From Colwellia sp. PAMC 20917 (GTDB taxonomy: Bacteria; Pseudomonadota; Gammaproteobacteria; Enterobacterales; Alteromonadaceae), in contig NZ_CP014944.1 in the NCBI RefSeq assembly GCF_001767295.1, positions 1,240,001 through 1,304,000 on the forward strand: a DNA stretch of 64,000 nt. Reading direction: 5' to 3'. A program made the position numbers and the translations under genes. Below are positions 1 to 64,000 of this stretch, piece after piece. Numbering within the stretch: position 1 is the first letter of the stretch; each line of letters starts with the position of its first letter. The notes under the pieces are model-generated. The model searched no databases. It was not told the DNA's origin and was given only the letters and a program-made list of their open reading frames with translations.

Positions 1-1020
1 GTTGCTTATGACAAAGTACTTTATGTTAAAGGCGACATGAACGAATGGGCTAATGCCCTTCCTATGGTATATAAGGGTGAAAATATCTACACCTCTTTAC
101 ATCCATTAGAAATGCAAGACTATGCCTTTAAAGTGGCTGATGCTAACTGGACTGATGAGACTAATTTCGGTATTGCCACCGAAGGTGCCGTTGTGCCACT
201 TGATACCGCCACCACATTAGTTTTTGGTGAAAATGTTGCTCAAAACATTAATTTCACTGCCGCTGCAGCGGGTACTTATCGATTTATACTTGATGCCACC
301 AATAAAGGTGCCCCAATATTAACAATTGAGAATGCAGTACCTTATTCAGGTCGCACTTTGTATTTAAAAGGTGACATGAACGATTGGTCAACAACACCTA
401 ACTTTGACTTTGCACTTACCGACACCACTTACGTGGTAAATGCATTGATTGATAACACTAAAAAGTATGGCTTTAAAATAGCGTCAGATGGCTGGGAAAA
501 CGATTCTACTATGGGTGCTTTTGCTGGCGAAGGTGATATTGTTATCGGTGAAGAAAAATTATTAACCTTACCGGGTGAAGATAATATTGCCATTGAAGTG
601 ACTGAAAATAAAATATTAACCTTCACTTTAGATGCGACTGATTTCACCGCGCCTAAATTAACAGTAACCGAAGCGCCTGCCCCTTACCAAGAACGTACTA
701 TGTACCTTAAAGGCGATATGAATGGATGGGCTACCGAAGAAGCTTATATACTAACTTATGCTGCAGGTATTTATACAATAGAAACGTTATTACCCGTTCG
801 TAGCTATAATTTTAAAATTGCCTCTGCTGATTGGGAAGAAGACTCTACAGTTGGCGGTGTTGTTGATGATAATATCTTAACCGCCGGTGAAGCAAAAACC
901 TTAACATTACCCGGTGCTGATATTACTTTTGATGTAACTAAAGAAGCGACTTATGTCTTTACATTGAACGCAATTAACCCATCAAGACCTATGTTAACGA
1001 TTACTGAGAAAACCAACTAA
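1..1020 (+). CDS. 3' end of a secreted starch-active protein with tandem starch-binding-like repeats (5' end outside window)
   Basis: The reading frame is open from base 1, so this is the C-terminal part of a longer protein. It contains three tandem repeats of about 105-110 residues, starting near nt 10, 340 and 682. Each opens with a (L/M)Y(V/L)KGDMN-x-W motif and contains a FKIA(S/D)-x-x-W segment, then a beta-rich tail ending in a xLT(I/V)(T/E) strand. The same module occurs at the C terminus of the next gene's pullulanase, where it follows the GH13 catalytic domain. The likely role is therefore glucan binding by an extracellular or outer-membrane amylase or pullulanase. The catalytic part is not in the window, so enzyme class is inferred. 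An internal ATG at 37 exists but is not a credible start, since the first repeat begins before it. A terminator follows directly. Confidence 0.8.
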   Translation, partial: VAYDKVLYVKGDMNEWANALPMVYKGENIYTSLHPLEMQDYAFKVADANWTDETNFGIATEGAVVPLDTATTLVFGENVAQNINFTAAAAGTYRFILDATNKGAPILTIENAVPYSGRTLYLKGDMNDWSTTPNFDFALTDTTYVVNALIDNTKKYGFKIASDGWENDSTMGAFAGEGDIVIGEEKLLTLPGEDNIAIEVTENKILTFTLDATDFTAPKLTVTEAPAPYQERTMYLKGDMNGWATEEAYILTYAAGIYTIETLLPVRSYNFKIASADWEEDSTVGGVVDDNILTAGEAKTLTLPGADITFDVTKEATYVFTLNAINPSRPMLTITEKTN

Positions 1021-1063
1021 TCAAACAAACTTACTATTGATGTAGTAAATACATCTCATTGTA

Positions 1064-1090
1064 AAAACCGTGATTTATCACGGTTTTTTT
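1064..1090 (+). terminator. Rho-independent terminator
   Basis: The arms AAAACCGTGA and TCACGGTTTT flank a short loop and run into seven T residues. It lies 44 bp after the stop of the starch-binding repeat gene and separates it from the pullulanase gene. Confidence 0.85.
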
Positions 1091-1162
1091 ATGCCTATAA
1101 TTCCCTTATCAATCGTCAACAAAACGTCGCTAAACAGTAAATAAAAGGTCATAAATCTGTCT

Positions 1163-1176
1163 TGAATACGTATGTA
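1163..1176 (+). promoter_or_regulatory. Putative MalR-type (LacI family) operator upstream of pullulanase 1
   Basis: The 14-mer TGAATACGTATGTA has a perfect 8-bp palindromic core ATACGTAT with a central CG, typical of LacI-family operators. It lies about 117 bp upstream of the pullulanase start. The identical 14-mer occurs at 5604 and 17205, before two other alpha-glucan genes and in the same orientation, and I found it nowhere else. The regulator is not encoded in the window; MalR is inferred. Confidence 0.7.
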
Positions 1177-1293
1177 ATGGCTATTCATTAACCAGTCGAC
1201 TCTTTAGTATGAAGGAATAATTAAAAATAATATTTATCTAGTGTAGCTCAAATGTACAACAGATAAATATTGCATAAACCTAAGAGTGATAAG

Positions 1294-4200
1294 ATGACAA
1301 TAATTCAATTTAAAAAGGTTGCCCTAATAGCAACGGTCACCACCGCATTAAGTGCCTGTGGCGGTGGAAGCAGTGATGGTGGTGATAAAGTTAAGACACC
1401 TGACAAGGTGAACAATACGCCAACTATGACGAGTTTCAGCCATGAAATTATTGAGTCATCTCCTAAGGAAATCGTTTATTCATGGTCTGTTACCGATAGT
1501 GACGGCGATGCATTATCTTGTCAATTATCTCCAGGCAATGGCTTAACAACAGTGACCATCGCTGATTGTGCAAACAATACATCAACAACCGTGACCTCAT
1601 CGGGCGCAGGAAACTATCAGGCAAGCTTGACCGTTACCGACCCGAGTAATGCTAGTGCGACTGCTAGCCTGACCTTTGATATTGCTACAGCGGGATTACC
1701 AGCGCCAATGGTTACTGCAGGGGATAACGAGTTAGTCATTTTCTATAACCGCGCAGACGCAACTTACAGCAATTGGATCATACATTTATGGAACAACGAG
1801 ACATGTGACGCTTATGCCAACGCCGATACTGACTGGGCAACAGGGCAAGCACAAACAGGGCTAGATCCAAATTATGGCGCTTACTGGCTTATCGATTTAA
1901 AAGCAGGTTATGGCGACTGTGCTAACTTTATTATCCATAAAGGTGATGATAAAGACTTAGGTGGCATCGACCATCAAGCTGATTTAAGCGGCGATCGCAT
2001 GACTTGGACATTATCAGGTATCAGTGATGTATATACCCAACCGACCTTACTTCCAACAGGCATCTTAATTAACGATGTTGCTGCGCACTGGGCCAATGAA
2101 AATACCGTTTTTTGGAACGCCGGCACCAACGTTGCTAAAGTACGTATTTATAGTTCAGCCACTGACGACTTAGCTTTTGATGGTGAAAGCGGTATTCCAG
2201 GGGATAACTTCCTTGAGTACCTCCCTGCGGCAGGTGGTGAACACCCTGCGATTTCACTTAATATGCCTCGCTATAAAGATTTAGCGGCATTTACCGCAAC
2301 ATCAGCATCGGTGAGTAAAGCAAAATCAATGCTTAGTGGTAAATTATTGGCAATTTCATATGCGAGTGACGATTCACTTATCGCAGCAACTTACCTGCAA
2401 ACACCCCGTATCTTAGACGCTTTATATACCTCGGCAAATAACGATGCTAACGAAGCAGACTTAGGTATTATTTACAGTGCTAGCGAGATAAGCGCTAAAC
2501 TTTGGGCACCGACAGCACAGCAAGTTACCCTTAAGGTATACAACGCAAGTAAAGCTTTACAGTCAAGTCATACGATGTCCCTTGACGCAGCAACAGGTAT
2601 TTGGTCATTTACCGCGCCAAACACAGTAGACCGCTTATTTTATCGCTATGAGTTAACCGTTTATCATCAACAAAATCAGCGCATTGAAAAAATTGAAGCC
2701 ACAGACCCTTACTCGATTTCTTTATCAACCAATGGCGATTTTTCTCAGTTTGTTAATTTAGCTGATAGTGATTTAAAACCCATTGGGTGGGACAGCCACA
2801 CCATTCCTGAAGTTGTTAACCCTGAAGACAGTGTTATATATGAAGGCCACATACGTGACTTTAGTATTTTAGACGCCAGCACCCGTGTAGAAAACCGAGG
2901 TAACTACCTTGCCTTTACCGAAGAAACCTCTGTACCCGTAACACATTTAAAATCTCTTGCTGACGCAGGCTTAACACACTTTCAACTATTACCCGCCAAC
3001 GATATTGCCAGCATAAATGAAGATACTGTTAACCGTATTAACCTTGATAATACCGTTAGCGAATTATGCGCTAAGAAAAGTGACGCGCCTGTTTGTGGTG
3101 TTGAAAATGCTAGTGATACATTAGCCGAGGTATTCGCCAGTTACGACCCAACCAGCACAGCTGCACAAGCGCTTGCCGAATCATTGCGAGGCTTAGACAG
3201 CTTTAATTGGGGTTATGATCCTGAACACTTCACAACGCCCGATGGTAGTTATTCATCAAATCCTGATGGTGTCGCTCGCATAACTGAAATGCGTGCAATG
3301 AACCAAGCGTTGCACGAAATGGGCTTACGTGTTGTTTTAGATGTTGTTTACAACCACACTAACTCTTCGGGTTTATGGGAAAACTCAGTGCTTGATAAAG
3401 TAGTACCCGGTTACTATCACCGCCGTGATTTAACCTCAGGTAATGTTGAAACAGCAACTTGTTGCCAAGATACCGCGCCTGAACATGAAATGATGCATAA
3501 ACTCATGCAAGACTCATTACTTACTTGGTCTCAAGCCTATAAGTTTGATGGCTTTCGTTTTGACATTATGAGTAATAATTCAAAAGCATCGATTTTAAGT
3601 GCTCGCACCGCTGTACAAGCAATAGACACAGATAACTATTTCTATGGTGAAGGTTGGACGCGTGATGATAAAGGCTATCAACAAGCGGATCAAAATAATA
3701 TGACGGGTTCGCAAGTCGGTACGTTTAACGATCGACCTCGCGATATTATTCGCAGTGCCTCTTTATTTAAAAGTGCTGGTAGCTTAAATGACCAAGACAT
3801 TATTCGTTTAGGACTTGCTGGTACCCAAAAAGATTATCAACTACAAGATAAGAATGACAACATCAAAGCGGGTAGTACCTTTAGTAAGCCTTCTTACGGA
3901 AAAGACCCTGCCGACATTATTAACTATGTCTCAAAACATGATAATGAAACCTTATGGGATCAACTGCAATATGGCATTGATACCGGAGTTAGTCTTAATG
4001 ATCGCGTGCGCATACAAAATATTGCTGGGACCTTGCCGTTAATCAGTCAAGGTATTCCGTTTTTCCAACTGGGTGGTGATTTACTGCGCTCAAAATCAAT
4101 GGACCGAAACACTTATGATGCCGGTGACTGGTTCAATAAAGTGGATTTCACTATGAGTACCAATAACTGGAATGTTGGCTTGCCACTTGCGCAAGACAAT

Positions 4201-5484
4201 GAAAGTAAATGGTCGTTGATGACAGCACTGATCAATAATAGCGAAACAGCGCCACAAGCCAGTGACATTGAATTCTCATCAAATATATTTAAAGAGTTTT
4301 TGAGTATTCGTGCCTCAAGCCCATTGTTTAGGTTAACCACACAAGCTGATATTAATGCACGTTTAGGTTTTCATAATACCGGTAGCGAACAGACTCAGGG
4401 CTTAATTGTGATGAGTATTGATGATGGTAACGGTCTAACTGACCTTGATGAGAATATTGATGCACTTGTTGTGGTGATAAACGGCACTGCATCCACGCAA
4501 TCTCACGATATTTTAACTGCGACCGGCTTTGAGTTGCACAGTGTCCAGCAAAGCTCTGCCGATACTAATGTTCAAACAGCATCATTTGTTGAGGCTTCAG
4601 GAAAAGGCACCTTTAGCGTACCTGCGTTAACTACTGCAGTCTTTATAAAACCACAAGCAATGGCACAAGGCGTTGGTTTAGCAGCAGATGCGACCTTAAA
4701 TGCGCCTGACCCCGCCCCTTATGGCGAGACAAGTATTTACCTACGTGGGTCAATGAACAATTGGGGTGACGACGGTTTAACAGCAATCGATATGTTTACT
4801 TATCAAGGGAACGGCGACTATGTGATTGATTTCACCTTAGCGGTTGGCACGCATATTTTTAAAGTGGGTTCTGATGATTGGGCGGCGGTCGACCTCGCCT
4901 TTAGTGATGTCACCTTCACTGATAACTCAATAACAGCATCGGCTGATAACAGTGGCAATATAGAAATAACTACCACGGCTGCCGGTAATTATAACTTTAG
5001 TTTAAATGCCAGCACATCGACGCCAAGCTTAACGATTGTGAGCAAAAACATCACAGTAGATTGTGCTGCTTTAGTTGATTCAAGCGACGAAATTCCTTTT
5101 GATATTAATGGTAGCGGCCAACTCTTTGTTCGTGGCGATCATTCAGCGTGGAATGCCACTGAAGAGTTTAGATTACATTACAAAGGCAATAACCAGTATC
5201 AAGCCGTAGCTGAATTTGACGGGGCAATGCAATTTAAACTGGCTTCAGATGACGGTAGTTGGACCACGCAATTGTGGGTACAAGAAAACGATAGTAACGA
5301 TATTGAAGGGGAGAATTTAACTTTAGGTATCAATTACCCTGTTGCTTATAATAACGCTGGCGATGCCAATAACAATACGACACTGGCGGCGGGCTCATAC
5401 AGCTTTTTACTAACACTCGACAGCGCAAACCCAAGTAAAGGCTATAATGTTGGCCGTTTAGCGATACAAGAATGTCAGCCATAA
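1294..5484 (+). CDS. pulA: Pullulanase-type GH13 alpha-1,6-glucosidase, multidomain surface lipoprotein
   Basis: This enzyme hydrolyses alpha-1,6 branches of pullulan, starch or glycogen outside the inner membrane. The start at 1294 is preferred over an in-frame TTG at 1270 because it gives a lipoprotein signal ending in LSAC (lipid Cys near residue 21). Domains: cadherin/Big-like (about 48-135), CBM41-like (about 140-245), a pullulanase N2-like region, CBM48 (about 372-480, with WAPTAQQV) and GH13 catalytic (about 510-985). The catalytic set is complete: Asp757 in DGFRFD, Glu786 in YGEGW, Asp883 in SKHDN, plus DVVYNHT and the pullulanase signature NWGYDP. Two starch-binding-like modules follow (about 1140-1250 and 1268-1396). 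At 1396 aa it is longer than classical PulA (about 1100 aa). A MalR-like operator lies upstream and a terminator downstream. Confidence 0.93.
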   Translation: MTIIQFKKVALIATVTTALSACGGGSSDGGDKVKTPDKVNNTPTMTSFSHEIIESSPKEIVYSWSVTDSDGDALSCQLSPGNGLTTVTIADCANNTSTTVTSSGAGNYQASLTVTDPSNASATASLTFDIATAGLPAPMVTAGDNELVIFYNRADATYSNWIIHLWNNETCDAYANADTDWATGQAQTGLDPNYGAYWLIDLKAGYGDCANFIIHKGDDKDLGGIDHQADLSGDRMTWTLSGISDVYTQPTLLPTGILINDVAAHWANENTVFWNAGTNVAKVRIYSSATDDLAFDGESGIPGDNFLEYLPAAGGEHPAISLNMPRYKDLAAFTATSASVSKAKSMLSGKLLAISYASDDSLIAATYLQTPRILDALYTSANNDANEADLGIIYSASEISAKLWAPTAQQVTLKVYNASKALQSSHTMSLDAATGIWSFTAPNTVDRLFYRYELTVYHQQNQRIEKIEATDPYSISLSTNGDFSQFVNLADSDLKPIGWDSHTIPEVVNPEDSVIYEGHIRDFSILDASTRVENRGNYLAFTEETSVPVTHLKSLADAGLTHFQLLPANDIASINEDTVNRINLDNTVSELCAKKSDAPVCGVENASDTLAEVFASYDPTSTAAQALAESLRGLDSFNWGYDPEHFTTPDGSYSSNPDGVARITEMRAMNQALHEMGLRVVLDVVYNHTNSSGLWENSVLDKVVPGYYHRRDLTSGNVETATCCQDTAPEHEMMHKLMQDSLLTWSQAYKFDGFRFDIMSNNSKASILSARTAVQAIDTDNYFYGEGWTRDDKGYQQADQNNMTGSQVGTFNDRPRDIIRSASLFKSAGSLNDQDIIRLGLAGTQKDYQLQDKNDNIKAGSTFSKPSYGKDPADIINYVSKHDNETLWDQLQYGIDTGVSLNDRVRIQNIAGTLPLISQGIPFFQLGGDLLRSKSMDRNTYDAGDWFNKVDFTMSTNNWNVGLPLAQDNESKWSLMTALINNSETAPQASDIEFSSNIFKEFLSIRASSPLFRLTTQADINARLGFHNTGSEQTQGLIVMSIDDGNGLTDLDENIDALVVVINGTASTQSHDILTATGFELHSVQQSSADTNVQTASFVEASGKGTFSVPALTTAVFIKPQAMAQGVGLAADATLNAPDPAPYGETSIYLRGSMNNWGDDGLTAIDMFTYQGNGDYVIDFTLAVGTHIFKVGSDDWAAVDLAFSDVTFTDNSITASADNSGNIEITTTAAGNYNFSLNASTSTPSLTIVSKNITVDCAALVDSSDEIPFDINGSGQLFVRGDHSAWNATEEFRLHYKGNNQYQAVAEFDGAMQFKLASDDGSWTTQLWVQENDSNDIEGENLTLGINYPVAYNNAGDANNNTTLAAGSYSFLLTLDSANPSKGYNVGRLAIQECQP

Positions 5485-5540
5485 TCATCAGGTAAGTTAA
5501 TCGAGCAGCTTAAGTATTTAAGCTGGGCTAACACCATAGA

Positions 5541-5574
5541 AAGCGCTAAGGATGAATATTCTTGGCGCTTTTTT
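5541..5574 (+). terminator. Rho-independent terminator after pullulanase 1
   Basis: The arms AAGCGCTAAG and CTTGGCGCTT pair with one wobble around a 10-nt loop and continue into a T run. It lies 57 bp past the stop. A weaker AGCTTAA/TTAAGCT hairpin at 5507-5524 precedes it without a T tract. Confidence 0.8.
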
Positions 5575-5603
5575 ATGGGGAAATAACTTGTCAGCTGATT
5601 GGC

Positions 5604-5617
5604 TGAATACGTATGTA
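5604..5617 (+). promoter_or_regulatory. Putative MalR-type operator upstream of pullulanase 2
   Basis: Second exact copy of TGAATACGTATGTA, same orientation as the copy at 1163, about 80 bp upstream of the second pullulanase start. A terminator lies between it and the first pullulanase, so this gene probably has its own promoter. Confidence 0.7.
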
Positions 5618-5696
5618 AAAATTAGAATAAACTGTTTATATTGCTGATAAATGCGTAACTTATTAACATTATTAATTTACTTTGTTATTTATCCTT

Positions 5697-8504
5697 ATGC
5701 GTATTTCTTTAGCTCGTTTTCGACAATTAAGCCTAATCATTATCACCACGACATGTCTAAGCTCATGTCAGCATGATCAAAGTATACCAACAAGAACCCA
5801 GCTTACCGAAACGAGTGTAAAGTCAGCAGCGGTTTCCCCCTTAGTAAGCCAAGACTTTTCTGCACATTGGCTGACCCCAGAACTACTTTTATTACCTAAA
5901 GATAACTTACATCAACAACATACGTTAACATTTGATGACGGCGGAGATATTGAAAAAGCCAAACTTACGCCCTTCACAGGAGAAATAAATCGTCTGCTTA
6001 TCCCCAAACATTTACGTTCATTTAATGTATTTGAGGTAAAGCTGGCTACTAATAAGATTAAAAAAGCACTGAAAAATAAAATATATGTCAGCTCTGCAAG
6101 CAAGGGCACAAATTCAAAACACATAGCACAGGTGCAAACGGCTCAATTATTGGATGTTTTGTTTACCTCACAAAGTAACGACGCTAATGAGCTGAAAAAT
6201 TTTGGGGCAACTCTCAGTAAAGATTCGATTGAGTTTGCATTATGGGCACCGACCGCAAAACAGGTAACCTTATTAGCGTTTAATAAAGACAAGCAAGCGA
6301 CGCATGTTGTGCCACTTAAAGAAGATAGCAATACCGGTATTTGGTCTGGTGCTGTTATGAATACTCAACAAGAAGTCTACTACCAGTATCAACTGACAAT
6401 ATATCACCCGGCTAGCGATAAAATTGAAACATTAACCACTACAGATCCCTATTCCTTAAGCCTTTCAATAAACAGTGAATATTCACATGTTATCAATTTA
6501 GACGACTCAAAAAACAAACCTAATGGCTGGGAATTACAGCAAGATGTTTTAATTAAGAACCCTGAAGATAATATTTTTTATGAAACCCACATTCGTGATT
6601 TTAGTGCCCACGATCCGCAACTCTCATCACCTGCTGTTCGAGGAAAGTACGCCGCCTTCAGCGAAAAACATAGCGCTGGCATTAAACACTTTAAGGATCT
6701 ACAAAAAGCAGGTATTAACAATATTCATCTACTCCCCACCTTTGATATTGGTACCGCTAACGAAAATGACACACAAGTTATTGATCTAAATAATCCTATT
6801 AGCAAACTTTGCCAACTCGTGCCCGAACATAAGCTTTGTCGGCTCGAAGACCGAGCAATGACGATACAAGAATATTTAGAAACACTTCCCGCTGCAACAC
6901 ACGAGCGCCAAGCGATAGTCAGTTCTATTAGAGAAATTGATAATTACAATTGGGGCTACGACCCTTTCCATTATACTGTTCCAGAGGGCAGTTACGCACA
7001 AAACCCTGAAGGCTCAGCACGTATTATTGAATTTCGTCAAATGGTACAAAGTATTCATAATCTAGGCTTTCGCGTCATCATGGATGTCGTTTATAACCAT
7101 ACTCATCAAGCAGGGCTAGCGCCAACGGCTGTGCTTGATAAAATTGTCCCTAATTATTATCATCGTCTTGACCCTATCAGCGGAAAAATCGCACAATCAA
7201 CCTGTTGTGATAACACTGCCACAGAAAATGTCATGATGGAAAAGTTAATGACAGACTCATTAGTTGTTTGGGCAAGAGACTACAAAATTGACGGTTTTCG
7301 CTTCGACCTTATGGCACACCAACCCAAATCGGCGATGCTTAATGCCAAAAAAGCAGTACAAGCGGTTGATAAAGATACCTACTTTTATGGCGAAGGTTGG
7401 AATTTTGGTGAGGTGGCGAATAATCAGCGTTTTACGCAAGCCAGCCAATTAGCATTGGCTGGCACAGAAATCGGTACCTTTACCGACCGTTTACGCGATG
7501 CAGTTCGCGGTGGAGCCTTTAGCGCCAGTGGCGATGACATTCGTAAAAGCCAAGGTATCGGCAGTGGTTTAAGCACTATGCCTAATGAATTAGTGGATCG
7601 AGTAGTATCAAGAAAAGCTTATCTACTCGCCGCAGATCAATTACGTATTGGTTTAGCCGCTAATTTAGCCAACTTCCCTCTTAAAAATGCTCAAGATAAA
7701 AACGTTACCGGTAAAGAAATTCCTTATGGTGACCAACCAACCGGTTATGCATTAGACCCTGCCGATACCATTAACTATGTATCTAAACACGATAACCAAA
7801 CATTATGGGACAATAATCAATACCGCTTACCTTTTGATACCTCAACAAAAGATCGCGTACGTATTCACTTACAATCACTGTCCTTTGCTATATTCGCACA
7901 GGGCATTCCATTCTTACATATGGGATCAGAGTTTTTACGTTCAAAGTCATTTTTACGCGACAGTTACGACTATGGTGATTGGTTTAATAAAGTCGATTTT
8001 ACCAAGCAAAGCAATAATTATAATGTTGGTTTACCGCCAGCAGATAAGGACCAAGCAAACTGGCCACTGATTAAAAAAGTACTGGCAAAAAATGAAGGGC
8101 GAGATATTGTTGGCCCAACTGACATAGAGTTTAGTGCAGAAGTGTTTAAAGAGTTCATTAGTCTGCGCATGAGTACCCCCCTTTTTCGTCTTACCAACAG
8201 TGAACAAATAATAGAGCGTGTGAAATTTCACAATACCGGTAAAGCACAACAAATTGGCTTAATTGTGATGAGCATCGATGATGCCGAAAAATATCAGCAA
8301 GTAGATGCTGACATATCAGCGCTCGTTGTTATTTTTAATACCAGCACTACCGCTAAAACAATCCCTTTTAAAGAGGCAGCACAATATCAATTGCATCCTA
8401 TTCAACAACAGGGCGTTGATAGTGTTGTTAAAGAGAGTACCAGCAATGAAAACAGCTTTTTTGTTCCAGCACTAACCACCAGTGTTTTTATCAAAGAGCA
8501 ATAG
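5697..8504 (+). CDS. Second pullulanase-type GH13 enzyme, shorter lipoprotein paralogue
   Basis: A 935-residue debranching enzyme similar over its catalytic region to the preceding gene. Starting at the ATG at 5697 rather than the TTG at 5682 gives a compact lipoprotein signal ending LSSC. It keeps the N2-like region, CBM48 (near WAPTAKQV) and a full GH13 domain with Asp537 in DGFRFD, Glu566 in YGEGW and Asp699 in SKHDN, plus NWGYDP and DVVYNHT. It lacks the CBM41-like and cadherin-like domains and both C-terminal starch-binding-like modules. A cysteine pair in STCC near the catalytic core is shared by both paralogues (TCC). The smaller form may handle shorter periplasmic or surface oligosaccharides, while the larger one binds polymer; that division of labour is inference. 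Confidence 0.92.
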   Translation: MRISLARFRQLSLIIITTTCLSSCQHDQSIPTRTQLTETSVKSAAVSPLVSQDFSAHWLTPELLLLPKDNLHQQHTLTFDDGGDIEKAKLTPFTGEINRLLIPKHLRSFNVFEVKLATNKIKKALKNKIYVSSASKGTNSKHIAQVQTAQLLDVLFTSQSNDANELKNFGATLSKDSIEFALWAPTAKQVTLLAFNKDKQATHVVPLKEDSNTGIWSGAVMNTQQEVYYQYQLTIYHPASDKIETLTTTDPYSLSLSINSEYSHVINLDDSKNKPNGWELQQDVLIKNPEDNIFYETHIRDFSAHDPQLSSPAVRGKYAAFSEKHSAGIKHFKDLQKAGINNIHLLPTFDIGTANENDTQVIDLNNPISKLCQLVPEHKLCRLEDRAMTIQEYLETLPAATHERQAIVSSIREIDNYNWGYDPFHYTVPEGSYAQNPEGSARIIEFRQMVQSIHNLGFRVIMDVVYNHTHQAGLAPTAVLDKIVPNYYHRLDPISGKIAQSTCCDNTATENVMMEKLMTDSLVVWARDYKIDGFRFDLMAHQPKSAMLNAKKAVQAVDKDTYFYGEGWNFGEVANNQRFTQASQLALAGTEIGTFTDRLRDAVRGGAFSASGDDIRKSQGIGSGLSTMPNELVDRVVSRKAYLLAADQLRIGLAANLANFPLKNAQDKNVTGKEIPYGDQPTGYALDPADTINYVSKHDNQTLWDNNQYRLPFDTSTKDRVRIHLQSLSFAIFAQGIPFLHMGSEFLRSKSFLRDSYDYGDWFNKVDFTKQSNNYNVGLPPADKDQANWPLIKKVLAKNEGRDIVGPTDIEFSAEVFKEFISLRMSTPLFRLTNSEQIIERVKFHNTGKAQQIGLIVMSIDDAEKYQQVDADISALVVIFNTSTTAKTIPFKEAAQYQLHPIQQQGVDSVVKESTSNENSFFVPALTTSVFIKEQ

Positions 8505-9088
8505 TGCGGTATCGTTAGCGGCTAGTAATGATTTTATTTACTTAATCATAAAGTAAAGTCTTACTAGCCCTACTTCTCGCCTTAAACAGAAGTCCCGCCT
8601 AGAGCACCCCTCTCAGTGTATATCAACAATAAACTTTAAATGTAGTGAGCCTTGAGCCAAAATTTAAATATGGCCTAATAAATGTGGCTGCTGTTGTAGC
8701 AAGTGTAGCTAATCCAATATGAGTCAATAAACGCGATGAGATGACATCAGAAAAAGCAAAGTGTGGAATTATCAGCTTGGATGCTTATCGGTTTATCTAT
8801 TGTATTTTGTGCTATTTAGCCCTTATCACTTGTCACACTATCTGCTCGTTGTATTCATCGAAAACAACACGTCGACTTAGATAACAATTTATTTACGATA
8901 TTAATTTACGATAAGTTTTCTTTTGAACAGACGGTGAACACAAGGGAATAATATCTTTTACAGTAACCTAAAACAGTATTTTAGCGGTGTTTTGATGAAT
9001 AAAACTACCGCCTCATATATTGATCTATCGCGTCAAATAAACTGTATAATATGCTATTATTAAATATTAACTACTCATTAAATACTAT
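8505..9088. other. Intergenic region (584 bp) with an extended hairpin
   Basis: No credible gene seen. Just after the pullulanase stop lies a nested hairpin at 8520-8569: outer arms GGCTAGTAA/TTACTAGCC and inner arms TTTACTT/AAGTAAA. It lacks a T tract, so it may be a weak terminator or mRNA-end structure. A second imperfect inverted repeat, GCGGT-GTTTT against AAAAC-T-ACCGC, lies at 8984-9011. The rest is unstructured AT-rich DNA that should include the promoter of the acyltransferase gene. Confidence 0.5.
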
Positions 9089-9994
9089 ATGACTATGGCC
9101 AGAAAAAATCTTCGTATCCGTGAAAAAACAATCTTTGACGGTATTTTTAGTAAATACATTTTAAAATTCATTTTTAGTTTTTGGTTTAAAATTTCGGGCT
9201 GGAAATTATGCACTGCCACTCCCGAAGGTGCTGGTATTACTATTGCAGCACCACACACATCGAATTGGGATTTTGTTTATGCGCTTGGCGCTGCGATATT
9301 GCAAGATGTGAAAATATATTTTTCTATTAAAGACAGTATGTGCCGCATACCTCTTTTAGGTCGTTGGTTGATGTACCTTGGCGCTATGCCTATTGATCGT
9401 TCATCTACAGGCTTAGGGCAAGTTGAACAAATCAAGCAATTTATTGAAACACAAAAAGGTAAACGAGTATTTTTCTTATTTACTCCAGAAGGTACAAGAG
9501 GCGGAGTAGCAAAATGGAAAACAGGCTTTTACCATGTTGCTCAAGGATGTGGTTTACCTATTTTTTTAGCCAAAGTCGATTACCTCAGTAAAGAAACAGG
9601 TGTTTTTCACATCTTTAAGCTGACCAATAATAAAGATGATGATATTCAAGCGATGCAGGCCTCTTATAAAAGTGTTTATGGCAAATATCCCACCAAACAA
9701 TTTCCCCCTTACCAAGGCCCCATGCCAAGCATAGGTGATAAAGAAGCGGCAATTATTCGTGCACTTTACGCCATTAACTCTATTAAAGGCGTGGCGACTA
9801 AAATGGAAATAAGTGCGAAAGCAAAAATGGGTGAGTTGTCGAATACGATGTTCGATTTTTTAATCGATAACGGGCTTGTTGAACAGGGATTTTTAGAAAG
9901 AGCTGAAATTACCTACCAGTTAACTTTAGCGGGCAAAGGCTGTTATTTACATTTGTATTCGCAAGATGACTCACTTGTTATACCTAACGGATAA
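9089..9994 (+). CDS. PlsC-like lysophospholipid acyltransferase family protein with extra C-terminal domain
   Basis: Residues about 20-200 form an acyltransferase domain of the PlsC/LPLAT superfamily, which transfers acyl groups from acyl-CoA or acyl-ACP to a lipid acceptor at the inner membrane. Block I is HTSNWD (His56 and Asp61, the HX4D catalytic pair); block III is FTPEGTRGG with Glu134. The N-terminal stretch with FKISGWK is typical of the short PlsC-like proteins often labelled glycerol acyltransferase. After about residue 215 a helical segment follows, containing LSNTMFDFLIDNGLVEQG and YQLTLAGKG, which reads like a winged-helix fold and is not part of the usual 200-residue enzyme. Substrate is unknown. 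It stands alone between two long intergenic regions. Confidence 0.75.
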   Translation: MTMARKNLRIREKTIFDGIFSKYILKFIFSFWFKISGWKLCTATPEGAGITIAAPHTSNWDFVYALGAAILQDVKIYFSIKDSMCRIPLLGRWLMYLGAMPIDRSSTGLGQVEQIKQFIETQKGKRVFFLFTPEGTRGGVAKWKTGFYHVAQGCGLPIFLAKVDYLSKETGVFHIFKLTNNKDDDIQAMQASYKSVYGKYPTKQFPPYQGPMPSIGDKEAAIIRALYAINSIKGVATKMEISAKAKMGELSNTMFDFLIDNGLVEQGFLERAEITYQLTLAGKGCYLHLYSQDDSLVIPNG

Positions 9995-10042
9995 ACGATG
10001 ACTACGAAGAATGTTTATTACAAACCATTGTAAAAATTAATG

Positions 10043-10099
10043 CCTGTCGTTACTAAGCCTTATTAGTTACGCTAATTTGGTTTAGTAACACGTTACAGG
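10043..10099. terminator. Long nested inverted repeat between acyltransferase and prenyltransferase genes
   Basis: Outer arms CCTGT/ACAGG enclose GTTACTAAGCC/GGTTTAGTAAC, which enclose ATTAG/CTAAT. The whole 57-bp element can fold into one long imperfect hairpin. It has no T tract on the + strand, so a classical terminator is not proven. It could be a processing or stabilising structure. Confidence 0.4.
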
Positions 10100-10187
10100 T
10101 TTGATAACGCCTGCAACGCCAATAACTTTAAACATAAAAGACTTTTCGCGAATATTTTACTATCTAGACAAATGATAATAAATAAAC

Positions 10188-11087
10188 ATGACACTAACCG
10201 CCATTGTTCCTTCATTTCGCCTACCTTTCTTAATATTAGCCCCTGTTTGTGTTTTTCTTGGTGCTAGTATGAGTTATATGGAACAAGGTACGGTTGATTA
10301 TGCCGTATTAGCCATTGCCTTGTTAGGGGCAATCTCTGCCCACATTGCAGTTAATACCATTAATGAATATCAAGACTACGTCAGCGGCTTAGATCTGAAA
10401 ACAATTAGAACTCCCTTTAGCGGCGGTAGCGGTTTATTATCTCAGCAACCTGAGTTACTTCTTGGGGTAAAAAGAGCCGCGATTGTCACAACCCTTTTAA
10501 CCTTTCTTATTGGTGTTTATTTCGTCACACTTTATGGCGTAGCAGTAATTGCCATAGTGCCAATGGGATTACTTGGATTAGCCATTATTATTAGTTACAC
10601 AAAGTGGATTAATAAATGGCCCATTATCTGTTTAGTTGCCCCTGGACTTTGTTTTGGTTTACTGATGGTGGCAGGCACCCAAGTTATTTTATCTGGCCAC
10701 TTTTCAACAACACCTTGGCTAATAGGTTTGATCCCTTTTTTTCTTATTAACAACTTATTACTTTTAAACCAATATCCTGATATTGATGCTGATAAAAGTA
10801 TCGGTCGAAATCATTTTCCTATTGCCTTTGGCATAAAAACAAGCAATAGCATTTTTTTCATCTTTTCGGTGTGCTCAACGTTATTGCTTGGCTTTTTTAT
10901 TAGCCAAAAGCTATTACCAACACTAAGTGCAATGGCGTTTATTCCACAGGCATTGGCCTTTGTCGCTTTATATGGAGCAATAAAATTTAAAGAAAATATT
11001 GGCCAACACCCTAAATACCTTGCTTACAATGTTAGTTGTGCATTACTGACACCATTAACGATAGCAATAACCGTTTTCCTTAACTAA
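10188..11087 (+). CDS. UbiA-family membrane prenyltransferase (MenA-like)
   Basis: A 299-residue integral membrane protein with about eight or nine hydrophobic segments. The first Asp-rich prenyl-diphosphate motif is N56-x-x-N-E-Y-Q-D-Y-x-S-G-x-D69, a form typical of MenA-like 1,4-dihydroxy-2-naphthoate prenyltransferases. The second is in QYPDIDADKSIGRNHFPI. Both bind the magnesium-diphosphate end of the prenyl donor. The MenA branch is favoured, but the acceptor cannot be read from sequence and no other menaquinone gene lies nearby. No ribosome-binding site is obvious before the ATG. A degenerate hairpin lies upstream and a long gene-free stretch downstream. Confidence 0.75.
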   Translation: MTLTAIVPSFRLPFLILAPVCVFLGASMSYMEQGTVDYAVLAIALLGAISAHIAVNTINEYQDYVSGLDLKTIRTPFSGGSGLLSQQPELLLGVKRAAIVTTLLTFLIGVYFVTLYGVAVIAIVPMGLLGLAIIISYTKWINKWPIICLVAPGLCFGLLMVAGTQVILSGHFSTTPWLIGLIPFFLINNLLLLNQYPDIDADKSIGRNHFPIAFGIKTSNSIFFIFSVCSTLLLGFFISQKLLPTLSAMAFIPQALAFVALYGAIKFKENIGQHPKYLAYNVSCALLTPLTIAITVFLN

Positions 11088-11559
11088 TTGTAGAAGTTGA
11101 ATAACGTTGGAAACTGAAATTATTACGTTTAAGCACCGAATATACCTTTCAAAAAATTTAATCAAACGCTGAAATAGCTAACTTCTAAAATATAACTCTA
11201 AGGGCAGTAGTTGCCACAAAAGAGCTTTCCTAACACCCTCAATCATTACCAAAACTGTCTTATCTGATACGATAGAGGACATTAGCTTTGGCTTATCTAA
11301 CGACAAGTGATCCGACAAACCGGACATTAGTATCAATGTTTTTTTTAACTGTTTTAATATTCAGTAGACATCAACCTAGCGTCATCTTGATAGACAACAA
11401 AGCCATCACAGCGTTAGTTCATGGTTCAGCAGCTTAGTTCTTTGTGCGCTTAATTGAAGGTAATAGGCTTATTTTCTTAAAATCAGGATATTACTAAAAG
11501 CGGACATAAAATATTAGCAAATCGTCTTTGGTGAGCGGTAAGCTTAACGTATTTACTCC
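11088..11559. other. Intergenic region (472 bp)
   Basis: No gene recognised. The octamer GACATTAG occurs twice (near 11278 and 11322), and a related GCGGACATAAA lies near 11500, possibly remnants of short dispersed repeats. It sits between convergent genes. Confidence 0.3.
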
Positions 11560-12234
11560 CTAGAAAGTTAGGTTTGCTGGCCCTTTGACACTATAGTCAC
11601 TTTTTATGTCTACTCTTTTATTACTACCTAGAATATATTCGTAATAACCGACCAGTAGGTGAAAATTCAAACATAACACTTTCACTCTGAATTCTAATAC
11701 CCGATGATTTAGTGAAAATATTGTTAGATTTAAGTGACAATAAAATTTCTTGCTTTGGGGTATCTTGTAATAAATACTTGAGTGTTCTAGTGTGGATTTC
11801 CCAATCATCCCCACCTGTAATCCTTCCATCATCTTCTTTTTTAAATTACTTTGCTCTTCTGTTGTTTTTACGTAGCGGTTAGATTCCCAATATACTTGAC
11901 GTAATTTACTGAGAGGTTCAAGGTTGCGCTTAATTGAATCCATTTCTATTTGTGTTTTATTTGCAAGAAATATAGATAAAATATTGTAGATATCGTAAGA
12001 AAAATTAGTGATGGACATATACACATTATCATCACCGAGGGGAACATCTGGTCCTCTTTTGATAACAGCGGTTAAAGGTCTAGGTATATGAAGTTCACTA
12101 AAGGGTTTGTTTCCCTTTACAACATCTATTAGAGACAACAGACTTATAGGCCCAGCTACAAAACCAAAGGTGATTATTAAAAGTCCTAAAGCCAAGGAGA
12201 ACCAAAGTATAGTTTTGTTATAAATTAAGTCCAT
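11560..12234 (-). CDS. Hypothetical membrane-anchored protein with an apparent -1 frameshift
   Basis: The unshifted frame encodes 224 aa. An N-terminal hydrophobic helix (about residues 8-32) precedes a soluble domain. I do not recognise the family. At 11836-11842 (minus strand) the sequence is A_AAA_AAG in the zero-frame phase of a canonical -1 slippery heptamer. After it the unshifted translation becomes rich in Cys, Phe, Tyr and His and loses protein-like character. The -1 frame continues as a plausible hydrophilic domain containing GGDDWEIHTRTLKYLLQD and FEFSPTGRLLRIYSR and stops at 11624, giving about 203 aa. Either one A was lost from the A run (pseudogene or sequencing error), or the gene uses programmed frameshifting. 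Confidence 0.55.
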   Translation of the reverse strand: MDLIYNKTILWFSLALGLLIITFGFVAGPISLLSLIDVVKGNKPFSELHIPRPLTAVIKRGPDVPLGDDNVYMSITNFSYDIYNILSIFLANKTQIEMDSIKRNLEPLSKLRQVYWESNRYVKTTEEQSNLKKKMMEGLQVGMIGKSTLEHSSIYYKIPQSKKFYCHLNLTIFSLNHRVLEFRVKVLCLNFHLLVGYYEYILGSNKRVDIKSDYSVKGPANLTF

Positions 12235-12715
12235 TTTGATTCACTATTATAGTTGTATACCAGAATCATATCGTACTGCTTTTTGATTCTCAATCTGAAA
12301 TGTATACGAAAAAACTATCCAAAGCCTTTAATTGCTATTTATAGTCGACTGAGTCTCATTTCTTATAAGTATCAGATATAATGTCTTTTTTCGTATCTAA
12401 ACTGTCAATCAAGAGAGATGATCTCGGTTCACAAAAGCTGAGAACTAAGTGGTAAAAGTTAGCGTTTCAATATGACTTACCACAGACTACTTTGATACGA
12501 TCGTTCCCCACAGATAAAAATACGCATTGTTTGACTATAAATATTACCAATTAATCGAATAACCTGACTGGCAAAATGCCACCATTGCCGGCGTCACTAT
12601 GTTGCACTGGGATGACTGTATTTGTGCCGCGGCATTAAATAAAGATTAAAACGAGCGTTTGAATTTATGGATCAAGCTTGTTATAAGTAAACAACAAAAA
12701 ACTAATGATTTTTAT
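12235..12715. other. Intergenic region with a possible coding relic
   Basis: No intact gene. Around 12530-12700 on the + strand one frame reads protein-like segments such as WQNATIAGVTMLHWDDCICA interrupted by in-frame stops. This suggests the tail of a decayed gene that I cannot name. A GTGGTAA/TTACCAC inverted repeat lies at 12449-12483. Confidence 0.25.
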
Positions 12716-12907
12716 TATCCCCCATTAAGCCACCCATAATAACTTGTTTGTTTTTCATACAATAAACTATACTTAATTCACCCTCTTATAAGTGTGGTGA
12801 TTGTTATGCCTAAGCCTCGTTCACAACAAATCAGTTTATCTGATACGCCGTATTATCATATTTGCAGTCAAACCGTTCGCAAAGCTTTTTTATGTGGTGT
12901 TGATAAA
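12716..12907 (+). repeat. 192-bp tandem duplication, copy 1 (upstream region plus first 34 codons of the transposase)
   Basis: This segment is repeated immediately downstream at 12908-13099 with a period of exactly 192 bp and only about seven mismatches. It carries the transposase leader, its ATG (12806) and 34 codons. It then runs into copy 2, where translation stops at 12929-12931 after 41 residues. All coding differences between copies are synonymous (for example CCT/CCC, TGC/TGT, CGC/CGA). Confidence 0.9.
12720..12741 (-). repeat. REP-like element, upstream copy 1 (inverted)
   Basis: On the minus strand this reads TTATTATGGGTGGCTTAATG, matching the three + strand units downstream of the transposase (TTAT-C-ATGGGTGGC-A-TAG). 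A further copy lies at 12912-12933 in the duplicated unit. Opposite orientation on the two sides of the gene is the usual arrangement around RAYT genes. Confidence 0.6.
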
Positions 12908-12931
12908 TATCCCCCATTAAGCCACCCATAA
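12806..12931 (+). pseudogene. Truncated 5' fragment of the REP-associated transposase
   Basis: It encodes the same first 34 residues as the intact transposase (MPKPRSQQISLSDTPYYHIC onward), then a short out-of-family tail and a stop. It has neither the HxH motif nor the catalytic Tyr and cannot be active. It arose with the 192-bp tandem duplication. Confidence 0.8.
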
Positions 12932-13099
12932 TAACTTGTTTGTTTTTCATACAATAAACTACACTTAGTTTACCCTCTTATAAGTGTGGTGATTGTTATG
13001 CCCAAGCCTCGTTCACAACAAATCAGTTTATCTGATACGCCGTATTATCATATTTGTAGTCAAACCGTTCGAAAAGCCTTTTTATGTGGTGTTGATAAA
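12908..13099 (+). repeat. 192-bp tandem duplication, copy 2
   Basis: Second copy of the 192-bp unit. It supplies the upstream region and N-terminal coding part of the intact transposase gene; homology ends at codon 34, where the full gene continues. Confidence 0.9.
12912..12933 (-). repeat. REP-like element, upstream copy 2 (inverted)
   Basis: Same element as at 12720, carried by the second 192-bp unit, 65-86 bp before the transposase ATG. Confidence 0.6.
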
Positions 13100-13978
13100 G
13101 AAACCGGTGTCAGTTATGAGCACAGGCGTCATTGGATTGAACAGCGCATTTTTAAATTATCTCAAGTCTTTGCTATTGATATTTGTGCTCACGCTGTTAT
13201 GAATAATCACTTACATTTAGTCCTTCATGTTGATAGTGAACAAGTTAACCACTGGACGACGCTAGAGGTACTGTCTCGTTGGCATACGTTGTTTAAAGGC
13301 ACCCTGTTAACCCGTCAATATCAGCGACAGCAATCATTAACGACATTCGAAATAGAAATAGTTGAAGAAACAGCACAGGTCTATAAACAGCGCTTAATCG
13401 ATATCAGTTGGTTTATGCGGGCATTAAACGAGCCTATTGCTCGACAGGCCAATAAAGAAGATAAATGCACTGGGCACTTTTGGGAAGGACGCTTTAAATC
13501 ACAAGCCCTGCTCGATGAAGGGGCATTACTTGCTTGTATGGCTTATGTAGATTTAAACCCAGTGCGTGCGGGTATTGCCCCAACACCTGAGCAATCGAGT
13601 TTTACCAGTATTCAACTGCGTATCAGAGCCGCCATTATCGGAGAGCAACCGACAACGTTATTACCTTTTACTGGCCATGAACAGCAAGCTAAAACCTCCG
13701 GTATCCGCTTTAGCTTAAAGGACTATTTAACCCTTGTAGATGAAACAGGTCGCGTAATAAGAGCAGACAAACGAGGCGCTATCGATAACAAAACCGCAAA
13801 TATACTGTCAAGACTTCACATCAGCGATGAAAGTTGGCTCAAACTCACCTCAAACTTTGAAGGTATATTCACTGGCGCGGTCGGCACCGCAGAGCATTTG
13901 TGTGAATTTACTGAGCACGTGGGGTTAAAGCGAGCACACGGGAAAGCAAATGCCCAAGCTTGTTTAAATAGCGCGTAA
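12998..13978 (+). CDS. REP-associated tyrosine transposase (RAYT, Y1/HUH family)
   Basis: This is a 326-residue single-strand DNA transposase of the IS200/IS605-related Y1 family in its RAYT form. The start at 12998 (MPKPR) is preferred over the GTG at 12986 because it is the start conserved in the duplicated fragment. Hallmarks are the HUH motif H71-L-H73 in MNNHLHLV, the FWEGRFKSQALL segment, and the catalytic Tyr183 in AYVDLNPVRAG. RAYT proteins mobilise or maintain REP palindromes rather than moving as classical insertion sequences. Here ATGGGTGGC-containing repeats flank the gene, inverted upstream and direct downstream, and are probably its substrate. The gene looks intact. The C-terminal extension (about 225-326) is typical of longer RAYTs in marine gammaproteobacteria. 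Confidence 0.88.
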   Translation: MPKPRSQQISLSDTPYYHICSQTVRKAFLCGVDKETGVSYEHRRHWIEQRIFKLSQVFAIDICAHAVMNNHLHLVLHVDSEQVNHWTTLEVLSRWHTLFKGTLLTRQYQRQQSLTTFEIEIVEETAQVYKQRLIDISWFMRALNEPIARQANKEDKCTGHFWEGRFKSQALLDEGALLACMAYVDLNPVRAGIAPTPEQSSFTSIQLRIRAAIIGEQPTTLLPFTGHEQQAKTSGIRFSLKDYLTLVDETGRVIRADKRGAIDNKTANILSRLHISDESWLKLTSNFEGIFTGAVGTAEHLCEFTEHVGLKRAHGKANAQACLNSA

Positions 13979-14186
13979 ACTTAACTACATGCAAAAACCG
14001 CACTAAGACAGCACTAAGACAGCAAGAAAAATACGGCTACCTTGGGGGAGAAGTAAAGCTTGCCTGAAATTCACTCATTTAATCAACATCTATAAAAATC
14101 GATAGGCAAAGGCTTACAAGATGAAGTTCATGCCTTGTTGTTGACCAATCGGTAGCTGTGTTTCAGAGCATTATTACTGTGGAGCA

Positions 14187-14279
14187 TTATCATGGGTGGC
14201 ATAGTAATTTTTTATCATGGGTGGCATAGTAATTTATTTTTATCACAGCGGAGAATTATCATGGGTGGCATAGTAATTT
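14187..14279 (+). repeat. Three direct REP-like repeats downstream of the transposase
   Basis: The 24-bp unit TTATCATGGGTGGCATAGTA plus ATTT occurs exactly at 14187-14210, 14212-14235 and 14256-14279. Copies 1 and 3 share further upstream identity (GGAG-x-ATTATCATGG). The core ATGGGTGGC recurs inverted upstream of the transposase. The cluster fills most of the 315-bp gap before the end of the AraC gene. A short GCACTAAGACA tandem repeat lies near 14000-14025. Confidence 0.85.
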
Positions 14280-14293
14280 TTTAGACCTAAATA

Positions 14294-15211
14294 TTATCTT
14301 TCCTCATCATTTTCAATGACATTATGTTGAAAAGTATTTTTCTGTTCTTTACGCCAGCGACCGGGGCTTAAACCATAGTCTTTTTTAAAACGGTGAGCAA
14401 AGCTTGCACTATCGCCATAGCCTACGGTGTCAGCTATTTGATCAAGATTATATTGTGTATAACGAAGTAAGTAGCAAGCGTATTCTAGGCGAGTGTGAGT
14501 TAATAGTTTGATTGGTGTCATCCCCATTTCTTTCTTACATAAACGAAAGAAGTGCGGCTCAGACATATGCATTTCTGCAGCTAATTGCTTAACAGTCCAC
14601 GGCAGTTGCAATTGCTTATTTACACGACGTATTAGAGAGTGAAATTTTTGTTGTTGCTTTGTTAGTTGCTGCCCCATGTTCAGTGTTTGCGCAATTTGAT
14701 AAATTAAAACTTCGACTAAGCGCAATACAATATCTGATTGATACATACTCTCACCGTGTTTGAATTCTCTAATAAGTGACATCGTTTGATAAAGTTTCTC
14801 TGCATTCGCACTGGAATAAACGGAAGGTTGAAGTTGATGAACAAACTTATATTCAGAACAGTCATGCAGTAATAGCCAACACATATCCCAATATTTCCCC
14901 GAAAGTTCATACAAAAAAGGGGTTCCTGCTGGCAGTAAAAGCACACTGCCGGGTTTAACTAAATATTCGTTGTTACCAAACTTGATCTTTCCCTCTCCTG
15001 CATGAGTAGAAATTAAGTAATGAACATGCCTATTGCTGTTTTCATTACCTAAACAAACTTCTCCTTTACCTGTTTTGCCTATTTGATATTCAGTTTGTAA
15101 ATACGACAACCCCGCAAAGGCTATGAAACTATCAGCTTGCCCTGGTAATTTATCAAAATTAATAAAATCCTCAATACAATCAGGATGAATATTTAAAATA
15201 TCTTGCCACAC
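14294..15211 (-). CDS. AraC-family transcriptional regulator
   Basis: A 305-residue activator. Residues about 20-150 form a cupin-like sensor domain with the HYLISTHAGEG and VLLLPAGTPFLYE segments. Residues about 195-295 form the double helix-turn-helix, with MHMSEPHFFRLCKKEMG and the second-helix signature ADTVGYGDSASFAHRFKKDY before the conserved LSPGRWR. The gene diverges from a MATE exporter gene with about 117 bp between starts, so it may control that exporter. The cupin sensor is of the type that often binds sugars, which also makes a carbohydrate signal possible. The effector is unknown. Confidence 0.88.
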   Translation of the reverse strand: MWQDILNIHPDCIEDFINFDKLPGQADSFIAFAGLSYLQTEYQIGKTGKGEVCLGNENSNRHVHYLISTHAGEGKIKFGNNEYLVKPGSVLLLPAGTPFLYELSGKYWDMCWLLLHDCSEYKFVHQLQPSVYSSANAEKLYQTMSLIREFKHGESMYQSDIVLRLVEVLIYQIAQTLNMGQQLTKQQQKFHSLIRRVNKQLQLPWTVKQLAAEMHMSEPHFFRLCKKEMGMTPIKLLTHTRLEYACYLLRYTQYNLDQIADTVGYGDSASFAHRFKKDYGLSPGRWRKEQKNTFQHNVIENDEER

Positions 15212-15328
15212 AGGATTACCAAAATGATAGTTTTAAACATGATACATGACAATTTCACTTATGTTTTTTTTATCACTATATTTTATAATTCTATGCAATA
15301 TTATAGTAACCTCTAATGACTAAAACCA

Positions 15329-16693
15329 ATGCGTAACATCGAACCTTCATCATTAAAGCAAAGTATTAAATTAGCTTGGCCTATCTCTTTACAAAGCATA
15401 TTGGTCACCATGCTAGGCATGAGTGACATAATGATGGTTGGGCATTTAGGCGATACGGCCATTGCTTCTGTTGGGCTGGGTAACCGAATTCAATTTGTTT
15501 TTTTAATCATTTTAGCGGGACTCGCCTCAGGTGTTGGTACTTTATCTGCGCAACACTTTGGCGCAGGTCAAATTGGTGTGATTAGACAAGTCATTGTTAA
15601 AACACTTGTTATTGCAGCAGGTATTTTACTGCCTATATTACTCATTACTTTCTTGTTTTCTGACAATATCATGGGTATTGCCACAACAGATCCCAGCGTT
15701 ATAAAAGCAGGAACAAGCTACCTTTGGCTGACCATGCCTAGCTTAATTTTTGTTGTCATTGTGATGATATTTGAAAACGCTTTAAGGGGTCTTGGGCAAG
15801 TAGTCTTCCCCATGTTAATTAGTACCCTAGCTATTATTACCAATATTCTTTTAAACTATTGGTTAATCAAAGGTGGCTTAGGAATAGAGCCAATGGGTGT
15901 TATTGGCGCTGCGCTAGCAACACTAATTGCGCGAGCACTTCATGCTTTATTAATACTGGTCTACTTAGCAAAGGTTAAGCACAGTATTTTTCCAACAACG
16001 TTCTTTTGTGCTAGTTTTTATAACAAACAAGAGTGGACTAAGTTACTCACCTTAGTTTGGCCTATGATGCTAAGTTTTGGCGTGTGGTCATTAGGCACTT
16101 TTGTGTATCAACTGATATATGGACGTATTGGAACACAAGAACTTGCTGTAATGAGTCTATTAGCGCCAATGGAAGGATTATTGGTTTCATTCTTTTTTGG
16201 TTTTGCTTCTGCTTGCGCTATTTTAGTTGGGCAGCGCTTAGGTAGAAACGAATTTATAACGGCATGGGCTTTAGCAAAAAATCACGCCATTAGTGCGCCA
16301 ATTGTTACCTTTTTATTAGCCTTAATTTTACTTCAATGTGAGTCTTTAGTCTTTCTGCCTTATACCAATTTGTCTTCAGAAACGATGGCATTGTCCCATG
16401 ATGTTTTTGTATTGATCACCTTTGGCACTTGCTTGAAAGTATTTAACTTAACTATGTCTATGGGGATATTACGCGCAGGTGGTGATAACAAATATTGCAT
16501 GTTAATTGATATATCAGGCATGTGGGTTTTAAGCATTCCATTAACTTTGGCGGCGGCATTTTACTTTAAGTTACCACTATATTGGGTAGTTCTCATCTCT
16601 TACTCTGAAGAAATAACTAAAGCATTTATGTTTGTTTTTAGAATGAGAACGAAGCTTTGGTTAAAAAATCTAACGGCTGAAAGTGTTACCTAG
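15329..16693 (+). CDS. MATE-family multidrug/metabolite efflux transporter
   Basis: A 454-residue inner-membrane antiporter (NorM/DinF-type MatE domains twice, about residues 15-175 and 240-400) with about twelve membrane helices. The family exports organic cations or drugs in exchange for Na+ or H+. Diagnostic features are the N-terminal AWPISLQ, the MVGHLG loop and FENALRGLGQ after helix 4, with the partner loop MGILRAGGDNKY in the second half. No ribosome-binding site is obvious at the ATG. It diverges from the AraC-family gene, suggesting local control. The substrate is not predictable. Confidence 0.88.
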   Translation: MRNIEPSSLKQSIKLAWPISLQSILVTMLGMSDIMMVGHLGDTAIASVGLGNRIQFVFLIILAGLASGVGTLSAQHFGAGQIGVIRQVIVKTLVIAAGILLPILLITFLFSDNIMGIATTDPSVIKAGTSYLWLTMPSLIFVVIVMIFENALRGLGQVVFPMLISTLAIITNILLNYWLIKGGLGIEPMGVIGAALATLIARALHALLILVYLAKVKHSIFPTTFFCASFYNKQEWTKLLTLVWPMMLSFGVWSLGTFVYQLIYGRIGTQELAVMSLLAPMEGLLVSFFFGFASACAILVGQRLGRNEFITAWALAKNHAISAPIVTFLLALILLQCESLVFLPYTNLSSETMALSHDVFVLITFGTCLKVFNLTMSMGILRAGGDNKYCMLIDISGMWVLSIPLTLAAAFYFKLPLYWVVLISYSEEITKAFMFVFRMRTKLWLKNLTAESVT

Positions 16694-17281
16694 TTGAACG
16701 AATTCGATTAAGTTGCACACAACTAAAACTTGAGTAACCAATGTATATTTCTAAGTTGTGATCAAACCATAAAGTCGTAAAATCGACATTGCCGTTATTT
16801 ACCTTTTCTAAAATTCAGATGAAGTAGATTATTGGTTCTATGGCGAAAACGCACCCTATAGCCATAGAATTAAAATTTAGCTCAGCTTTAAGATCTGAAC
16901 GTTAACGTTTGATATTTTGATTGGTCTTATTCCGCTTAGCGCACGCAAAAGACGTTAAAACCATCATTTAATAATGTGTTTCGAATGATTATTAAAGTTC
17001 ATTTATGCCAGAAGTCAGGTTCCAACTTTATTTGGAGTGTTTCTGGTACTTTTTTAATAAATAAAACTTACTGCCACATTTGTTTCTATCTTTATTCACA
17101 AAAGCCCATTTTTGCTCAACGATATAAGTCGGCTTGCTTGGAGTTTTTGTTTCAATATTTATTTGGCTTTTACACTAATGATTTATTAATTAACGATAAA
17201 CTTATGAATACGTATGTAGCTTAGCTGTAAATTGGTGTCAGTCCTTTATGCTTGAGGTAATAAAAAACATCAGGAATATCC
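16694..17281. other. Intergenic region (588 bp) with hairpin and GH97 promoter region
   Basis: A TTCTATGGC/GCCATAGAA inverted repeat (16836-16844 and 16861-16869) lies after the MATE gene; it lacks a T tract. An 82-codon frame at 16976-17224 overlaps the operator, has no ribosome-binding site or protein-like composition, and is not called. The operator at 17205 and the GH97 promoter occupy the last part. Confidence 0.5.
17205..17218 (+). promoter_or_regulatory. Putative MalR-type operator upstream of the GH97 gene
   Basis: Third exact TGAATACGTATGTA, ending 63 bp before the GH97 ATG and in the same orientation as the two pullulanase copies nearly 12 kb away. Its presence at three alpha-glucan genes and no unrelated gene supports a shared regulator. 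Confidence 0.75.
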
Positions 17282-19315
17282 ATGAAAAAAATTATACTCA
17301 GCCTTGCTGTACTGATTTCATCTCACAGTTTATTTGCACAAACCCTTAAGTTAACGTCACCCGACGGAAAAATAATTCTCAGTGTTAATGACCATGGAAA
17401 ACCTAATTACGAAATGAGCTTTTTAGGTAAAAGCATTATACACCCCTCCCGCTTAGGCTTAGCATTCAAAGATACTATCGCTTTTAGTGACGGGTTTACT
17501 ATTTCATCGAATGAAACCCAATCAGCCAAAGAAGTATGGCAATTACCTTGGGGTGAACGTAAAAATGTGACTGATGAACACAATGAATTGTTGGTGACTT
17601 TTTCAAGAAATAATAAAAAAAACACTAAAGAATTTAAGGTACGTTTTCGTTTGTTTAATGACGGCATTGGTTTTCGTTACGAAGTGCCAAAACAACAAGA
17701 TATTGATCACGTGGAAATCATTAATGAATTCACCGAATTTGTTGTAAACGACGCGGATAAAGCGACCGCATGGTGGATTCCAGCACGTGGCTGGAATCGT
17801 TATGAATACATTTATAATACTACCAAGCTAGCCTCGGTTGATCGCGCTCATACACCTTTTACTTTTAAACTAGACTCGGGCATTCACCTTAGTATTCATG
17901 AAGCGGCATTAGTTGATTATGCTGCCATGACGATTAACCAAAAGCGTCCTGGTGTCTTAAAAGCCGATTTAACACCTTGGTCAGACGGCATCTTAGTTAA
18001 AACAAAAACCAATTTCAAAAGTCCATGGCGTACTATTCAAGTCAGTAAAAATGCGGTTGGCTTACTCAATTCTGACCTGATATTAAACCTTAATGAACCG
18101 AATAAATTAGGTGATGTATCTTGGGTTGAACCGGCTAAATATTTGGGGATTTGGTGGGGAATGCACATTAATGCCAACACCTGGGGCAGTGGCGACAAAC
18201 ACGGTGCAACCACCAGTGAAACCATGAGTTATATCGACTTTGCCGCTGAGCATGGTTTTTCTGGGGTTTTGGTTGAAGGCTGGAACCTAGGCTGGGATGG
18301 CGACTGGTTTTTCAACGGCGACGTGTTTAATTTCACTAAAGCTTATGATGATTTTGATATTGCTGCCGTATCAGCTTACGGTGAAAAGAAAGGGGTTCGA
18401 TTAATTGGCCACCATGAAACCTCAGGTAATGTGACTAATTACCGTAATCAAATGAGTGATGCTTATACACTTTATGAAAAGTATGGCGTAAGACAAGTGA
18501 AAACAGGTTATGTTGCTGACGGTGGCGATATTAAACGCATTGATGAAAAAGGCATAGTTCACAAAGAATGGCATGACGGTCAGTTCATGGTAAGTGAGTA
18601 TTTACACAGTATTACTGAAGCAGCGAAACATAAAATTAGTATTAACACCCATGAACCGATTAAAGATACCGGTTTACGCAGAACCTACCCCAACTGGATT
18701 TCAAGAGAAGGTGCTCGCGGCCAAGAATTTAATGCTTGGGGCACACCACCAAACCCACCTGAGCATACCACCATTTTACCCTTTACTCGCATGTTAGCTG
18801 GACCAATGGATTTTACACCAGGCATCTTCGATATGAGTTTTAATGGTTTGGGTGATAAAAGCAATCGCCCACAAACTACGCTAGCAAAACAATTAGCATT
18901 ATACGTGGTGCTTTATAGCCCTATTCAAATGGCGGCTGATTTACCTAAAAACTATCAAGCAAATTTAGCCGCATTTCAATTTATTAAAGATGTACCAACC
19001 GATTGGCATGAGAGTATAGCGATTGCTGGTGAGGTCGGTGAATATGTTGCTTTTGCTCGTCAAGAAAGGGGGGGTGATGATTGGTTTGTTGGCGCATTAA
19101 CCGATGAGAAAACACGCACGTTAACATTGCCGTTAAATTTTCTTGATAAGAATAAGCGCTATCAAGCACAAATTTATCGCGATGGTAAAAACGCAGAGTG
19201 GATTAACAATCCCTATGAAATGATCATTGAAAACAGGCAAGTCACCGCTAACGACCAATTAGTATTACCCTTGGCGACAAGTGGCGGTGCTGCGATTCGT
19301 TTCAAAGCATTATAA
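17282..19315 (+). CDS. susB: GH97 alpha-glucosidase (SusB-like), exported
   Basis: A 677-residue enzyme that should release glucose from maltooligosaccharides produced by the pullulanases. A clear signal peptide (about residues 1-19, SHSLFA) is followed by an N-terminal beta-sandwich (about 22-285), a TIM-like barrel (about 290-570) and a C-terminal beta domain. The catalytic pattern fits the inverting SusB subgroup: Glu379 in HHET, Glu458 in THEP, and Glu476 and Glu482 in REGARGQE. The 18- and 6-residue spacings of the last three agree with the SusB calcium/acid glutamates as I recall them. GH97 is commonest in Bacteroidetes but known in marine gammaproteobacteria. A strong terminator follows. 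Confidence 0.92.
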   Translation: MKKIILSLAVLISSHSLFAQTLKLTSPDGKIILSVNDHGKPNYEMSFLGKSIIHPSRLGLAFKDTIAFSDGFTISSNETQSAKEVWQLPWGERKNVTDEHNELLVTFSRNNKKNTKEFKVRFRLFNDGIGFRYEVPKQQDIDHVEIINEFTEFVVNDADKATAWWIPARGWNRYEYIYNTTKLASVDRAHTPFTFKLDSGIHLSIHEAALVDYAAMTINQKRPGVLKADLTPWSDGILVKTKTNFKSPWRTIQVSKNAVGLLNSDLILNLNEPNKLGDVSWVEPAKYLGIWWGMHINANTWGSGDKHGATTSETMSYIDFAAEHGFSGVLVEGWNLGWDGDWFFNGDVFNFTKAYDDFDIAAVSAYGEKKGVRLIGHHETSGNVTNYRNQMSDAYTLYEKYGVRQVKTGYVADGGDIKRIDEKGIVHKEWHDGQFMVSEYLHSITEAAKHKISINTHEPIKDTGLRRTYPNWISREGARGQEFNAWGTPPNPPEHTTILPFTRMLAGPMDFTPGIFDMSFNGLGDKSNRPQTTLAKQLALYVVLYSPIQMAADLPKNYQANLAAFQFIKDVPTDWHESIAIAGEVGEYVAFARQERGGDDWFVGALTDEKTRTLTLPLNFLDKNKRYQAQIYRDGKNAEWINNPYEMIIENRQVTANDQLVLPLATSGGAAIRFKAL

Positions 19316-19344
19316 TCAATTGATATTTATAATTTAAACAGCGT

Positions 19345-19380
19345 AAAGAGTAGCATAAGTCTTACTTGTGCTACTCTTTT
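19345..19380. terminator. Bidirectional terminator after GH97
   Basis: AAAGAGTAGCA and TGCTACTCTTT are perfect complementary arms around a 13-nt loop, with T residues after the second arm. It overlaps the stop region of the convergent DUF1294 gene, so it may serve both strands. Confidence 0.8.
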
Positions 19381-19733
19381 TACAACCCCAGATACCGAGA
19401 ATACCCCAAAGCCACAACATTAATAAAAATAGCGAGCCAGAGCACAAAAATAAAAGACCGTTTTTGGGTTTTATGTCGAAAAGCTTGTTGAGCTAATAGA
19501 GCTCCTGGCCATCCGCCAAGTAGCGCAAAGACCTGTAGTGTTTTTTCTGAGATGCGCCATCGCTCTTTTATCGCATTTCTTTTGTCGATGCCATAAAGTA
19601 CAAATGTTAGTAAACTTAAGATCAAGTAACTCACTAGCACCCATAACGCTATTTCTTGCATCATAAAGAGCAGACCAAGAGCCATTAAAAATAAAACAAC
19701 GACACTTTTTGAAAACATATTTATAGCTCGCAC
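19380..19733 (-). CDS. DUF1294 family membrane protein
   Basis: A 117-residue protein with three or four hydrophobic segments. The family signature is clear: LYGIDKRNA, then WRISEKTL, LLGGWPGAL and the RHKTQKRSF segment. Function is unknown; in many bacteria this domain is fused to an N-terminal cold-shock domain, which is absent here. An alternative start at the sixth codon (MFSK) would remove the first five residues. It converges on the GH97 gene, sharing the terminator. Confidence 0.85.
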   Translation of the reverse strand: MRAINMFSKSVVVLFLMALGLLFMMQEIALWVLVSYLILSLLTFVLYGIDKRNAIKERWRISEKTLQVFALLGGWPGALLAQQAFRHKTQKRSFIFVLWLAIFINVVALGYSRYLGL

Positions 19734-19825
19734 AATATACTTGTAAGCACAACGCTAGTCATTCGCGGTGGTTACCATAGTTTATCGATAAGAGTTCATC
19801 GATATACTGGTTGAAGATAAAATTA

Positions 19826-19856
19826 AAAAAACCGATTATTTAACAATAGTCGGTTT
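19826..19856 (-). terminator. Rho-independent terminator for the 82-aa gene
   Basis: On the minus strand AAACCGACTATT pairs with AATAATCGGTTT (one wobble) and continues into a T run. It lies 51-81 bp after the stop of the gene at 19907-20155. Confidence 0.75.
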
Positions 19857-19906
19857 TGATTCACTTTCTTACTTGTTAAATATCAATTGACGATAAGTTT
19901 TTAAAA

Positions 19907-20155
19907 TCAACTAGATGGGCGTTCTTTCTTGAGTTTAATAATCAAGTCGATATGAGGAATAAGCTCCTCTATTTCTCGAATATGATCCCGCAAGCTTTCC
20001 CATTGCGTTAATTCTAATTTACCCGAGTCTAATATGGCGAGTTTTAGTTCACTGACTAACGAATTCTCATCGACTTGCTCTATAAACTCATTAATACGTA
20101 ATAGGTTGTCTAATTCTGCTTGAGAAATTATTTCTATATCACTACTTTTTGTCAT
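19907..20155 (-). CDS. Small hypothetical cytoplasmic protein
   Basis: An 82-residue, acidic, predominantly helical protein without Cys, signal peptide or membrane segment. Leu- and Glu-rich stretches (for example LRDHIREIEELIPHIDLIIK) suggest a helical hairpin or coiled coil. I do not recognise the family. It has its own terminator and a 180-bp upstream region shared with a divergent small gene at 20339, so it looks like a real single-gene unit. Confidence 0.6.
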   Translation of the reverse strand: MTKSSDIEIISQAELDNLLRINEFIEQVDENSLVSELKLAILDSGKLELTQWESLRDHIREIEELIPHIDLIIKLKKERPSS

Positions 20156-20338
20156 CGCTAACTCTTTAAAAAAACACTATAAAAACACTATAAAAACAAG
20201 TATAGCCAAGCTTTATTTTTTTGCTCAACATCGATAAAGCTAAAGGTATTTTAATTGTCACAATTTAGTAAGAAAAAAGTCATATTCAACTTGTAAAGTG
20301 CCTCACGTTAACTAAATAAAGCTCAATAAGGGATACTC

Positions 20339-20512
20339 ATGGAACATAATAACTTTGATGAATATGATGAAATATTTAGCCTTTTCGACGGTTTACTCAC
20401 GGATCAAAAAGAATCGCGCTCACGAAAAAGAAAGTGGCGAGAAATTGAAACGTATAAAGATAGAAAACGATTACGCCAAGAGCTTCATGATTTACAAGAT
20501 TACTCGTCTTAA
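20339..20512 (+). CDS. DUF3545-like small basic protein (57 aa)
   Basis: The frame begins MEHNNFDEYDEIFSLF and has an acidic N-terminal half. The basic C-terminal half contains RKRKWREIETYKDRKRLRQE followed by LHDLQDYSS. The KRKWREIE-x(5-7)-RL-x-x-EL pattern is what I recall for the DUF3545 family found in Shewanella, Vibrio and relatives; function unknown. Two other short proteins here, at 39306 and 43408, end in similar basic-helix tails. Only weak ribosome-binding sequence precedes the ATG. Confidence 0.65.
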   Translation: MEHNNFDEYDEIFSLFDGLLTDQKESRSRKRKWREIETYKDRKRLRQELHDLQDYSS

Positions 20513-20567
20513 TCATTAGCGTTTGGAGTAAGTAGACATTACTCCAAACTCTGTATAATTTAATCCG

Positions 20568-21050
20568 TTATGATTGGGCAAAATCAACCAACGTTTTGCC
20601 AGTCATACGGTAACCTACCCATTCATCTTGAGACACAGCACCTATCGCTTGATAAAAGTCACGTGAGGGCTTATTCCAATCTAAACAGCTCCATTCAAAA
20701 CGTGCACAATCATTATCAATAGCGGTTTTTGCCATGTTTTTTAATAATTTTAAACCCGCTCCTTTCCCTCTATGCTCTGGCGTTACGTATAAATCTTCAA
20801 GGTATAAACCTGACTTTGCTAACCACGTTGAATAATTATAAAAATAAATCGCCATACCAATAGCTACACCATCGAGTTCACAAATTAAGCCGTGTACTTG
20901 TGTATTTGTACTAAACATACTGCCTTTTATGGTTTCAACTGTTGCGTACACTTCATGTTCAGCTTTTTCATAAATAGCGAGTTCTTTAATAAAAGTGAAT
21001 AAAAGCTCGGCATCATCTATGCTTGCTTCACGTATCGTTATCTCAGACAT
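20568..21050 (-). CDS. GNAT-family N-acetyltransferase (spermidine/thialysine acetyltransferase-like)
   Basis: A 160-residue single-domain acetyl-CoA-dependent transferase. The acetyl-CoA loop is in VTPEHRGKGAGLKLL (R-G-K-G-A-G). The strand LYLEDLYV before it and WNKPSRDFYQAIGA after it are characteristic of the SSAT-like subgroup that acetylates small polyamines or thialysine. The N-terminal IREASIDDAELLFTFIKELA also fits this subgroup. Actual substrate is unproven. It is a single gene with its own upstream region. Confidence 0.85.
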   Translation of the reverse strand: MSEITIREASIDDAELLFTFIKELAIYEKAEHEVYATVETIKGSMFSTNTQVHGLICELDGVAIGMAIYFYNYSTWLAKSGLYLEDLYVTPEHRGKGAGLKLLKNMAKTAIDNDCARFEWSCLDWNKPSRDFYQAIGAVSQDEWVGYRMTGKTLVDFAQS

Positions 21051-21298
21051 TTTACTTCCTTATTTTCTTCATTAATTTTTTCCATAGCATACCAGTACCA
21101 AGATATTTAAACACCTGCTCTGCAATGCCATATAAATAAACAACAAGGTTGAACTAATATCAAAAATTAGCTCTAAGTAAGAGATTAAAAGATAATTAAA
21201 CACTTCTGGTAAACTTTTTAAAGTTTGTCTCTGTTTAGTAAATCACTTTATCGATACAATATAACAAATGAGTTATCGCCATTAAAAAAGGAAAGTCT

Positions 21299-22810
21299 GT
21301 GTTCAATAAAATAGCTTCACTCGCCTTATTCACCTTTATCACTTTACCGGTATTTTCAGCAGAGGTCAGCTCGACAGCAAAGTTAACCGCCGATTACGCC
21401 GTGCAAACCTATCAAAAATCTATGGTTGCTAGCTTAGCCGAGTTAGTAAAATACAATACCTTAGCAATTGATGGTGTTTCGGCTAATGACAACCCTGAAC
21501 ATATAGCTTTTAAAGCCGAGTTAAAAAAACAAGCTGAAGATTTAGGCTTTGATTATACCGACGACGGTTATGTTGTTGTTATTGGCTTAGGCGAAAGCAC
21601 AGAGCGCTTAGGAATAATTACCCACGGTGACGTACAACCAGTAAACCCCAAAAAATGGCAAAAATCTCCGTTTGAACTTGATACAACTTCAGAGCCCGGC
21701 AAACTTATTGCTCGCGGTACCGAAGATGATAAAGGGCCAATATCAACCGCGCTCTTTGCAATGAAAGCCATTAAAGACAAAAATATAACGCTCGACAAGC
21801 GTATTGAATTGTATGTTTACATGGCAGAGGAATCAGACTGGGGTCCATTAGAAGCTTATATTAAGACCCATACATTGCCACAAATCAATATTACCATTGA
21901 CGCTGAATACCCTGTTGTTACCGCTGAAAAAGGCTACGGGACAATAAAAATAGCCTTTAATAAAAATAAATATACCGGTTTAGATGCTTACCTCAGTGAA
22001 TTTAGTGGTGGTTTTTTTGGTAGTCAAATACCTGAAGATGCTAAAGCGGTGATTGAAAATGCGGACCTTAGTTTACTGCAACAACTGATGGATAAGGCAA
22101 GAGAATACCAAGGTGTTAGTTTTGATTTAGAATTAAAAGGAAACACCTTAACGATTACTGCACTAGGAAAATCAGCTCATTCATCAAAACCAGAAGAAGG
22201 CCTAAATGCCATTCCATTTTTAGCGGGTTTATTATCGCAAACTCGCTGGCCTAGCAATGGTGCGGGTACATTAGTTAACTTTATTAATGACAATATTGGT
22301 TTAGGTTTAGAAGGGAAAAAGTTTGGTAACATAGCCTACAGTGATGACTTTATGGGACCTATGACGGTTTCACCCACGGTTATTAAGCAATTAAAAAATA
22401 ATATTGAATTGAATATTAATATTCGTCGTCCGCGTGGTAAATCAGCGCAACAGCTAACGGAAGAAATTAATCACGTCATCGCGACTTGGAAGCTAACAAA
22501 TATGGCTGACATTACCGAGCTTGAACATTATATTGGTGACCCTTTTATTCAAAACGATGCACCACATATTGGCACATTACTGGCTGTATTTTCACACTTT
22601 ACCGGTATAAAGGACGCTAAGCCTATTGCTATCGGTGGCGGCACAAATTCACGCTTATTTCCAAATGCAGTAAGCTTTGGGCCATCAATGCCAAATGCTA
22701 ATTATACCGGCCATTCTGAGCATGAATTTATTACCATGAAACAGTTCGTTTTAAATTTAAAAATGTACACCGCCGCTTTAGTTGAAATGGCTGCAGCCAA
22801 AACACAGTAA
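21299..22810 (+). CDS. Exported M20-family metallopeptidase (dipeptidase)
   Basis: A 503-residue zinc peptidase with an N-terminal signal peptide (about residues 1-20). It starts with GTG at 21299, supported by the AAAGGAAAG ribosome-binding site about 6 nt upstream. Metal and catalytic motifs of the M20A/PepV group are present: THGD (His109, Asp111), GTEDDKGP, AEESDWGP (Glu177 base and Glu178 ligand), DAEYP and the C-terminal GHSEHEF His. The inserted dimerisation domain lies at about 220-350. It probably cleaves dipeptides or small N-acyl amino acids in the periplasm. The SDR gene starts 33 bp after its stop, so the two may be co-transcribed. Confidence 0.87.
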   Translation: MFNKIASLALFTFITLPVFSAEVSSTAKLTADYAVQTYQKSMVASLAELVKYNTLAIDGVSANDNPEHIAFKAELKKQAEDLGFDYTDDGYVVVIGLGESTERLGIITHGDVQPVNPKKWQKSPFELDTTSEPGKLIARGTEDDKGPISTALFAMKAIKDKNITLDKRIELYVYMAEESDWGPLEAYIKTHTLPQINITIDAEYPVVTAEKGYGTIKIAFNKNKYTGLDAYLSEFSGGFFGSQIPEDAKAVIENADLSLLQQLMDKAREYQGVSFDLELKGNTLTITALGKSAHSSKPEEGLNAIPFLAGLLSQTRWPSNGAGTLVNFINDNIGLGLEGKKFGNIAYSDDFMGPMTVSPTVIKQLKNNIELNINIRRPRGKSAQQLTEEINHVIATWKLTNMADITELEHYIGDPFIQNDAPHIGTLLAVFSHFTGIKDAKPIAIGGGTNSRLFPNAVSFGPSMPNANYTGHSEHEFITMKQFVLNLKMYTAALVEMAAAKTQ

Positions 22811-22843
22811 CGAGTAGTGCAGCACTAAAGAACAGGAGAGGTT

Positions 22844-23581
22844 ATGAAAAAAACATGTATTGTTACCGGTGGAAGTTCAGGTATTGGTCTAAGCATAGTG
22901 CAATTATTTACGGATAAAGGCTATCAGGTTTTTAATTTAGACTTACAACCAAGCAACCTTGCCACACTGCGCGGTGCTGATCTTAACTGTGATGTCACTA
23001 ATGTTGAGCAAGTGCAAAGTATTATCAGTAATATAGCTAAAACAGCGACTATTGATGTTTTAGTCTCGAATGCTGGCATTCACTTTTCAGGAAATATTGA
23101 GAACACGTCAGCCGCTGATTTAGATAAAGTCCTTAACATTAATGTTAAGGGCGCGTATGCCGCGATAAAAGCGGTACTCCCCCATATGAAAGCCAATAAA
23201 AATGGCGCTATTATCTTAATGGCATCTGACCAAGCATTAATTGCCAAGCAAAATTCATTTGCCTATAACATTAGTAAAGTCGCGCTCGCTTCGATAGCAA
23301 AAACCACCGCGCTTGATTACGCTAGCTTTAACATTCGTGCCAATGCTGTGTGCCCCGGCACAATAGAGACCCCTTTGTATCATCAAGCGATTGATAATTA
23401 TTGTCAACGCTCTGGCGCCAACAAAGCAGAGGTTCACGCTGAAGAAGCCGCTTTACAACCGTTAGGTCGTTTAGGTCAACCCCAAGAAGTCGCTGAGTTA
23501 GTTTATTTTTTAGCATCAGATAAAGCTAAGTTTATCACGGGTAGTTTACAAGTAATTGATGGTGGCTATACTGCGCAATAA
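22844..23581 (+). CDS. Short-chain dehydrogenase/reductase (SDR), probable sugar dehydrogenase
   Basis: A 245-residue Rossmann-fold NAD(P)H oxidoreductase. The cofactor loop GGSSGIG is at residues 9-15, the NAG motif is in SNAGIHFSG, and the catalytic pair is Tyr141 and Lys145 in AYNISK; the CPGTIETP segment follows. A strong ribosome-binding site (AGGAGAGG) precedes the ATG. With the lactonase, dehydratase and aldolase genes downstream, it most likely oxidises a sugar to a lactone or a later keto-acid intermediate. That role comes from context; the fold alone does not fix the substrate. Confidence 0.85.
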   Translation: MKKTCIVTGGSSGIGLSIVQLFTDKGYQVFNLDLQPSNLATLRGADLNCDVTNVEQVQSIISNIAKTATIDVLVSNAGIHFSGNIENTSAADLDKVLNINVKGAYAAIKAVLPHMKANKNGAIILMASDQALIAKQNSFAYNISKVALASIAKTTALDYASFNIRANAVCPGTIETPLYHQAIDNYCQRSGANKAEVHAEEAALQPLGRLGQPQEVAELVYFLASDKAKFITGSLQVIDGGYTAQ

Positions 23582-23760
23582 TTCTCTTGGTAGGTATAAC
23601 AACAATTAGCGTTTAACGACAGTACAAAGAGAATAATAGAAATTGAGATCTCCTTTTTTTGTCGGTAATAACAACTAAGTAGCAACTTCTCTGTAGGAAA
23701 ATTCAGCAGGGTGTTTTCAATGATACATTTCCATTCAGGCGTTAATGAACATAGAGTAAT

Positions 23761-24627
23761 ATGAAAATAATTGATCCTCACTTGCATTTATTTAACCTTG
23801 AACAAGGCGACTATCAGTGGTTAAAAGCTGATAGCCCACCTTACTGGTCGGATAAAAAAACCATTAGACAAAGTTTCACAGAAAAGGACTTAGCTTTATC
23901 TGTTCCTCTGCAACTTGCGGGTTTTGTTCACATCGAAGCCGGATTTGATAATCAACAGCCTTGGCGAGAAATTGCTTGGTTAGAAGATAGCTGTTCCCTA
24001 CCCTTTAGAGCTATTGCTGGCGTTAATTTACTTTTACCAACAAGCGAGTTTCAACAAATACTAGATAAGCTTGATAAATTTGAGTCCGTAGTCGGTGTTC
24101 GTGACATTCTAGATGAAAATGCCTGCACATATTTATCAAATCCGCACGTTAAGGAAAACTTAGCCCTACTTGCCCAGCAGCAGTTGATTTTTGAGTGCCA
24201 AATGCCATTAACTGATGTGGAAGCGACCGAGCAATTAATAGCAGTTATCACTGAACTGCCGACACTAAAATTAGTCATTAATCATGCCGGTTGGCCACCC
24301 GAAGATATTGACAGTAAACAATGGCAAAATTGGCAAAGTGGCATACAAGCACTAAGTGGTTATGAAAATGTTGCCATTAAATGCTCGGGGTTTGAAATGG
24401 TTAATCGCCAATATAGTGAACCGTGGAAACAGCATGTCATCAAACATTGTTTAGCCACCTTTGGTTTAGATAAAACCATGCTAGCCAGTAATTTTCCTTT
24501 GTGTTTATTTAAAAGTAGCTATCAAAAAAACTGGATAATCCATTTCGAAAACCAACCATTATCAACAACTGAACTTGAATTATTATGTTATAAAAATGCC
24601 ATACGTATCTACCAAATCCCTATTTAA
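23761..24627 (+). CDS. Amidohydrolase-family lactonase-like protein (COG3618 type)
   Basis: A 288-residue TIM-barrel hydrolase of the amidohydrolase_2 group. The N-terminal metal motif is DPHLHLF, followed by the characteristic YQWL. The second-half motifs INHAGWP and LASNFPLC match sugar lactonases such as L-fuconolactonase and rhamnonolactonase. These enzymes open sugar 1,4-lactones formed by a dehydrogenase, which fits the adjacent SDR gene. Length is as expected. The 180-bp gap from the SDR gene holds no recognised element. The exact sugar is unknown. Confidence 0.8.
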   Translation: MKIIDPHLHLFNLEQGDYQWLKADSPPYWSDKKTIRQSFTEKDLALSVPLQLAGFVHIEAGFDNQQPWREIAWLEDSCSLPFRAIAGVNLLLPTSEFQQILDKLDKFESVVGVRDILDENACTYLSNPHVKENLALLAQQQLIFECQMPLTDVEATEQLIAVITELPTLKLVINHAGWPPEDIDSKQWQNWQSGIQALSGYENVAIKCSGFEMVNRQYSEPWKQHVIKHCLATFGLDKTMLASNFPLCLFKSSYQKNWIIHFENQPLSTTELELLCYKNAIRIYQIPI

Positions 24628-24709
24628 GCGATAAATTAAGAAAAAAAATCTACCCATAAGACCTTAGATAAAATACTATTTCATTACTTCGCACTTTCAT
24701 GGTGAATTA

Positions 24710-25168
24710 ATGGATAACTTCGACAGAAAAATTCTTAAAATATTACAAAATGACTGTACGCAACCAGTCAGTGAGGTTGCCGCTCAAGTGGGACTTTCAA
24801 CAACCCCATGTTGGCGACGTATTCAAACCATGGAGAAAAATGGTGTGATTAAAGGTCGGGTTGCCTTGGCCGATCCTGAAAAGTTAAATGTTGGCTTAAC
24901 CGTTTTTGTGATGATTAAAACCAACCAACATAATCCTGATTGGCTTGATGATTTCAGTATCAATTCAAAAGAGTTTCCAGAAATTACTGAGTTTTATCGA
25001 ATGAGTGGCGAAGTTGACTATTTACTACGTGTCGTTGTTTCTGATATGAAAGCCTACGATGCTTTTTATAAAAAACTCATCGGCCAAGCCAGCTTTTCCG
25101 ATATTAGCTCAAGCTTTGCAATGGAAGAAATTAAATATACGACCGCACTACCGGTTGATTATATGTAA
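24710..25168 (+). CDS. Lrp/AsnC-family transcriptional regulator
   Basis: A 152-residue DNA-binding protein: an N-terminal winged helix-turn-helix (LDRKIL-like start, then VSEVAAQVGLSTTPCWRRIQ) and a C-terminal RAM effector-binding domain (about 65-145) with MSGEVDYLLRV. Family members sense amino acids or small acids. It sits between the lactonase gene and the convergent dehydratase/aldolase genes, so it may control this catabolic cassette. It starts 83 bp after the lactonase stop and is followed by a strong bidirectional terminator. Confidence 0.9.
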   Translation: MDNFDRKILKILQNDCTQPVSEVAAQVGLSTTPCWRRIQTMEKNGVIKGRVALADPEKLNVGLTVFVMIKTNQHNPDWLDDFSINSKEFPEITEFYRMSGEVDYLLRVVVSDMKAYDAFYKKLIGQASFSDISSSFAMEEIKYTTALPVDYM

Positions 25169-25173
25169 CGCGT

Positions 25174-25210
25174 GGTAAAAAAGGATAGCGATTAGCCATC
25201 CTTTTTTACC
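25174..25210. terminator. Bidirectional terminator between lrp-like gene and dehydratase
   Basis: The arms GGTAAAAAAGGAT and ATCCTTTTTTACC are perfectly complementary around an 11-nt loop. The A and T tracts inside the arms suit termination in both directions between convergent genes. Confidence 0.8.
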
Positions 25211-25228
25211 TTTAGATATTGAAGCTGA

Positions 25229-26413
25229 TTACTTTAATGAATTAACCGTAACATGCGGTGAGCGATTCACGACTTCGTCATTTAATTCAATGCCTAAACC
25301 AGGTACTTCTGTCACTTGGAAAAAGCCATTTATCGGTTGTGGGTCTTGCAAACACAATTCACGATTCCAATGCTTAGTCGCATAAGTATGATGCTCATGG
25401 ATTAAAAAGTTAGGAATTGCCGTTTCTAAATGCAAAGACGCTGCTGTTGCTACTGGGCCGCCACAAACATGGGCTTGGATACGAATATCATAAACATCAG
25501 CATAGTCACAGACTTTTTTAGACTCGGTAAAACCACCACATAAACCCACATCGGGTTGAAGCACATCAATACTTTGATCTTCAAAATACTGACGTACATC
25601 CCAACGATGATATAAACGTTCACCACCAGCAATGGGGACATTAACCCGTTCAGCCACTTTTTTATGCACTTTCGCGTTTAAATAATTAACCGGCTCTTCG
25701 TACATCATACAGCCAACTTCTTCAACAATTTCGCCCATTTGAATCGCAGAAGCTGCGCCCATTAATGAATGCGATTCGAAAATAATATCAACATCTTCAC
25801 CGACGGCATCACGAATAGCACGTAATCGGTCTCCAAATAAACGCATCTGCGGCTTGGTAAATAATTTAGTGCGATCGAATGATGATGTGCCATCAGCATT
25901 ATAAACAATAGGGTCTACTTTTACCGCGTCGTAACCTTCAGCCACCGCTTTTAGTGCAGCTTCAGCATATTCTTCTGGTAAAAATAACTTCTTAACTTCA
26001 ACGTCCCAATCAAACTGTAATTGGCTAGCGTAGGTACGTAATTTATCATTAACTTTGCCGCCAAGCAGTTGATAGACAGGCACACCTAATGCTTTACCCT
26101 TTATATCCCAAAGTGCGGTATCAATAGCACTCATGGCAGAATAAAGCACCGGTCCACCACCTAATCCCCAAAAGCTTTCGCGCAGCATTCGAGACCATAA
26201 CAATTCGGTTCTAAAAGGGTCAAAACCAATTAAAACCGCTTCGGTAATTTCTTTAATCATCGCCGCTGCAGCACTATGCCCCCAATCGTAAGCAAGACCG
26301 GCTTCGCCAACCCCAGAGATACCTTCATCGGTATGAACACGAATAAAAACAGGATTCCAACCGGCGCGATCTGGACATTCAATATCAAAAATTTCTACGT
26401 GAGTAACTTTCAT
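25229..26413 (-). CDS. Enolase-superfamily sugar-acid dehydratase (mandelate racemase subgroup)
   Basis: A 394-residue enzyme that should abstract a proton from a sugar acid and eliminate water. The capping domain (about 1-125) includes SAIDTALWDIKGKALG. The barrel carries KVD in YDAVKVDPI, metal-ligand glutamates in FESHS, YEEPV and GGERLY, and the base-side Asp and His in PDVGLCGG and AHVCGG, resembling gluconate/galactonate dehydratases. The aldolase-like gene ends 85 bp upstream on the same strand, so the two probably form one transcript. Together with the divergent SDR and lactonase genes this gives a dehydrogenase-lactonase-dehydratase-aldolase series. The natural sugar acid is undetermined. 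Confidence 0.85.
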   Translation of the reverse strand: MKVTHVEIFDIECPDRAGWNPVFIRVHTDEGISGVGEAGLAYDWGHSAAAAMIKEITEAVLIGFDPFRTELLWSRMLRESFWGLGGGPVLYSAMSAIDTALWDIKGKALGVPVYQLLGGKVNDKLRTYASQLQFDWDVEVKKLFLPEEYAEAALKAVAEGYDAVKVDPIVYNADGTSSFDRTKLFTKPQMRLFGDRLRAIRDAVGEDVDIIFESHSLMGAASAIQMGEIVEEVGCMMYEEPVNYLNAKVHKKVAERVNVPIAGGERLYHRWDVRQYFEDQSIDVLQPDVGLCGGFTESKKVCDYADVYDIRIQAHVCGGPVATAASLHLETAIPNFLIHEHHTYATKHWNRELCLQDPQPINGFFQVTEVPGLGIELNDEVVNRSPHVTVNSLK

Positions 26414-26497
26414 TTTATCTTCTCTAAATATGTGAGTGTTTGTCGCAGAGAACTTATTTCAATAGCGGCATAACGAGGTGTAAAGACAACTTTATTA

Positions 26498-27268
26498 TTA
26501 GGTCGCAAAGCTAGGATCAGCGCGATAGACTTTCCTGACCATCGCCGGCCAAGCCTTTTGACCGCCGGTACTGCCCGTATGAACAATATTTGCTTGCGCT
26601 TTTATACCATCGACAATGCTTTGATCGACTAAAATGGTTGCCATACCGGTTGACATTACTTGTAGTTGCACTTGACAAGCACGTGTTAAATCATACATGT
26701 GCATAAAAGCATCGCCAATAGTTTCACCTAAAGTCAAACCACCATGGTTTCTTAATAGCATAAAGTTTGCCGAGCCCAAGTTATTTTGTAAGCGAAGTTT
26801 TTCGTCAGCATTTACCGCTAAACCTTCATAATCATGGTAGCTAAGAGAAGCCAGTGCGAACATAGCATATTGACTTAACGGCAATAAACCTTCTTGTAAA
26901 CTCGCCACCGCAATGGTTTCATTAGTGTGTAAATGCAAGACACATTGCGCGTCATGGCGAGCTTCATGGACAGCGCTATGTATAGTAAAACCTGCAGGGT
27001 TAATTTCAAAAGGACATGCGGGGTCAATAATATTACCTGCTATATCTATTTTAACCAGATTCGACGCGGTAATTTCATCAAAAGCTAAACCGAAAGCATT
27101 AATGAGTAAATGCTCAGAATCAGGTATGCGTGCTGAGATATGAGTGTAAATTAAATCATCCCAGCCATGCATAGCGATAAGACGATAACAAGCCGCTAAA
27201 TCGATGCGAGTTTGCCACTCTTGTGCTGACACTTTATTTTTTAAGTTAATCTGTGGGATAGTTAACAT
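26498..27268 (-). CDS. Class II aldolase/adducin-family protein
   Basis: A 256-residue zinc enzyme domain. The metal His pair is in LHLHTN and a further His in LRNHGG; the TSNAxK-like region is replaced by INAFGLAFDEITASN as in the broad adducin-like branch. Classical members cleave sugar phosphates, but this branch is biochemically diverse, so cleavage of a 2-keto-3-deoxy acid is inference from the neighbouring dehydratase gene. It is the first gene of a leftward pair with that gene. The upstream 126 bp before the next small gene should hold the promoter. Confidence 0.82.
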   Translation of the reverse strand: MLTIPQINLKNKVSAQEWQTRIDLAACYRLIAMHGWDDLIYTHISARIPDSEHLLINAFGLAFDEITASNLVKIDIAGNIIDPACPFEINPAGFTIHSAVHEARHDAQCVLHLHTNETIAVASLQEGLLPLSQYAMFALASLSYHDYEGLAVNADEKLRLQNNLGSANFMLLRNHGGLTLGETIGDAFMHMYDLTRACQVQLQVMSTGMATILVDQSIVDGIKAQANIVHTGSTGGQKAWPAMVRKVYRADPSFAT

Positions 27269-27395
27269 TAAAGTCCTTTAAAGAATTATTATTCTATAAT
27301 TTTAAATCATCGATAATACAAATCAAACCGCTAGTGTAATAAATTACAATTAAAAGCTAGATAAAATTCAGCTAAGTTAAGCAAATTGGTATCAA

Positions 27396-27569
27396 TTAAA
27401 TAAACATCTTAATTAAACTACCAATGAGTAAAACAAACACCAAAATAGGAATGATTTTTGAATACTTCGCTTGCTCTTCTTCGCCCATAGGTTTACCAAA
27501 ACGCTCACCTAAAATAACCATCAAGGCAATACCGGCAAAAACAGCTAATAAAATCATGATTAAAGTCAT
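27396..27569 (-). CDS. Small membrane protein (57 aa), hypothetical
   Basis: The minus-strand frame starts MTLIMILLAVFAGIALMVIL and has a short charged loop (GERFGKPMGEEEQAKYSK). A second hydrophobic helix (IIPILVFVLLIGSLIKMFI) follows and then a stop. A good ribosome-binding site (AGGAG) lies 5-9 nt upstream of the ATG, which supports a real gene. Two membrane helices with a cytoplasmic acidic loop are predicted. I do not recognise the family. Confidence 0.7.
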   Translation of the reverse strand: MTLIMILLAVFAGIALMVILGERFGKPMGEEEQAKYSKIIPILVFVLLIGSLIKMFI

Positions 27570-27669
27570 TATTTCTCCTATTATTAATCTCTAAACCAAT
27601 TGCACATTGCATTAGCCAATTATTCAATTACCATAGCAAGATAACAAGCAAAAATATGTAAACAACAAT

Positions 27670-28896
27670 ATGACTGCACCTGATAACTTTGCTGAGAAAC
27701 GACGCTTTATTATAAGATTAGGCAAAGCTTTGCATAAGTTTGGCACGCCTGCTTATCGTCTTGAAGCACATCTTCAAGATGTTTCGACATTTCTCGAATT
27801 AAAAGCATGTTTTATCATCACACCAACAGCTCTGACTTTTGTCTTATCTGAAGATGAAGAGAACCAACAATATAATCATGTTATTCGAGTAAAGCCAGGT
27901 GATCTTGATTTAGGTTCACTGGCACGAACAGATGAACTAGTTGATGAATTAAGTTCGGGTCAACGCACGTTATCTGAGGCCATTGAACGACTTGATGATA
28001 TCGCTAATAAACCCAACCCTTACGGTCGTTTTCTTACCTTTTTAGCGTTTGGTGCTTCAAGTGGTGCTTTTTCGATGCTAATGCACACCAGCTGGAATGA
28101 TGTATTTTGGTCGGTATTATTAGGCTTTGTTGTTTGCTTATTTACCTTTTGGGCCGAATACTCACGCCGAGTTACCGAAACTTTAGAACCAATTGCAGCC
28201 ATTACCACCGCCCTACTGGCCTCGGCCATTACGCTAATTGACCCAAGTATTAATATGCCCTTGGTTATTCTTTCAGCCATCATTGCTTTTATACCCGGCT
28301 TAGCATTAACGCTAGGCTTAGCTGAGTTAGCCGCTCGACATCTGATGTCGGGTACTGCGCGTATTATGGACGCGGTAATGATGCTATTTAAGCTTTATTT
28401 TGGCGCGGTATTAGGCATGGCGTTAGGAAAGTTATTTTGGGGCGAAGTGTTATATGTTACCCCCGCTAGCATGCCTGTTTGGACAGCATGGGCGGCAGTG
28501 ACCACTTTATCTATAAGCTTAGTTATATTATTTCGCGTTCGTAAAAAAGATGCTCCATGGGGAATTATTTCTGGCTATGTTGCTTTTGGTGCTAGCATTA
28601 TTGGTGCCGCTTACTTAGGCCCAGCGCTTGGCGCTTTCGTTGGTGCCTTTGTTTTAGGCATGTATGCTAATTTATTCTCACGCATAATGAGATTACCTTC
28701 AAGCATTGTTAAGCTATTAGGTTTAGTCGTGCTGGTGCCTGGAAGTAAAGTTTATATCGGCTTAAACAGTGCGGTATCTGGAGTGAATATGTTAAATACC
28801 AATAATATTGGTTCTGAGGCATTCCTAATTTTTATGTCGCTTGTCGCTGGCCTTGTTTTTTCAAATGTTGCCTTACCTTCTCGTAAAACGTTGTAA
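27670..28896 (+). CDS. Threonine/serine exporter family protein (ThrE-like)
   Basis: A 408-residue inner-membrane protein. The N-terminal ThrE (DUF1212) domain begins with LGKALHKFGTPAYRLEAHL and contains PTAL. About five helices follow (about 115-265), then the second ThrE_2 half (about 275-405) ending in VLVPGSKVYIGLN. Having both halves in one chain matches Corynebacterium ThrE, where export of threonine and serine uses proton-motive force. Substrate here is inferred. TetR and PilZ-like genes follow with 12-bp gaps, so all three form an operon. Confidence 0.85.
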   Translation: MTAPDNFAEKRRFIIRLGKALHKFGTPAYRLEAHLQDVSTFLELKACFIITPTALTFVLSEDEENQQYNHVIRVKPGDLDLGSLARTDELVDELSSGQRTLSEAIERLDDIANKPNPYGRFLTFLAFGASSGAFSMLMHTSWNDVFWSVLLGFVVCLFTFWAEYSRRVTETLEPIAAITTALLASAITLIDPSINMPLVILSAIIAFIPGLALTLGLAELAARHLMSGTARIMDAVMMLFKLYFGAVLGMALGKLFWGEVLYVTPASMPVWTAWAAVTTLSISLVILFRVRKKDAPWGIISGYVAFGASIIGAAYLGPALGAFVGAFVLGMYANLFSRIMRLPSSIVKLLGLVVLVPGSKVYIGLNSAVSGVNMLNTNNIGSEAFLIFMSLVAGLVFSNVALPSRKTL

Positions 28897-28908
28897 TAAA
28901 GAACGCTA

Positions 28909-29523
28909 ATGAAACCAGTTAACAAAAAAACAGCATATCACCATGGCGACTTACGCAGTTCACTCGTTGAAACGGGCGCCGAGATGATTGAAGAGGCAGG
29001 AATTGAAGGACTGTCATTACGTAAACTTGCTGAGCGTATTGGTGTTTCTCGTACAGCAACCTATCACCACTTCAAAAATAAAAATGATTTACTTTGTGCG
29101 ATAGCTGCACTGGGGTTTATTCAATGGACAAGTATTTCTAATGCCATATTTGACGATAATGAACTTTCAGGGGAAGAAAAATTTCGTCAGTTTGTTCATC
29201 AGTACATAACATTTGCTACCGAAAATGCTTCAATTTACGAATTAATGTTTGGTAAAACAATTTGGAAAAAAAACAATAGCGATCAAGCTTTGCGTGATAT
29301 CGCTTATCCTAGTTTTAATTACCAACTAGAAATGACCAAAACTTGGCAGCAACAAGGCTTATTGATTGAAGACGAAAATAGCTTACGTTTAGCACAAGTA
29401 ACTTGGGGAACATTGCACGGTATTGTGCGTTTACTCATTGATGGAATTTACCTTGATACCAGCCATATTGATGAAATGTGTGAATGTGTCGTCAAGGTTT
29501 TTATTCACCAACAAAAATTATAA
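28909..29523 (+). CDS. TetR-family transcriptional regulator
   Basis: A 204-residue repressor-type regulator. The HTH is in IGVSRTATYHHFKNKNDLL (residues about 42-60), preceded by YHHGDLRSSLVETGAEMI, a start typical of the TetR subgroup with a C-terminal TetR_C_13-like domain containing WGTLHGIVRLL. It lies 12 bp after the ThrE-like gene and 12 bp before the PilZ-like gene, so it may govern its own operon. The ligand is unknown. Confidence 0.9.
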   Translation: MKPVNKKTAYHHGDLRSSLVETGAEMIEEAGIEGLSLRKLAERIGVSRTATYHHFKNKNDLLCAIAALGFIQWTSISNAIFDDNELSGEEKFRQFVHQYITFATENASIYELMFGKTIWKKNNSDQALRDIAYPSFNYQLEMTKTWQQQGLLIEDENSLRLAQVTWGTLHGIVRLLIDGIYLDTSHIDEMCECVVKVFIHQQKL

Positions 29524-29535
29524 TAAGGGTTAGGC

Positions 29536-30144
29536 ATGTCTGAAGACAATAACAATAAAACCGCTCAGTTTGACCAGTTTTTTTCTATTAGTTATCCTTT
29601 CAATGTCAATGCAACTATCATTGAAACCGATACAGCGCCAAGTTATCAATGTTTTATGAACACCATGCCGATGCCGTTTAAAATGGCCTCTGAAATAGTC
29701 ACCCTTGACCAAGCTGCATTGCGCCCACTGCAAACCCTTGGTAGCGTTGCGGGACAATTAGTTGATTATTTACATCATCAAGCTAAAAAAATAGACTTAT
29801 TGGTTAGTTATATTTTGAGTGAGCAAGACAACGAAATGCAACGTTACCAAGGCACTCATTTTGGTGGTGGCGGCGTTATTTTTACCAGTAAAAATCTTTT
29901 TGATACTGGCCAATTTATTACCTTGAAAATATTTCTCCTTGATGATAATTGTGCAATTTACTGTTGTGGGGAAATAATTTCAGCAACAACTACAAGCGAT
30001 GAACTCACTAGCTACAAAGTTATTTATCATCATATTAGAGAAGAAGACCGAGAAATATTAGTACGTTGTAGTCTTCATCAGCAATCAAAACAGTTGCAGG
30101 TTTTAGCGCAACAGCGCAATGAGCTATCAGCAAAAGAAAAGTAA
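29536..30144 (+). CDS. PilZ-like domain protein
   Basis: A 202-residue cytoplasmic protein. The C-terminal half (about 95-185) has the beta-barrel outline of PilZ, with GGGGVIFTSKNLFDTGQFIT in the position of the DxSxxG motif and ending in DREILVRCSLHQQ. The RxxxR arginines and the D/N-x-S of the canonical c-di-GMP site are poorly kept, so c-di-GMP binding is uncertain. The N-terminal half has no assigned domain. It is the last gene of the ThrE-TetR-PilZ operon. Confidence 0.65.
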   Translation: MSEDNNNKTAQFDQFFSISYPFNVNATIIETDTAPSYQCFMNTMPMPFKMASEIVTLDQAALRPLQTLGSVAGQLVDYLHHQAKKIDLLVSYILSEQDNEMQRYQGTHFGGGGVIFTSKNLFDTGQFITLKIFLLDDNCAIYCCGEIISATTTSDELTSYKVIYHHIREEDREILVRCSLHQQSKQLQVLAQQRNELSAKEK

Positions 30145-30267
30145 TATAACGTGTAAAGTATTTCTGCGTTAAGTCTAGCTGATATAAAGCACACTTTAGC
30201 GCCTATTCCTTGTTGAGCAAGTCAAAAACCGTTAGCGTGATCACCATATAATTTCAGGAAGATAGTT

Positions 30268-31563
30268 ATGAACATGAATAAAAGATCTTTTTTAAAAGCG
30301 GGTGGTGCAAGCATTGCTGCGTTATCCGTATCAACTTCAGCATTTGCCTCATCAACGAAAGAAAGTCAGTCAAATAGCCAAGTACTAAAGGACATCACCA
30401 AAGATATTGCTGGCATTACTTCTGCAGAGCGTGAAGCTCGAATAATAAAAGCTCAGCAATTAATGCAACAAATGAATATTTCTGCGCTTATTATTGAGCC
30501 AGGTGCTGCCATGGATTATTTCTCTGGGATTCAGTGGTGGCGCAGCGAACGCTTAACCGCTTTAGTGATCCCTCAACAAGGTAAAGTAGCGGTAGTTTGT
30601 CCCTTTTTTGAAGAGCCTAGTATTCAAGAAAGTTTAGCTATTGATGGCGATATTCGTGTTTGGCAAGAACATGAAAGCCCGTTCGAGCGTATCAAACAAA
30701 TACTAGCAGACCGAGGTATTAGCCTTACCAAAGGGACGATTGGCTTTGAAAACTCGGTACGTTATTTTGTTCAACACGGTGTAATGAGTTTATTATCAAC
30801 TCTTCAACATGTCAGCGCTGAACCCGTTACTCGTGGTTGTCGCATGTTTAAAAGTCATCATGAATTGCAATTGATGCATAAAGCAAATGAAGTAACACTA
30901 TTAGCCTATAGCGAAGTATATTCAAAGTTAGAAGTGGGTATGACTTCTGCACAGGTTAAGAGCTTGATGAGCAATGCACAAGCGACGTTAGGAGGAAAAG
31001 GCGCGTGGAATATGGCCTTAATAGATCAAGCAAGTGCTTTCCCTCATGGCAGTAAAAAGAAGCATCTAATTAAAGAAGGTTCAATTGTATTAATGGACTG
31101 TGGCTGTAATGTTCATGGTTATCAGTCAGATATTAGCCGAACCTTTGTGGTCGGTGAGCCAACAAAGCGTCAACGTGATGTTTGGCAAACGGTACGTACC
31201 GGCCAAAAAATAGCCTTTGAGCAAGCGCAAATAGGTAATGCTGCAGGTACTGTTGACGATGCGGTACGAAAATACTATCAAGCACAAGGATTTGGTCCTG
31301 ATTATAAATTACCGGGCTTGTCGCACAGAACTGGCCATGGCATAGGTATGGAAGGTCATGAAAGCGTTAATTTTGTTCATGGTGAACAAGAAAAGTTAAC
31401 GGCTGGTATGTGTTTTTCTAATGAGCCTGGCATTTATATACCTGGCGAATTTGGTGTCAGACTTGAAGACTGTATTTACATGACCGATAAAGGCCCACAG
31501 TGGTTTACTATTCCCCCAGACTCGCTAGATTCTCCGTTAGGCAAGCTTGCTAAGTTCACTTAA
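30268..31563 (+). CDS. Exported M24-family metallopeptidase (Xaa-Pro peptidase-like)
   Basis: A 431-residue pita-bread-fold peptidase. The N terminus has NKRSFLK followed by a weakly hydrophobic stretch to SAFA, a Tat-type signal in which Lys replaces the first Arg; the Tat route is therefore probable but not certain. The creatinase N-domain spans about 55-195 and the catalytic domain about 205-430. Metal ligands are Asp in LMDCGCN and in YQSDISRT, His in TGHGIGMEGHE, and Glu in SNEPGIY and RLEDC. An AGGAAG ribosome-binding site with 6-nt spacing fixes the start. Confidence 0.85.
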   Translation: MNMNKRSFLKAGGASIAALSVSTSAFASSTKESQSNSQVLKDITKDIAGITSAEREARIIKAQQLMQQMNISALIIEPGAAMDYFSGIQWWRSERLTALVIPQQGKVAVVCPFFEEPSIQESLAIDGDIRVWQEHESPFERIKQILADRGISLTKGTIGFENSVRYFVQHGVMSLLSTLQHVSAEPVTRGCRMFKSHHELQLMHKANEVTLLAYSEVYSKLEVGMTSAQVKSLMSNAQATLGGKGAWNMALIDQASAFPHGSKKKHLIKEGSIVLMDCGCNVHGYQSDISRTFVVGEPTKRQRDVWQTVRTGQKIAFEQAQIGNAAGTVDDAVRKYYQAQGFGPDYKLPGLSHRTGHGIGMEGHESVNFVHGEQEKLTAGMCFSNEPGIYIPGEFGVRLEDCIYMTDKGPQWFTIPPDSLDSPLGKLAKFT

Positions 31564-31633
31564 CGCACTATTTATAATCTACAGTAGGCTGTCTTCAGAA
31601 GACTCATCAATAACAGTGGCTTCACTTTATCCT

Positions 31634-31665
31634 AAAAAAAGGAGTAACGGATCTTCCTTACTCCT
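31634..31665 (-). terminator. Rho-independent terminator for the LysE-family gene
   Basis: On the minus strand AGGAGTAA and TTACTCCT pair around a 10-nt loop and run into seven T residues. It lies just after the LysE stop and also separates it from the convergent M24 gene. Confidence 0.85.
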
Positions 31666-31672
31666 GCCGTTT

Positions 31673-32263
31673 TTATAACGCAGGATACAATGAAATAACC
31701 AATAAAAGTGCCATGGTAATATTAAAAACTCTCAAGCGTTTTTGGTTAGTTAACAACACTTGTATTTTTTGCCCTAAAACAACCCAAGAACTGATGCAGG
31801 GTAAATTGATTAGCCCAAAGACAATCGCCACTAACAATACCGAGGTAAAACTCTTTGATGGAGCATAAAGGCTTATTGACGTTAGCGCCATTGTCCAAGC
31901 TTTTGGGTTAACCCATTGAAATAAAACAGCTTGAATAAAGCTAAAAGGTTTATGATTTGACGTTTGTTGTTCGATATTACTGGTAGAGCTAGCTATTTTG
32001 AATGCTAAATAGAGTAAATAAACAATGCTGACCACTTTTAGTATTTGATAACTCACCGGGAAACGATCAAATAATTGAATAACACCTAGCCCAACTAAAG
32101 CAATCATCAGTGTAAAACCAATGCCAACTCCTAATAAGTGAGGGGTCGTTTTTTTGAAACCATAATTTGCACCAGAATTCATTAACATCAAGTTATTTGG
32201 GCCTGGTGTTATTGAAGACACAAAGGCAAAAATAGTTAAGGCTGATAGTATGTCTAAATTCAT
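31673..32263 (-). CDS. LysE/RhtB-family amino-acid exporter
   Basis: A 196-residue membrane protein with six predicted helices. The family signature is present: SSITPGPNNLMLMNSGANYG near the N terminus, then LLGVGIGFTLMIALVGLG and QAVLFQWVNPKAWTMALT in the middle. RhtB/LysE proteins export amino acids or homoserine lactones by proton antiport; the substrate is unknown. It is a single gene with a 300-bp region to the next gene downstream and no linked regulator. Confidence 0.9.
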   Translation of the reverse strand: MNLDILSALTIFAFVSSITPGPNNLMLMNSGANYGFKKTTPHLLGVGIGFTLMIALVGLGVIQLFDRFPVSYQILKVVSIVYLLYLAFKIASSTSNIEQQTSNHKPFSFIQAVLFQWVNPKAWTMALTSISLYAPSKSFTSVLLVAIVFGLINLPCISSWVVLGQKIQVLLTNQKRLRVFNITMALLLVISLYPAL

Positions 32264-32567
32264 TGTTATTTTGCTCTTAATTGTGTGAGAGGCAGGTAAA
32301 TTTCAAGCTATTTTCACTTAAATGCTCAGATGTTATATCACAAAGTTATACTGGAAAATCAGCTAAGGGCGCTTATTATCAAAATAGAAGTCTTAAATAC
32401 TAAATGCAGAGGCTCGATGACTTAACCCTTGGTAGTACCAAAGATCAAAGAAAGTTGGGTAAATGTATCATTTTTACATGGGGATAACGCGAAGAAAACA
32501 TCTATAACGCATAGGTAAGTGGGTGAACATAGCCCTCCCATCTTACCCATTTGTTATATATTATTGC
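32264..32567. other. Intergenic region (304 bp) with inverted repeat
   Basis: A hairpin at 32514-32547 pairs GGTAAG-TGGG with CCCA-T-CTTACC; it lies 20 bp downstream of the cold-shock gene stop and may terminate it, though the T tract is poor. The rest probably carries the LysE promoter (leftward). No gene seen. Confidence 0.4.
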
Positions 32568-32774
32568 TTAGATAGCAACAACTTTATTTGCACATGGACC
32601 TTTTTGTCCTTGTCCAACTTCAAACTCAACAGCTTGGCCGTCAGCCAATGTAGCGTATTCACCGCCAGATTGGATTTCTGAATGATGAACAAACAAATCT
32701 TTACTGCCGTCTTCTGGAGTAATAAATCCGAAACCTTTATCCGCATTAAACCACTTAACTATACCTTTACTCAT
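32568..32774 (-). CDS. Cold-shock protein (CspA family)
   Basis: A 68-residue single cold-shock domain, a five-stranded OB-fold RNA/ssDNA chaperone in the cytoplasm. RNP1 is KGFGFI (residues 13-18) and RNP2 is DLFVHH (26-31); WFNADKG and GPCANKV are also typical. About 115 bp separate its ATG from the upstream gene's stop, enough for the long 5' leader usual for cold-inducible csp mRNAs, but I cannot identify specific leader elements. Paralogues of this type may be cold-induced or constitutive. Confidence 0.95.
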
Positions 32775-32890
32775 AACACTCTCTTTATCATTGGTGAAAA
32801 ATATAAACCTAACTTGCTATCACCATTACAAGTCAGGATTTGAATCTCATTAATACAAACTATATTTAACATTATAGACTGTATTTATAA

Positions 32891-33214
32891 TTAACGGTGC
32901 GCGCCACCTTTCTTTTTCATATTGACTACTTTTCGAGCTATATCAAGTAATTCAGGTGAAACATCATCAGCACCATCTTTTATTAGTTTACTCACATCAC
33001 CAGATGAAAAGAATGAGCCACGCTCAGCTTTTACGCCTAATGATCTTACAAAATCTTTTGTTTTACCTGTACTACCCGTATCAATATACTTAAAAATAAT
33101 TTGTTCATTAAAGCTTTGTGGTTCTTGCTTTAAAGTAGCAATGGTATTGGTAAGTAATGTTATTTCCGATCCTAACATTTCTATTAACTCGGCAATATCT
33201 GAATATGGTTTCAT
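32891..33214 (-). CDS. Hypothetical protein (107 aa)
   Basis: Not recognised. The sequence has a helical N-terminal part, a Gly/Ser-containing middle (IDTGSTGKTKDFVRSLG) and a basic tail ending KKKGGAHR, without membrane segments or signal. The middle segment is not a proper Walker A. It lies upstream of the cold-shock gene in the same direction with a 116-bp gap. The opposite strand has an equally long open frame, but that one lacks protein-like composition. Confidence 0.55.
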   Translation of the reverse strand: MKPYSDIAELIEMLGSEITLLTNTIATLKQEPQSFNEQIIFKYIDTGSTGKTKDFVRSLGVKAERGSFFSSGDVSKLIKDGADDVSPELLDIARKVVNMKKKGGAHR

Positions 33215-33604
33215 TAAATTATTTAGCTCTTATAATATTATCTGACAATGCCAACAGGCTATCATTTTACAGGAGAAGCAAGTCAGTATAACTAGCCTAC
33301 TTAAAAAATTATTATACAGTGAATGCCTCTGAGTAAACAGTCTCTATTTTAATAGCTAAGAGCAATGATGAATTATTGTTACTTTTTTAATAATATAACT
33401 TAATGAATCCCATCTTATTGGTCGATAAAACCGCTACTGCCGCATATTGAATGTTCACCACAACTTTGCTACAACGAGATTATATTATTTAAAATTCTGA
33501 GTTCAATCACTTTTTTTGATTAAAAGCTGTGATTTATTACGCTTGATTGTTTCTCTTGTAAGTCTATAATCTGTATAATTATTATATAACTAACCACAAT
33601 ATAA
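33215..33604. other. Intergenic region (390 bp) between divergent genes
   Basis: AT-rich, with no recognisable gene, palindrome or repeat. It presumably contains divergent promoters for the 107-aa gene and the MlaC/MscS pair. Confidence 0.4.
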
Positions 33605-34243
33605 ATGAAAAAATCATACAAAAATAACGTAAATCTATATCTTGTCATTTTTTTGTTGCTAAGTATTTGTATTTCCTCTTTAGCGGTAGCGACAACAGAT
33701 ACCCCAGAGATGAAGACTAAGGCCGTTTTTGGTCAAATAGAATCGGCTTTATTAATTTTAAAAAGTAACAATCAATTCACTAAAAGCAATATCAGAAGTG
33801 TATTAACCCAATATCTTTTGCCAGAGGTAGATATTCAATATTTTAGTTATAAAGTTATTAATCAAAATTTGCCCAAACTATCTGCCGAACTTAGGACTGA
33901 GTTTGTTACTGAGCTATCAAATCAATTAATAAATACTTATACCAACTTATTAAGTAAATATAGTGGTGAATCAATGACTATAGGTACAGGGTCATTATCA
34001 AAAAGTGGTAAAATGTCGATGGTCAATATAACGATTACCGGTGAAAATAAAGTCAACAAAGCGGTAGTAAAGTTACTGATATCGAAAGACGGCACTTGGC
34101 AGTTTTTTGATATTATCATTGAAGGTATTAGTTTATTAGATGCAAAGCAAAAAGAAATAAACTCAAGTTTCAGTAAGTTAGGTATCGAAGGTACGTTGTT
34201 ACATCTAAAAAGTATTAATCAAAGAAGTCTCACGTCTTCATAA
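33605..34243 (+). CDS. MlaC/Ttg2D-like periplasmic phospholipid-binding protein
   Basis: A 212-residue exported protein with an N-terminal hydrophobic signal (about residues 10-29). The MlaC (Tol_Tol_Ttg2) domain follows: LLPEVDIQYFSYKVI, LRTEFVTELSNQLINTYTNLL and the near-C-terminal WQFFDIIIEGISLLD. MlaC proteins carry phospholipids between outer- and inner-membrane Mla complexes. No mlaA, B, D, E or F lies nearby; instead the next gene, 26 bp on, is an MscS-type channel. A paralogue with the same IIEGISLL motif is at 50025. Confidence 0.85.
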   Translation: MKKSYKNNVNLYLVIFLLLSICISSLAVATTDTPEMKTKAVFGQIESALLILKSNNQFTKSNIRSVLTQYLLPEVDIQYFSYKVINQNLPKLSAELRTEFVTELSNQLINTYTNLLSKYSGESMTIGTGSLSKSGKMSMVNITITGENKVNKAVVKLLISKDGTWQFFDIIIEGISLLDAKQKEINSSFSKLGIEGTLLHLKSINQRSLTSS

Positions 34244-34269
34244 AAATAAAGGTAGGTACAATCGTTCTA

Positions 34270-35127
34270 ATGGAATGGCTTAATCATACTAATAATTTCA
34301 AAGCACTTTCAGCAGTACTCGCTAATAATAAATTTGTTATTGCGCTATTGTTTATTTTTCTTTTTTATATGATTAAATATCTCATTGTCAGAAGAATAAA
34401 ACGAAAATCAAAACAAGATAAAAGATTACAAATCAATGTAGTCAATAATATATTTACGGTATTAATAATCGTGATGGTTTTTAATATTTGGTCTGAAGAA
34501 ATTCAAAAGTTTGCTTTTTCGATTGCTGCTTTTATTGTAGCAATTGTTTTAGCAACCAGAGAGTTTATTCAATGTTTTATTGGTTTTGTTTATATCCTGT
34601 CAAGTCGACCATTTCGTATTGGTGACTGGGTACAAGTCGGCAATCATTACGGCGAAGTGCATTCAACAGACTGGGCAAAACTAACACTGTTAGAGGTAAA
34701 TATAGATGATTATCAATACACAGGTAAAACGCTATACCTACCCAATAGCCAGCTAATTACTTCGGTTATTAAAAACCTTAACTTTTTAAAACGATATGCA
34801 ATGCATCATTTTACCATTGTCAGAGATGATAGTGTTAATCCCTTCGAGTTTATTGATGAGTTGTATACTAGAGCAAGTTTATATTGTAGTGACTTTAAAG
34901 AAGTTGCAATCCGCTATAACCAACTGATTGAAAATCGTTTAGAGGTTCACATCGCAGGCCCAGAGCCACATATTCAAGTAGCAACTTCTGAGTTTGGTGA
35001 TACGCAAATATTTTTTACTATATTTTGCCCAACAGAGATAGCATTAGAAATAGAGCAGAAGTTAACTGCTGATTTTATGACATTGTGGTTTAAGCAAAAG
35101 ATGTCTTCGTCAATTTTATCAAACTAA
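34270..35127 (+). CDS. MscS-family mechanosensitive channel protein (short form)
   Basis: A 285-residue inner-membrane protein. Two N-terminal helices (about 18-40 and 60-95) lead into the MscS beta domain, with SRPFRIGDWVQVGNHYGEV, then STDWAKLTLLEV and the YLPNSQLITSVIKNLN loop. The pore helix is less Gly/Ala-rich than in E. coli MscS. It probably forms a gated channel, though for such variants this is not certain. It is co-transcribed with the MlaC-like gene (26-bp gap) and ends at a strong terminator facing a second MscS gene. Confidence 0.82.
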   Translation: MEWLNHTNNFKALSAVLANNKFVIALLFIFLFYMIKYLIVRRIKRKSKQDKRLQINVVNNIFTVLIIVMVFNIWSEEIQKFAFSIAAFIVAIVLATREFIQCFIGFVYILSSRPFRIGDWVQVGNHYGEVHSTDWAKLTLLEVNIDDYQYTGKTLYLPNSQLITSVIKNLNFLKRYAMHHFTIVRDDSVNPFEFIDELYTRASLYCSDFKEVAIRYNQLIENRLEVHIAGPEPHIQVATSEFGDTQIFFTIFCPTEIALEIEQKLTADFMTLWFKQKMSSSILSN

Positions 35128-35147
35128 TGCAATATCACTCATTATCA

Positions 35148-35191
35148 AGTCACTCAATCACGGTATATTTCTTAACTGAGTGACTTTTTTT
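35148..35191 (+). terminator. Terminator between convergent MscS genes
   Basis: AGTCACTCA and TGAGTGACT form a perfect 9-bp stem with a 20-nt loop and run into seven T residues on the + strand. Confidence 0.8.
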
Positions 35192-35216
35192 AACGCTAAC
35201 ACTTTGACAAATTAAA

Positions 35217-36086
35217 TTATTGTTTGTCGTTATTCAATAAAGTAAGCGTGCCATCGAGGTGCACATCGCGTTGCGGAAAAGCAACAACAATATTATTCTC
35301 ATCAAACAACTCCTCTAGTCGAAATCGAATATTACTTCTAGTCACTCTTAAAGCCGTTTCTCCAGTTGAGTTTATCCAAAAATTTACATAAAACACTAAT
35401 GAATTATCACCAAAGTCTTCAAAAACAACAACGGGCATTGGCGTGGTCAATACTTCTTTTTGTGCCAGTGTCGCTTCTAAAATAAGATCCGCTACTTTTC
35501 TAGCCCGAGTACCATAAGCAACCCCAACAGAAACACTTGTTCTCACTAAACTGTCTCGAAGCGTCCAATTCACTACCGTATTTTCAAGTAGTTTACTGTT
35601 AGGAATAAGTAGATGAACACCATCAACACGTCTAATACGCGTTGAACGGGTATTAATTTCTTCGACAACACCTTTGGCATTTTCAACTTCTAAAAAGTCA
35701 CCAATTTTAATAGGTCGTTCCCACATTAAAATCCAACCACTGATAAAGTTGTTAATAATGTTTTGCGCACCAAAACCAAAACCAATCGCGATTGCACCCG
35801 ATAAAAAGGCAAAAGCGGTGATCGGCACATTAATCAAATCTAAGGTGGTGATCAACAATATAACTATCGCAATCACATAAAAAACCCGCTGCAATAAGTG
35901 TATAATATTTGGATCAGTTTTTTTGGTCGTTAAACGCTTGGTTATAAACCTTACGCCCCACTTAGTGAGTAACAACCCGAGGTAAATAATTAGCGGAATT
36001 AACAGTAAACCGCCCAATGTTACCGGTTGATCAGCAATAGTAATAACCTTAGTAGATAAGATTTCTTTTATTTGTGTAAAATCCAT
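35217..36086 (-). CDS. MscS-family mechanosensitive ion channel
   Basis: A 289-residue channel closer to canonical MscS. Three helices precede a Gly/Ala-rich pore helix (FLSGAIAIGFGFGAQNIINN). The beta domain has ERPIKIGDFLEVENAKGVVE, TRSTRIRRVDGVHLLIPNS and the C-terminal alpha/beta cage (about 185-275). It opens under membrane tension to release solutes. It is the last gene of a leftward operon whose first three genes are RimK, an aspartoacylase-like hydrolase and a zinc protease (25-bp gap), an unexpected partner for a channel. Confidence 0.9.
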   Translation of the reverse strand: MDFTQIKEILSTKVITIADQPVTLGGLLLIPLIIYLGLLLTKWGVRFITKRLTTKKTDPNIIHLLQRVFYVIAIVILLITTLDLINVPITAFAFLSGAIAIGFGFGAQNIINNFISGWILMWERPIKIGDFLEVENAKGVVEEINTRSTRIRRVDGVHLLIPNSKLLENTVVNWTLRDSLVRTSVSVGVAYGTRARKVADLILEATLAQKEVLTTPMPVVVFEDFGDNSLVFYVNFWINSTGETALRVTRSNIRFRLEELFDENNIVVAFPQRDVHLDGTLTLLNNDKQ

Positions 36087-36111
36087 AAAATCCCTTAATT
36101 TAACCGTCTTT

Positions 36112-36546
36112 TTATTTTGATCCTAAAAAGACTTTTGATGGGTCAACGAGAAAGCGTTTACCTAGAGCTTCTCTTCCTAACAGCATTAAATAACTCATAT
36201 CAGAGCGGTCCGTCAAGGTTATTTCGATTGACCACTTTTCTTCGCCAAGTACGATGGGTGTTTCTATAACGTAGCGTTGCTCTGTAGTGCCATTTGACGA
36301 TTTAACTTTACGCATATCGCTAATCGGCGCCGTACATTTCTGCATGGTATCGACATTATGCATATCAGGGTGTAGATCAAACGTCACACTATGTACGCCA
36401 TCAACAATTAATTTCTTAATATTATCAACATGTAACGACGACGTTTTGGCACCGGTATCAACTCGCACTTGTAAGTCGTCAATAGCTAAATCTGGCAAAG
36501 CTATTGACTCTAAACGCCCGATAACAACTTTATTCGCTTTTTTCAT
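36112..36546 (-). CDS. rimB: Retropepsin-like ATP-dependent zinc protease family protein (RimB-like)
   Basis: A 144-residue protein of the family labelled putative ATP-dependent zinc protease (DUF785). The retropepsin-like catalytic motif DTGAKTSSLH is at about residues 30-39, and YLMLLGREAL near the C terminus matches the second hallmark. In pseudomonads a homologue acts with RimK and RimA on glutamate tails of ribosomal protein S6. Here the gene is 8 bp after the aspartoacylase-like gene in the rimK operon, supporting the same role. Confidence 0.85.
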   Translation of the reverse strand: MKKANKVVIGRLESIALPDLAIDDLQVRVDTGAKTSSLHVDNIKKLIVDGVHSVTFDLHPDMHNVDTMQKCTAPISDMRKVKSSNGTTEQRYVIETPIVLGEEKWSIEITLTDRSDMSYLMLLGREALGKRFLVDPSKVFLGSK

Positions 36547-36554
36547 ACGCTTCC

Positions 36555-37580
36555 CTAGCTGTCGTCATTTTCAGGTAAAAGCTGCTCTTGTACATTTTCG
36601 ATATGACCCGCAATTTCTTCATCATTTTCACTGAAATAAGCAACATGAAACATGGCTTCACCTTCTTGAACTAAGGGTATGTTTTGCTTACCAATTAAAA
36701 TGCCTGAGCGTGTTGCTTTAACCGAATCAAATATTGCACCGTATGGACTACCAATTTCGGCTAACACTTGACCTTTAGTGATCTGATCGCCCAAATTAAC
36801 AATATTATGAACAATACCACTAGCGTTAGCGCGTACCCATTGGCTGCCATTAGCAATAAACGGCATACGTTTTTTCTTCTTGGTGCGGACAACTTTTCTG
36901 GTCATACCTAAATGCTGCAATACATTTAAGATACCTTTCATGCCCGCTCGAATTGAAAACTCATCAAAACGCAGCGCTTCACCCGCTTCATATAAGAGTA
37001 TTTTAGTTTCGTTTTTAACGGCTGATTCTCTTAACGAGCCGTCAACTAAAGTAGAGTTCAACACTACCGGTACGCCAAACACTTCCGCCAAGGCTTTAGT
37101 GTCGGGATCAGACATATCCGCCCTAATTTGTGGCAGGTTTGAGCGATGAATTGCCCCGGTATGTAAATCGATACCGTAATCACAATGCTTAACGATTTCA
37201 TTGAGAAATATATAAGCAACGCGTCCTGCTAAAGAGCCTTTCGCAGAGCCGGGAAAACAGCGATTTAGATCACGACGGTCAGGCATATAGCGACTTTGAT
37301 TGACTACGCCATAAACGTTAACCATAGGAACAGCAATAACCGTGCCTCGCGTTATCTTAAGTTTCTTTTCGTGGATCAAGCGTCGAATAATTTCAATACC
37401 GTTTAATTCGTCGCCATGTACCGCCGCACTCAAAAAAATAGTGGGCCCTGGTTTTTTAGCGCGAATAATATGAACGGGCAAAGAAACGTCGGCATCGGTA
37501 TATAACTTAGCAACTGGCAACTCGATTTTGCGCTGCTCTCCAGGTAAAATTTCGAACTCACCTATACGTAATATGTCCAT
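36555..37580 (-). CDS. Succinylglutamate desuccinylase/aspartoacylase-family zinc hydrolase
   Basis: A 341-residue M14-like carboxypeptidase fold. Zinc ligands are His and Glu of AAVHGDELNG and His of DLHTG; RRDLNRCFPG carries the substrate-binding Arg and Asn. A C-terminal beta domain (about 255-325) contains ASGIVHNIVNLGDQITKGQ, a biotinyl/lipoyl-like barrel found in this subgroup. It is the middle gene of the rimK operon and is probably part of trimming or recycling glutamyl modifications; that is inference from context. Confidence 0.85.
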   Translation of the reverse strand: MDILRIGEFEILPGEQRKIELPVAKLYTDADVSLPVHIIRAKKPGPTIFLSAAVHGDELNGIEIIRRLIHEKKLKITRGTVIAVPMVNVYGVVNQSRYMPDRRDLNRCFPGSAKGSLAGRVAYIFLNEIVKHCDYGIDLHTGAIHRSNLPQIRADMSDPDTKALAEVFGVPVVLNSTLVDGSLRESAVKNETKILLYEAGEALRFDEFSIRAGMKGILNVLQHLGMTRKVVRTKKKKRMPFIANGSQWVRANASGIVHNIVNLGDQITKGQVLAEIGSPYGAIFDSVKATRSGILIGKQNIPLVQEGEAMFHVAYFSENDEEIAGHIENVQEQLLPENDDS

Positions 37581-37594
37581 AAAACTCTCTTTAA

Positions 37595-38500
37595 TTATCC
37601 TTTGCCACGTGTTTTAGTATCATGAGGTTTTGCATTTTTTTCTAAAAACTCAAACACCATACCTGCAACATTTTTGCCTGTCGCTTTTTCAATACCTTCA
37701 AGGCCAGGAGATGAATTAACTTCCATGACCATAGGACCATTTTGTGAACGCAGTAAATCGACGCCACACATGTTCAAGCCCATTGCTTTTGCCGCTTTAA
37801 CTGCTGTGTCACGCTCTTCTTTCGATAATTTAACCACAGTAGCAGAGCCGCCGCGATGTAAATTAGAACGAAACTCACCTTCAGCGCCTTGACGTTTCAT
37901 CGCCGCAACCACTTTACCGCCAATCACTAAACAGCGAATATCTGCACCACCGGCTTCTTTAACAAATTCTTGTACTAAGATGTTCGCTTTTAAGCCCATG
38001 AATGCTTCGATGATGGCTTCAGCCGATTTAGCCGTATCAGCTAATACGACGCCTATGCCCTGCGTACCTTCGAGTAACTTAATAACCACTGGCGCGCCGC
38101 CAACATTTTTAATCAGATCTTTAGCATTATCTGGCTTGTTTGCAAAACCTGTTCTCGGTAGCCCCAACCCCTTACGCGATAACAACTGTAATGACCGTAA
38201 TTTATCGCGTGAGCGGCTGATAGCGACGGATTCATTAATATTGAAGGTACCCATCATTTCAAATTGTCTTGCCACAGCCGTGCCATAAAAAGTCACAGAG
38301 GCGCCAATACGAGGAATAATTGCATCATACTTTGGCAATTCTTTACCCTTGTAACGCACAGCTGAACGAGTACTCGTGATATCCATATAACAGTGTAGTG
38401 TATCGATAATATCAACTTCATGGCCCATAGCTTCGCCGGCTTCTTTTAAACGGCGCGTAGAGTAAAGGTTTTTGTTTCTAGATAAGATAGCAACTTTCAT
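37595..38500 (-). CDS. rimK: RimK-type alpha-L-glutamate ligase
   Basis: An ATP-grasp ligase that adds glutamate to the C terminus of ribosomal protein S6. Starting at MKVAILSR (38500) fits the usual N terminus and an AGGACT ribosome-binding site; a GTG at 38521 would add seven residues. Motifs: [33 protein letters not shown], the Gly-rich loop in [33 protein letters not shown], and the magnesium site [13 protein letters not shown]. First gene of the operon with the hydrolase, zinc protease and MscS genes. Confidence 0.95.
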
Positions 38501-38521
38501 AATAAGTCCTGTAGTGCTCAC

Positions 38522-38950
38522 CTTTATTTAAGGCTAAAGAGTGAGGTAATAAGTAATATCGAGTGTATAGTTAGCTCATTAAATAATAAAGCGCTATATT
38601 TCGATACGTTTAATCAAATAAAATGATTAGACGGCGATTTATATAATTATAAAGTCGTTATTATAGAATATTTTACGTCAATAGTTGAAAAAAATAACGA
38701 TTAAAATTTTTTAGGATAAGTCACTGAGCAACTTTGACTTGTTTAGACAAATTGATTGGCTCTACAACATTGGACTAAACTGTGATTTTTCCCGGTAAAA
38801 TGGCTTAAATGAATAATGGCAGGTTCTTTTGTATAGGATTTTTAAAGTGGCAATACTGGCAGAGTTTTAGAACAAAATATGAAGGGTAAGCTTGTTAAGA
38901 ATAATCAATAGCTGTGTTAATTTACGCATAGATGAAGTGAGTTAAGTGAA
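38522..38950. other. Intergenic region (about 430 bp) upstream of rimK
   Basis: AT-rich; no gene or strong repeat. It should contain the leftward rimK promoter. Confidence 0.4.
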
Positions 38951-38998
38951 CTCAAATTATAAAAACCACTTATATTAAGTGGTCTAAATAATTTGAGT
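38951..38998 (-). terminator. Nested inverted repeat acting as terminator of the small periplasmic-protein gene
   Basis: The outer arms CTCAAATTAT and ATAATTTGAG are perfect and enclose a second perfect stem ACCACTTA/TAAGTGGT. Read on the minus strand, the inner hairpin runs into TTTTTA. It lies about 30-75 bp after the stop at 39028. The outer arms could form an alternative longer hairpin. Confidence 0.7.
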
Positions 38999-39027
38999 GA
39001 CTTAGACAAGCTGGTAATAAAAAACGA

Positions 39028-39279
39028 TTACTCGTCTTTAGGTAAAACCTTTATTGCTTTGTAATCGCCTTCTTTTAATTCGTCATTGATACAATTTAAT
39101 AAATAAGTTTTCATATCAGCTTCTGCTATCTCATCTTCAATAGCGTATTCTTTACATTGACTTAAAAGACTTGATACGTAGTCACTAGGTGCATCCATTA
39201 AAGCAGGTTCTGCTTCTTCACTGTGCGCTATGCCTGAAGTTAGGGCTAATAAAGCGATAGCTAAAATTGTTTTTTTCAT
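39028..39279 (-). CDS. Small exported hypothetical protein (83 aa)
   Basis: Starting at the MKKT codon (39279) gives a perfect signal peptide, KKTILAIALLALTSGIAHS with a cleavage site before EE; the longer frame from 39318 overlaps the upstream gene. The mature part is acidic, helical, with two Cys residues in LLSQCKEY and YLLNCIND that could form a disulfide. The segment LLNCINDELKEGDY and overall size resemble small periplasmic proteins of unknown function in Colwellia-like genomes, from memory. It follows another small gene by 26 bp. Confidence 0.7.
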   Translation of the reverse strand: MKKTILAIALLALTSGIAHSEEAEPALMDAPSDYVSSLLSQCKEYAIEDEIAEADMKTYLLNCINDELKEGDYKAIKVLPKDE

Positions 39280-39305
39280 AAATATTCTCTTTAAATTAAA
39301 ATTAC

Positions 39306-39524
39306 TTACATATCCCAATAGTCACTTAATGAATTAAGTTGACGGTCAAGGAACCTTTTTTCATTTAAAATATCTAATCTTTCTTTAACCAGATATTTTT
39401 GTTTGGCGATATTGCTAATTTCTTTTTTATTTGCAGAGACACTCGTTACTTCGAATCCAGTGATACCAGGATTGAAATTCAAATTGCTACCTATGCCAGT
39501 ACTTTCGTATGTATCAATATTCAT
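39306..39524 (-). CDS. Small hypothetical protein with a basic helix and aromatic tail (72 aa)
   Basis: Not recognised with confidence. The N-terminal half is Asn/Gly/Ser-rich; the C-terminal half is a charged helix (AKQKYLVKERLDILNEKRFL) ending in YWDM. The helix and tail resemble the 92-aa protein at 43408 (YLAKKKIEQLQEERQLRRF, ending DDWD), a pattern reminiscent of PA3496-like small proteins. It is followed on the same strand by the exported 83-aa protein gene. Confidence 0.6.
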   Translation of the reverse strand: MNIDTYESTGIGSNLNFNPGITGFEVTSVSANKKEISNIAKQKYLVKERLDILNEKRFLDRQLNSLSDYWDM

Positions 39525-39898
39525 TTTTTGCCTTCAAAAAAATCATAATTAGATTCTGGTTGGATAATGTTCCACTATTTGATAATTGAAAAGCAAAATA
39601 TTTTCGTTTAACTAATCAATTTTTTTTGTTAAACAAGGAAATTAGCCAACCCTTGATATATTGAGTGCGAGTATTGAAAGATAAAAACGTGACAGGGGAG
39701 AACAAAAAAACTATAAAACCTTAAAAAACAAGAAGATAAATTTAAAGCCAATTATTCCTTAACAATAAAGTAATTCTCAGCGGCTTGAAAAATTCAATTG
39801 GCCTGCAAGAAGCAGCAACATTATTCTTTTCAGCGCTGAGAATATCCACACTCTTTATCGCTAAAATAACGATAAAACGTTAACTAAGCTGATTTTTT
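39525..39898. other. Intergenic region (374 bp) with a perfect 10-bp inverted repeat
   Basis: ATTCTCAGCG (39773-39782) and CGCTGAGAAT (39834-39843) are perfectly complementary and enclose 51 bp. The segment has no coding frame and could be a small RNA structure or a minimal repeat element. The rest is AT-rich and should include the promoter of the 72-aa gene. Confidence 0.45.
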
Positions 39899-41245
39899 CT
39901 AAAGCAGTAATAATGTACCGCAGCCAAGAAAGGCTATAAAACCAAATATATCGGTTACGGTTGTTAAAATAACAGCTCCAGATAATGCTGGGTCGATGTT
40001 AAATTTATTTAATATCCAAGGTATCCATACCCCTGATAACGAAGCCACTAAAATATTACCTAAAATAGCGATACAAATGGTGACTGATAGCATTGGATTT
40101 TCAAACCAGTAAAAAGTGATGATGCCGATGACCGTCGCCCATAACATGCCATTAATTGCGCCAACTTTAAGCTCTTTTTTAACGATAGCCTGCCTATTAG
40201 CATCACTAATTTGCCCTAACGCTAAACCACGTATAATCAAGGTTAACGTTTGACTACCTGAAATACCGCCCATCGATGCAACCACAGGCATAAGCACGGC
40301 AAGTGCAACAACTTGTTGTAAGGTCGCTTCAAATAAACCAATAAACCAAGAAGCTAAAAATGCAGTCACTAGGTTAATACCCAGCCAAATCGCTCGGTTT
40401 TTACTACTTAACCAAACACTGGCAAATAAATCTTCTTCATCACTCAAACCAGCCGATTGCATTAATTGATTATCTTTTTGCTGGTCTTTGTACCTATAAG
40501 CAGAGTGCAAATCTAAACGGCCGGTTAAATGGCCATTTTCATCAACGATAGGTAATGCTGATTTTCCAGAAAGGATCACTTCGTCAATTGATTCATCTAT
40601 ATCTTTACTGGCTTCTAACACTTGAACATCTTGATACTCCACACTGGCTAAGGGAGTATCACCATCTAAAAGCAACAATTTATTGATGGGGATTTCACCA
40701 AGTAATTGGGCATTATTATCAACAACATAAATAACTTCAGTTAACGGTAATAAATTTTTTGCACACACTTTCTTTGCGGCTGCCACTTTCAATTTTTGCG
40801 AAATTCTTTTTTCGTCAAAGCTTTGCCAACGTCCCACTTCATCTTCAGAATAATCTTGAGCCTTTTTTAAGTACTCTCTTTGTTTAGCTGTCATTTTTGT
40901 GACAGCATATTCAATAAAGCGATCGCTTAAATCTTCAGTAAGTTCTATTAAACTGTTGGCATCTAATTTATCAAACAAAGGAAAACAGGCGTCGTCATCC
41001 ATTGCATTTAATAACATCTGCCGAGATTCATTTTTCATCTCTAGAAAAATATTTTGTTGATAATCCGCGCTCAACAACGCCCAAAGACTTAATCGAGGTT
41101 TGATAGGGAAAGCTTCTAAAAGAATTGCTACGTGCTCTGGCATGAGCGTATCTTCAATCTCAGCAGCTAATTCATTTAATTGAAGATCGTTGGCTAATAG
41201 TTCTTCGATTTTTTCAATATAAGTAGGGAGTAGTTCTAGGGACAT
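39899..41245 (-). CDS. mgtE: MgtE-family magnesium transporter
   Basis: A 448-residue Mg2+ channel. Domain order: MgtE_N helical domain (about 20-120), CBS pair (about 130-250, with LPLTEVIYVVDNN and LPIVDENGHLTGRLD), connecting helix, then five membrane helices (about 285-448). The permeation-domain signatures PVVASMGGISGSQTLTLIIR and GAVILTTVTDIFGF are intact. The cytoplasmic N and CBS domains close the pore at high Mg2+. Only 124 bp lie upstream, too little for an obvious M-box riboswitch, and none is seen. Confidence 0.95.
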   Translation of the reverse strand: MSLELLPTYIEKIEELLANDLQLNELAAEIEDTLMPEHVAILLEAFPIKPRLSLWALLSADYQQNIFLEMKNESRQMLLNAMDDDACFPLFDKLDANSLIELTEDLSDRFIEYAVTKMTAKQREYLKKAQDYSEDEVGRWQSFDEKRISQKLKVAAAKKVCAKNLLPLTEVIYVVDNNAQLLGEIPINKLLLLDGDTPLASVEYQDVQVLEASKDIDESIDEVILSGKSALPIVDENGHLTGRLDLHSAYRYKDQQKDNQLMQSAGLSDEEDLFASVWLSSKNRAIWLGINLVTAFLASWFIGLFEATLQQVVALAVLMPVVASMGGISGSQTLTLIIRGLALGQISDANRQAIVKKELKVGAINGMLWATVIGIITFYWFENPMLSVTICIAILGNILVASLSGVWIPWILNKFNIDPALSGAVILTTVTDIFGFIAFLGCGTLLLL

Positions 41246-41369
41246 TTAATTTCCTAATAAAGATTTCAACAAATTTTTTGAATCAAACTAAGTAAAATTT
41301 TGCGTTTTATTTTATGGGTTATTTAACTATAGAATCGCATTATTCTCTAATCATTAAACTAGAAAACTA

Positions 41370-41852
41370 ATGAAAATGCCAAAATTACAGCCTTTTGCTA
41401 TAAAAACGCAAAAGTTTTCATTTTATTCCAAATTGTGGCGATTACTTTTTAAGAAGCGGCAATGGCAACTTATCGAAGATTGGCATTATACCTTACCTAA
41501 CAAAAGAATCGTTATAATTCCGAAAGGCTTTATTTTTGATGGTAGTTCGTATCCGGCAATAGTCTGGCTTTTCTTCTCGCCAACAGGGTTATTACTCATC
41601 CCAGTTATTTTGCATGACTTTTGTTTTGAGTATAATTATTTATGGGCTAAGCAGGATGATAAAATATTTAAATTTAAAGAAGGCTATGGTTTTTTAAAAT
41701 GGTCAACACTGATCCGCAAAGTCGGTATAGAAAGGAACGAACTACTGCTGATTGATTATTTTATATGGGTACTGTGTATGGCTTTTGGTTGGGTCAATTG
41801 GCTAACATTTCAGCGCAAAACTAAGCCTACGTTATTACCTGAGGACAAATAA
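41370..41852 (+). CDS. DUF1353 family protein
   Basis: A 160-residue protein with the DUF1353 core: IPKGFIFDGSSYPAIVWLFF, then LLIPVILHDFCFEY, and a C-terminal hydrophobic helix pair (about 125-150). DUF1353 proteins are of unknown function and are frequent in phage tails and in isolated chromosomal copies; no phage genes lie near this one. The start at 41370 (MKMPK) is the only ATG in context, with a second one two codons on. It converges on maoP. Confidence 0.75.
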   Translation: MKMPKLQPFAIKTQKFSFYSKLWRLLFKKRQWQLIEDWHYTLPNKRIVIIPKGFIFDGSSYPAIVWLFFSPTGLLLIPVILHDFCFEYNYLWAKQDDKIFKFKEGYGFLKWSTLIRKVGIERNELLLIDYFIWVLCMAFGWVNWLTFQRKTKPTLLPEDK

Positions 41853-41891
41853 GAAAATTTTAAAAGTCTCAACCTAGAATTTGTTAAGAAG

Positions 41892-41919
41892 AGGATAAAC
41901 TTATTGGTAAGTTTATCCT
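41892..41919. terminator. Hairpin between convergent DUF1353 and maoP genes
   Basis: AGGATAAACTTA and TAAGTTTATCCT form a perfect 12-bp stem with a TTGG loop. T tracts are short on both strands, but position between convergent stops supports a bidirectional terminator. Confidence 0.65.
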
Positions 41920-41950
41920 TAAATCTACTGCATATTGATTGTTCTATCGA

Positions 41951-42271
41951 CTAACGGGCTGCTGCTTGAGTAAATATGCTGCCATTTAAACAATGAAACG
42001 ACTTATGCCTAGTTATTTTTATGTATTTTTTCCACAACAGTTCAACTTTAGTTTGACCTTCAAGTTGTGATTCACACATGTTGACAAACTGTATTTCAAC
42101 GTCATTTTCTGGCGAACAAATAGCTTTTTCTAACATCAGTAAACGTTTGCCTAGCTGTGTTAATAATTCTGCTTCGGCGATATTGAAATCTCCAGATTTT
42201 CTGAAACCACGTGGGAAATTTACATCATCGTAAAATTGTGTTGCAGCAATAAATCCATGTATTAAAGTCAT
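41951..42271 (-). CDS. maoP: MaoP (YifE/DUF413 family), Ori macrodomain organisation protein
   Basis: A 106-residue protein with the DUF413 pattern: FYDDVNFPRGFRKSGDFNIA, AELLTQLGKRLLMLE, and WKKYIKITRHKSFHCLNG near the C terminus. E. coli MaoP, with its DNA site maoS, organises the Ori macrodomain. As in E. coli, the gene is adjacent and divergent to an HdfR-type LysR gene, which strengthens the call. I did not look for a maoS equivalent by computation and cannot point to one. Confidence 0.9.
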   Translation of the reverse strand: MTLIHGFIAATQFYDDVNFPRGFRKSGDFNIAEAELLTQLGKRLLMLEKAICSPENDVEIQFVNMCESQLEGQTKVELLWKKYIKITRHKSFHCLNGSIFTQAAAR

Positions 42272-42372
42272 TTGCGCCTCTATTGACAGGGTATAGGTTT
42301 TAGCGGATTATGCGGCTAACAAGCAAGGCTGTAAAACAAATAATAATTATCGTATCGATAAGAGATTGCAGT

Positions 42373-43248
42373 ATGGATATTGAGTTAATTAAAACCTTCT
42401 TAGAAGTTAAGGATTGTCGTCACTTTGGTAAAGCGGCCGAAAACCTATATCTGACTCAAGCGGCGGTTAGTACCAGAGTTCGTCAGTTAGAGAAATACTT
42501 TAATGTGTCCTTGTTTCAACGCACCAGAAACAATATTCAATTAACACCCGCAGGAGAAAAGCTTGTCCCCTACGCGGAGCTTATGATCAATACCCTTCGA
42601 ATGGCAAAACAAGATATTGCCATAAGCACTGAAAAAGTTGCGCACATTTATATTGCCGGCACACCTAATACTTGGGATGTTTATATACATGATGCCATTT
42701 CAAAGATATATATCAATGAGCCACAAATCAGTTTAATCGCTGAAATATTATCGCGAGAGCAATTAACCAGACAACTACTTGAGCGCACTTTAGATGTTGC
42801 CATTCTATTTGATCCCCCAAAAGTAGAAGAGCTAAAGATTGAATCTTTGCATATGTTTAATTTAATCCCCGTGACAACTTTTAATAACAAAATAACAACC
42901 GCCGCAGACCTACAGCGTTATATTATGATTGATTGGGGAACTAGCTTTACTCACTGGCATGCTAAAGAATTTCCTGACATCTCAATTCCTGCAATTAGAA
43001 CGAGTACAGCGCGTATTGCACTTGATTTAATGCTGCAATGTGGCGGGAGTGCCTATCTGCCAGACATGCTAGCAAAACCTTTTGTAGAACAAGGAAAGTT
43101 ATTTAAAATCAATACCCTGCCTATTTTCGAACGTGAACTATTTATTGCCTTCCATAAAGAAAATGAGAATGAAGAACGCATTATTGATATTAAAAATTTA
43201 CTGAGAAAAGATCAGCCCGAAGCCCCCGCTATTATGAGCCCCCAGTAA
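42373..43248 (+). CDS. hdfR: HdfR-like LysR-family regulator
   Basis: A 291-residue LysR regulator. Starting at MDIELIKTF (42373) aligns with the usual HdfR start; the longer frame from 42310 adds an unlikely N terminus. The HTH region ARHFGKAAENLYLTQAAVS-like (here CRHFGKAAENLYLTQAAVST) and FQRTRNNIQLTPAGEKLVPY closely follow E. coli HdfR as I remember it. HdfR represses flhDC and affects glutamate and motility genes in enterics; the target here is unknown. The divergent partner is maoP, as in E. coli. Confidence 0.87.
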   Translation: MDIELIKTFLEVKDCRHFGKAAENLYLTQAAVSTRVRQLEKYFNVSLFQRTRNNIQLTPAGEKLVPYAELMINTLRMAKQDIAISTEKVAHIYIAGTPNTWDVYIHDAISKIYINEPQISLIAEILSREQLTRQLLERTLDVAILFDPPKVEELKIESLHMFNLIPVTTFNNKITTAADLQRYIMIDWGTSFTHWHAKEFPDISIPAIRTSTARIALDLMLQCGGSAYLPDMLAKPFVEQGKLFKINTLPIFERELFIAFHKENENEERIIDIKNLLRKDQPEAPAIMSPQ

Positions 43249-43407
43249 GATAAAAAGCGGATACGCTTGCTAGCGAACCAGCACAGTCAATACAAAATGT
43301 TTTTAGTAAAAATCATTTATCGTTAACGTAAAAATATTTTACTTTTCTTGTTAGTAAAAAGCGTAGATTATGCTGTTTTTACTTGAGTATCCTTTGGTGA
43401 TATAACA

Positions 43408-43686
43408 ATGAATATCAATTCTAATTATGAGTTATCAGCTTCTGATGAAATAAGTTTTAACTATGATCTGTCTTCAAACGAAGGAGATGATAATAACAAT
43501 GATGATGATGATAACGATAGTGACAATAACATTGCTGAATTTGAGTTACATACCTCACCTAGCGATGTAAAAAAATCAAGACACAGTAACAAACGTACTT
43601 ATTTAGCCAAGAAAAAAATTGAACAACTGCAAGAAGAACGACAACTGAGAAGGTTCACTCAAGATTACTATGATGATTGGGATTAA
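43408..43686 (+). CDS. Small acidic low-complexity protein with basic C-terminal helix (92 aa)
   Basis: The N-terminal 55 residues are rich in Asp and Asn (a run of NDDDDNDSDNN-type sequence); the rest is a basic helix KRTYLAKKKIEQLQEERQLR ending QDYYDDWD. The helix resembles PA3496-family small proteins and the tail of the 72-aa gene at 39306. No signal or membrane segment. A terminator-like hairpin follows, so it is a single-gene unit. Function unknown. Confidence 0.65.
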   Translation: MNINSNYELSASDEISFNYDLSSNEGDDNNNDDDDNDSDNNIAEFELHTSPSDVKKSRHSNKRTYLAKKKIEQLQEERQLRRFTQDYYDDWD

Positions 43687-43721
43687 GCGCATAATTAACG
43701 CTTAATTGATAAAATAATAGT

Positions 43722-43752
43722 AACGCGAATTAATGATGAATTAATTCGCGTT
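43722..43752 (+). terminator. Hairpin terminator after the 92-aa gene
   Basis: AACGCGAATTAAT and ATTAATTCGCGTT are perfect 13-bp arms with a 5-nt loop. Only TTT follows directly, with a further T-rich stretch, so efficiency is uncertain. Confidence 0.6.
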
Positions 43753-44055
43753 TAGTTCTTTAGCAAAAAAAGATTACCCGCCACTAAATTGCCATTGAGT
43801 GAGTCAAACAAAACGTTGTTATCAACTCACTTCCATTAAAAAAGTGATTAAGTTTATTACTGAGTCATAGCTCTTCAATTTTCAGGTCTAAACTAGTCTA
43901 AAGTTAAAACTGGTGTTAAAATATCAAACAGCCCATTTAGGTTTTAATAGTGACACAATAAGGCTTGATAACATCAAAAACCACAAATCAAGAATAGACC
44001 TTGCAAGTCAACCGCTAGCACCTAGACCTCAAACAACTTAAGAGTACTAATAACC
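43753..44055. other. Intergenic region (about 300 bp)
   Basis: No gene. GTCTAAA is repeated near 43886-43903. The 3' part should contain the promoter of the TPR gene. Confidence 0.3.
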
Positions 44056-44490
44056 ATGAATACAAAAATCTATAAGCGCGTATTTGCTTTGGCTGGAGAG
44101 TTAATGCTTGCTGCTCAGGAAAGAAATCAAATCAACTTTGACAATTGCTACAGTGAATTAAAACAACTCTGTGATGATAATGAAAGTACCGATAAAGACC
44201 ATCCTGTACAGTGGGAAACACTGGCTGACTTTACCGATGATTTACCCTTAGCCATTTCAATTTACGAGAAAGCATTACTTAAAGCAGAAGAGATTAATTC
44301 AAAAGATTTTCGTTCATCAATTGGCTTCTCCCTTGCATCACTGCAAGTTGAATTAGGTGAAAAAGAAAATGCGATTGAAAACTTAGAAAAAGCAAAAATC
44401 AGCTGTAATAAAATTGTCGACAAAGAATTAAAAGCTGAAATTCATGATTTATTAGAAGCGTTAAAAAGTGAAGTATCGAGTCCTTACTAA
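44056..44490 (+). CDS. TPR-like helical protein (144 aa)
   Basis: A cytoplasmic all-helical protein. Two TPR-like pairs are visible: LAISIYEKALLKAEEINS and IGFSLASLQVELGEKENAIE, with ALENLEKA-like spacing (here AIENLEKAK). The N-terminal region (about 1-50) has a third, degenerate helix pair containing two Cys residues. TPR proteins are scaffolds; no partner is suggested by the neighbourhood, where the next gene is a CstA-like transporter 476 bp away. I do not recognise the subfamily. Confidence 0.6.
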   Translation: MNTKIYKRVFALAGELMLAAQERNQINFDNCYSELKQLCDDNESTDKDHPVQWETLADFTDDLPLAISIYEKALLKAEEINSKDFRSSIGFSLASLQVELGEKENAIENLEKAKISCNKIVDKELKAEIHDLLEALKSEVSSPY

Positions 44491-44966
44491 ATAACTCATC
44501 GGCCAGCGAGTAACTTTATTTAGCTTTGATCAATAATCAAGTTACACCTAAATTGATACAGTCGCCTGCTAGCGTAGACGACTGCAATGCCTAATTTATA
44601 AGCTATAGTAAGGTCGCTTTACCTTATTACTTCTGGTTCTTATTTGCTTTAATTAGAAAGTTAATATCCTCCTGTTGCATTCAATGTATGCCTTTATCGC
44701 CGCTGTTCGCCTAATATGAACTCAATATATCCCCGAAATAATTTTTCATACTGAGTATGACTTTATAAACGTTATGTAAAGCCAAAAAAATATTAACTAA
44801 ACAAAGAGCATAAAGTATTGCCCAATGCTAAATAAAGTGGGGGGAATAAACATAAATTCTCCTTTGATACTCAGTATATATAGGTAATACTTAGCAAATA
44901 GTCGCTTGCACACATCTGTGCTCCCCCTGAATGGATCTATTCACTAGAACGGAGTAATAAACAATC
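44491..44966. other. Intergenic region (476 bp) upstream of the CstA-like gene
   Basis: No gene and no clear riboswitch. A GGAG ribosome-binding sequence lies about 10 nt before the ATG at 44967. I did not find a convincing CRP site by eye. Confidence 0.35.
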
Positions 44967-46442
44967 ATGATTATCTTTTTTATCTGTATCACTCTATTAA
45001 TATTGGGCTATAAATTTTATAGCCCTTTCATTGAAAAACAAGCGGGCATTGATGAAACAATCAAAACACCTCAAGTACGTTTTGAAGAAGGGGTTGATTA
45101 TGTTGCCATCCACCCAGTTAAAGCCTTTCTTATTCAGTTTTTAAATATTGCCGGGGTAGGTCCTATTTTTGGTCCTATCCTTGGTGCTCTCTATGGACCG
45201 GTTGCACTTATTTGGATTGTACTTGGTAATATTTTAGGTGGCGCAGTACATGATTACTTTTCTGGGGTCATGAGTATTAAAGAAGATGGTAAAAGTTTGC
45301 CTGAAATTGCAGGTCACTATTACAACGTTTACTTTAAAGGGATAATGTTGATATTCACCACCATGCTACTGTTTTTTGTTGGCGTTGTTTTTATCATGAG
45401 TCCTGCCGGATTATTAAGTAATTTAAGTTATTTTGAAGGCACATTTTTAGCCGGTAATACCTTTTGGGTTTTAGTTATTTTAGGCTACTATTTACTGGCA
45501 ACACTGTTACCCATAGATAAGATAATAACCAAGCTCTACCCCCTTTTTGGTTTACTCATGATAGTGATGACCTCGCTTATCGCGATATCATTACTTATGA
45601 ATGCGCCACACTTACCTGTCGCTGGTGATTTTTTGGGGTATTTTAACTCAGACCATTACAGTCATGACTTTTTAGAGCCTAATGCTGACGGTCTCCCTGT
45701 CTGGCCATTATTATTTATAACAATTACCTGTGGCGCAATTAGTGGTTTCCATTCGACACAAGCACCGATTATCGCGCGTTGTTTAACCAATGAAAAATAT
45801 GTACGCCCAGTCTATTATGGCGCGATGATGTGCGAAGGCATTGTAGGTTGTGTTTGGGCCTTAGCCGGTATAGCAGCATTTCCTGAAGGTTACTCAGAAC
45901 TTAAAGCATTGCTTGACCAAGGGGGTCCTGGCTTAGTGGTTAACCATATTGCAAACAGCTACCTTGGCGCACTCGGTGGCATTATGGCTATTATTGCCGT
46001 TGCGATATTCCCTATCACTTCTGGAGATACCGCTTTTCGGTCCTTGCGTCTAACCTTAGTGGATGCATTTAATATCCCACAAAGTTTACGCAACCGCCTC
46101 TTGTTAGCCGTGCCTATTTTAGTTATTGCTTATTTTATGACAAAATTAGATTTTTCAATAATATGGCGTTATTTTGCTTTTTCAAACATGCTACTTTCTA
46201 CCAGCGTATTATGGCTAGCCACTAAATTTTTGTTTGACCGTGGCACTTTCCATTGGATTGTCAGTTTACCTGCCATTGTTGGTACTAGTGTTAGTGTCTC
46301 TTATATTATGACGGCAGGAATAGGCTTAAATTTATCCAGTGAATATGGCAAATTAATCGGGGCTGTGGTCGGTGTTATCTCACTTATCTTATTAATAGTG
46401 GCACACAATAAACGGGTAAATATTGCCTCAACAACAGCTTAA
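44967..46442 (+). CDS. CstA-family carbon starvation/peptide or pyruvate transporter
   Basis: A 491-residue inner-membrane transporter with about 12-14 helices. CstA signatures are present: HPVKAFLIQFLNIAGVGPIF, the GAVHDYFSGVMS loop, FHSTQAPIIARC and PITSGDTAFRSLRL. E. coli CstA and BtsT are about 700 residues; this is the short CstA branch that lacks the long C-terminal extension. Substrates of characterised members are pyruvate and peptides; this one's is unknown. It stands alone and is closed by a strong terminator. Confidence 0.87.
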   Translation: MIIFFICITLLILGYKFYSPFIEKQAGIDETIKTPQVRFEEGVDYVAIHPVKAFLIQFLNIAGVGPIFGPILGALYGPVALIWIVLGNILGGAVHDYFSGVMSIKEDGKSLPEIAGHYYNVYFKGIMLIFTTMLLFFVGVVFIMSPAGLLSNLSYFEGTFLAGNTFWVLVILGYYLLATLLPIDKIITKLYPLFGLLMIVMTSLIAISLLMNAPHLPVAGDFLGYFNSDHYSHDFLEPNADGLPVWPLLFITITCGAISGFHSTQAPIIARCLTNEKYVRPVYYGAMMCEGIVGCVWALAGIAAFPEGYSELKALLDQGGPGLVVNHIANSYLGALGGIMAIIAVAIFPITSGDTAFRSLRLTLVDAFNIPQSLRNRLLLAVPILVIAYFMTKLDFSIIWRYFAFSNMLLSTSVLWLATKFLFDRGTFHWIVSLPAIVGTSVSVSYIMTAGIGLNLSSEYGKLIGAVVGVISLILLIVAHNKRVNIASTTA

Positions 46443-46474
46443 TATTTAAGATGTTTAATGTTTAACATTAAGAA

Positions 46475-46503
46475 AAAAGCAGTGCTAATTAGCACTGCTT
46501 TTT
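46475..46503 (+). terminator. Rho-independent terminator after the CstA-like gene
   Basis: AAAAAGCAGTGCTAA and TTAGCACTGCTTTTT form a near-continuous perfect palindrome, giving a compact stem with T residues at the 3' arm. Confidence 0.85.
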
Positions 46504-46835
46504 GATTTGTATCTGCCCAATAAAGCGCAATTACTGTTAATTTTTCAGGATGAAAAGTTAAAGAAAGTCCTTATTTTCTAGCGGTTCAATCAGACCTAAG
46601 CCAAATTGATAACTGGAGATAATTAACGTATTCTAAGCAGTAACAGCCAACAGGAAGGCGTACACTTATATTTTTAATTTCCCTAGCCTTTGAAACCTTG
46701 CCAATATAAAAAATGTTACTGTCGCGCAAAACGCCAATAATTATTATGCTGAAGCTAAAATATTGGGTATTAGTACTCTTATAGTAAAAAACATTATCGT
46801 GTTACTGACAATATGCCAAGGGAATTGCAAAACTT
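46504..46835. other. Intergenic region (about 330 bp)
   Basis: No convincing gene. A short protein-like stretch without a start (around 46710-46820) reads through to the next gene's first codons in another frame and is probably chance. Confidence 0.3.
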
Positions 46836-47744
46836 ATGCAAAATTTTTTTAAAAAAGGACTCTATGTCGTTCGCTCAGTTGCCGACAAAGCCACAGGAGA
46901 GTTAGCGGCTAATTACTCCATTGTTAAAGAAAAAGTGAATGGTTTACCCGTCTTTATTTCCGCAGAGAAGTCAGACAAATATAACGATATCCAGTATGAC
47001 GAAAAACACTATTTTGTTATACCTTTCCAACTCTCAGAATATAAATTTGCCTTGCACACCATGCGGTGTCTCCCGAATGCGGTTCCAGAAATTAACAACC
47101 TACCCAAAAGGCGTGTTTTTCACTTCCCCAACCAGCATTCAGAAGAAATGCTTAAAAATTATATGCGCCAATCCGCAGAAGAGATGGTAAGAAATAAAAG
47201 CGCAAGTAATCCAAACAGTATTGAATCTTTGGCCGATCAAATTGACGCGCTAGATAAAAAACTCACATATGGCATGCTATTAGTGGGTGGTTTAGCCGCT
47301 GTGGTAAATCCATTATTGGGCGTAGGTATTGCGGCAAAAGCATTGTTACCCAGTGTTGGCGGTATAATTAATAAGTACGGCTTGCGTCCTACGGGAGAGA
47401 AACTTTCCCAGCATCAGCTGAATAAATCAATAGAAGAAGCTGATGCGCATATTGCAAAAGAATTTGCTGATGCAAGTACACTGCAGGTTATTAATCCTAT
47501 ATTACAAGAATTAGAGTTGACACTACGTACCACAGAATTGCAGCACGACCCAATAACTGACGCCAATTTAGCTGATGGCAGTATTCCTGAGCTTGATGGA
47601 GAAAGATGGCGAGAACTAACTGAGGTCGCTATTTGTCATGTTTACAAGGAGGTTTATCAAACGCCATCTCTGCACAAAAAAGCGAGCCTTGGACCTAAAG
47701 ACTTAAGATGGCTAAAAATAATGTTTGAAGTAAACAGTAAATAA
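46836..47744 (+). CDS. Hypothetical protein with one membrane-hairpin segment (302 aa)
   Basis: Not recognised. The N-terminal 110 residues are a mixed alpha/beta segment with KHYFVIPFQLSEYKFALHT and RVFHFPNQ. At about 148-178 there is a hydrophobic Gly/Ala-rich stretch (YGMLLVGGLAAVVNPLLGVG), long enough for a membrane helix or hairpin. The C-terminal part is acidic and helical, ending in KDLRWLKIMFEVNSK. Composition matches its neighbours, so it looks native. It is a single gene converging on the catalase-like gene. Confidence 0.6.
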   Translation: MQNFFKKGLYVVRSVADKATGELAANYSIVKEKVNGLPVFISAEKSDKYNDIQYDEKHYFVIPFQLSEYKFALHTMRCLPNAVPEINNLPKRRVFHFPNQHSEEMLKNYMRQSAEEMVRNKSASNPNSIESLADQIDALDKKLTYGMLLVGGLAAVVNPLLGVGIAAKALLPSVGGIINKYGLRPTGEKLSQHQLNKSIEEADAHIAKEFADASTLQVINPILQELELTLRTTELQHDPITDANLADGSIPELDGERWRELTEVAICHVYKEVYQTPSLHKKASLGPKDLRWLKIMFEVNSK

Positions 47745-47863
47745 AGCTTAATTGCATAAAGACTTTACCAGCAGCGATGAATTATTAAACTTGTTAACAT
47801 TCACCATAAAAACAAGAAACAACTGCCCTTTGCTAACCATTTATTGTCAAATCAATGACAGAT

Positions 47864-47884
47864 GGGGTCAGTTTTACTGACCCC
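47864..47884. terminator. Hairpin between convergent genes
   Basis: GGGGTCAG and CTGACCCC pair perfectly around TTTTA. No T tract follows, but it sits between the stops of the 302-aa gene and the catalase-like gene. Confidence 0.45.
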
Positions 47885-47928
47885 CATTTCATAAAAGCAA
47901 TGCTGATTTATACCTGCTAGCAAGTCAC

Positions 47929-48924
47929 TTATTGACCACTCAACCTTTTGCCAAAAGATATAGCATAAGCTGGTGAGCGCATTCTTAATACCGGATCATC
48001 ACTTGGCGTAAAGCCTGCTGACATCATATTAGGATCAAAATTAGTATTTTTACATGCATCGCTACCACTGGTATTAACGGTCACTGTGCCTAGCATTACT
48101 TGAGGACGCTCACTTGGCCACTGTTGTGATGGGTCAATATCACTGTCTTGTGCTTCACCTAAACTTGCCATAATGTTAAAACTGACCGTCTCATCTTTAA
48201 GCTGTTGCGCAAAGGTATCCGCTAAAAACTCAGTAGGCATTTTGGCAGCCTCAGCTTTTTCTAATGTTTTCACCCCTAAATTAGGCTCAATGGTCCAGCG
48301 AAATTTAGTTTTCTGTTGATTAGGTTGGTCAAAGTAAAAAGTGTGCAAACCAAAGAACTCAGTGTTGGCAAATGAAGCGGCTGTTTTAGCCGTTTTATTC
48401 CATATAGCATTAGCTTGAACACTCGGGTGTTGTTGAATATATGCCATGGTTTTAGCGGGATCAGTTTTACCATTTTCGTCAGGAAGTAATGTCGATAAAA
48501 AACCATGAAAAACTTCTGGATTTTTACCGGCAAACACCGGAAAGTTGTTACCAGTAAAAGTGTGGAAAGAGCCATCAGGTAACTTTATTTGCATGCCCAT
48601 GCCGCGTGTACCAGCCGCTTTTTCATCACTATTGGGATTTGAACCACCAACGGAAAAGCGAATAGATACCGGTAGTTCGCCGTTCGATAACAAAGCAGCT
48701 CCAGTAAAATGTTGATTGGGTGTTGGCACAAAAGTACCCGATGCACACAAACCTTTAGCATGTGCTTTTCTATAGCCAGGATGTTTCCCGCCCAATTTTT
48801 CAAATATTTCAACAAAATCATTAGCGACAACTTCTTTATCAGTGGCTGCAGCGGTCGATGTTGCTGTCGCAGTAGCGATGAGAAAAAAAGCACTAATACT
48901 TGAGGTGATGAGATTATGTTTCAT
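47929..48924 (-). CDS. Periplasmic catalase-related peroxidase (SrpA-like)
   Basis: A 331-residue haem protein of the catalase clade, shorter than full catalases (about 480-750 aa). A signal peptide (about residues 1-26) directs it to the periplasm. The distal His55 is in KAHAKGLCASGTFVPT; PVSIRFSVGG and GTRGMGMQIKLPDG follow; the proximal Tyr320 is in RSPAYAISFGKR. This group usually shows peroxidase rather than strong catalase activity. It is divergent from a TetR gene with a 344-bp region between, suggesting stress-linked control. Confidence 0.9.
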   Translation of the reverse strand: MKHNLITSSISAFFLIATATATSTAAATDKEVVANDFVEIFEKLGGKHPGYRKAHAKGLCASGTFVPTPNQHFTGAALLSNGELPVSIRFSVGGSNPNSDEKAAGTRGMGMQIKLPDGSFHTFTGNNFPVFAGKNPEVFHGFLSTLLPDENGKTDPAKTMAYIQQHPSVQANAIWNKTAKTAASFANTEFFGLHTFYFDQPNQQKTKFRWTIEPNLGVKTLEKAEAAKMPTEFLADTFAQQLKDETVSFNIMASLGEAQDSDIDPSQQWPSERPQVMLGTVTVNTSGSDACKNTNFDPNMMSAGFTPSDDPVLRMRSPAYAISFGKRLSGQ

Positions 48925-49022
48925 TGGTTTCCTTAGTGTGGTTATTTCAATAGTTCAAATGACAAAAAATGTCATCGATAAGATCTAGAGTATTATCTAC
49001 AAGCATAGCAAAGGACCTTAAT

Positions 49023-49112
49023 AGTGTAATAAATAGTTCACGACCAACGAGCATAAGACTAAAAAAAAGTGTAATAAATAGTTCACGACCAACGAGCATA
49101 AGACTAAAAAAA
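49023..49112. repeat. Perfect 45-bp tandem duplication
   Basis: The unit starts AGTGTAATAAATAGTTCACG and ends GACTAAAAAAA; two exact copies abut at 49023-49067 and 49068-49112. Identity implies a recent slippage or duplication event. It lies about 100 bp upstream of the catalase-like start (leftward) and 157 bp from the TetR start. Confidence 0.95.
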
Positions 49113-49210
49113 TTTGTTGTCATAGTTATGGTAAAAATAATAACGACTTAATGACACAAAACATTCTTATTCGACTTCAAATCTTTCATCAATAAAAAAG
49201 CTGGGTTTAC

Positions 49211-49230
49211 AACCTACCCACCGGTCGGTT
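49211..49230. promoter_or_regulatory. Candidate TetR autoregulatory operator
   Basis: The 20-bp segment AACCTACCCACCGGTCGGTT is an imperfect palindrome (7 of 10 positions symmetric) 39 bp before the TetR ATG. It shares GGTCGGT with the stronger palindrome at 49933, which suggests one regulator binds both. Confidence 0.55.
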
Positions 49231-49268
49231 AGAATGAATTATCATTAATAGTTAATTAAGTCCTGAAT

Positions 49269-49856
49269 ATGAGAGACGCAGAGCTAACTCGTCAAAAAAT
49301 ACTAGAAATAAGTGCGGATGAAATTCATAAAAAGGGTTTCATCGCAACAAGCTTATCTTGTATTTTAGTGCGCTGTGAAGTTTCAAAAGGTGCCTTGTAT
49401 CATCATTTTAAAAATAAAATGGAGTTGGGCTACGCTGTTTTTGAAGAAATTTATACACCCATGTTTTTAGAATTATGGCAGCCAGCAGTAGAGGTAGATG
49501 ATCCTATTGAAGGTTTATGCGACTTTTTTACCGCTATGTATACTAATTCATCTTGTGACGAAATTGTTTGTGGTTGTCCTTTAAATAACCTTTGCCAAGA
49601 GATGTCTGGCGTAGATGAAGGCTTTCGCTTACGTATTTTAAACATGCAGCAACAACTCAACCAACTTATCGCCATTAACTTACAACGTGTCGCTAACCAG
49701 CTTCGTGACGACATTGATTTTAGCCAAGTTGCCTATTTTATTGTTTCAACTTTTCATGGTTCTTCTAGTTTAAGTAAAAGTTCTAAAAATAAAGACCTCT
49801 TTGAAAAAGTCATCAAAGAACTGTGCAACTATATTAGAAATCTTAGAAGTCATTAA
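49269..49856 (+). CDS. TetR-family transcriptional regulator
   Basis: A 195-residue repressor. The N-terminal HTH (about 8-55) starts LTRQKILEISADEIHKKGF and contains VSKGALYHHFKNKMEL. The C-terminal domain has CGCPLNNLCQEMS, resembling the NemR/AcuR-like subgroup in which Cys residues can sense electrophiles; four Cys residues are present here (in NSSCDEIVCGCP and NLCQ). Palindromic sites sharing GGTCGGT lie before this gene and before the MlaC-like gene downstream, so it probably represses both. The inducer is unknown. Confidence 0.87.
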   Translation: MRDAELTRQKILEISADEIHKKGFIATSLSCILVRCEVSKGALYHHFKNKMELGYAVFEEIYTPMFLELWQPAVEVDDPIEGLCDFFTAMYTNSSCDEIVCGCPLNNLCQEMSGVDEGFRLRILNMQQQLNQLIAINLQRVANQLRDDIDFSQVAYFIVSTFHGSSSLSKSSKNKDLFEKVIKELCNYIRNLRSH

Positions 49857-49932
49857 CGCCACTCTTTTCACTTATCTCCTTGGCTTTTCACAGCCGATAT
49901 AGCAAATAGTAATAAAAAATATCAATTAAGTA

Positions 49933-49960
49933 TTTACATACCGCATGGTCGGTATGTAAA
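49933..49960. promoter_or_regulatory. Palindromic operator upstream of the second MlaC-like gene
   Basis: TTTACATACCG and CGGTATGTAAA are perfect 11-bp arms separated by 6 bp (CATGGT). The form ACATACCG-N-CGGTATGT is typical for TetR-family operators. It is 64 bp before the MlaC-like ATG and 77 bp after the TetR stop, and is the natural target of that TetR protein. Confidence 0.75.
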
Positions 49961-50024
49961 ATACCCCTAATGAATTAACAATGAACTCAGCACTTAATAC
50001 GCTCTCTCAAATACGGACAAAAAC

Positions 50025-50639
50025 ATGAAACACTTAATGGCAATATTTACTCTCTTATTCATGACTTCATTGGCAAGCTTTTCCAGCAATGCCTTCAGCA
50101 TTGAAAACTCTCCATACACAGTAATTGCTGAAACAGGAGAACGTTTGTTTTCTCGTATTGCTAAAGATCAAGAGTCACTGAAAAAATTCCCTGAACTGAT
50201 GCGTGATATTGTTGAAGAAGAGTTAATGCCATCAATAGATTACAAATACGCCGCATTCAAGGTTTTAGGTAGAAATTTGAGAACGATGACCCCAGAACAG
50301 CGTGAAAAATTTGTTGTTTCTATGCGCAGTTACTTAGTAAGAACTTACGCAATAGCGTTAAAACAATATAAACAACAAGACGTTGCATTTGAATCTCATA
50401 AATCAACCAATGGCGCTAGAATTGTTGGTGTTAATTCAGTTATTCGTAATGCCAATGCGCCTGAAATTAACATTACTTTTCAAATGCGCCAAGACAGACA
50501 AACAAGTCAATGGAAAGCTTACGATATGATCATCGAAGGTATCTCTTTACTCAGTAGTAAAGAAGCTGAAATAAGCCAACGGATCCAAAAGAGTGGCATT
50601 GACCAAGTGACCTTAGAGTTAGCTTCTTTTAATCAATAA
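50025..50639 (+). CDS. MlaC/Ttg2D-like periplasmic phospholipid-binding protein (second copy)
   Basis: A 204-residue exported protein with a signal peptide (about 1-24, SNAFS). The MlaC domain contains LMPSIDYKYAAFKVLGRNL, PEQREKFVVSMRSYLVRTYA and WKAYDMIIEGISLLSS. Paralogous to 33605. As there, no Mla transporter components are adjacent. A TetR gene and a strong palindrome upstream suggest inducible expression, which is unlike housekeeping mlaC in the mlaFEDCB operon. It could belong to a solvent- or fatty-acid-responsive lipid pathway; that is inference. Confidence 0.85.
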   Translation: MKHLMAIFTLLFMTSLASFSSNAFSIENSPYTVIAETGERLFSRIAKDQESLKKFPELMRDIVEEELMPSIDYKYAAFKVLGRNLRTMTPEQREKFVVSMRSYLVRTYAIALKQYKQQDVAFESHKSTNGARIVGVNSVIRNANAPEINITFQMRQDRQTSQWKAYDMIIEGISLLSSKEAEISQRIQKSGIDQVTLELASFNQ

Positions 50640-50714
50640 GTTCTCTAATTCCGTCATCAAGCTATGCTAAAATATTTTGTAATATTATCAATGCATGAGT
50701 AAGTATTAGCATAA

Positions 50715-51407
50715 ATGACGGTTATTAATTTTTATCTTACGCGCCACGGCGAAACACAGTGGAATAAAATAGGGAAGTTTCAAGGACAGTTAGATAGCCC
50801 TTTAACCGATAAAGGCTATCGACAAGCTGATGGAATTGCTAGGCAACTAGTTGATCACAAGATAGACCTTATTGTAAGCTCAACATTACCAAGAGCAAAA
50901 AGTACCGCTGAAATTTGTCAACTGACAGTAGATTGTCCACTTAACTTTGCGCCGGCCTTAATCGAGCGAGATTTTGGCCTCTGGCAAGGAAAAGTTATTG
51001 ACGAAGTTAAATTAGAAAAAAACTTCCATGCTATTTTTCATCAAGTAAACGCCTCCGCACCGCCGAGTGGAGAATCGGGTATTGACTGCGCACTTCGCTT
51101 TCAACAAGCATTAATTGAGATTGCTAATACTAGTGATGATCAAAAATCGCCACAAGATAAAACGACCACTAAGCCCAACGACATAGCGATTAAGAGTATT
51201 CTTGTGGTTAGTCACGGCGATATATTACGCTGTTTTTTATCTTTGTTTGTTGAAAATTTTTCTGATAAACAAGCAATTAACAGTCAACAAAAAGCCTTTG
51301 ATAATGGCTGCATTTTTCAGCTTGCCTACCAGTGTAAAACTAAAGTATTTACCCTTATAGCGACACACGACATCACTAAACCTTCAGCGGTGATAATGCC
51401 GCGATGA
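50715..51407 (+). CDS. cobC: Histidine phosphatase, probable alpha-ribazole phosphatase
   Basis: A 230-residue phosphatase of the phosphoglycerate-mutase-like clade. The phospho-His motif is TRHGET (His11) and the second His is in VVSHGDILR; ERDFGLWQG is the third signature. Its stop overlaps the start of cbiB (ATGA), and cobD follows, so the role is assigned as alpha-ribazole-5'-phosphate phosphatase in the lower-ligand branch of cobalamin synthesis. Without this context it would be only a generic histidine phosphatase. Confidence 0.8.
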   Translation: MTVINFYLTRHGETQWNKIGKFQGQLDSPLTDKGYRQADGIARQLVDHKIDLIVSSTLPRAKSTAEICQLTVDCPLNFAPALIERDFGLWQGKVIDEVKLEKNFHAIFHQVNASAPPSGESGIDCALRFQQALIEIANTSDDQKSPQDKTTTKPNDIAIKSILVVSHGDILRCFLSLFVENFSDKQAINSQQKAFDNGCIFQLAYQCKTKVFTLIATHDITKPSAVIMPR

Positions 51408-52369
51408 CAAGCTCAGTGATCATGGTGATGGCATACCTGCTAGATCGTTGGTTCGGCGAAGTAAAACGATTTCATCCTTTAGTAGGCTTTGGTTGGTTAA
51501 GTACCGCAATAGAGCATACCGTTAACTTTCAGCATGCGACACCGAAAACAACCTCCATATTGTTGCCTCGATTATTGGGGATTTTATCGTGGCTTATCTT
51601 ATGTTTACCTTTACCTATTCTTTATTATTACTTTCACCAAAACCAGCTATTTTTTTGGTGCTTAGATGCCTTAGTCCTTTATTTCGCTATCGGTTTAAAA
51701 AGTCTACAATTACATGCTTTACAAATATTTAATCCCCTTAATAAAAATGACTTAGCCACCGCACGATATTTTTGTGGTTATTTAGTTAGCCGAAATACAG
51801 CAGACCTATCCGAACAAGAAATTTCCCGTGCAACCGTTGAGTCTGTCCTAGAAAATGGTCATGACGCCGCTGTTGCTAGTTTCTTTTGGTTTATTATTGG
51901 TGGTATTCCACTGGTGATTTTACATCGACTCGCCAATACATTAGATGCAATGTGGGGCTATAAAAATCAACGTTTTATCAATTTTGGTTGGTGTGCTGCC
52001 CGCATGGACGACTTACTCGGTTGGCCAAGTGCAAAAATCACCGCATTACTTTATGCTTGCCAAACAAATTTTTCTTGCTCAAAAATGATCAGTGCGCTAA
52101 ATAATGGTTATCGACAAGGCCAGCATTATAAAAGCCTAAATGGCGGTTGGGTAATGGCTACGGGCGCCAGCGCTCTAAACTTTACGCTGGGTGGAACAGC
52201 GACTTATCATGGCAAGACAGTAACGTCGACACCATTAGGTTGCGGTAATAGCGTTGTTAAAAATGATATTTTTCGTAGTATAAACCTGGTCAATAAAGCG
52301 GTTATTATTTTGATGTTTACTTATTTTTGCTATCAGCTCCTGCATTACTTTTATAGTGTAAATTTGTGA
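51404..52369 (+). CDS. cbiB: Adenosylcobinamide-phosphate synthase
   Basis: A 321-residue membrane enzyme (CbiB/CobD family) that attaches aminopropanol phosphate to adenosylcobyric acid. Signatures: YLLDRWFGEVKRFHPLVGFG, SRNTADLSEQEISRATVES, ENGHDAAVASFFWFIIGG and NTLDAMWGYKN, with WCAARMDDLLGWPSAK later. About five helices are predicted. It overlaps cobC by four bases and cobD by one, showing translational coupling. Confidence 0.92.
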   Translation: MTSSVIMVMAYLLDRWFGEVKRFHPLVGFGWLSTAIEHTVNFQHATPKTTSILLPRLLGILSWLILCLPLPILYYYFHQNQLFFWCLDALVLYFAIGLKSLQLHALQIFNPLNKNDLATARYFCGYLVSRNTADLSEQEISRATVESVLENGHDAAVASFFWFIIGGIPLVILHRLANTLDAMWGYKNQRFINFGWCAARMDDLLGWPSAKITALLYACQTNFSCSKMISALNNGYRQGQHYKSLNGGWVMATGASALNFTLGGTATYHGKTVTSTPLGCGNSVVKNDIFRSINLVNKAVIILMFTYFCYQLLHYFYSVNL

Positions 52370-53439
52370 TGGACAATCAAGCTGATGGAAGTTCGCCCCT
52401 GTTAGTACACGGTGGTCAGCTCAATGAAGTTGCCCAACGCTATCAAATTCCCTTGGAAAAATGGCTAGACTTGTCAACAGGTATCAGCCCAATTAATTAC
52501 CCGATCCCCGCTATTCCTGAAAATATCTGGCAACAGTTACCACAGCCAAACCAAGCAATGCTATCTGCGGCTAAAAATTATTATGGTACACAGAATATTA
52601 GCGTAACGAGCGGTAGCCAAGCGGTTATTGCTCGTTTACCTGCACTCTATCTTAATCATATCAATCAGCCAGCAAACGCTATAGAGGTATGGTTACCGGA
52701 AGTGGGCTATAAAGAGCATGAACGAGCATGGCATGATGCTGGTTTTACCATAAAAAATTATCAACAGTTACCCACTTGCGAAGCGCTATCTCGCTACGCG
52801 ATTGTTGTGGTGATTAACCCTAATAATCCAACCGGTGAATTACAGCAACAGCAAACATTAACCACACTGTTAACGACGCTTGAATCATTGTCAGGTTGGT
52901 TAATTGTTGATGAAGCTTTTATGGATGTCATAACACCGAGTCAATCGCTGATCCACTTAACGGCCAATAAACATCTTTTTGTGTTACGTTCAATCGGTAA
53001 ATTTTTTGGTTTAGCGGGGATCAGAATAGGCTTTGTAAGTGCACACCCTTCTTGGATAAGTAAACTACAGCAGTTATCTTCACCTTGGGAAGTTAATGGC
53101 CCGGCTCAATTTATTACTGAGCAAGCCTTAAAGAATAAAGTCTGGCAAGTAGCGCAACAACAGCAGTTAATCGCCTTATCAATAAAGTTAGAAGCGTTAT
53201 TGGCAAAAACTTTTTTACCTAACCAAGATAAAAGCAATGACCCAAGCATCACCATCACTGGGTGTGGTTTATTTAAAACCCTCTTTCATCCCCAAGCTAC
53301 AGAACTTTATCAAAAATTCTGTAGCCAAGGACTTTACGTGCGCTTGTGCGACGAAAAAAATGCTTTGCGTTTTGGCATACCAGATCAAGAGCAATACCAG
53401 ATATTAGCAAAATTATTGGCTGAGCATAGCCATAGCTGA
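52369..53439 (+). CDS. cobD: Threonine-phosphate decarboxylase (class I/II aminotransferase fold)
   Basis: A 356-residue PLP enzyme producing (R)-1-amino-2-propanol phosphate, the substrate of CbiB. ATG at 52369 overlaps the cbiB TGA; a GTG one codon earlier is possible. Signatures: HGG near the N terminus, WLDLSTGISP, NPNNPTG (150-156), DEAF (181-184) and the PLP Lys211 in RSIGKFFGLAG. Its last 27 bp overlap the convergent flavin reductase gene. Confidence 0.9.
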   Translation: MDNQADGSSPLLVHGGQLNEVAQRYQIPLEKWLDLSTGISPINYPIPAIPENIWQQLPQPNQAMLSAAKNYYGTQNISVTSGSQAVIARLPALYLNHINQPANAIEVWLPEVGYKEHERAWHDAGFTIKNYQQLPTCEALSRYAIVVVINPNNPTGELQQQQTLTTLLTTLESLSGWLIVDEAFMDVITPSQSLIHLTANKHLFVLRSIGKFFGLAGIRIGFVSAHPSWISKLQQLSSPWEVNGPAQFITEQALKNKVWQVAQQQQLIALSIKLEALLAKTFLPNQDKSNDPSITITGCGLFKTLFHPQATELYQKFCSQGLYVRLCDEKNALRFGIPDQEQYQILAKLLAEHSHS

Positions 53440-53940
53440 AGCGAGCTTTTCAGTTAACTCACCCTTTTTTAACTGTCCTTTGTCGGCATCAAAATTGTCA
53501 TAAAAACTAGGAATAGATAAATGGGCTTTTACCTCGCCATCAAAAAAGGGTGCCGATCCTACAGCGGCGGCAAGAACAGTTGCTGCGCCACCGGGTCCTG
53601 GTGACGTCGCTAATAGAACCATAGGTTTATGCTGATAGACTTTTTGTAGCGTGCGAGAGCTCCAGTCAAATAAGTTTTTATAGGCGGCCGTATAAGAACC
53701 ATTATGCTCAGCAAAACCAATGACCAAAGCATCTGCATTGGCTATTTTATCAAGAAAGTCTTGTGCTAACTGCGGTTTACCGAGTTCAGCTTCTCTATCG
53801 GCACTATATAAAGGCATTTCATAATCGTTAATATCAAGTACTTCAACTTGTGCATTTTCAACGAGACTAGCGGCATAGCTCACTAACTGTTTATTAATGG
53901 ATTGACGACTACTACTGGCAGCAAAAGCGATAATTTTCAT
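53413..53940 (-). CDS. NADPH-dependent FMN reductase family protein
   Basis: A 175-residue flavodoxin-like reductase. Starting at MKIIAFAAS (53940) fits the family and a GGAG ribosome-binding site; the longer frame from 53970 is less likely. Motifs are FAASSSRQSINKQL (phosphate loop), NDYEMPLYSADRE, and the middle segment FAEHNGSYTAAYKNLFDWSS typical of ArsH/ChrR/WrbA-like reductases, with SPGPGGAA. It diverges from a LysR gene, so the two probably form a regulator-target pair for quinone or chromate stress; substrate is inferred. Confidence 0.87.
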   Translation of the reverse strand: MKIIAFAASSSRQSINKQLVSYAASLVENAQVEVLDINDYEMPLYSADREAELGKPQLAQDFLDKIANADALVIGFAEHNGSYTAAYKNLFDWSSRTLQKVYQHKPMVLLATSPGPGGAATVLAAAVGSAPFFDGEVKAHLSIPSFYDNFDADKGQLKKGELTEKLASAMAMLSQ

Positions 53941-54047
53941 ATAAACTCCAAAGGTAAGAAAAGGTAACAATAGGTATTTCAGTGAAGATAGTGTAATTTG
54001 TTTCCTATATAAGATTAATAACTTACTTACAGATACATTATTTCCAT

Positions 54048-54980
54048 ATGAAAGCTAATACATTATTTTCTTCTTCACAAAGTCAAAGTAACTTACTTGA
54101 TGGTATAGCTGTTTTTGTCCAAGTTGTGCAAAGCAAAAGTTTTGTCAATGCTGCTGAAAAAATGCAGCACTCTACGTCTTATATCAGCAAGGAGGTTAGT
54201 AAGCTAGAAACCCGTTTAGGCGTCCGCTTGCTGCACCGCACGACCCGAACTTTAAGTTTAACATCGGAAGGCGAAGTCTATTATCAACAATGCCAACAGA
54301 TCATTGAAGATGCTTTGCACGTTGAAAATAGCCTTTCTGGACGTCAGCAAATACCGCAAGGTCGATTAAAGTTAAGCTGTCCTATTGGTATAGGTGTTTC
54401 TCGTATTCGGCCGATCCTCGCTGAATTTATGGCTAAGTATCCGAAAGTAACCTTAGACATCGACTTAAACGATCATAAAGTTGATTTGATTGCTGATGGC
54501 TTTGATATTGTGATAAGAGCCGCTATGCAACTTGAAGACTCAAGCTTAATTAGCCGACGTTTTATGAACTCAACCAGCTTAACACTCGCTTCTCCTGAGT
54601 ACTTAACACAATATGGTCGACCTAAACATCCCGATGAATTGGTCGATCATCACATGATCAGTTACCGTAACTTAAAAACACCTGAAACTTGGCAGTACCG
54701 CAGCCAGAATGGCCAAGTAACGCAAACACATGTAACCAGTCGAGTATCATGTAATAACTCAGAAATGATGATTTCGTTATGCTTAGCAGGACAAGGTATT
54801 ATTCGTATGCCATTATTTAATTTACGTGAAGAGGTGGCAACAGGGAAATTAGTGCCCTTGTTTGAAGACTTTATGCCAATAAACATTGGTGTTTACTTGG
54901 TTTATCCCAGCAGAAAAAATATGCCTGCTAAAGTGAAATGCTTTATCGACTTTATTGTCGATAAGTTAGGCGATAGTTAA
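54048..54980 (+). CDS. LysR-family transcriptional regulator
   Basis: A 310-residue LysR protein with an N-terminal extension before the HTH (about residues 18-75), which includes FVNAAEKMQHSTSYISKEVS and LGVRLLHRTTRTLSLTSEG. The substrate domain (about 105-300) carries GFDIVIRAA and LCLAGQGIIRMPLF, placing it in the CrgA/AaeR-like branch common next to flavin reductases. It is divergent from the flavin reductase gene with 107 bp between starts. Confidence 0.92.
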   Translation: MKANTLFSSSQSQSNLLDGIAVFVQVVQSKSFVNAAEKMQHSTSYISKEVSKLETRLGVRLLHRTTRTLSLTSEGEVYYQQCQQIIEDALHVENSLSGRQQIPQGRLKLSCPIGIGVSRIRPILAEFMAKYPKVTLDIDLNDHKVDLIADGFDIVIRAAMQLEDSSLISRRFMNSTSLTLASPEYLTQYGRPKHPDELVDHHMISYRNLKTPETWQYRSQNGQVTQTHVTSRVSCNNSEMMISLCLAGQGIIRMPLFNLREEVATGKLVPLFEDFMPINIGVYLVYPSRKNMPAKVKCFIDFIVDKLGDS

Positions 54981-54986
54981 CCACAA

Positions 54987-55646
54987 CTACGCTAAATTAT
55001 TATCCTGAGTAAACATGCCGTTAACTAATGCCAGTTGGGCGAAGTAATAGCTAATCATGATCCAAACACTGGCATAAGGTATTTGATGATAAAACTGATT
55101 AAGCCCAATGAGTGAATCAGAAAGAATAAAGCTGAGCCCACCGATAATTAGCCAAATATTAGCTTTTTGTGAAAGTAAGGTGGTGATCCCCATTAATAGC
55201 AGTATGGTCATATAAACCAATACCGGGATAAACAACTCGCCTAAGCCTGCGTATATGACCAAAAACACGCCAACGCCATAGATACAATAAAGCGAAATAA
55301 GTGGTAAACGTTTACTGATAATAGGCTTGGCTACTAAGGGCTTTAAGCTAAAGATGTAAAAAAGATGAGCCACTAAGAAAGCCGCTAAGCCGAGTACAAA
55401 CCAATTAATTCGGTCATAATCTAAAAAGAAATCACCAAAAATAGAGAAAACCAAACCGATCATAAATAACTTATGAGCGCGTTCTTTAGTACCTCTACTG
55501 TTTTGCCATGAAAAATGCAATAACACTAATATCGGCAAAATTTTTACTAACCAGCTCAGCGGATAAGGCTTAAAAAAAATACTCACCATAAAGCCACAGG
55601 CAGTAAGCAAAAATAAAAGTAAATGGGATCGGGTCATTGCTGTCAT
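54987..55646 (-). CDS. YhhN family (lysoplasmalogenase-like) membrane protein
   Basis: A 219-residue protein with seven or eight helices. YhhN signatures FGDFFLDYD and SFILSDSLIGLNQF are present, matching the acidic residues conserved in TMEM86-type lysoplasmalogenases. The bacterial function is less certain; some members hydrolyse lysoplasmalogens. It converges on the LysR gene with a 6-bp gap between stops. Confidence 0.82.
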   Translation of the reverse strand: MTAMTRSHLLLFLLTACGFMVSIFFKPYPLSWLVKILPILVLLHFSWQNSRGTKERAHKLFMIGLVFSIFGDFFLDYDRINWFVLGLAAFLVAHLFYIFSLKPLVAKPIISKRLPLISLYCIYGVGVFLVIYAGLGELFIPVLVYMTILLLMGITTLLSQKANIWLIIGGLSFILSDSLIGLNQFYHQIPYASVWIMISYYFAQLALVNGMFTQDNNLA

Positions 55647-55827
55647 CTTCTTTGTATAAACCTTGGTTATAAACCTTCGCTAAAAATCACTATCTACTTA
55701 AAAATAGAAAATAAGTCATCATTCAGTTCAAAATAATATCGCTAAACTAGTGGTCGCTATTTATTTGCACAGACAACAAAGGGAGTATACCCTACGCCAT
55801 TTTTAAGCTATTTGGCTTTTAAATGGC

Positions 55828-57066
55828 TTAAACTCTTTCAATAATTAAGGCTATGCCCTGGCCGACACCTATGCACATGGTACACAGTGCATAACGCTTG
55901 TTGGTACGTTGTAGTTGTCGAGCCGCAGACGTTATTAAACGCGCACCACTCATGCCCAAAGGATGCCCTAAGGCTATGGCGCCACCTTGTGGGTTAATAC
56001 GCGGATCGTCATCTTGTAAACCTAATTCGCGAATACAAGCTAAAGCTTGTACTGCAAAAGCTTCGTTCAGTTCAATAAGGTCGATATCTTCAAGCGATAA
56101 GTTTAAACGTTTTAATAGTTTTTGTGTTGCCGGTACTGGGCCAATCCCCATAATACGTGGCGGTACACCAGTGACAGCCATACCTAGCACTTTAGCAATC
56201 GGAGTTAAGTTGTTTTTTTGCACCGATTGACTTGACGCCAATAAGATTGCGGCAGCGCCATCATTAATCCCTGAGGCATTACCCGCGGTAATACTGCCTT
56301 TGGCATGAACAAAAGGTTTGAGTGCTAACATTTTTTCTAAGCTTGTTAGGCGAAGATGCTCATCTTGAGAGAAAATAATAGGCTCTTCTTTACCTTTTAT
56401 AACACTGACAGGCATTATTTCTTCGGCAAAAAATCCAGCTTGTTGGGCACTCGCCGCTTTTTGCTGGCTAGCAAAAGCAAACTTGTCTTGGTCTGCTCGG
56501 CTAATGTTAAACTCTTCGGCAAGGTTTTCTGCTGTTTGTGGCATACTTTCAGTACCATAAGCGCTATCGAGTGCTTTGTTAACAAAGCGCCAGCCCATAG
56601 TCGTATCAAACATTTCTTGAGTACGCGAAAAATCACCTTCCGCTTTGCCGATCACAAAAGGCGCACGAGTCATGCTTTCAACACCACCGGCAATAATCAT
56701 TTCAGCTTCGCCTGATTTAATCGCCTGCATAGCAATGCCGACAGCATTCAAACCTGAGCCGCATAGACGGTTTAGCGTTGTTGCGGGTACTTGATAAGGT
56801 AAGCCGGCTAATAACGTTGCCATACGAGCAATATTACGGTTGTCTTCCCCTGCTTGGTTAGCACAACCTAAAATAACATCGTCTACTTGGCTAAAATCTA
56901 GTGCTGGATTTCGTACCATTAATGCTTTTAAGGGTAAAGCGGCTAGGTCATCAGCCCTTATGGTCGCTAGCGAGCCACCATAACGGCCAATGGGTGTTCT
57001 AATCGCATCACAAATAAAGACTTCATTTTGTCCGCTATTTTCAGTTTTTGTTGAAAAGGCACTCAT
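55828..57066 (-). CDS. pcaF: 3-oxoadipyl-CoA thiolase-like acetyl-CoA acyltransferase
   Basis: A 412-residue thiolase. The nucleophile is Cys102 in RLCGSGLNA; the base region is HPLGMSGAR and the second Cys is in CTMCIGVGQG. DDVILGCANQAGEDNRNIAR, RTPIGRYGGSL and TAENLAEEF match PcaF/PaaJ more closely than FadA or PhaA. It may complete beta-ketoadipate or phenylacetate breakdown, but no other gene of those pathways is in the window. An N-terminal extension of about 12 residues precedes the usual start. Adjacent DNA contains decayed sequence. Confidence 0.85.
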   Translation of the reverse strand: MSAFSTKTENSGQNEVFICDAIRTPIGRYGGSLATIRADDLAALPLKALMVRNPALDFSQVDDVILGCANQAGEDNRNIARMATLLAGLPYQVPATTLNRLCGSGLNAVGIAMQAIKSGEAEMIIAGGVESMTRAPFVIGKAEGDFSRTQEMFDTTMGWRFVNKALDSAYGTESMPQTAENLAEEFNISRADQDKFAFASQQKAASAQQAGFFAEEIMPVSVIKGKEEPIIFSQDEHLRLTSLEKMLALKPFVHAKGSITAGNASGINDGAAAILLASSQSVQKNNLTPIAKVLGMAVTGVPPRIMGIGPVPATQKLLKRLNLSLEDIDLIELNEAFAVQALACIRELGLQDDDPRINPQGGAIALGHPLGMSGARLITSAARQLQRTNKRYALCTMCIGVGQGIALIIERV

Positions 57067-57132
57067 GTATATATTCTCTTTTGAGTTTATCGGTGCTGCG
57101 ATCTAACTGACCTCAGCATAATCATAAGCGCC

Positions 57133-57324
57133 ATGATAAGCACTTTTTCTTTAACTATTTTTTCTTTAACTATTTTTTCTTTAACTATTTTTTCTTTAAC
57201 TATTTTTTCTTTACCGGTAAAAGCACAAGAAATGACTGACAACGCCAAGTCTATTCTCCCTCTTTTTACTGAGAATCCCGATTTATTGATAAAATCACCG
57301 AATAGATTAAAGATATCAAGTTAA
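57133..57324 (+). CDS. Short signal-peptide-like ORF with 15-bp tandem repeats (63 aa)
   Basis: The ORF starts MISTFSLTIFSLTI and has five FSL-type repeats, then a signal cleavage-like VKAQ and an acidic tail. The repeats arise from a 15-bp unit (TTTTCTTTAACTATT) present four times exactly at 57145-57204 plus a partial copy. It ends in a stop without any recognisable mature domain, so it may be the 5' fragment of a broken gene. Repeat number could change by slippage in steps of five residues without shifting the frame. Confidence 0.35.
   Translation: MISTFSLTIFSLTIFSLTIFSLTIFSLPVKAQEMTDNAKSILPLFTENPDLLIKSPNRLKISS
57145..57213 (+). repeat. 15-bp tandem repeat (4.6 copies)
   Basis: The unit TTTTCTTTAACTATT is repeated exactly four times, then TTTTCTTTA of a fifth copy. 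It lies in a signal-peptide-like coding stretch. Confidence 0.95.
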
Positions 57325-57772
57325 CCTTGATTGACCCACAATAACCTTGTGACAGACGTTTTACTCGAGTTGATTCAGTTAAAAACTACAAAACTTCATT
57401 GCTATCTGACAAGACTATTATCTAACAAGACAACCATCAACTCACTGCGCAAGAGGTTGGCTTATTGCTCAGCAACCTTCAATTTATATTGCGAAATGAC
57501 AAGTCATGCCCTTTATCAATCGAGCACCTTGTGATGCACTCGATAAATTAAAAGTGGTTATGGTCCATGAATCAATAAGGTTTAGCCACCTGCCAGTATT
57601 AAACTATTGAATCTGCTTGGCAATCAGTCTGTACTGGCATTGGTGCTTCAATACTCCCTGATTGGCAAGAAATCTTAGAAACTGAAGCGATCGTATAAAT
57701 ACCGTTAGAAAATAATAAATTAATAAAAGAAATTTGTCGCTCTGCTCGAGTGAGTTAAATTTACTTTATCGC
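57325..57772 (+). pseudogene. Decayed coding region, possible LysR-type remnant
   Basis: No intact gene. Different frames show protein-like pieces separated by stops: LTAQEVGLLLSNLQFILRND near 57440-57500, DALDKLKVVMVHESIRFSHL near 57535-57590, and WQSVCTGIGASILPDWQEI near 57615-57675. The last strongly resembles the C-terminal G-x-G-x-x-LP element of LysR effector domains, the others fit less well. If so, a former LysR regulator beside pcaF has decayed through several frameshifts. Confidence 0.4.
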
Positions 57773-57985
57773 TTAAATAAAGTCTAAACAGATATCGGTA
57801 CAGCCTTTGCCACAATAAACACCCGGAGTACTTTTATCTTCAGGGACAATTAAACGCAGTATACTGCCGCAAGTTTCACATTTCATTTCACGGCCTGCCA
57901 TCACTTTTTTAATCAATGCTTTTTGATCGTTAAAGGACTTTGCACTGCTTTTTTTTAATAGGTCAAACTGAGTTATATCAAGCAT
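57773..57985 (-). CDS. Small zinc-ribbon-like protein (70 aa)
   Basis: A cytoplasmic protein with CETC followed by CGKGC, a CxxC...CxxxC pattern suggesting a zinc ribbon, preceded by a basic helix (ALIKKVMAGREMK). A short hydrophobic tail ICLDFI ends it. I do not recognise the family. Codon use and a plausible ATG support a real gene; it precedes decayed DNA. Confidence 0.6.
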   Translation of the reverse strand: MLDITQFDLLKKSSAKSFNDQKALIKKVMAGREMKCETCGSILRLIVPEDKSTPGVYCGKGCTDICLDFI

Positions 57986-58103
57986 AAAGCTGCCTTATTA
58001 ATGCTAAATAGCCTTCAGCATCTGGGTAATAGTCAATGAAAATCATCAACCGATATTGACGTTCTCAATGGTTCTGCACTTTTATTAATATAAGAGCGCT
58101 AAG

Positions 58104-58445
58104 TTAAACAGCCGCGCAATAAAACCCGTCATATTGACCACCTAATGGCTCAGCGCTTGAAATCAATAAATTTTGGTAAGAACTAATATTTTCATAACTG
58201 GCGCCAACAAAAGGATAAGCGGTAATTTCCCAAGGAAAATCATCATTGCCTTCATAAGGACAAAAAGAGAGTTTTTGGTTGTTTTCTAAAAGTAACTGAC
58301 CAAATTTCAAAGCGGCTTCTTCGTTAGGAAATATCACTGAAAATTCAATTTCACGGGCTTGGTTTAAATCATCACCATCAATCATCATTTGCCATAAGGC
58401 ATCACCAACATTGTCTTGTGGAAATAGGGCTAAATCACGGTTCAT
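58104..58445 (-). CDS. RraB-family ribonuclease E regulator-like protein
   Basis: A 113-residue protein with the RraB (PF06877-type) layout: FPQDNVGDALWQMMIDGDDL at the start, EIEFSVIFPNEEAALKFGQL in the middle, and PLGGQYDGFYC at the end. E. coli RraB binds and inhibits RNase E. The characteristic central EVTVTKHMVP-type strand is altered to WEITAYPFVGAS, so it may be a divergent member. Single gene, divergent from the pseudouridine synthase gene with 124 bp between. Confidence 0.8.
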   Translation of the reverse strand: MNRDLALFPQDNVGDALWQMMIDGDDLNQAREIEFSVIFPNEEAALKFGQLLLENNQKLSFCPYEGNDDFPWEITAYPFVGASYENISSYQNLLISSAEPLGGQYDGFYCAAV

Positions 58446-58569
58446 TATTTTTCATCTTATCTTTGTAGGCATTAATTCGCTATTTTATCTGATGAAAAAC
58501 ATAATACCAATTCAGTTAGCGATTATTTTTGGTAAACTAGCGATATAACTTACCAACGAATCACTCACC

Positions 58570-59442
58570 TTGAATATAGCCTTGCATAAATTTGAGCTTC
58601 ATATCGATGTTAATACAGAAAATAGCAGCATTATTGGCGAACTTAACCAAGCATGCTCATTAAGTAATGCTCAATTAAAACAGGCTATTCAACGAGGTGC
58701 GTTATGGTTAACCCGTGGTAAAAGCACACAGCGTTTGCGACGCATCAAAAAGCCATTACAAGTAACCGATACCCTACACTTTTATTATGACGAACAAGTA
58801 TTAAGCCAACAGCCTAATGAAGCGTTATTAATTAATGACGATGTTGATTATAGCGTGTGGTATAAGCCTTACGGTATGTTATCTCAAGGTTCAAAGTGGA
58901 GTGATCACTGCACGATTGCCCGTTGGGCTCAAACACATTTAACCCCTGAGCGCCCCGCATTTATTGTTCACCGTTTAGATAGAGCAGCCACCGGATTAAT
59001 TCTAATTGCCCATAGTAAAAAAGCAGCGCGCGCATTAAGTGCGATGTTTGAAAAGCATGATTTAGAGAAAATTTATCATATTATTATTCACGGCGATCAC
59101 CGTTTACGACCACAACCTGACACATTAACCTGTGATGTCGATGGTAAAAGCGCCAGCAGCCATTTTAGTCATATTGCTTATAATGAAAAAAATAACACCT
59201 CGTTGGTACAAGTTATAATTGATACGGGTAGAAAACACCAAATAAGAAGTCATGCTGCAAGTATTAATATGCCGGTGGTTGGCGATAGATTACACGGGGA
59301 AGTTGGCGACGCCAGCATTGAAGAAAGTATTAACTTACAGCTGTGCGCGGTGGCACTTAATTTTATTTGCCCGCTAACCGCAGAGCAGCGGTCGTTTAAA
59401 GTGCCTGAACATTTAATGCCCTCATTAAATGTTCTTGGCTAA
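58570..59442 (+). CDS. RluA-family pseudouridine synthase
   Basis: A 290-residue RNA-modifying enzyme. The catalytic Asp137 is in HRLDRAATGLIL; YKPYGMLSQGS precedes it and TGRKHQIRSHAA and VVGDRLHG follow, all standard. An N-terminal S4-like segment (about 20-75) is degenerate. The target uridine (23S rRNA or tRNA) is not predictable. The start is TTG at 58570; there is no upstream in-frame ATG and the ribosome-binding site is poor. It converges with dapA with only 7 bp between stops. Confidence 0.88.
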   Translation: MNIALHKFELHIDVNTENSSIIGELNQACSLSNAQLKQAIQRGALWLTRGKSTQRLRRIKKPLQVTDTLHFYYDEQVLSQQPNEALLINDDVDYSVWYKPYGMLSQGSKWSDHCTIARWAQTHLTPERPAFIVHRLDRAATGLILIAHSKKAARALSAMFEKHDLEKIYHIIIHGDHRLRPQPDTLTCDVDGKSASSHFSHIAYNEKNNTSLVQVIIDTGRKHQIRSHAASINMPVVGDRLHGEVGDASIEESINLQLCAVALNFICPLTAEQRSFKVPEHLMPSLNVLG

Positions 59443-59449
59443 GTCTTTT

Positions 59450-60358
59450 TTATGAACAGTAATTAAAATCACTATCATTAAGCAGAGCTAATTTATCACC
59501 AACAATTTCAGCCGCTTCAAGTTTGGCTAACAGGTCAAAACCGATTTGACGTTGCTCTAGTGTCAACGCTAAGTAAGGTAATCTAAAGTTAGCTTGAACG
59601 GCACCTGTCATCATTAACGTGGTATTTATGGCAATAGGGTTAGGCTCACAAAACAACCATTTCATCAGACTTTGTAAACGTTCATTTAGTTCGTTATCTT
59701 CACTGTCCATTAATGTTCTCATTAGGCCAGGCACCAGATTCGAGGTTACAGAAATAACACCGTGAGAGCCAAATTGGTGGCGACCAACATAACATTCATC
59801 ATCATTACCTGACCAACAAGCAATACCTTGCTTTTCATAATAAGCAATACGGTCATTACCGCCACATTCTTTCACACCAATAAAGTTTTTATGCTTTGAC
59901 AAAGGTTCGATCAAATCAGGCGTAAGGTCTTGGCCCGTTCTTCCTGGTACGTTATAAATAAACGCAGGACCAATATCTAAGACTTTGTTAAAATGCGCGG
60001 CAACACCCGCCATTGAGGTTCGCCCGTAATAAGGGTTAATTTGCAATGCTGCATCCATCCCCATGGCAAAACCATTCTGTGTGGCTTTAATCGCCTCACG
60101 GGTATTATTACTACCGGTATTACCAACAATAATAAGTTTGTCACTATACTGATGAACGGTATGAGCGATTAACATTAAATGCTCTTCCCAACTTAATAAG
60201 TGTCCTTCACCTGTAGTACCACCGACAACAATACCGTCAACACCCGCCGCTATTTGCTTTGCAACCAGCTTGTCATAAGTAACAAGGTCAATTTCACCCT
60301 GTGCGTTGTAAGGGGTTTTTATCGCAGTAATTAAACTTGCTGCCTTTATATTTTTCAT
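59450..60358 (-). CDS. dapA: 4-hydroxy-tetrahydrodipicolinate synthase, plant-type
   Basis: A 302-residue TIM-barrel lyase that condenses pyruvate with aspartate semialdehyde in lysine/meso-DAP synthesis. Catalytic residues: Lys163 (Schiff base) in GVKECGGND, Tyr135 in IYNVPGRTG, Thr48/Thr49 in GGTTGEGH. The segments TTGEGHLLSWEEHLMLI, GNTGSNNTREAI, INPYYGRTS and WSGNDDECYVGR follow plant DHDPS rather than E. coli DapA (which has GTTGES). It is not linked to other lysine genes. A 128-aa gene lies 62 bp upstream. Confidence 0.9.
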   Translation of the reverse strand: MKNIKAASLITAIKTPYNAQGEIDLVTYDKLVAKQIAAGVDGIVVGGTTGEGHLLSWEEHLMLIAHTVHQYSDKLIIVGNTGSNNTREAIKATQNGFAMGMDAALQINPYYGRTSMAGVAAHFNKVLDIGPAFIYNVPGRTGQDLTPDLIEPLSKHKNFIGVKECGGNDRIAYYEKQGIACWSGNDDECYVGRHQFGSHGVISVTSNLVPGLMRTLMDSEDNELNERLQSLMKWLFCEPNPIAINTTLMMTGAVQANFRLPYLALTLEQRQIGFDLLAKLEAAEIVGDKLALLNDSDFNYCS

Positions 60359-60420
60359 TTTTTCTCAACTACATATTAGGTAAAAGGGTAATTTTTCTTA
60401 TTTTTGAAGAATAACTGAAT

Positions 60421-60807
60421 TTAACAATGACCGATTTTATCAACAACTCGGCGTAGGATAAACACTTCATTACTAACAATGTGCTGATATTTGAAAATTT
60501 GACTGTCTAAGGCTAAAACTTTATAAGCCTGATAGTTATTTTCATCATTTAAATCGGCTCGATAATGCTCACCGTCAACAACTTCTTCTTGTGTGATAGT
60601 AAAGTGAATATCTCCTACTAATCCCCAATCGCCTAACTCAATAATTTGGCTAACAATTTCGCCCTGAGACGTTTGTTCAACAAATGAAAACTCAAAACTA
60701 CCATCAAGGCAAAGCTCAGCATACTCAACAAGTTGGTGACCGACGTCGTTCATTTCCATACGATACCAACGGCCGGCTAATAATGCTCGGTTATATTGTT
60801 CACTCAC
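60421..60807 (-). CDS. Hypothetical beta-rich protein (128 aa)
   Basis: Not recognised. It is a soluble, acidic, strand-rich protein. GRWYRMEMNDVGHQLVEYAE near the N terminus followed by alternating strands suggests a small lipocalin-like or DUF beta barrel, but no motif proves it. No signal peptide, so probably cytoplasmic. It is 62 bp upstream of dapA on the same strand and could be co-transcribed. Confidence 0.55.
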   Translation of the reverse strand: MSEQYNRALLAGRWYRMEMNDVGHQLVEYAELCLDGSFEFSFVEQTSQGEIVSQIIELGDWGLVGDIHFTITQEEVVDGEHYRADLNDENNYQAYKVLALDSQIFKYQHIVSNEVFILRRVVDKIGHC

Positions 60808-60935
60808 TTAAAACACGCCTTATAACTCTGTCAGATATAAATACTATTGTGCATTATTTTCACCGACAACCAAATAAAAAAAAACACAACATTGATTGTT
60901 GTGGTTAAATAAAGCGCTTGACGTTTTATGAAAAA

Positions 60936-61706
60936 TTAGTTTTTTAAGACCTTAATACTACCATTGACACTTTCTAAATTAATCGTAATATCGCCGCTAC
61001 CGACTGTCCCAGATAAGTGACGACCACTAAACATTTTTTTATCACTTGAAAGCCCAAATGCCGTGTCAATACTGCCGTGCATGGTTTCGGCATTAATAGT
61101 GGCATTGAGCTCACCAGGCATATAAAGTTTAATGCTGCCGTTGACCGTTGTTATCTCCACGCTGTCGATGTTGTTGCCAACTTGCTGGTAGGTCGCATTA
61201 ATACTGCCATTGACTGAATTTAATTCAAGGTTTGCAGCTAAGCCTTGCACACTAATAGTACCATTAACTGTATTCGCTTTTATGTCACCTTGTACTTTAT
61301 CAATCACCAATGAACCGTTTACTAATTCAATATCGGTTAATGCCGCGCCAAACGGAACCATAACAATGTAATCAACTTTGCCAGAGCTATTATTATGCCC
61401 CCAAGATGATTGTTTTTGGTATGTAGTTTCAACACTAACCCCTCTAGAACTTTCAGAAAACTCAAGGTTTATACGGTCTCTATCAGTTTGATTTTCCGCG
61501 GTCACTATTGCTGTTATTCTAATTTCATCGTTACTCCAACCTTGAATGTCAACACCACCATTTATATTAGCTAAACGTAAACTTGTTTGTTCACTAACAA
61601 CAAATGATTTTTCAATAGTATCTTTAACCTGTGCATATACGGCGCTAATACTAGCAAGTGATAAAATTGTGGCTAAAGTAAGTTGTCTTTTAAATGACTG
61701 TTTCAT
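60936..61706 (-). CDS. DUF4097 family exported beta-repeat protein
   Basis: A 256-residue exported protein with a signal peptide (about 1-25, SAVYA). The mature part is a series of short beta repeats in which (T/S)VNGSI-type motifs recur about every 20-25 residues (VNGSLVIDKVQGD, TVNGTISVQG, SVNGSINATY, TVNGSIKLYM, SVNGSIKVLKN). This is typical of the DUF4097 (putative adhesin) right-handed beta-solenoid. Role unknown; in other bacteria it is often linked to envelope-stress or sigma-factor operons, not seen here. Confidence 0.85.
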   Translation of the reverse strand: MKQSFKRQLTLATILSLASISAVYAQVKDTIEKSFVVSEQTSLRLANINGGVDIQGWSNDEIRITAIVTAENQTDRDRINLEFSESSRGVSVETTYQKQSSWGHNNSSGKVDYIVMVPFGAALTDIELVNGSLVIDKVQGDIKANTVNGTISVQGLAANLELNSVNGSINATYQQVGNNIDSVEITTVNGSIKLYMPGELNATINAETMHGSIDTAFGLSSDKKMFSGRHLSGTVGSGDITINLESVNGSIKVLKN

Positions 61707-61889
61707 GAAATTTCCTTAGGGTTTATTAACTATTTTAATGGCTATAATGGTTAAGTACACAATGGCATTGAAAAGGTTTAAATTTTATTTTACTTTTTTA
61801 AATGACCTTTCCTACTTTTAATAACTAACAACAATTCAACTTTTACAGTAACCTAACGGTAATTTTCACCCTATTGACAGGATTTATAA

Positions 61890-63164
61890 ATGACCATCGC
61901 TAACGTGCACTTACTTCTTACTGGCAATGAATTGATGACGGGAGATATTGTCGACAGTAATTCAGCAATGATCGCTCAACAATGTAAAGCCATTGGCATA
62001 AAAATTAGTCGCAAAGTGACCTTAGCTGACGATCTTGATTTACTTGCAAAGGAAATAGAACACTTAACAAAAGATGCCGATGTATTAATTATTAATGGCG
62101 GGCTTGGTCCAACGACAGATGATTTAACCGCACAAGCATTAGCCTTGGCGACACAACGCTCTTTAAAGCAACATCCTATAGCACTGGCCCACCTAAAAAC
62201 CTGGTGTGAACAACGTAATGCTCATTTAGGTAAGGCTAATTTAAAGCAAGCTCTGCTGCCAGAAAATTGTAATATTATTGCCAACCGAATAGGCAGCGCA
62301 GTAGGTTTTTCCTTAACACTGAATGATTGCCAAGTCTTTTGTACGCCAGGGGTACCTAGTGAACTTAACATAATGCTTGATGAAGAAATCATTCCTGAAT
62401 TGGCCTCACAATCTAACTTCACTGCGGAAATGGATATTACTCGCTTACAGTTATTTGGTATTGGCGAATCAACCCTTCAGTCAATGTTGGTAAAAAACTT
62501 TCCCGATTGGCCTAAAGAAGTTGAAGTTGGTTTTCGCGCATCTTCGCCATTAATAGAATTAAAGTTAACCGTTGAAAAAAATGAGTATTTATCAATAAAA
62601 ATCGATCTTATTAAAAAAATCAAAACATTATTAAATGATCACATCATTGAAGAGATTAAAGATAAACCTTATTCTTTAGCCGAACTAGTTTTGCAATTAT
62701 GCCAACAAAAAAATCTTAAAATAACGACAGCAGAGTCTTGTACCGGCGGTTTAATCGCCAGCGAAATAACCAAAATTTCAGGGTCATCATCTTCGTTTGA
62801 AGCTGGCTTTGTAACTTACTCAAATAATATGAAAAGCAAACTACTGCATGTTGATGAAAATATACTTGAACAACATGGCGCGGTTAGTGAACAGACAGTA
62901 ATAGCAATGGCAGAAGGTGCATTAGCCATAGCAGGGGCTGATTTAGTTATTGCCGTTTCTGGTATCGCTGGCCCAACGGGTGGCAGTAAAGAAAAACCCG
63001 TTGGCTCAGTTTGGATAGCTTGGGGGAATAAAGATAAAATACACACCAAATATTTTTGTATAAAAGCAAATAGGGAAAACTTTCAACGTATGGTAGCAGC
63101 ACGGTCTCTTGATTTAATAAGACGGTTATTAATTGAGAGTAATCAAACACCACTTTATTTTTAA
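61890..63164 (+). CDS. cinA: CinA-family protein (competence/damage-inducible, NMN deamidase domain)
   Basis: A 424-residue two-domain protein. The N-terminal MoCF-like/COG1058 domain (about 1-170) has TGNELMTGDIVDSNS, NGGLGPTTDDLT and FCTPGVPSELN. The C-terminal PncC domain (about 265-420) has TTAESCTGGLIASEITKISG, YSNNMKSKLL, GIAGPTGGSKEKPVGSVWIA and carries nicotinamide-mononucleotide deamidase activity in characterised members. Full-length arrangement is as expected. No recA linkage here. Confidence 0.95.
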   Translation: MTIANVHLLLTGNELMTGDIVDSNSAMIAQQCKAIGIKISRKVTLADDLDLLAKEIEHLTKDADVLIINGGLGPTTDDLTAQALALATQRSLKQHPIALAHLKTWCEQRNAHLGKANLKQALLPENCNIIANRIGSAVGFSLTLNDCQVFCTPGVPSELNIMLDEEIIPELASQSNFTAEMDITRLQLFGIGESTLQSMLVKNFPDWPKEVEVGFRASSPLIELKLTVEKNEYLSIKIDLIKKIKTLLNDHIIEEIKDKPYSLAELVLQLCQQKNLKITTAESCTGGLIASEITKISGSSSSFEAGFVTYSNNMKSKLLHVDENILEQHGAVSEQTVIAMAEGALAIAGADLVIAVSGIAGPTGGSKEKPVGSVWIAWGNKDKIHTKYFCIKANRENFQRMVAARSLDLIRRLLIESNQTPLYF

Positions 63165-63367
63165 TATATAGCCTTAATATGTTGTATGCGTGTTAACGTT
63201 AGGTATTAACTTTAATAATATTGAAAGAAACGTAATTTTTATTGCACCATAAATCAAATCTTTATATATTTATAGGCAGAATAAACTAGAATAGATTTAT
63301 GAAGCTGCATATTAGTTATTTGGGTAACTAATCTTGCTAGACGTTTGAGTAGAAATAGGAGCATATT

Positions 63368-63694
63368 TTGATAGAAAAAAACTTCATCACGAGTGGTCGT
63401 AATACCATTATCCATAAGATGAGAAAATTTGATTTACTGATTGTAAATGGCGGTCATCCTGTAGTTATTGTAAGTAACCGTGGTATAGGCATTTACAAAG
63501 GTGAAGTTCCAAATAAAAGAGCTGATGCTAAGAAAGCCTATCAAGATGTTGTTGATGTTAGTGCAACAGACGTTTTTGGAGAGAATAAAACATTAATTTT
63601 TATACAAGCATTAGATAACAAAGAATATAAAATTGATTATTCAAAAGTGAATACTGGCTCTTTTATTAAAATTCACCAGGAAAACTACATTTAA
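63368..63694 (+). CDS. Hypothetical protein upstream of a FapA-like gene (108 aa)
   Basis: Not recognised. The start is TTG at 63368, supported by a strong AGGAG ribosome-binding site with 6-nt spacing; an internal ATG at 63420 would drop 17 residues. It is a soluble alpha/beta protein with MRKFDLLIVNGGHPVVIVSN and several short strands. It ends 37 bp before the FapA-like gene, so the two are probably co-transcribed. Confidence 0.6.
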   Translation: MIEKNFITSGRNTIIHKMRKFDLLIVNGGHPVVIVSNRGIGIYKGEVPNKRADAKKAYQDVVDVSATDVFGENKTLIFIQALDNKEYKIDYSKVNTGSFIKIHQENYI

Positions 63695-63731
63695 TCGATA
63701 TTTTAAGTGGTAATATTGGAGTAAGTCTAGC

Positions 63732-64000
63732 GTGACTCAAGCAAGCTTAGTAACAAATAAAAAAAATAATATTGACCTTGTTTTGCAACCGGTTAAAGAT
63801 GATACACAGGTAACAGAAGCCAGCGTCCATGAACTAATAGAAAATTCTGAATTTAAAGATTTATATGTTGATAATGGTAATATAAAAAATGCCATCGCCG
63901 AACTTAATAGTGTCCTAAAACCTCTTCAAAAGAATAAATCTGGTCGAGAAATTAGTTATCAAGTGCTTGAGCGCAGAGACGCGACTATTTCAATTACCAT
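63732..64000 (+). CDS. FapA/DUF342-family protein, 5' end only
   Basis: The frame starts with GTG at 63732 (GGAG ribosome-binding site 10 nt upstream) and remains open to the window end. The first 89 residues include VHELIENSEFKDLYVDNG, KNAIAELN and SYQVLERRDATISIT. This matches the N terminus of flagellar assembly protein A-like DUF342 proteins, in which a RRD-x-x-(I/V)-x-I segment begins the first beta domain. Only the start can be seen, so function stays provisional. Confidence 0.65.
   Translation, partial: MTQASLVTNKKNNIDLVLQPVKDDTQVTEASVHELIENSEFKDLYVDNGNIKNAIAELNSVLKPLQKNKSGREISYQVLERRDATISIT

Follow-up and report, generated by a model that had tools for sequence, protein, structure and literature searches.

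In Colwellia sp. PAMC 20917, a small membrane-protein gene has probably been broken by a real and recent mutation, the loss of a single base from an A-run of this accessory gene. The gene is located on the minus strand of the analyzed window, i.e., the whole DNA stretch of 64,000 nucleotides, where its unshifted reading forms an ORF of 224 aa (12234-11560). Since most ribosomes would read into a meaningless tail, the gene has probably lost its function altogether or in large part. A recent one-base loss is the most likely explanation and is followed in rank by a sequencing error; ribosomal slippage may allow an incidental, leaky rescue of the broken gene, and programmed frameshifting as a dedicated mechanism is unlikely.

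Reading Frames and Slippery Heptamer of the Gene

The 5′ part of the gene (codons 1-133; 12234-11836, minus strand) is read in the 0 frame and encodes an N-terminal hydrophobic segment and the domain after it. At its end lies the heptamer AAAAAAG (11842-11836, minus strand), whose first A occupies codon position 3 (codons TTA AAA AAG); place and phase of this A_AAA_AAG motif for a -1 shift are as given in the initial annotation. Here, after codon 133, homology passes from the 0 frame to the -1 frame. The 3′ part in the -1 frame (11836-11624, minus strand) consists of 70 codons and a TAG stop codon (11626-11624). The frame had been called coherent, with 70 residues and its end at 11624, and this was confirmed, since it is open up to this stop and its translation matches a homologue (see below). 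Immediately upstream of the run, the -1 frame is shut by a TAA codon (11848-11846, minus strand), and therefore the crossover can occur only at the run or past it.

The unshifted tail in the 0 frame (11835-11560, minus strand) comprises 91 residues, including two Cys, five Phe, and seven Tyr. Its earlier description as aromatic and Cys-rich is thus appropriate for the aromatic residues and not for Cys. Phased A_AAA_AAG heptamers are not rare in the window, as three of them, including that of the present gene, were counted in the 46 ORFs of at least 150 aa. An independent downstream gene or translational coupling was not favored, because the -1 frame is open no earlier than 11845 and the 0 frame ends at 11560; in the ORF list of the window, the -1 frame contains no ORF of at least 50 aa with an ATG, GTG, or TTG start.

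Homologues in Other Genera and the C-Terminus

The product of codons 1-133 and the -1 tail were searched separately in 147 related genomes. Each of them gave matches in two genomes, the own genome and G052, where the matches of the N-terminal part (E 2.1e-32) and of the -1 tail (E 1.8e-17) are both located within one open frame coding for a protein of 203 aa (locus L003). The shifted product has the same length and could be aligned with the L003 protein without gaps over all 203 residues (50% identity). The alignment of the unshifted protein with L003 ended at residue 133, with 47% identity over these 133 residues.

A two-sequence profile (E 0.01) gave matches in four of 395 family genomes, the own genome among them, and the homologues of G1046 (E 5.0e-17) and G875 (E 9.4e-9) were scored in this way before their inclusion in the profile. 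With the resulting four-sequence profile (E 0.001), seven of the 395 genomes matched including the own one; three of the six matches in the 394 other genomes were full length, and their E-values in this search are inflated because these homologues are rows of the profile. The full-length homologues, all from other genera, have 203 (G052), 202 (G1046), and 197 aa (G875), and each of the three crosses the site in a single frame. The homologue of G1114 was set aside because its tail is cut by the contig end and the site is not reached. The weak partial matches in G986 and G1062 (46 N-terminal positions; 228-aa ORF), the latter perhaps a distant relative, were kept outside the homologue count.

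The initial annotation had proposed a comparison of both translations with homologues. With a profile derived from the three homologues alone, the shifted product reached 157.5 bits, compared to 97.2 bits for the unshifted protein, 96.8 bits for the N-terminal part, and 48.7 bits for the -1 tail by itself. For the unshifted tail alone nothing was reported by this profile, and the suggested possibility that homologues might match the tail of the 224-aa reading was not borne out in any of the three. The L003 frame equivalent to the unshifted tail is closed by a stop after four codons. Taken together with the missing homologue match, this indicates that the unshifted tail is a fortuitous reading. 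The -1 tail and the three homologues have a common C-terminal pattern consisting of F, three residues, G, seven residues, and a final R. The supposed real C-terminal domain in the -1 frame was borne out by the tail search, the gap-free alignment over 203 residues, and the profile scores. These comparisons strongly support the -1 tail as the true, ancestral C-terminus, and it is coding beyond chance.

The distribution of the gene is sporadic, in relatives of Colwellia. In the search with the four-sequence profile, none of five congeners had the gene. A draw at the level of the order gave a match in one of 394 genomes, the own one, and a draw at the level of the class matches in two of 369, the own genome and a marginal one in G502 (E 7.5e-4), which was taken as a chance match from a look at its ORF by eye. 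In draws from the genera of the homologues, matches were obtained in the single genome of the G052 genus, in three of 39 genomes of the G1046 genus (one full length), and in one of five genomes of the G875 genus. Among named genomes, only one locus was found, on the Colwellia MAG contig JALJPB010000077.1, and its protein is identical to the G052 homologue. Genus g38 includes two genomes in which a membrane protein of 186 aa, similar in appearance, comes after the homologue (L011 2302-2862 and L014 412-972); its L011 copy has no match in Pfam.

The A-Run in Relatives and Constraint on Both Gene Parts

A frame break common to the present gene and any of the three full-length homologues was not found. 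L003 has eight A residues at the site, which start at codon position 1 and keep the frame, L011 has no A-run at the aligned place, and L012 has seven A residues about ten residues ahead of the aligned place, with the frame unbroken. A comparison of run lengths had been suggested in the initial annotation, with seven A residues and a continuous frame in relatives as the pattern speaking for a mutation or a sequencing error. The continuous frame was found in all three full-length homologues, but not seven A residues at the same place; the nearest homologue, which is only 50% identical, has eight.

The coding strands of the 45 other ORFs of at least 150 aa in the window contain 18 runs of seven A residues, and in one of these 18 a one-base loss would create a phased A_AAA_AAN motif. 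Such a loss gives a phased heptamer only in runs whose first A is at codon position 3. As only one of the 18 runs is suitably placed, it is not automatic that a lesion makes its own rescue site, and the phase of the present lesion is a mild coincidence, one in three by phase alone, which is a slight argument for slippage.

The pN/pS ratio was 0.515 for the C-terminal part compared to 0.538 for the N-terminal part, and dS against L003 was above 1.2. The C-terminal part appears to be without decay. Since dS exceeds 1.2 and the history recorded is mostly older than the lesion, the equal constraint is as compatible with a recent lesion as with an error or a rescue, and, given the long branch that the gene has in common with L003, it cannot date the lesion.

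Search for Stimulators of Frameshifting

The best fold of the 50 nt downstream of the heptamer had a free energy of -8.3 kcal/mol (z -1.49; 17 of 200 shuffles were as good) and starts past 20 unpaired nt. For the downstream stretches of 70 and 100 nt, z was 0.11 and -0.23, and no fold was obtained for a stretch of 36 nt in these computations of pseudoknot-free folds. A GGATT/AATCC pairing had been noted before at a distance of 11-35 nt downstream. Both elements are present (11823-11819 and 11798-11794), but their first bases lie 13 and 38 nt beyond the heptamer, and their pairing is absent from the predicted fold; in the best 50-nt fold, AUCC pairs with another GGAU and the GGATT at 11823-11819 lies outside. 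No Shine-Dalgarno-like duplex better than -3 kcal/mol was found in the 25 nt upstream of the heptamer, and the same holds true for the 30 nt before the ATG of the gene, where the best duplex (-2.8 kcal/mol) begins 27-30 nt upstream. These duplexes were computed against the anti-Shine-Dalgarno sequence. Expression of the gene from its own start is therefore putative. A convincing stimulator for -1 frameshifting was not found.

Heptamer and phase are like those of dnaX of E. coli and of IS elements, for which -1 frameshifting at A_AAA_AAG is described (dnaX motif according to PMC3711429). The present gene differs from these systems by the lack of a Shine-Dalgarno-like element and of a well-placed strong hairpin and by a site that is not conserved in homologues. 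Furthermore, the shift in dnaX leads to a shorter product according to PMC3711429, whereas here it restores the homologous protein.

Genomic Neighborhood and Protein Family

The gene is part of a block of about 6.1 kb (11090-17173) that also contains a transposase-like gene, a gene for an AraC-type regulator, and one for a MATE transporter (Pfam), and that is absent from the congeners G003 and G001; of the five congeners, these two have a match to the UbiA-family gene at its flank. The alignment with G003 reaches 11089 and restarts at 17174, the ends overlapping in G003, and that with G001 reaches 11087 and restarts at 17185, the ends being nine bases apart in G001. The block lies between the UbiA-family gene and a gene at 17282, which in G003 are about 100 bp apart. 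Because it is missing from both congeners, the block is regarded as accessory and the gene as dispensable there. Loss of the frame is to be expected in a dispensable gene located in a block of this kind.

In the region 12714-13979, the transposase-like gene (12986-13978) showed a sub-threshold match to Y1_Tnp (17 vs. 23 bits; Pfam). It belongs to a multi-copy element for which 18 matches were obtained in the own genome; identity is 95-100% for the top eight. The left end of the element (192 bp, with the gene start) occurs here as two tandem copies (12716-12907 and 12908-13099, 96% identical); in four other stretches checked, with five full copies, both tandem halves match a single left end per copy. 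On the contig with the closest homologue (G052:C174; L028, L003), a copy of the transposase-like gene with 79% identity is located about 5 kb upstream, and therefore the two genes may travel together. Beside the UbiA-family gene of G001, the homologue of the 17282 gene (L019 2519-2900) consists of short overlapping ORFs and appears broken or truncated.

Searches in Pfam, NCBIfam, PHROGs, and PDB sequences yielded only weak, mutually inconsistent matches, none of them above the cut-off (lowest E 0.012, PARP_regulatory for L011). The protein represents a rare, small, and uncharacterized family of membrane proteins. The L003 homologue had a weak profile match to ExbD/TolR (PF02472; E 0.042), with which it shares the N-terminal hydrophobic segment. 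Its score of 14.3 bits is below the gathering score of 25.4 and the match concerns one member only; neither the window protein, unshifted or read-through, nor L011 or L012 had an ExbD match in Pfam. An AlphaFold2 model of the homologue calculated from three sequences had a mean pLDDT of 50.6, too poor for a fold search. The idea of a mobile gene on a phage or plasmid received no support: tblastn with the G052 homologue (E 0.01) gave no match in collections of phages (50,697 records) and plasmids (72,556 records), and none of 55 pattern candidates from viral contigs encodes a relative.

Origin of the Frame Break

The ancestral gene would have encoded an accessory protein of about 203 residues with one N-terminal hydrophobic segment. 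We infer that replication slippage removed one base from the short A-run two-thirds along the gene, as a real mutation in the strain with decay yet to follow. Most ribosomes would then continue into the meaningless 91-residue tail. As a by-product of the position of the loss, the phased A_AAA_AAG motif would have arisen, at which a small fraction of the ribosomes could regain the frame. The comparisons show directly that the two gene halves are homologous to single-frame proteins and that the change of frame occurs at the run. A feature that speaks against a plain mutation is the exact coincidence of the lesion with a -1 motif that is among those most prone to shifts.

In the GeneTack survey, singleton frame transitions validated by homologues are ascribed to sequencing errors or indels (PMC3711429). 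The present gene resembles these singletons, which represent indel pseudogenes or sequencing errors (PMC3711429), in having one break, single-frame homologues in other genera, and no conserved site among homologues. It is unlike them in that the break coincides with a phased A_AAA_AAG and that the family has no above-cut-off match in Pfam or NCBIfam.

The foremost competitor, if an unlikely one, is an error in sequencing or assembly, in which case the gene of the strain would be intact and one homopolymer A would have been dropped. A homopolymer site, intact homologues (three of three), and a C-terminal part without decay fit this explanation, and for homologue-validated singletons PMC3711429 expects sequencing errors rather than genuine indels. 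Against it stand the shortness of the run, which has only six A residues, and the 62 runs of at least six A on the coding strands of the remaining 45 window ORFs with 150 aa or more. Moreover, a comparison of 11 neighboring ORFs with G003 (12,438 aligned columns; two ORFs partly aligned, from base 151 and from base 80) revealed no net frame-breaking gap. Gaps occurred only in the ORF 5682-8504, where they cancel out, and the other ten ORFs were gap-free. As these clean neighbors do not indicate an indel-ridden assembly, we ranked a real mutation ahead of an error. The genome assembly itself (G000) is a single contig of 4.68 Mb, rated 100% complete with 0.6% contamination; such ratings do not measure indels.

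A real base loss might also be compensated by incidental -1 slippage at A_AAA_AAG, yielding enough of the 203-aa protein to hold the tail under selection, which we consider doubtful. The heptamer is in phase, the constraint on the C-terminal part equals that on the N-terminal part, and in E. coli, A_AA.A_AA.G together with stimulators is one of the three -1 motifs with the highest efficiency (PMC4066793). Without stimulators, however, the three best motifs gave a shift of about 0.3% in E. coli according to the same source, which also cites another study in which context raised the shift up to about 12-fold. A frameshift mutation in rpoB of E. coli is reported to be intrinsically suppressed, at a different motif and by a shift in the opposite direction (PMC7022156). 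Further points against such a rescue are that no stimulator was found and that the similar constraint on both parts largely records earlier evolution along the branch common to this gene and L003 (dS above 1.2). An even more tentative idea is that the frame-broken accessory gene is still in service, its loss having made its own A_AAA_AAG, with a low and possibly tunable output of the 203-aa protein by slippage. It would then be a newly formed transitional stage from mutation to programmed frameshifting.

Dedicated programmed -1 frameshifting with use of both the 203-aa and the 224-aa product is highly improbable. The phased heptamer and the coherent -1 frame agree with it, and the initial annotation had considered it to fit as well as a simple loss of one A. 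This equivalence does not hold, as the three full-length homologues are unshifted and continuous, the tail of the 224-aa reading matches none of them, its frame being closed in the nearest one, and no convincing stimulator was found. In addition, conservation of the site cannot be shown, since the gene is present in none of the five congeners. Because of the continuous homologues and the lack of a convincing stimulator, programmed frameshifting was rejected and is largely refuted as a conserved system. Transcriptional slippage is unlikely at six A residues; the run length selected against in a large share of bacterial genomes is nine (PMC1088944).

The main consequence is a corrected annotation: the -1 frame contains the true C-terminus of the protein, and the 224-aa reading is unfit for use. 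A little full-length protein may still be made through low-level -1 slippage. Should slippage rescue the gene, the case would illustrate in nature, and at an early stage, how a recoding site can grow out of a lesion.
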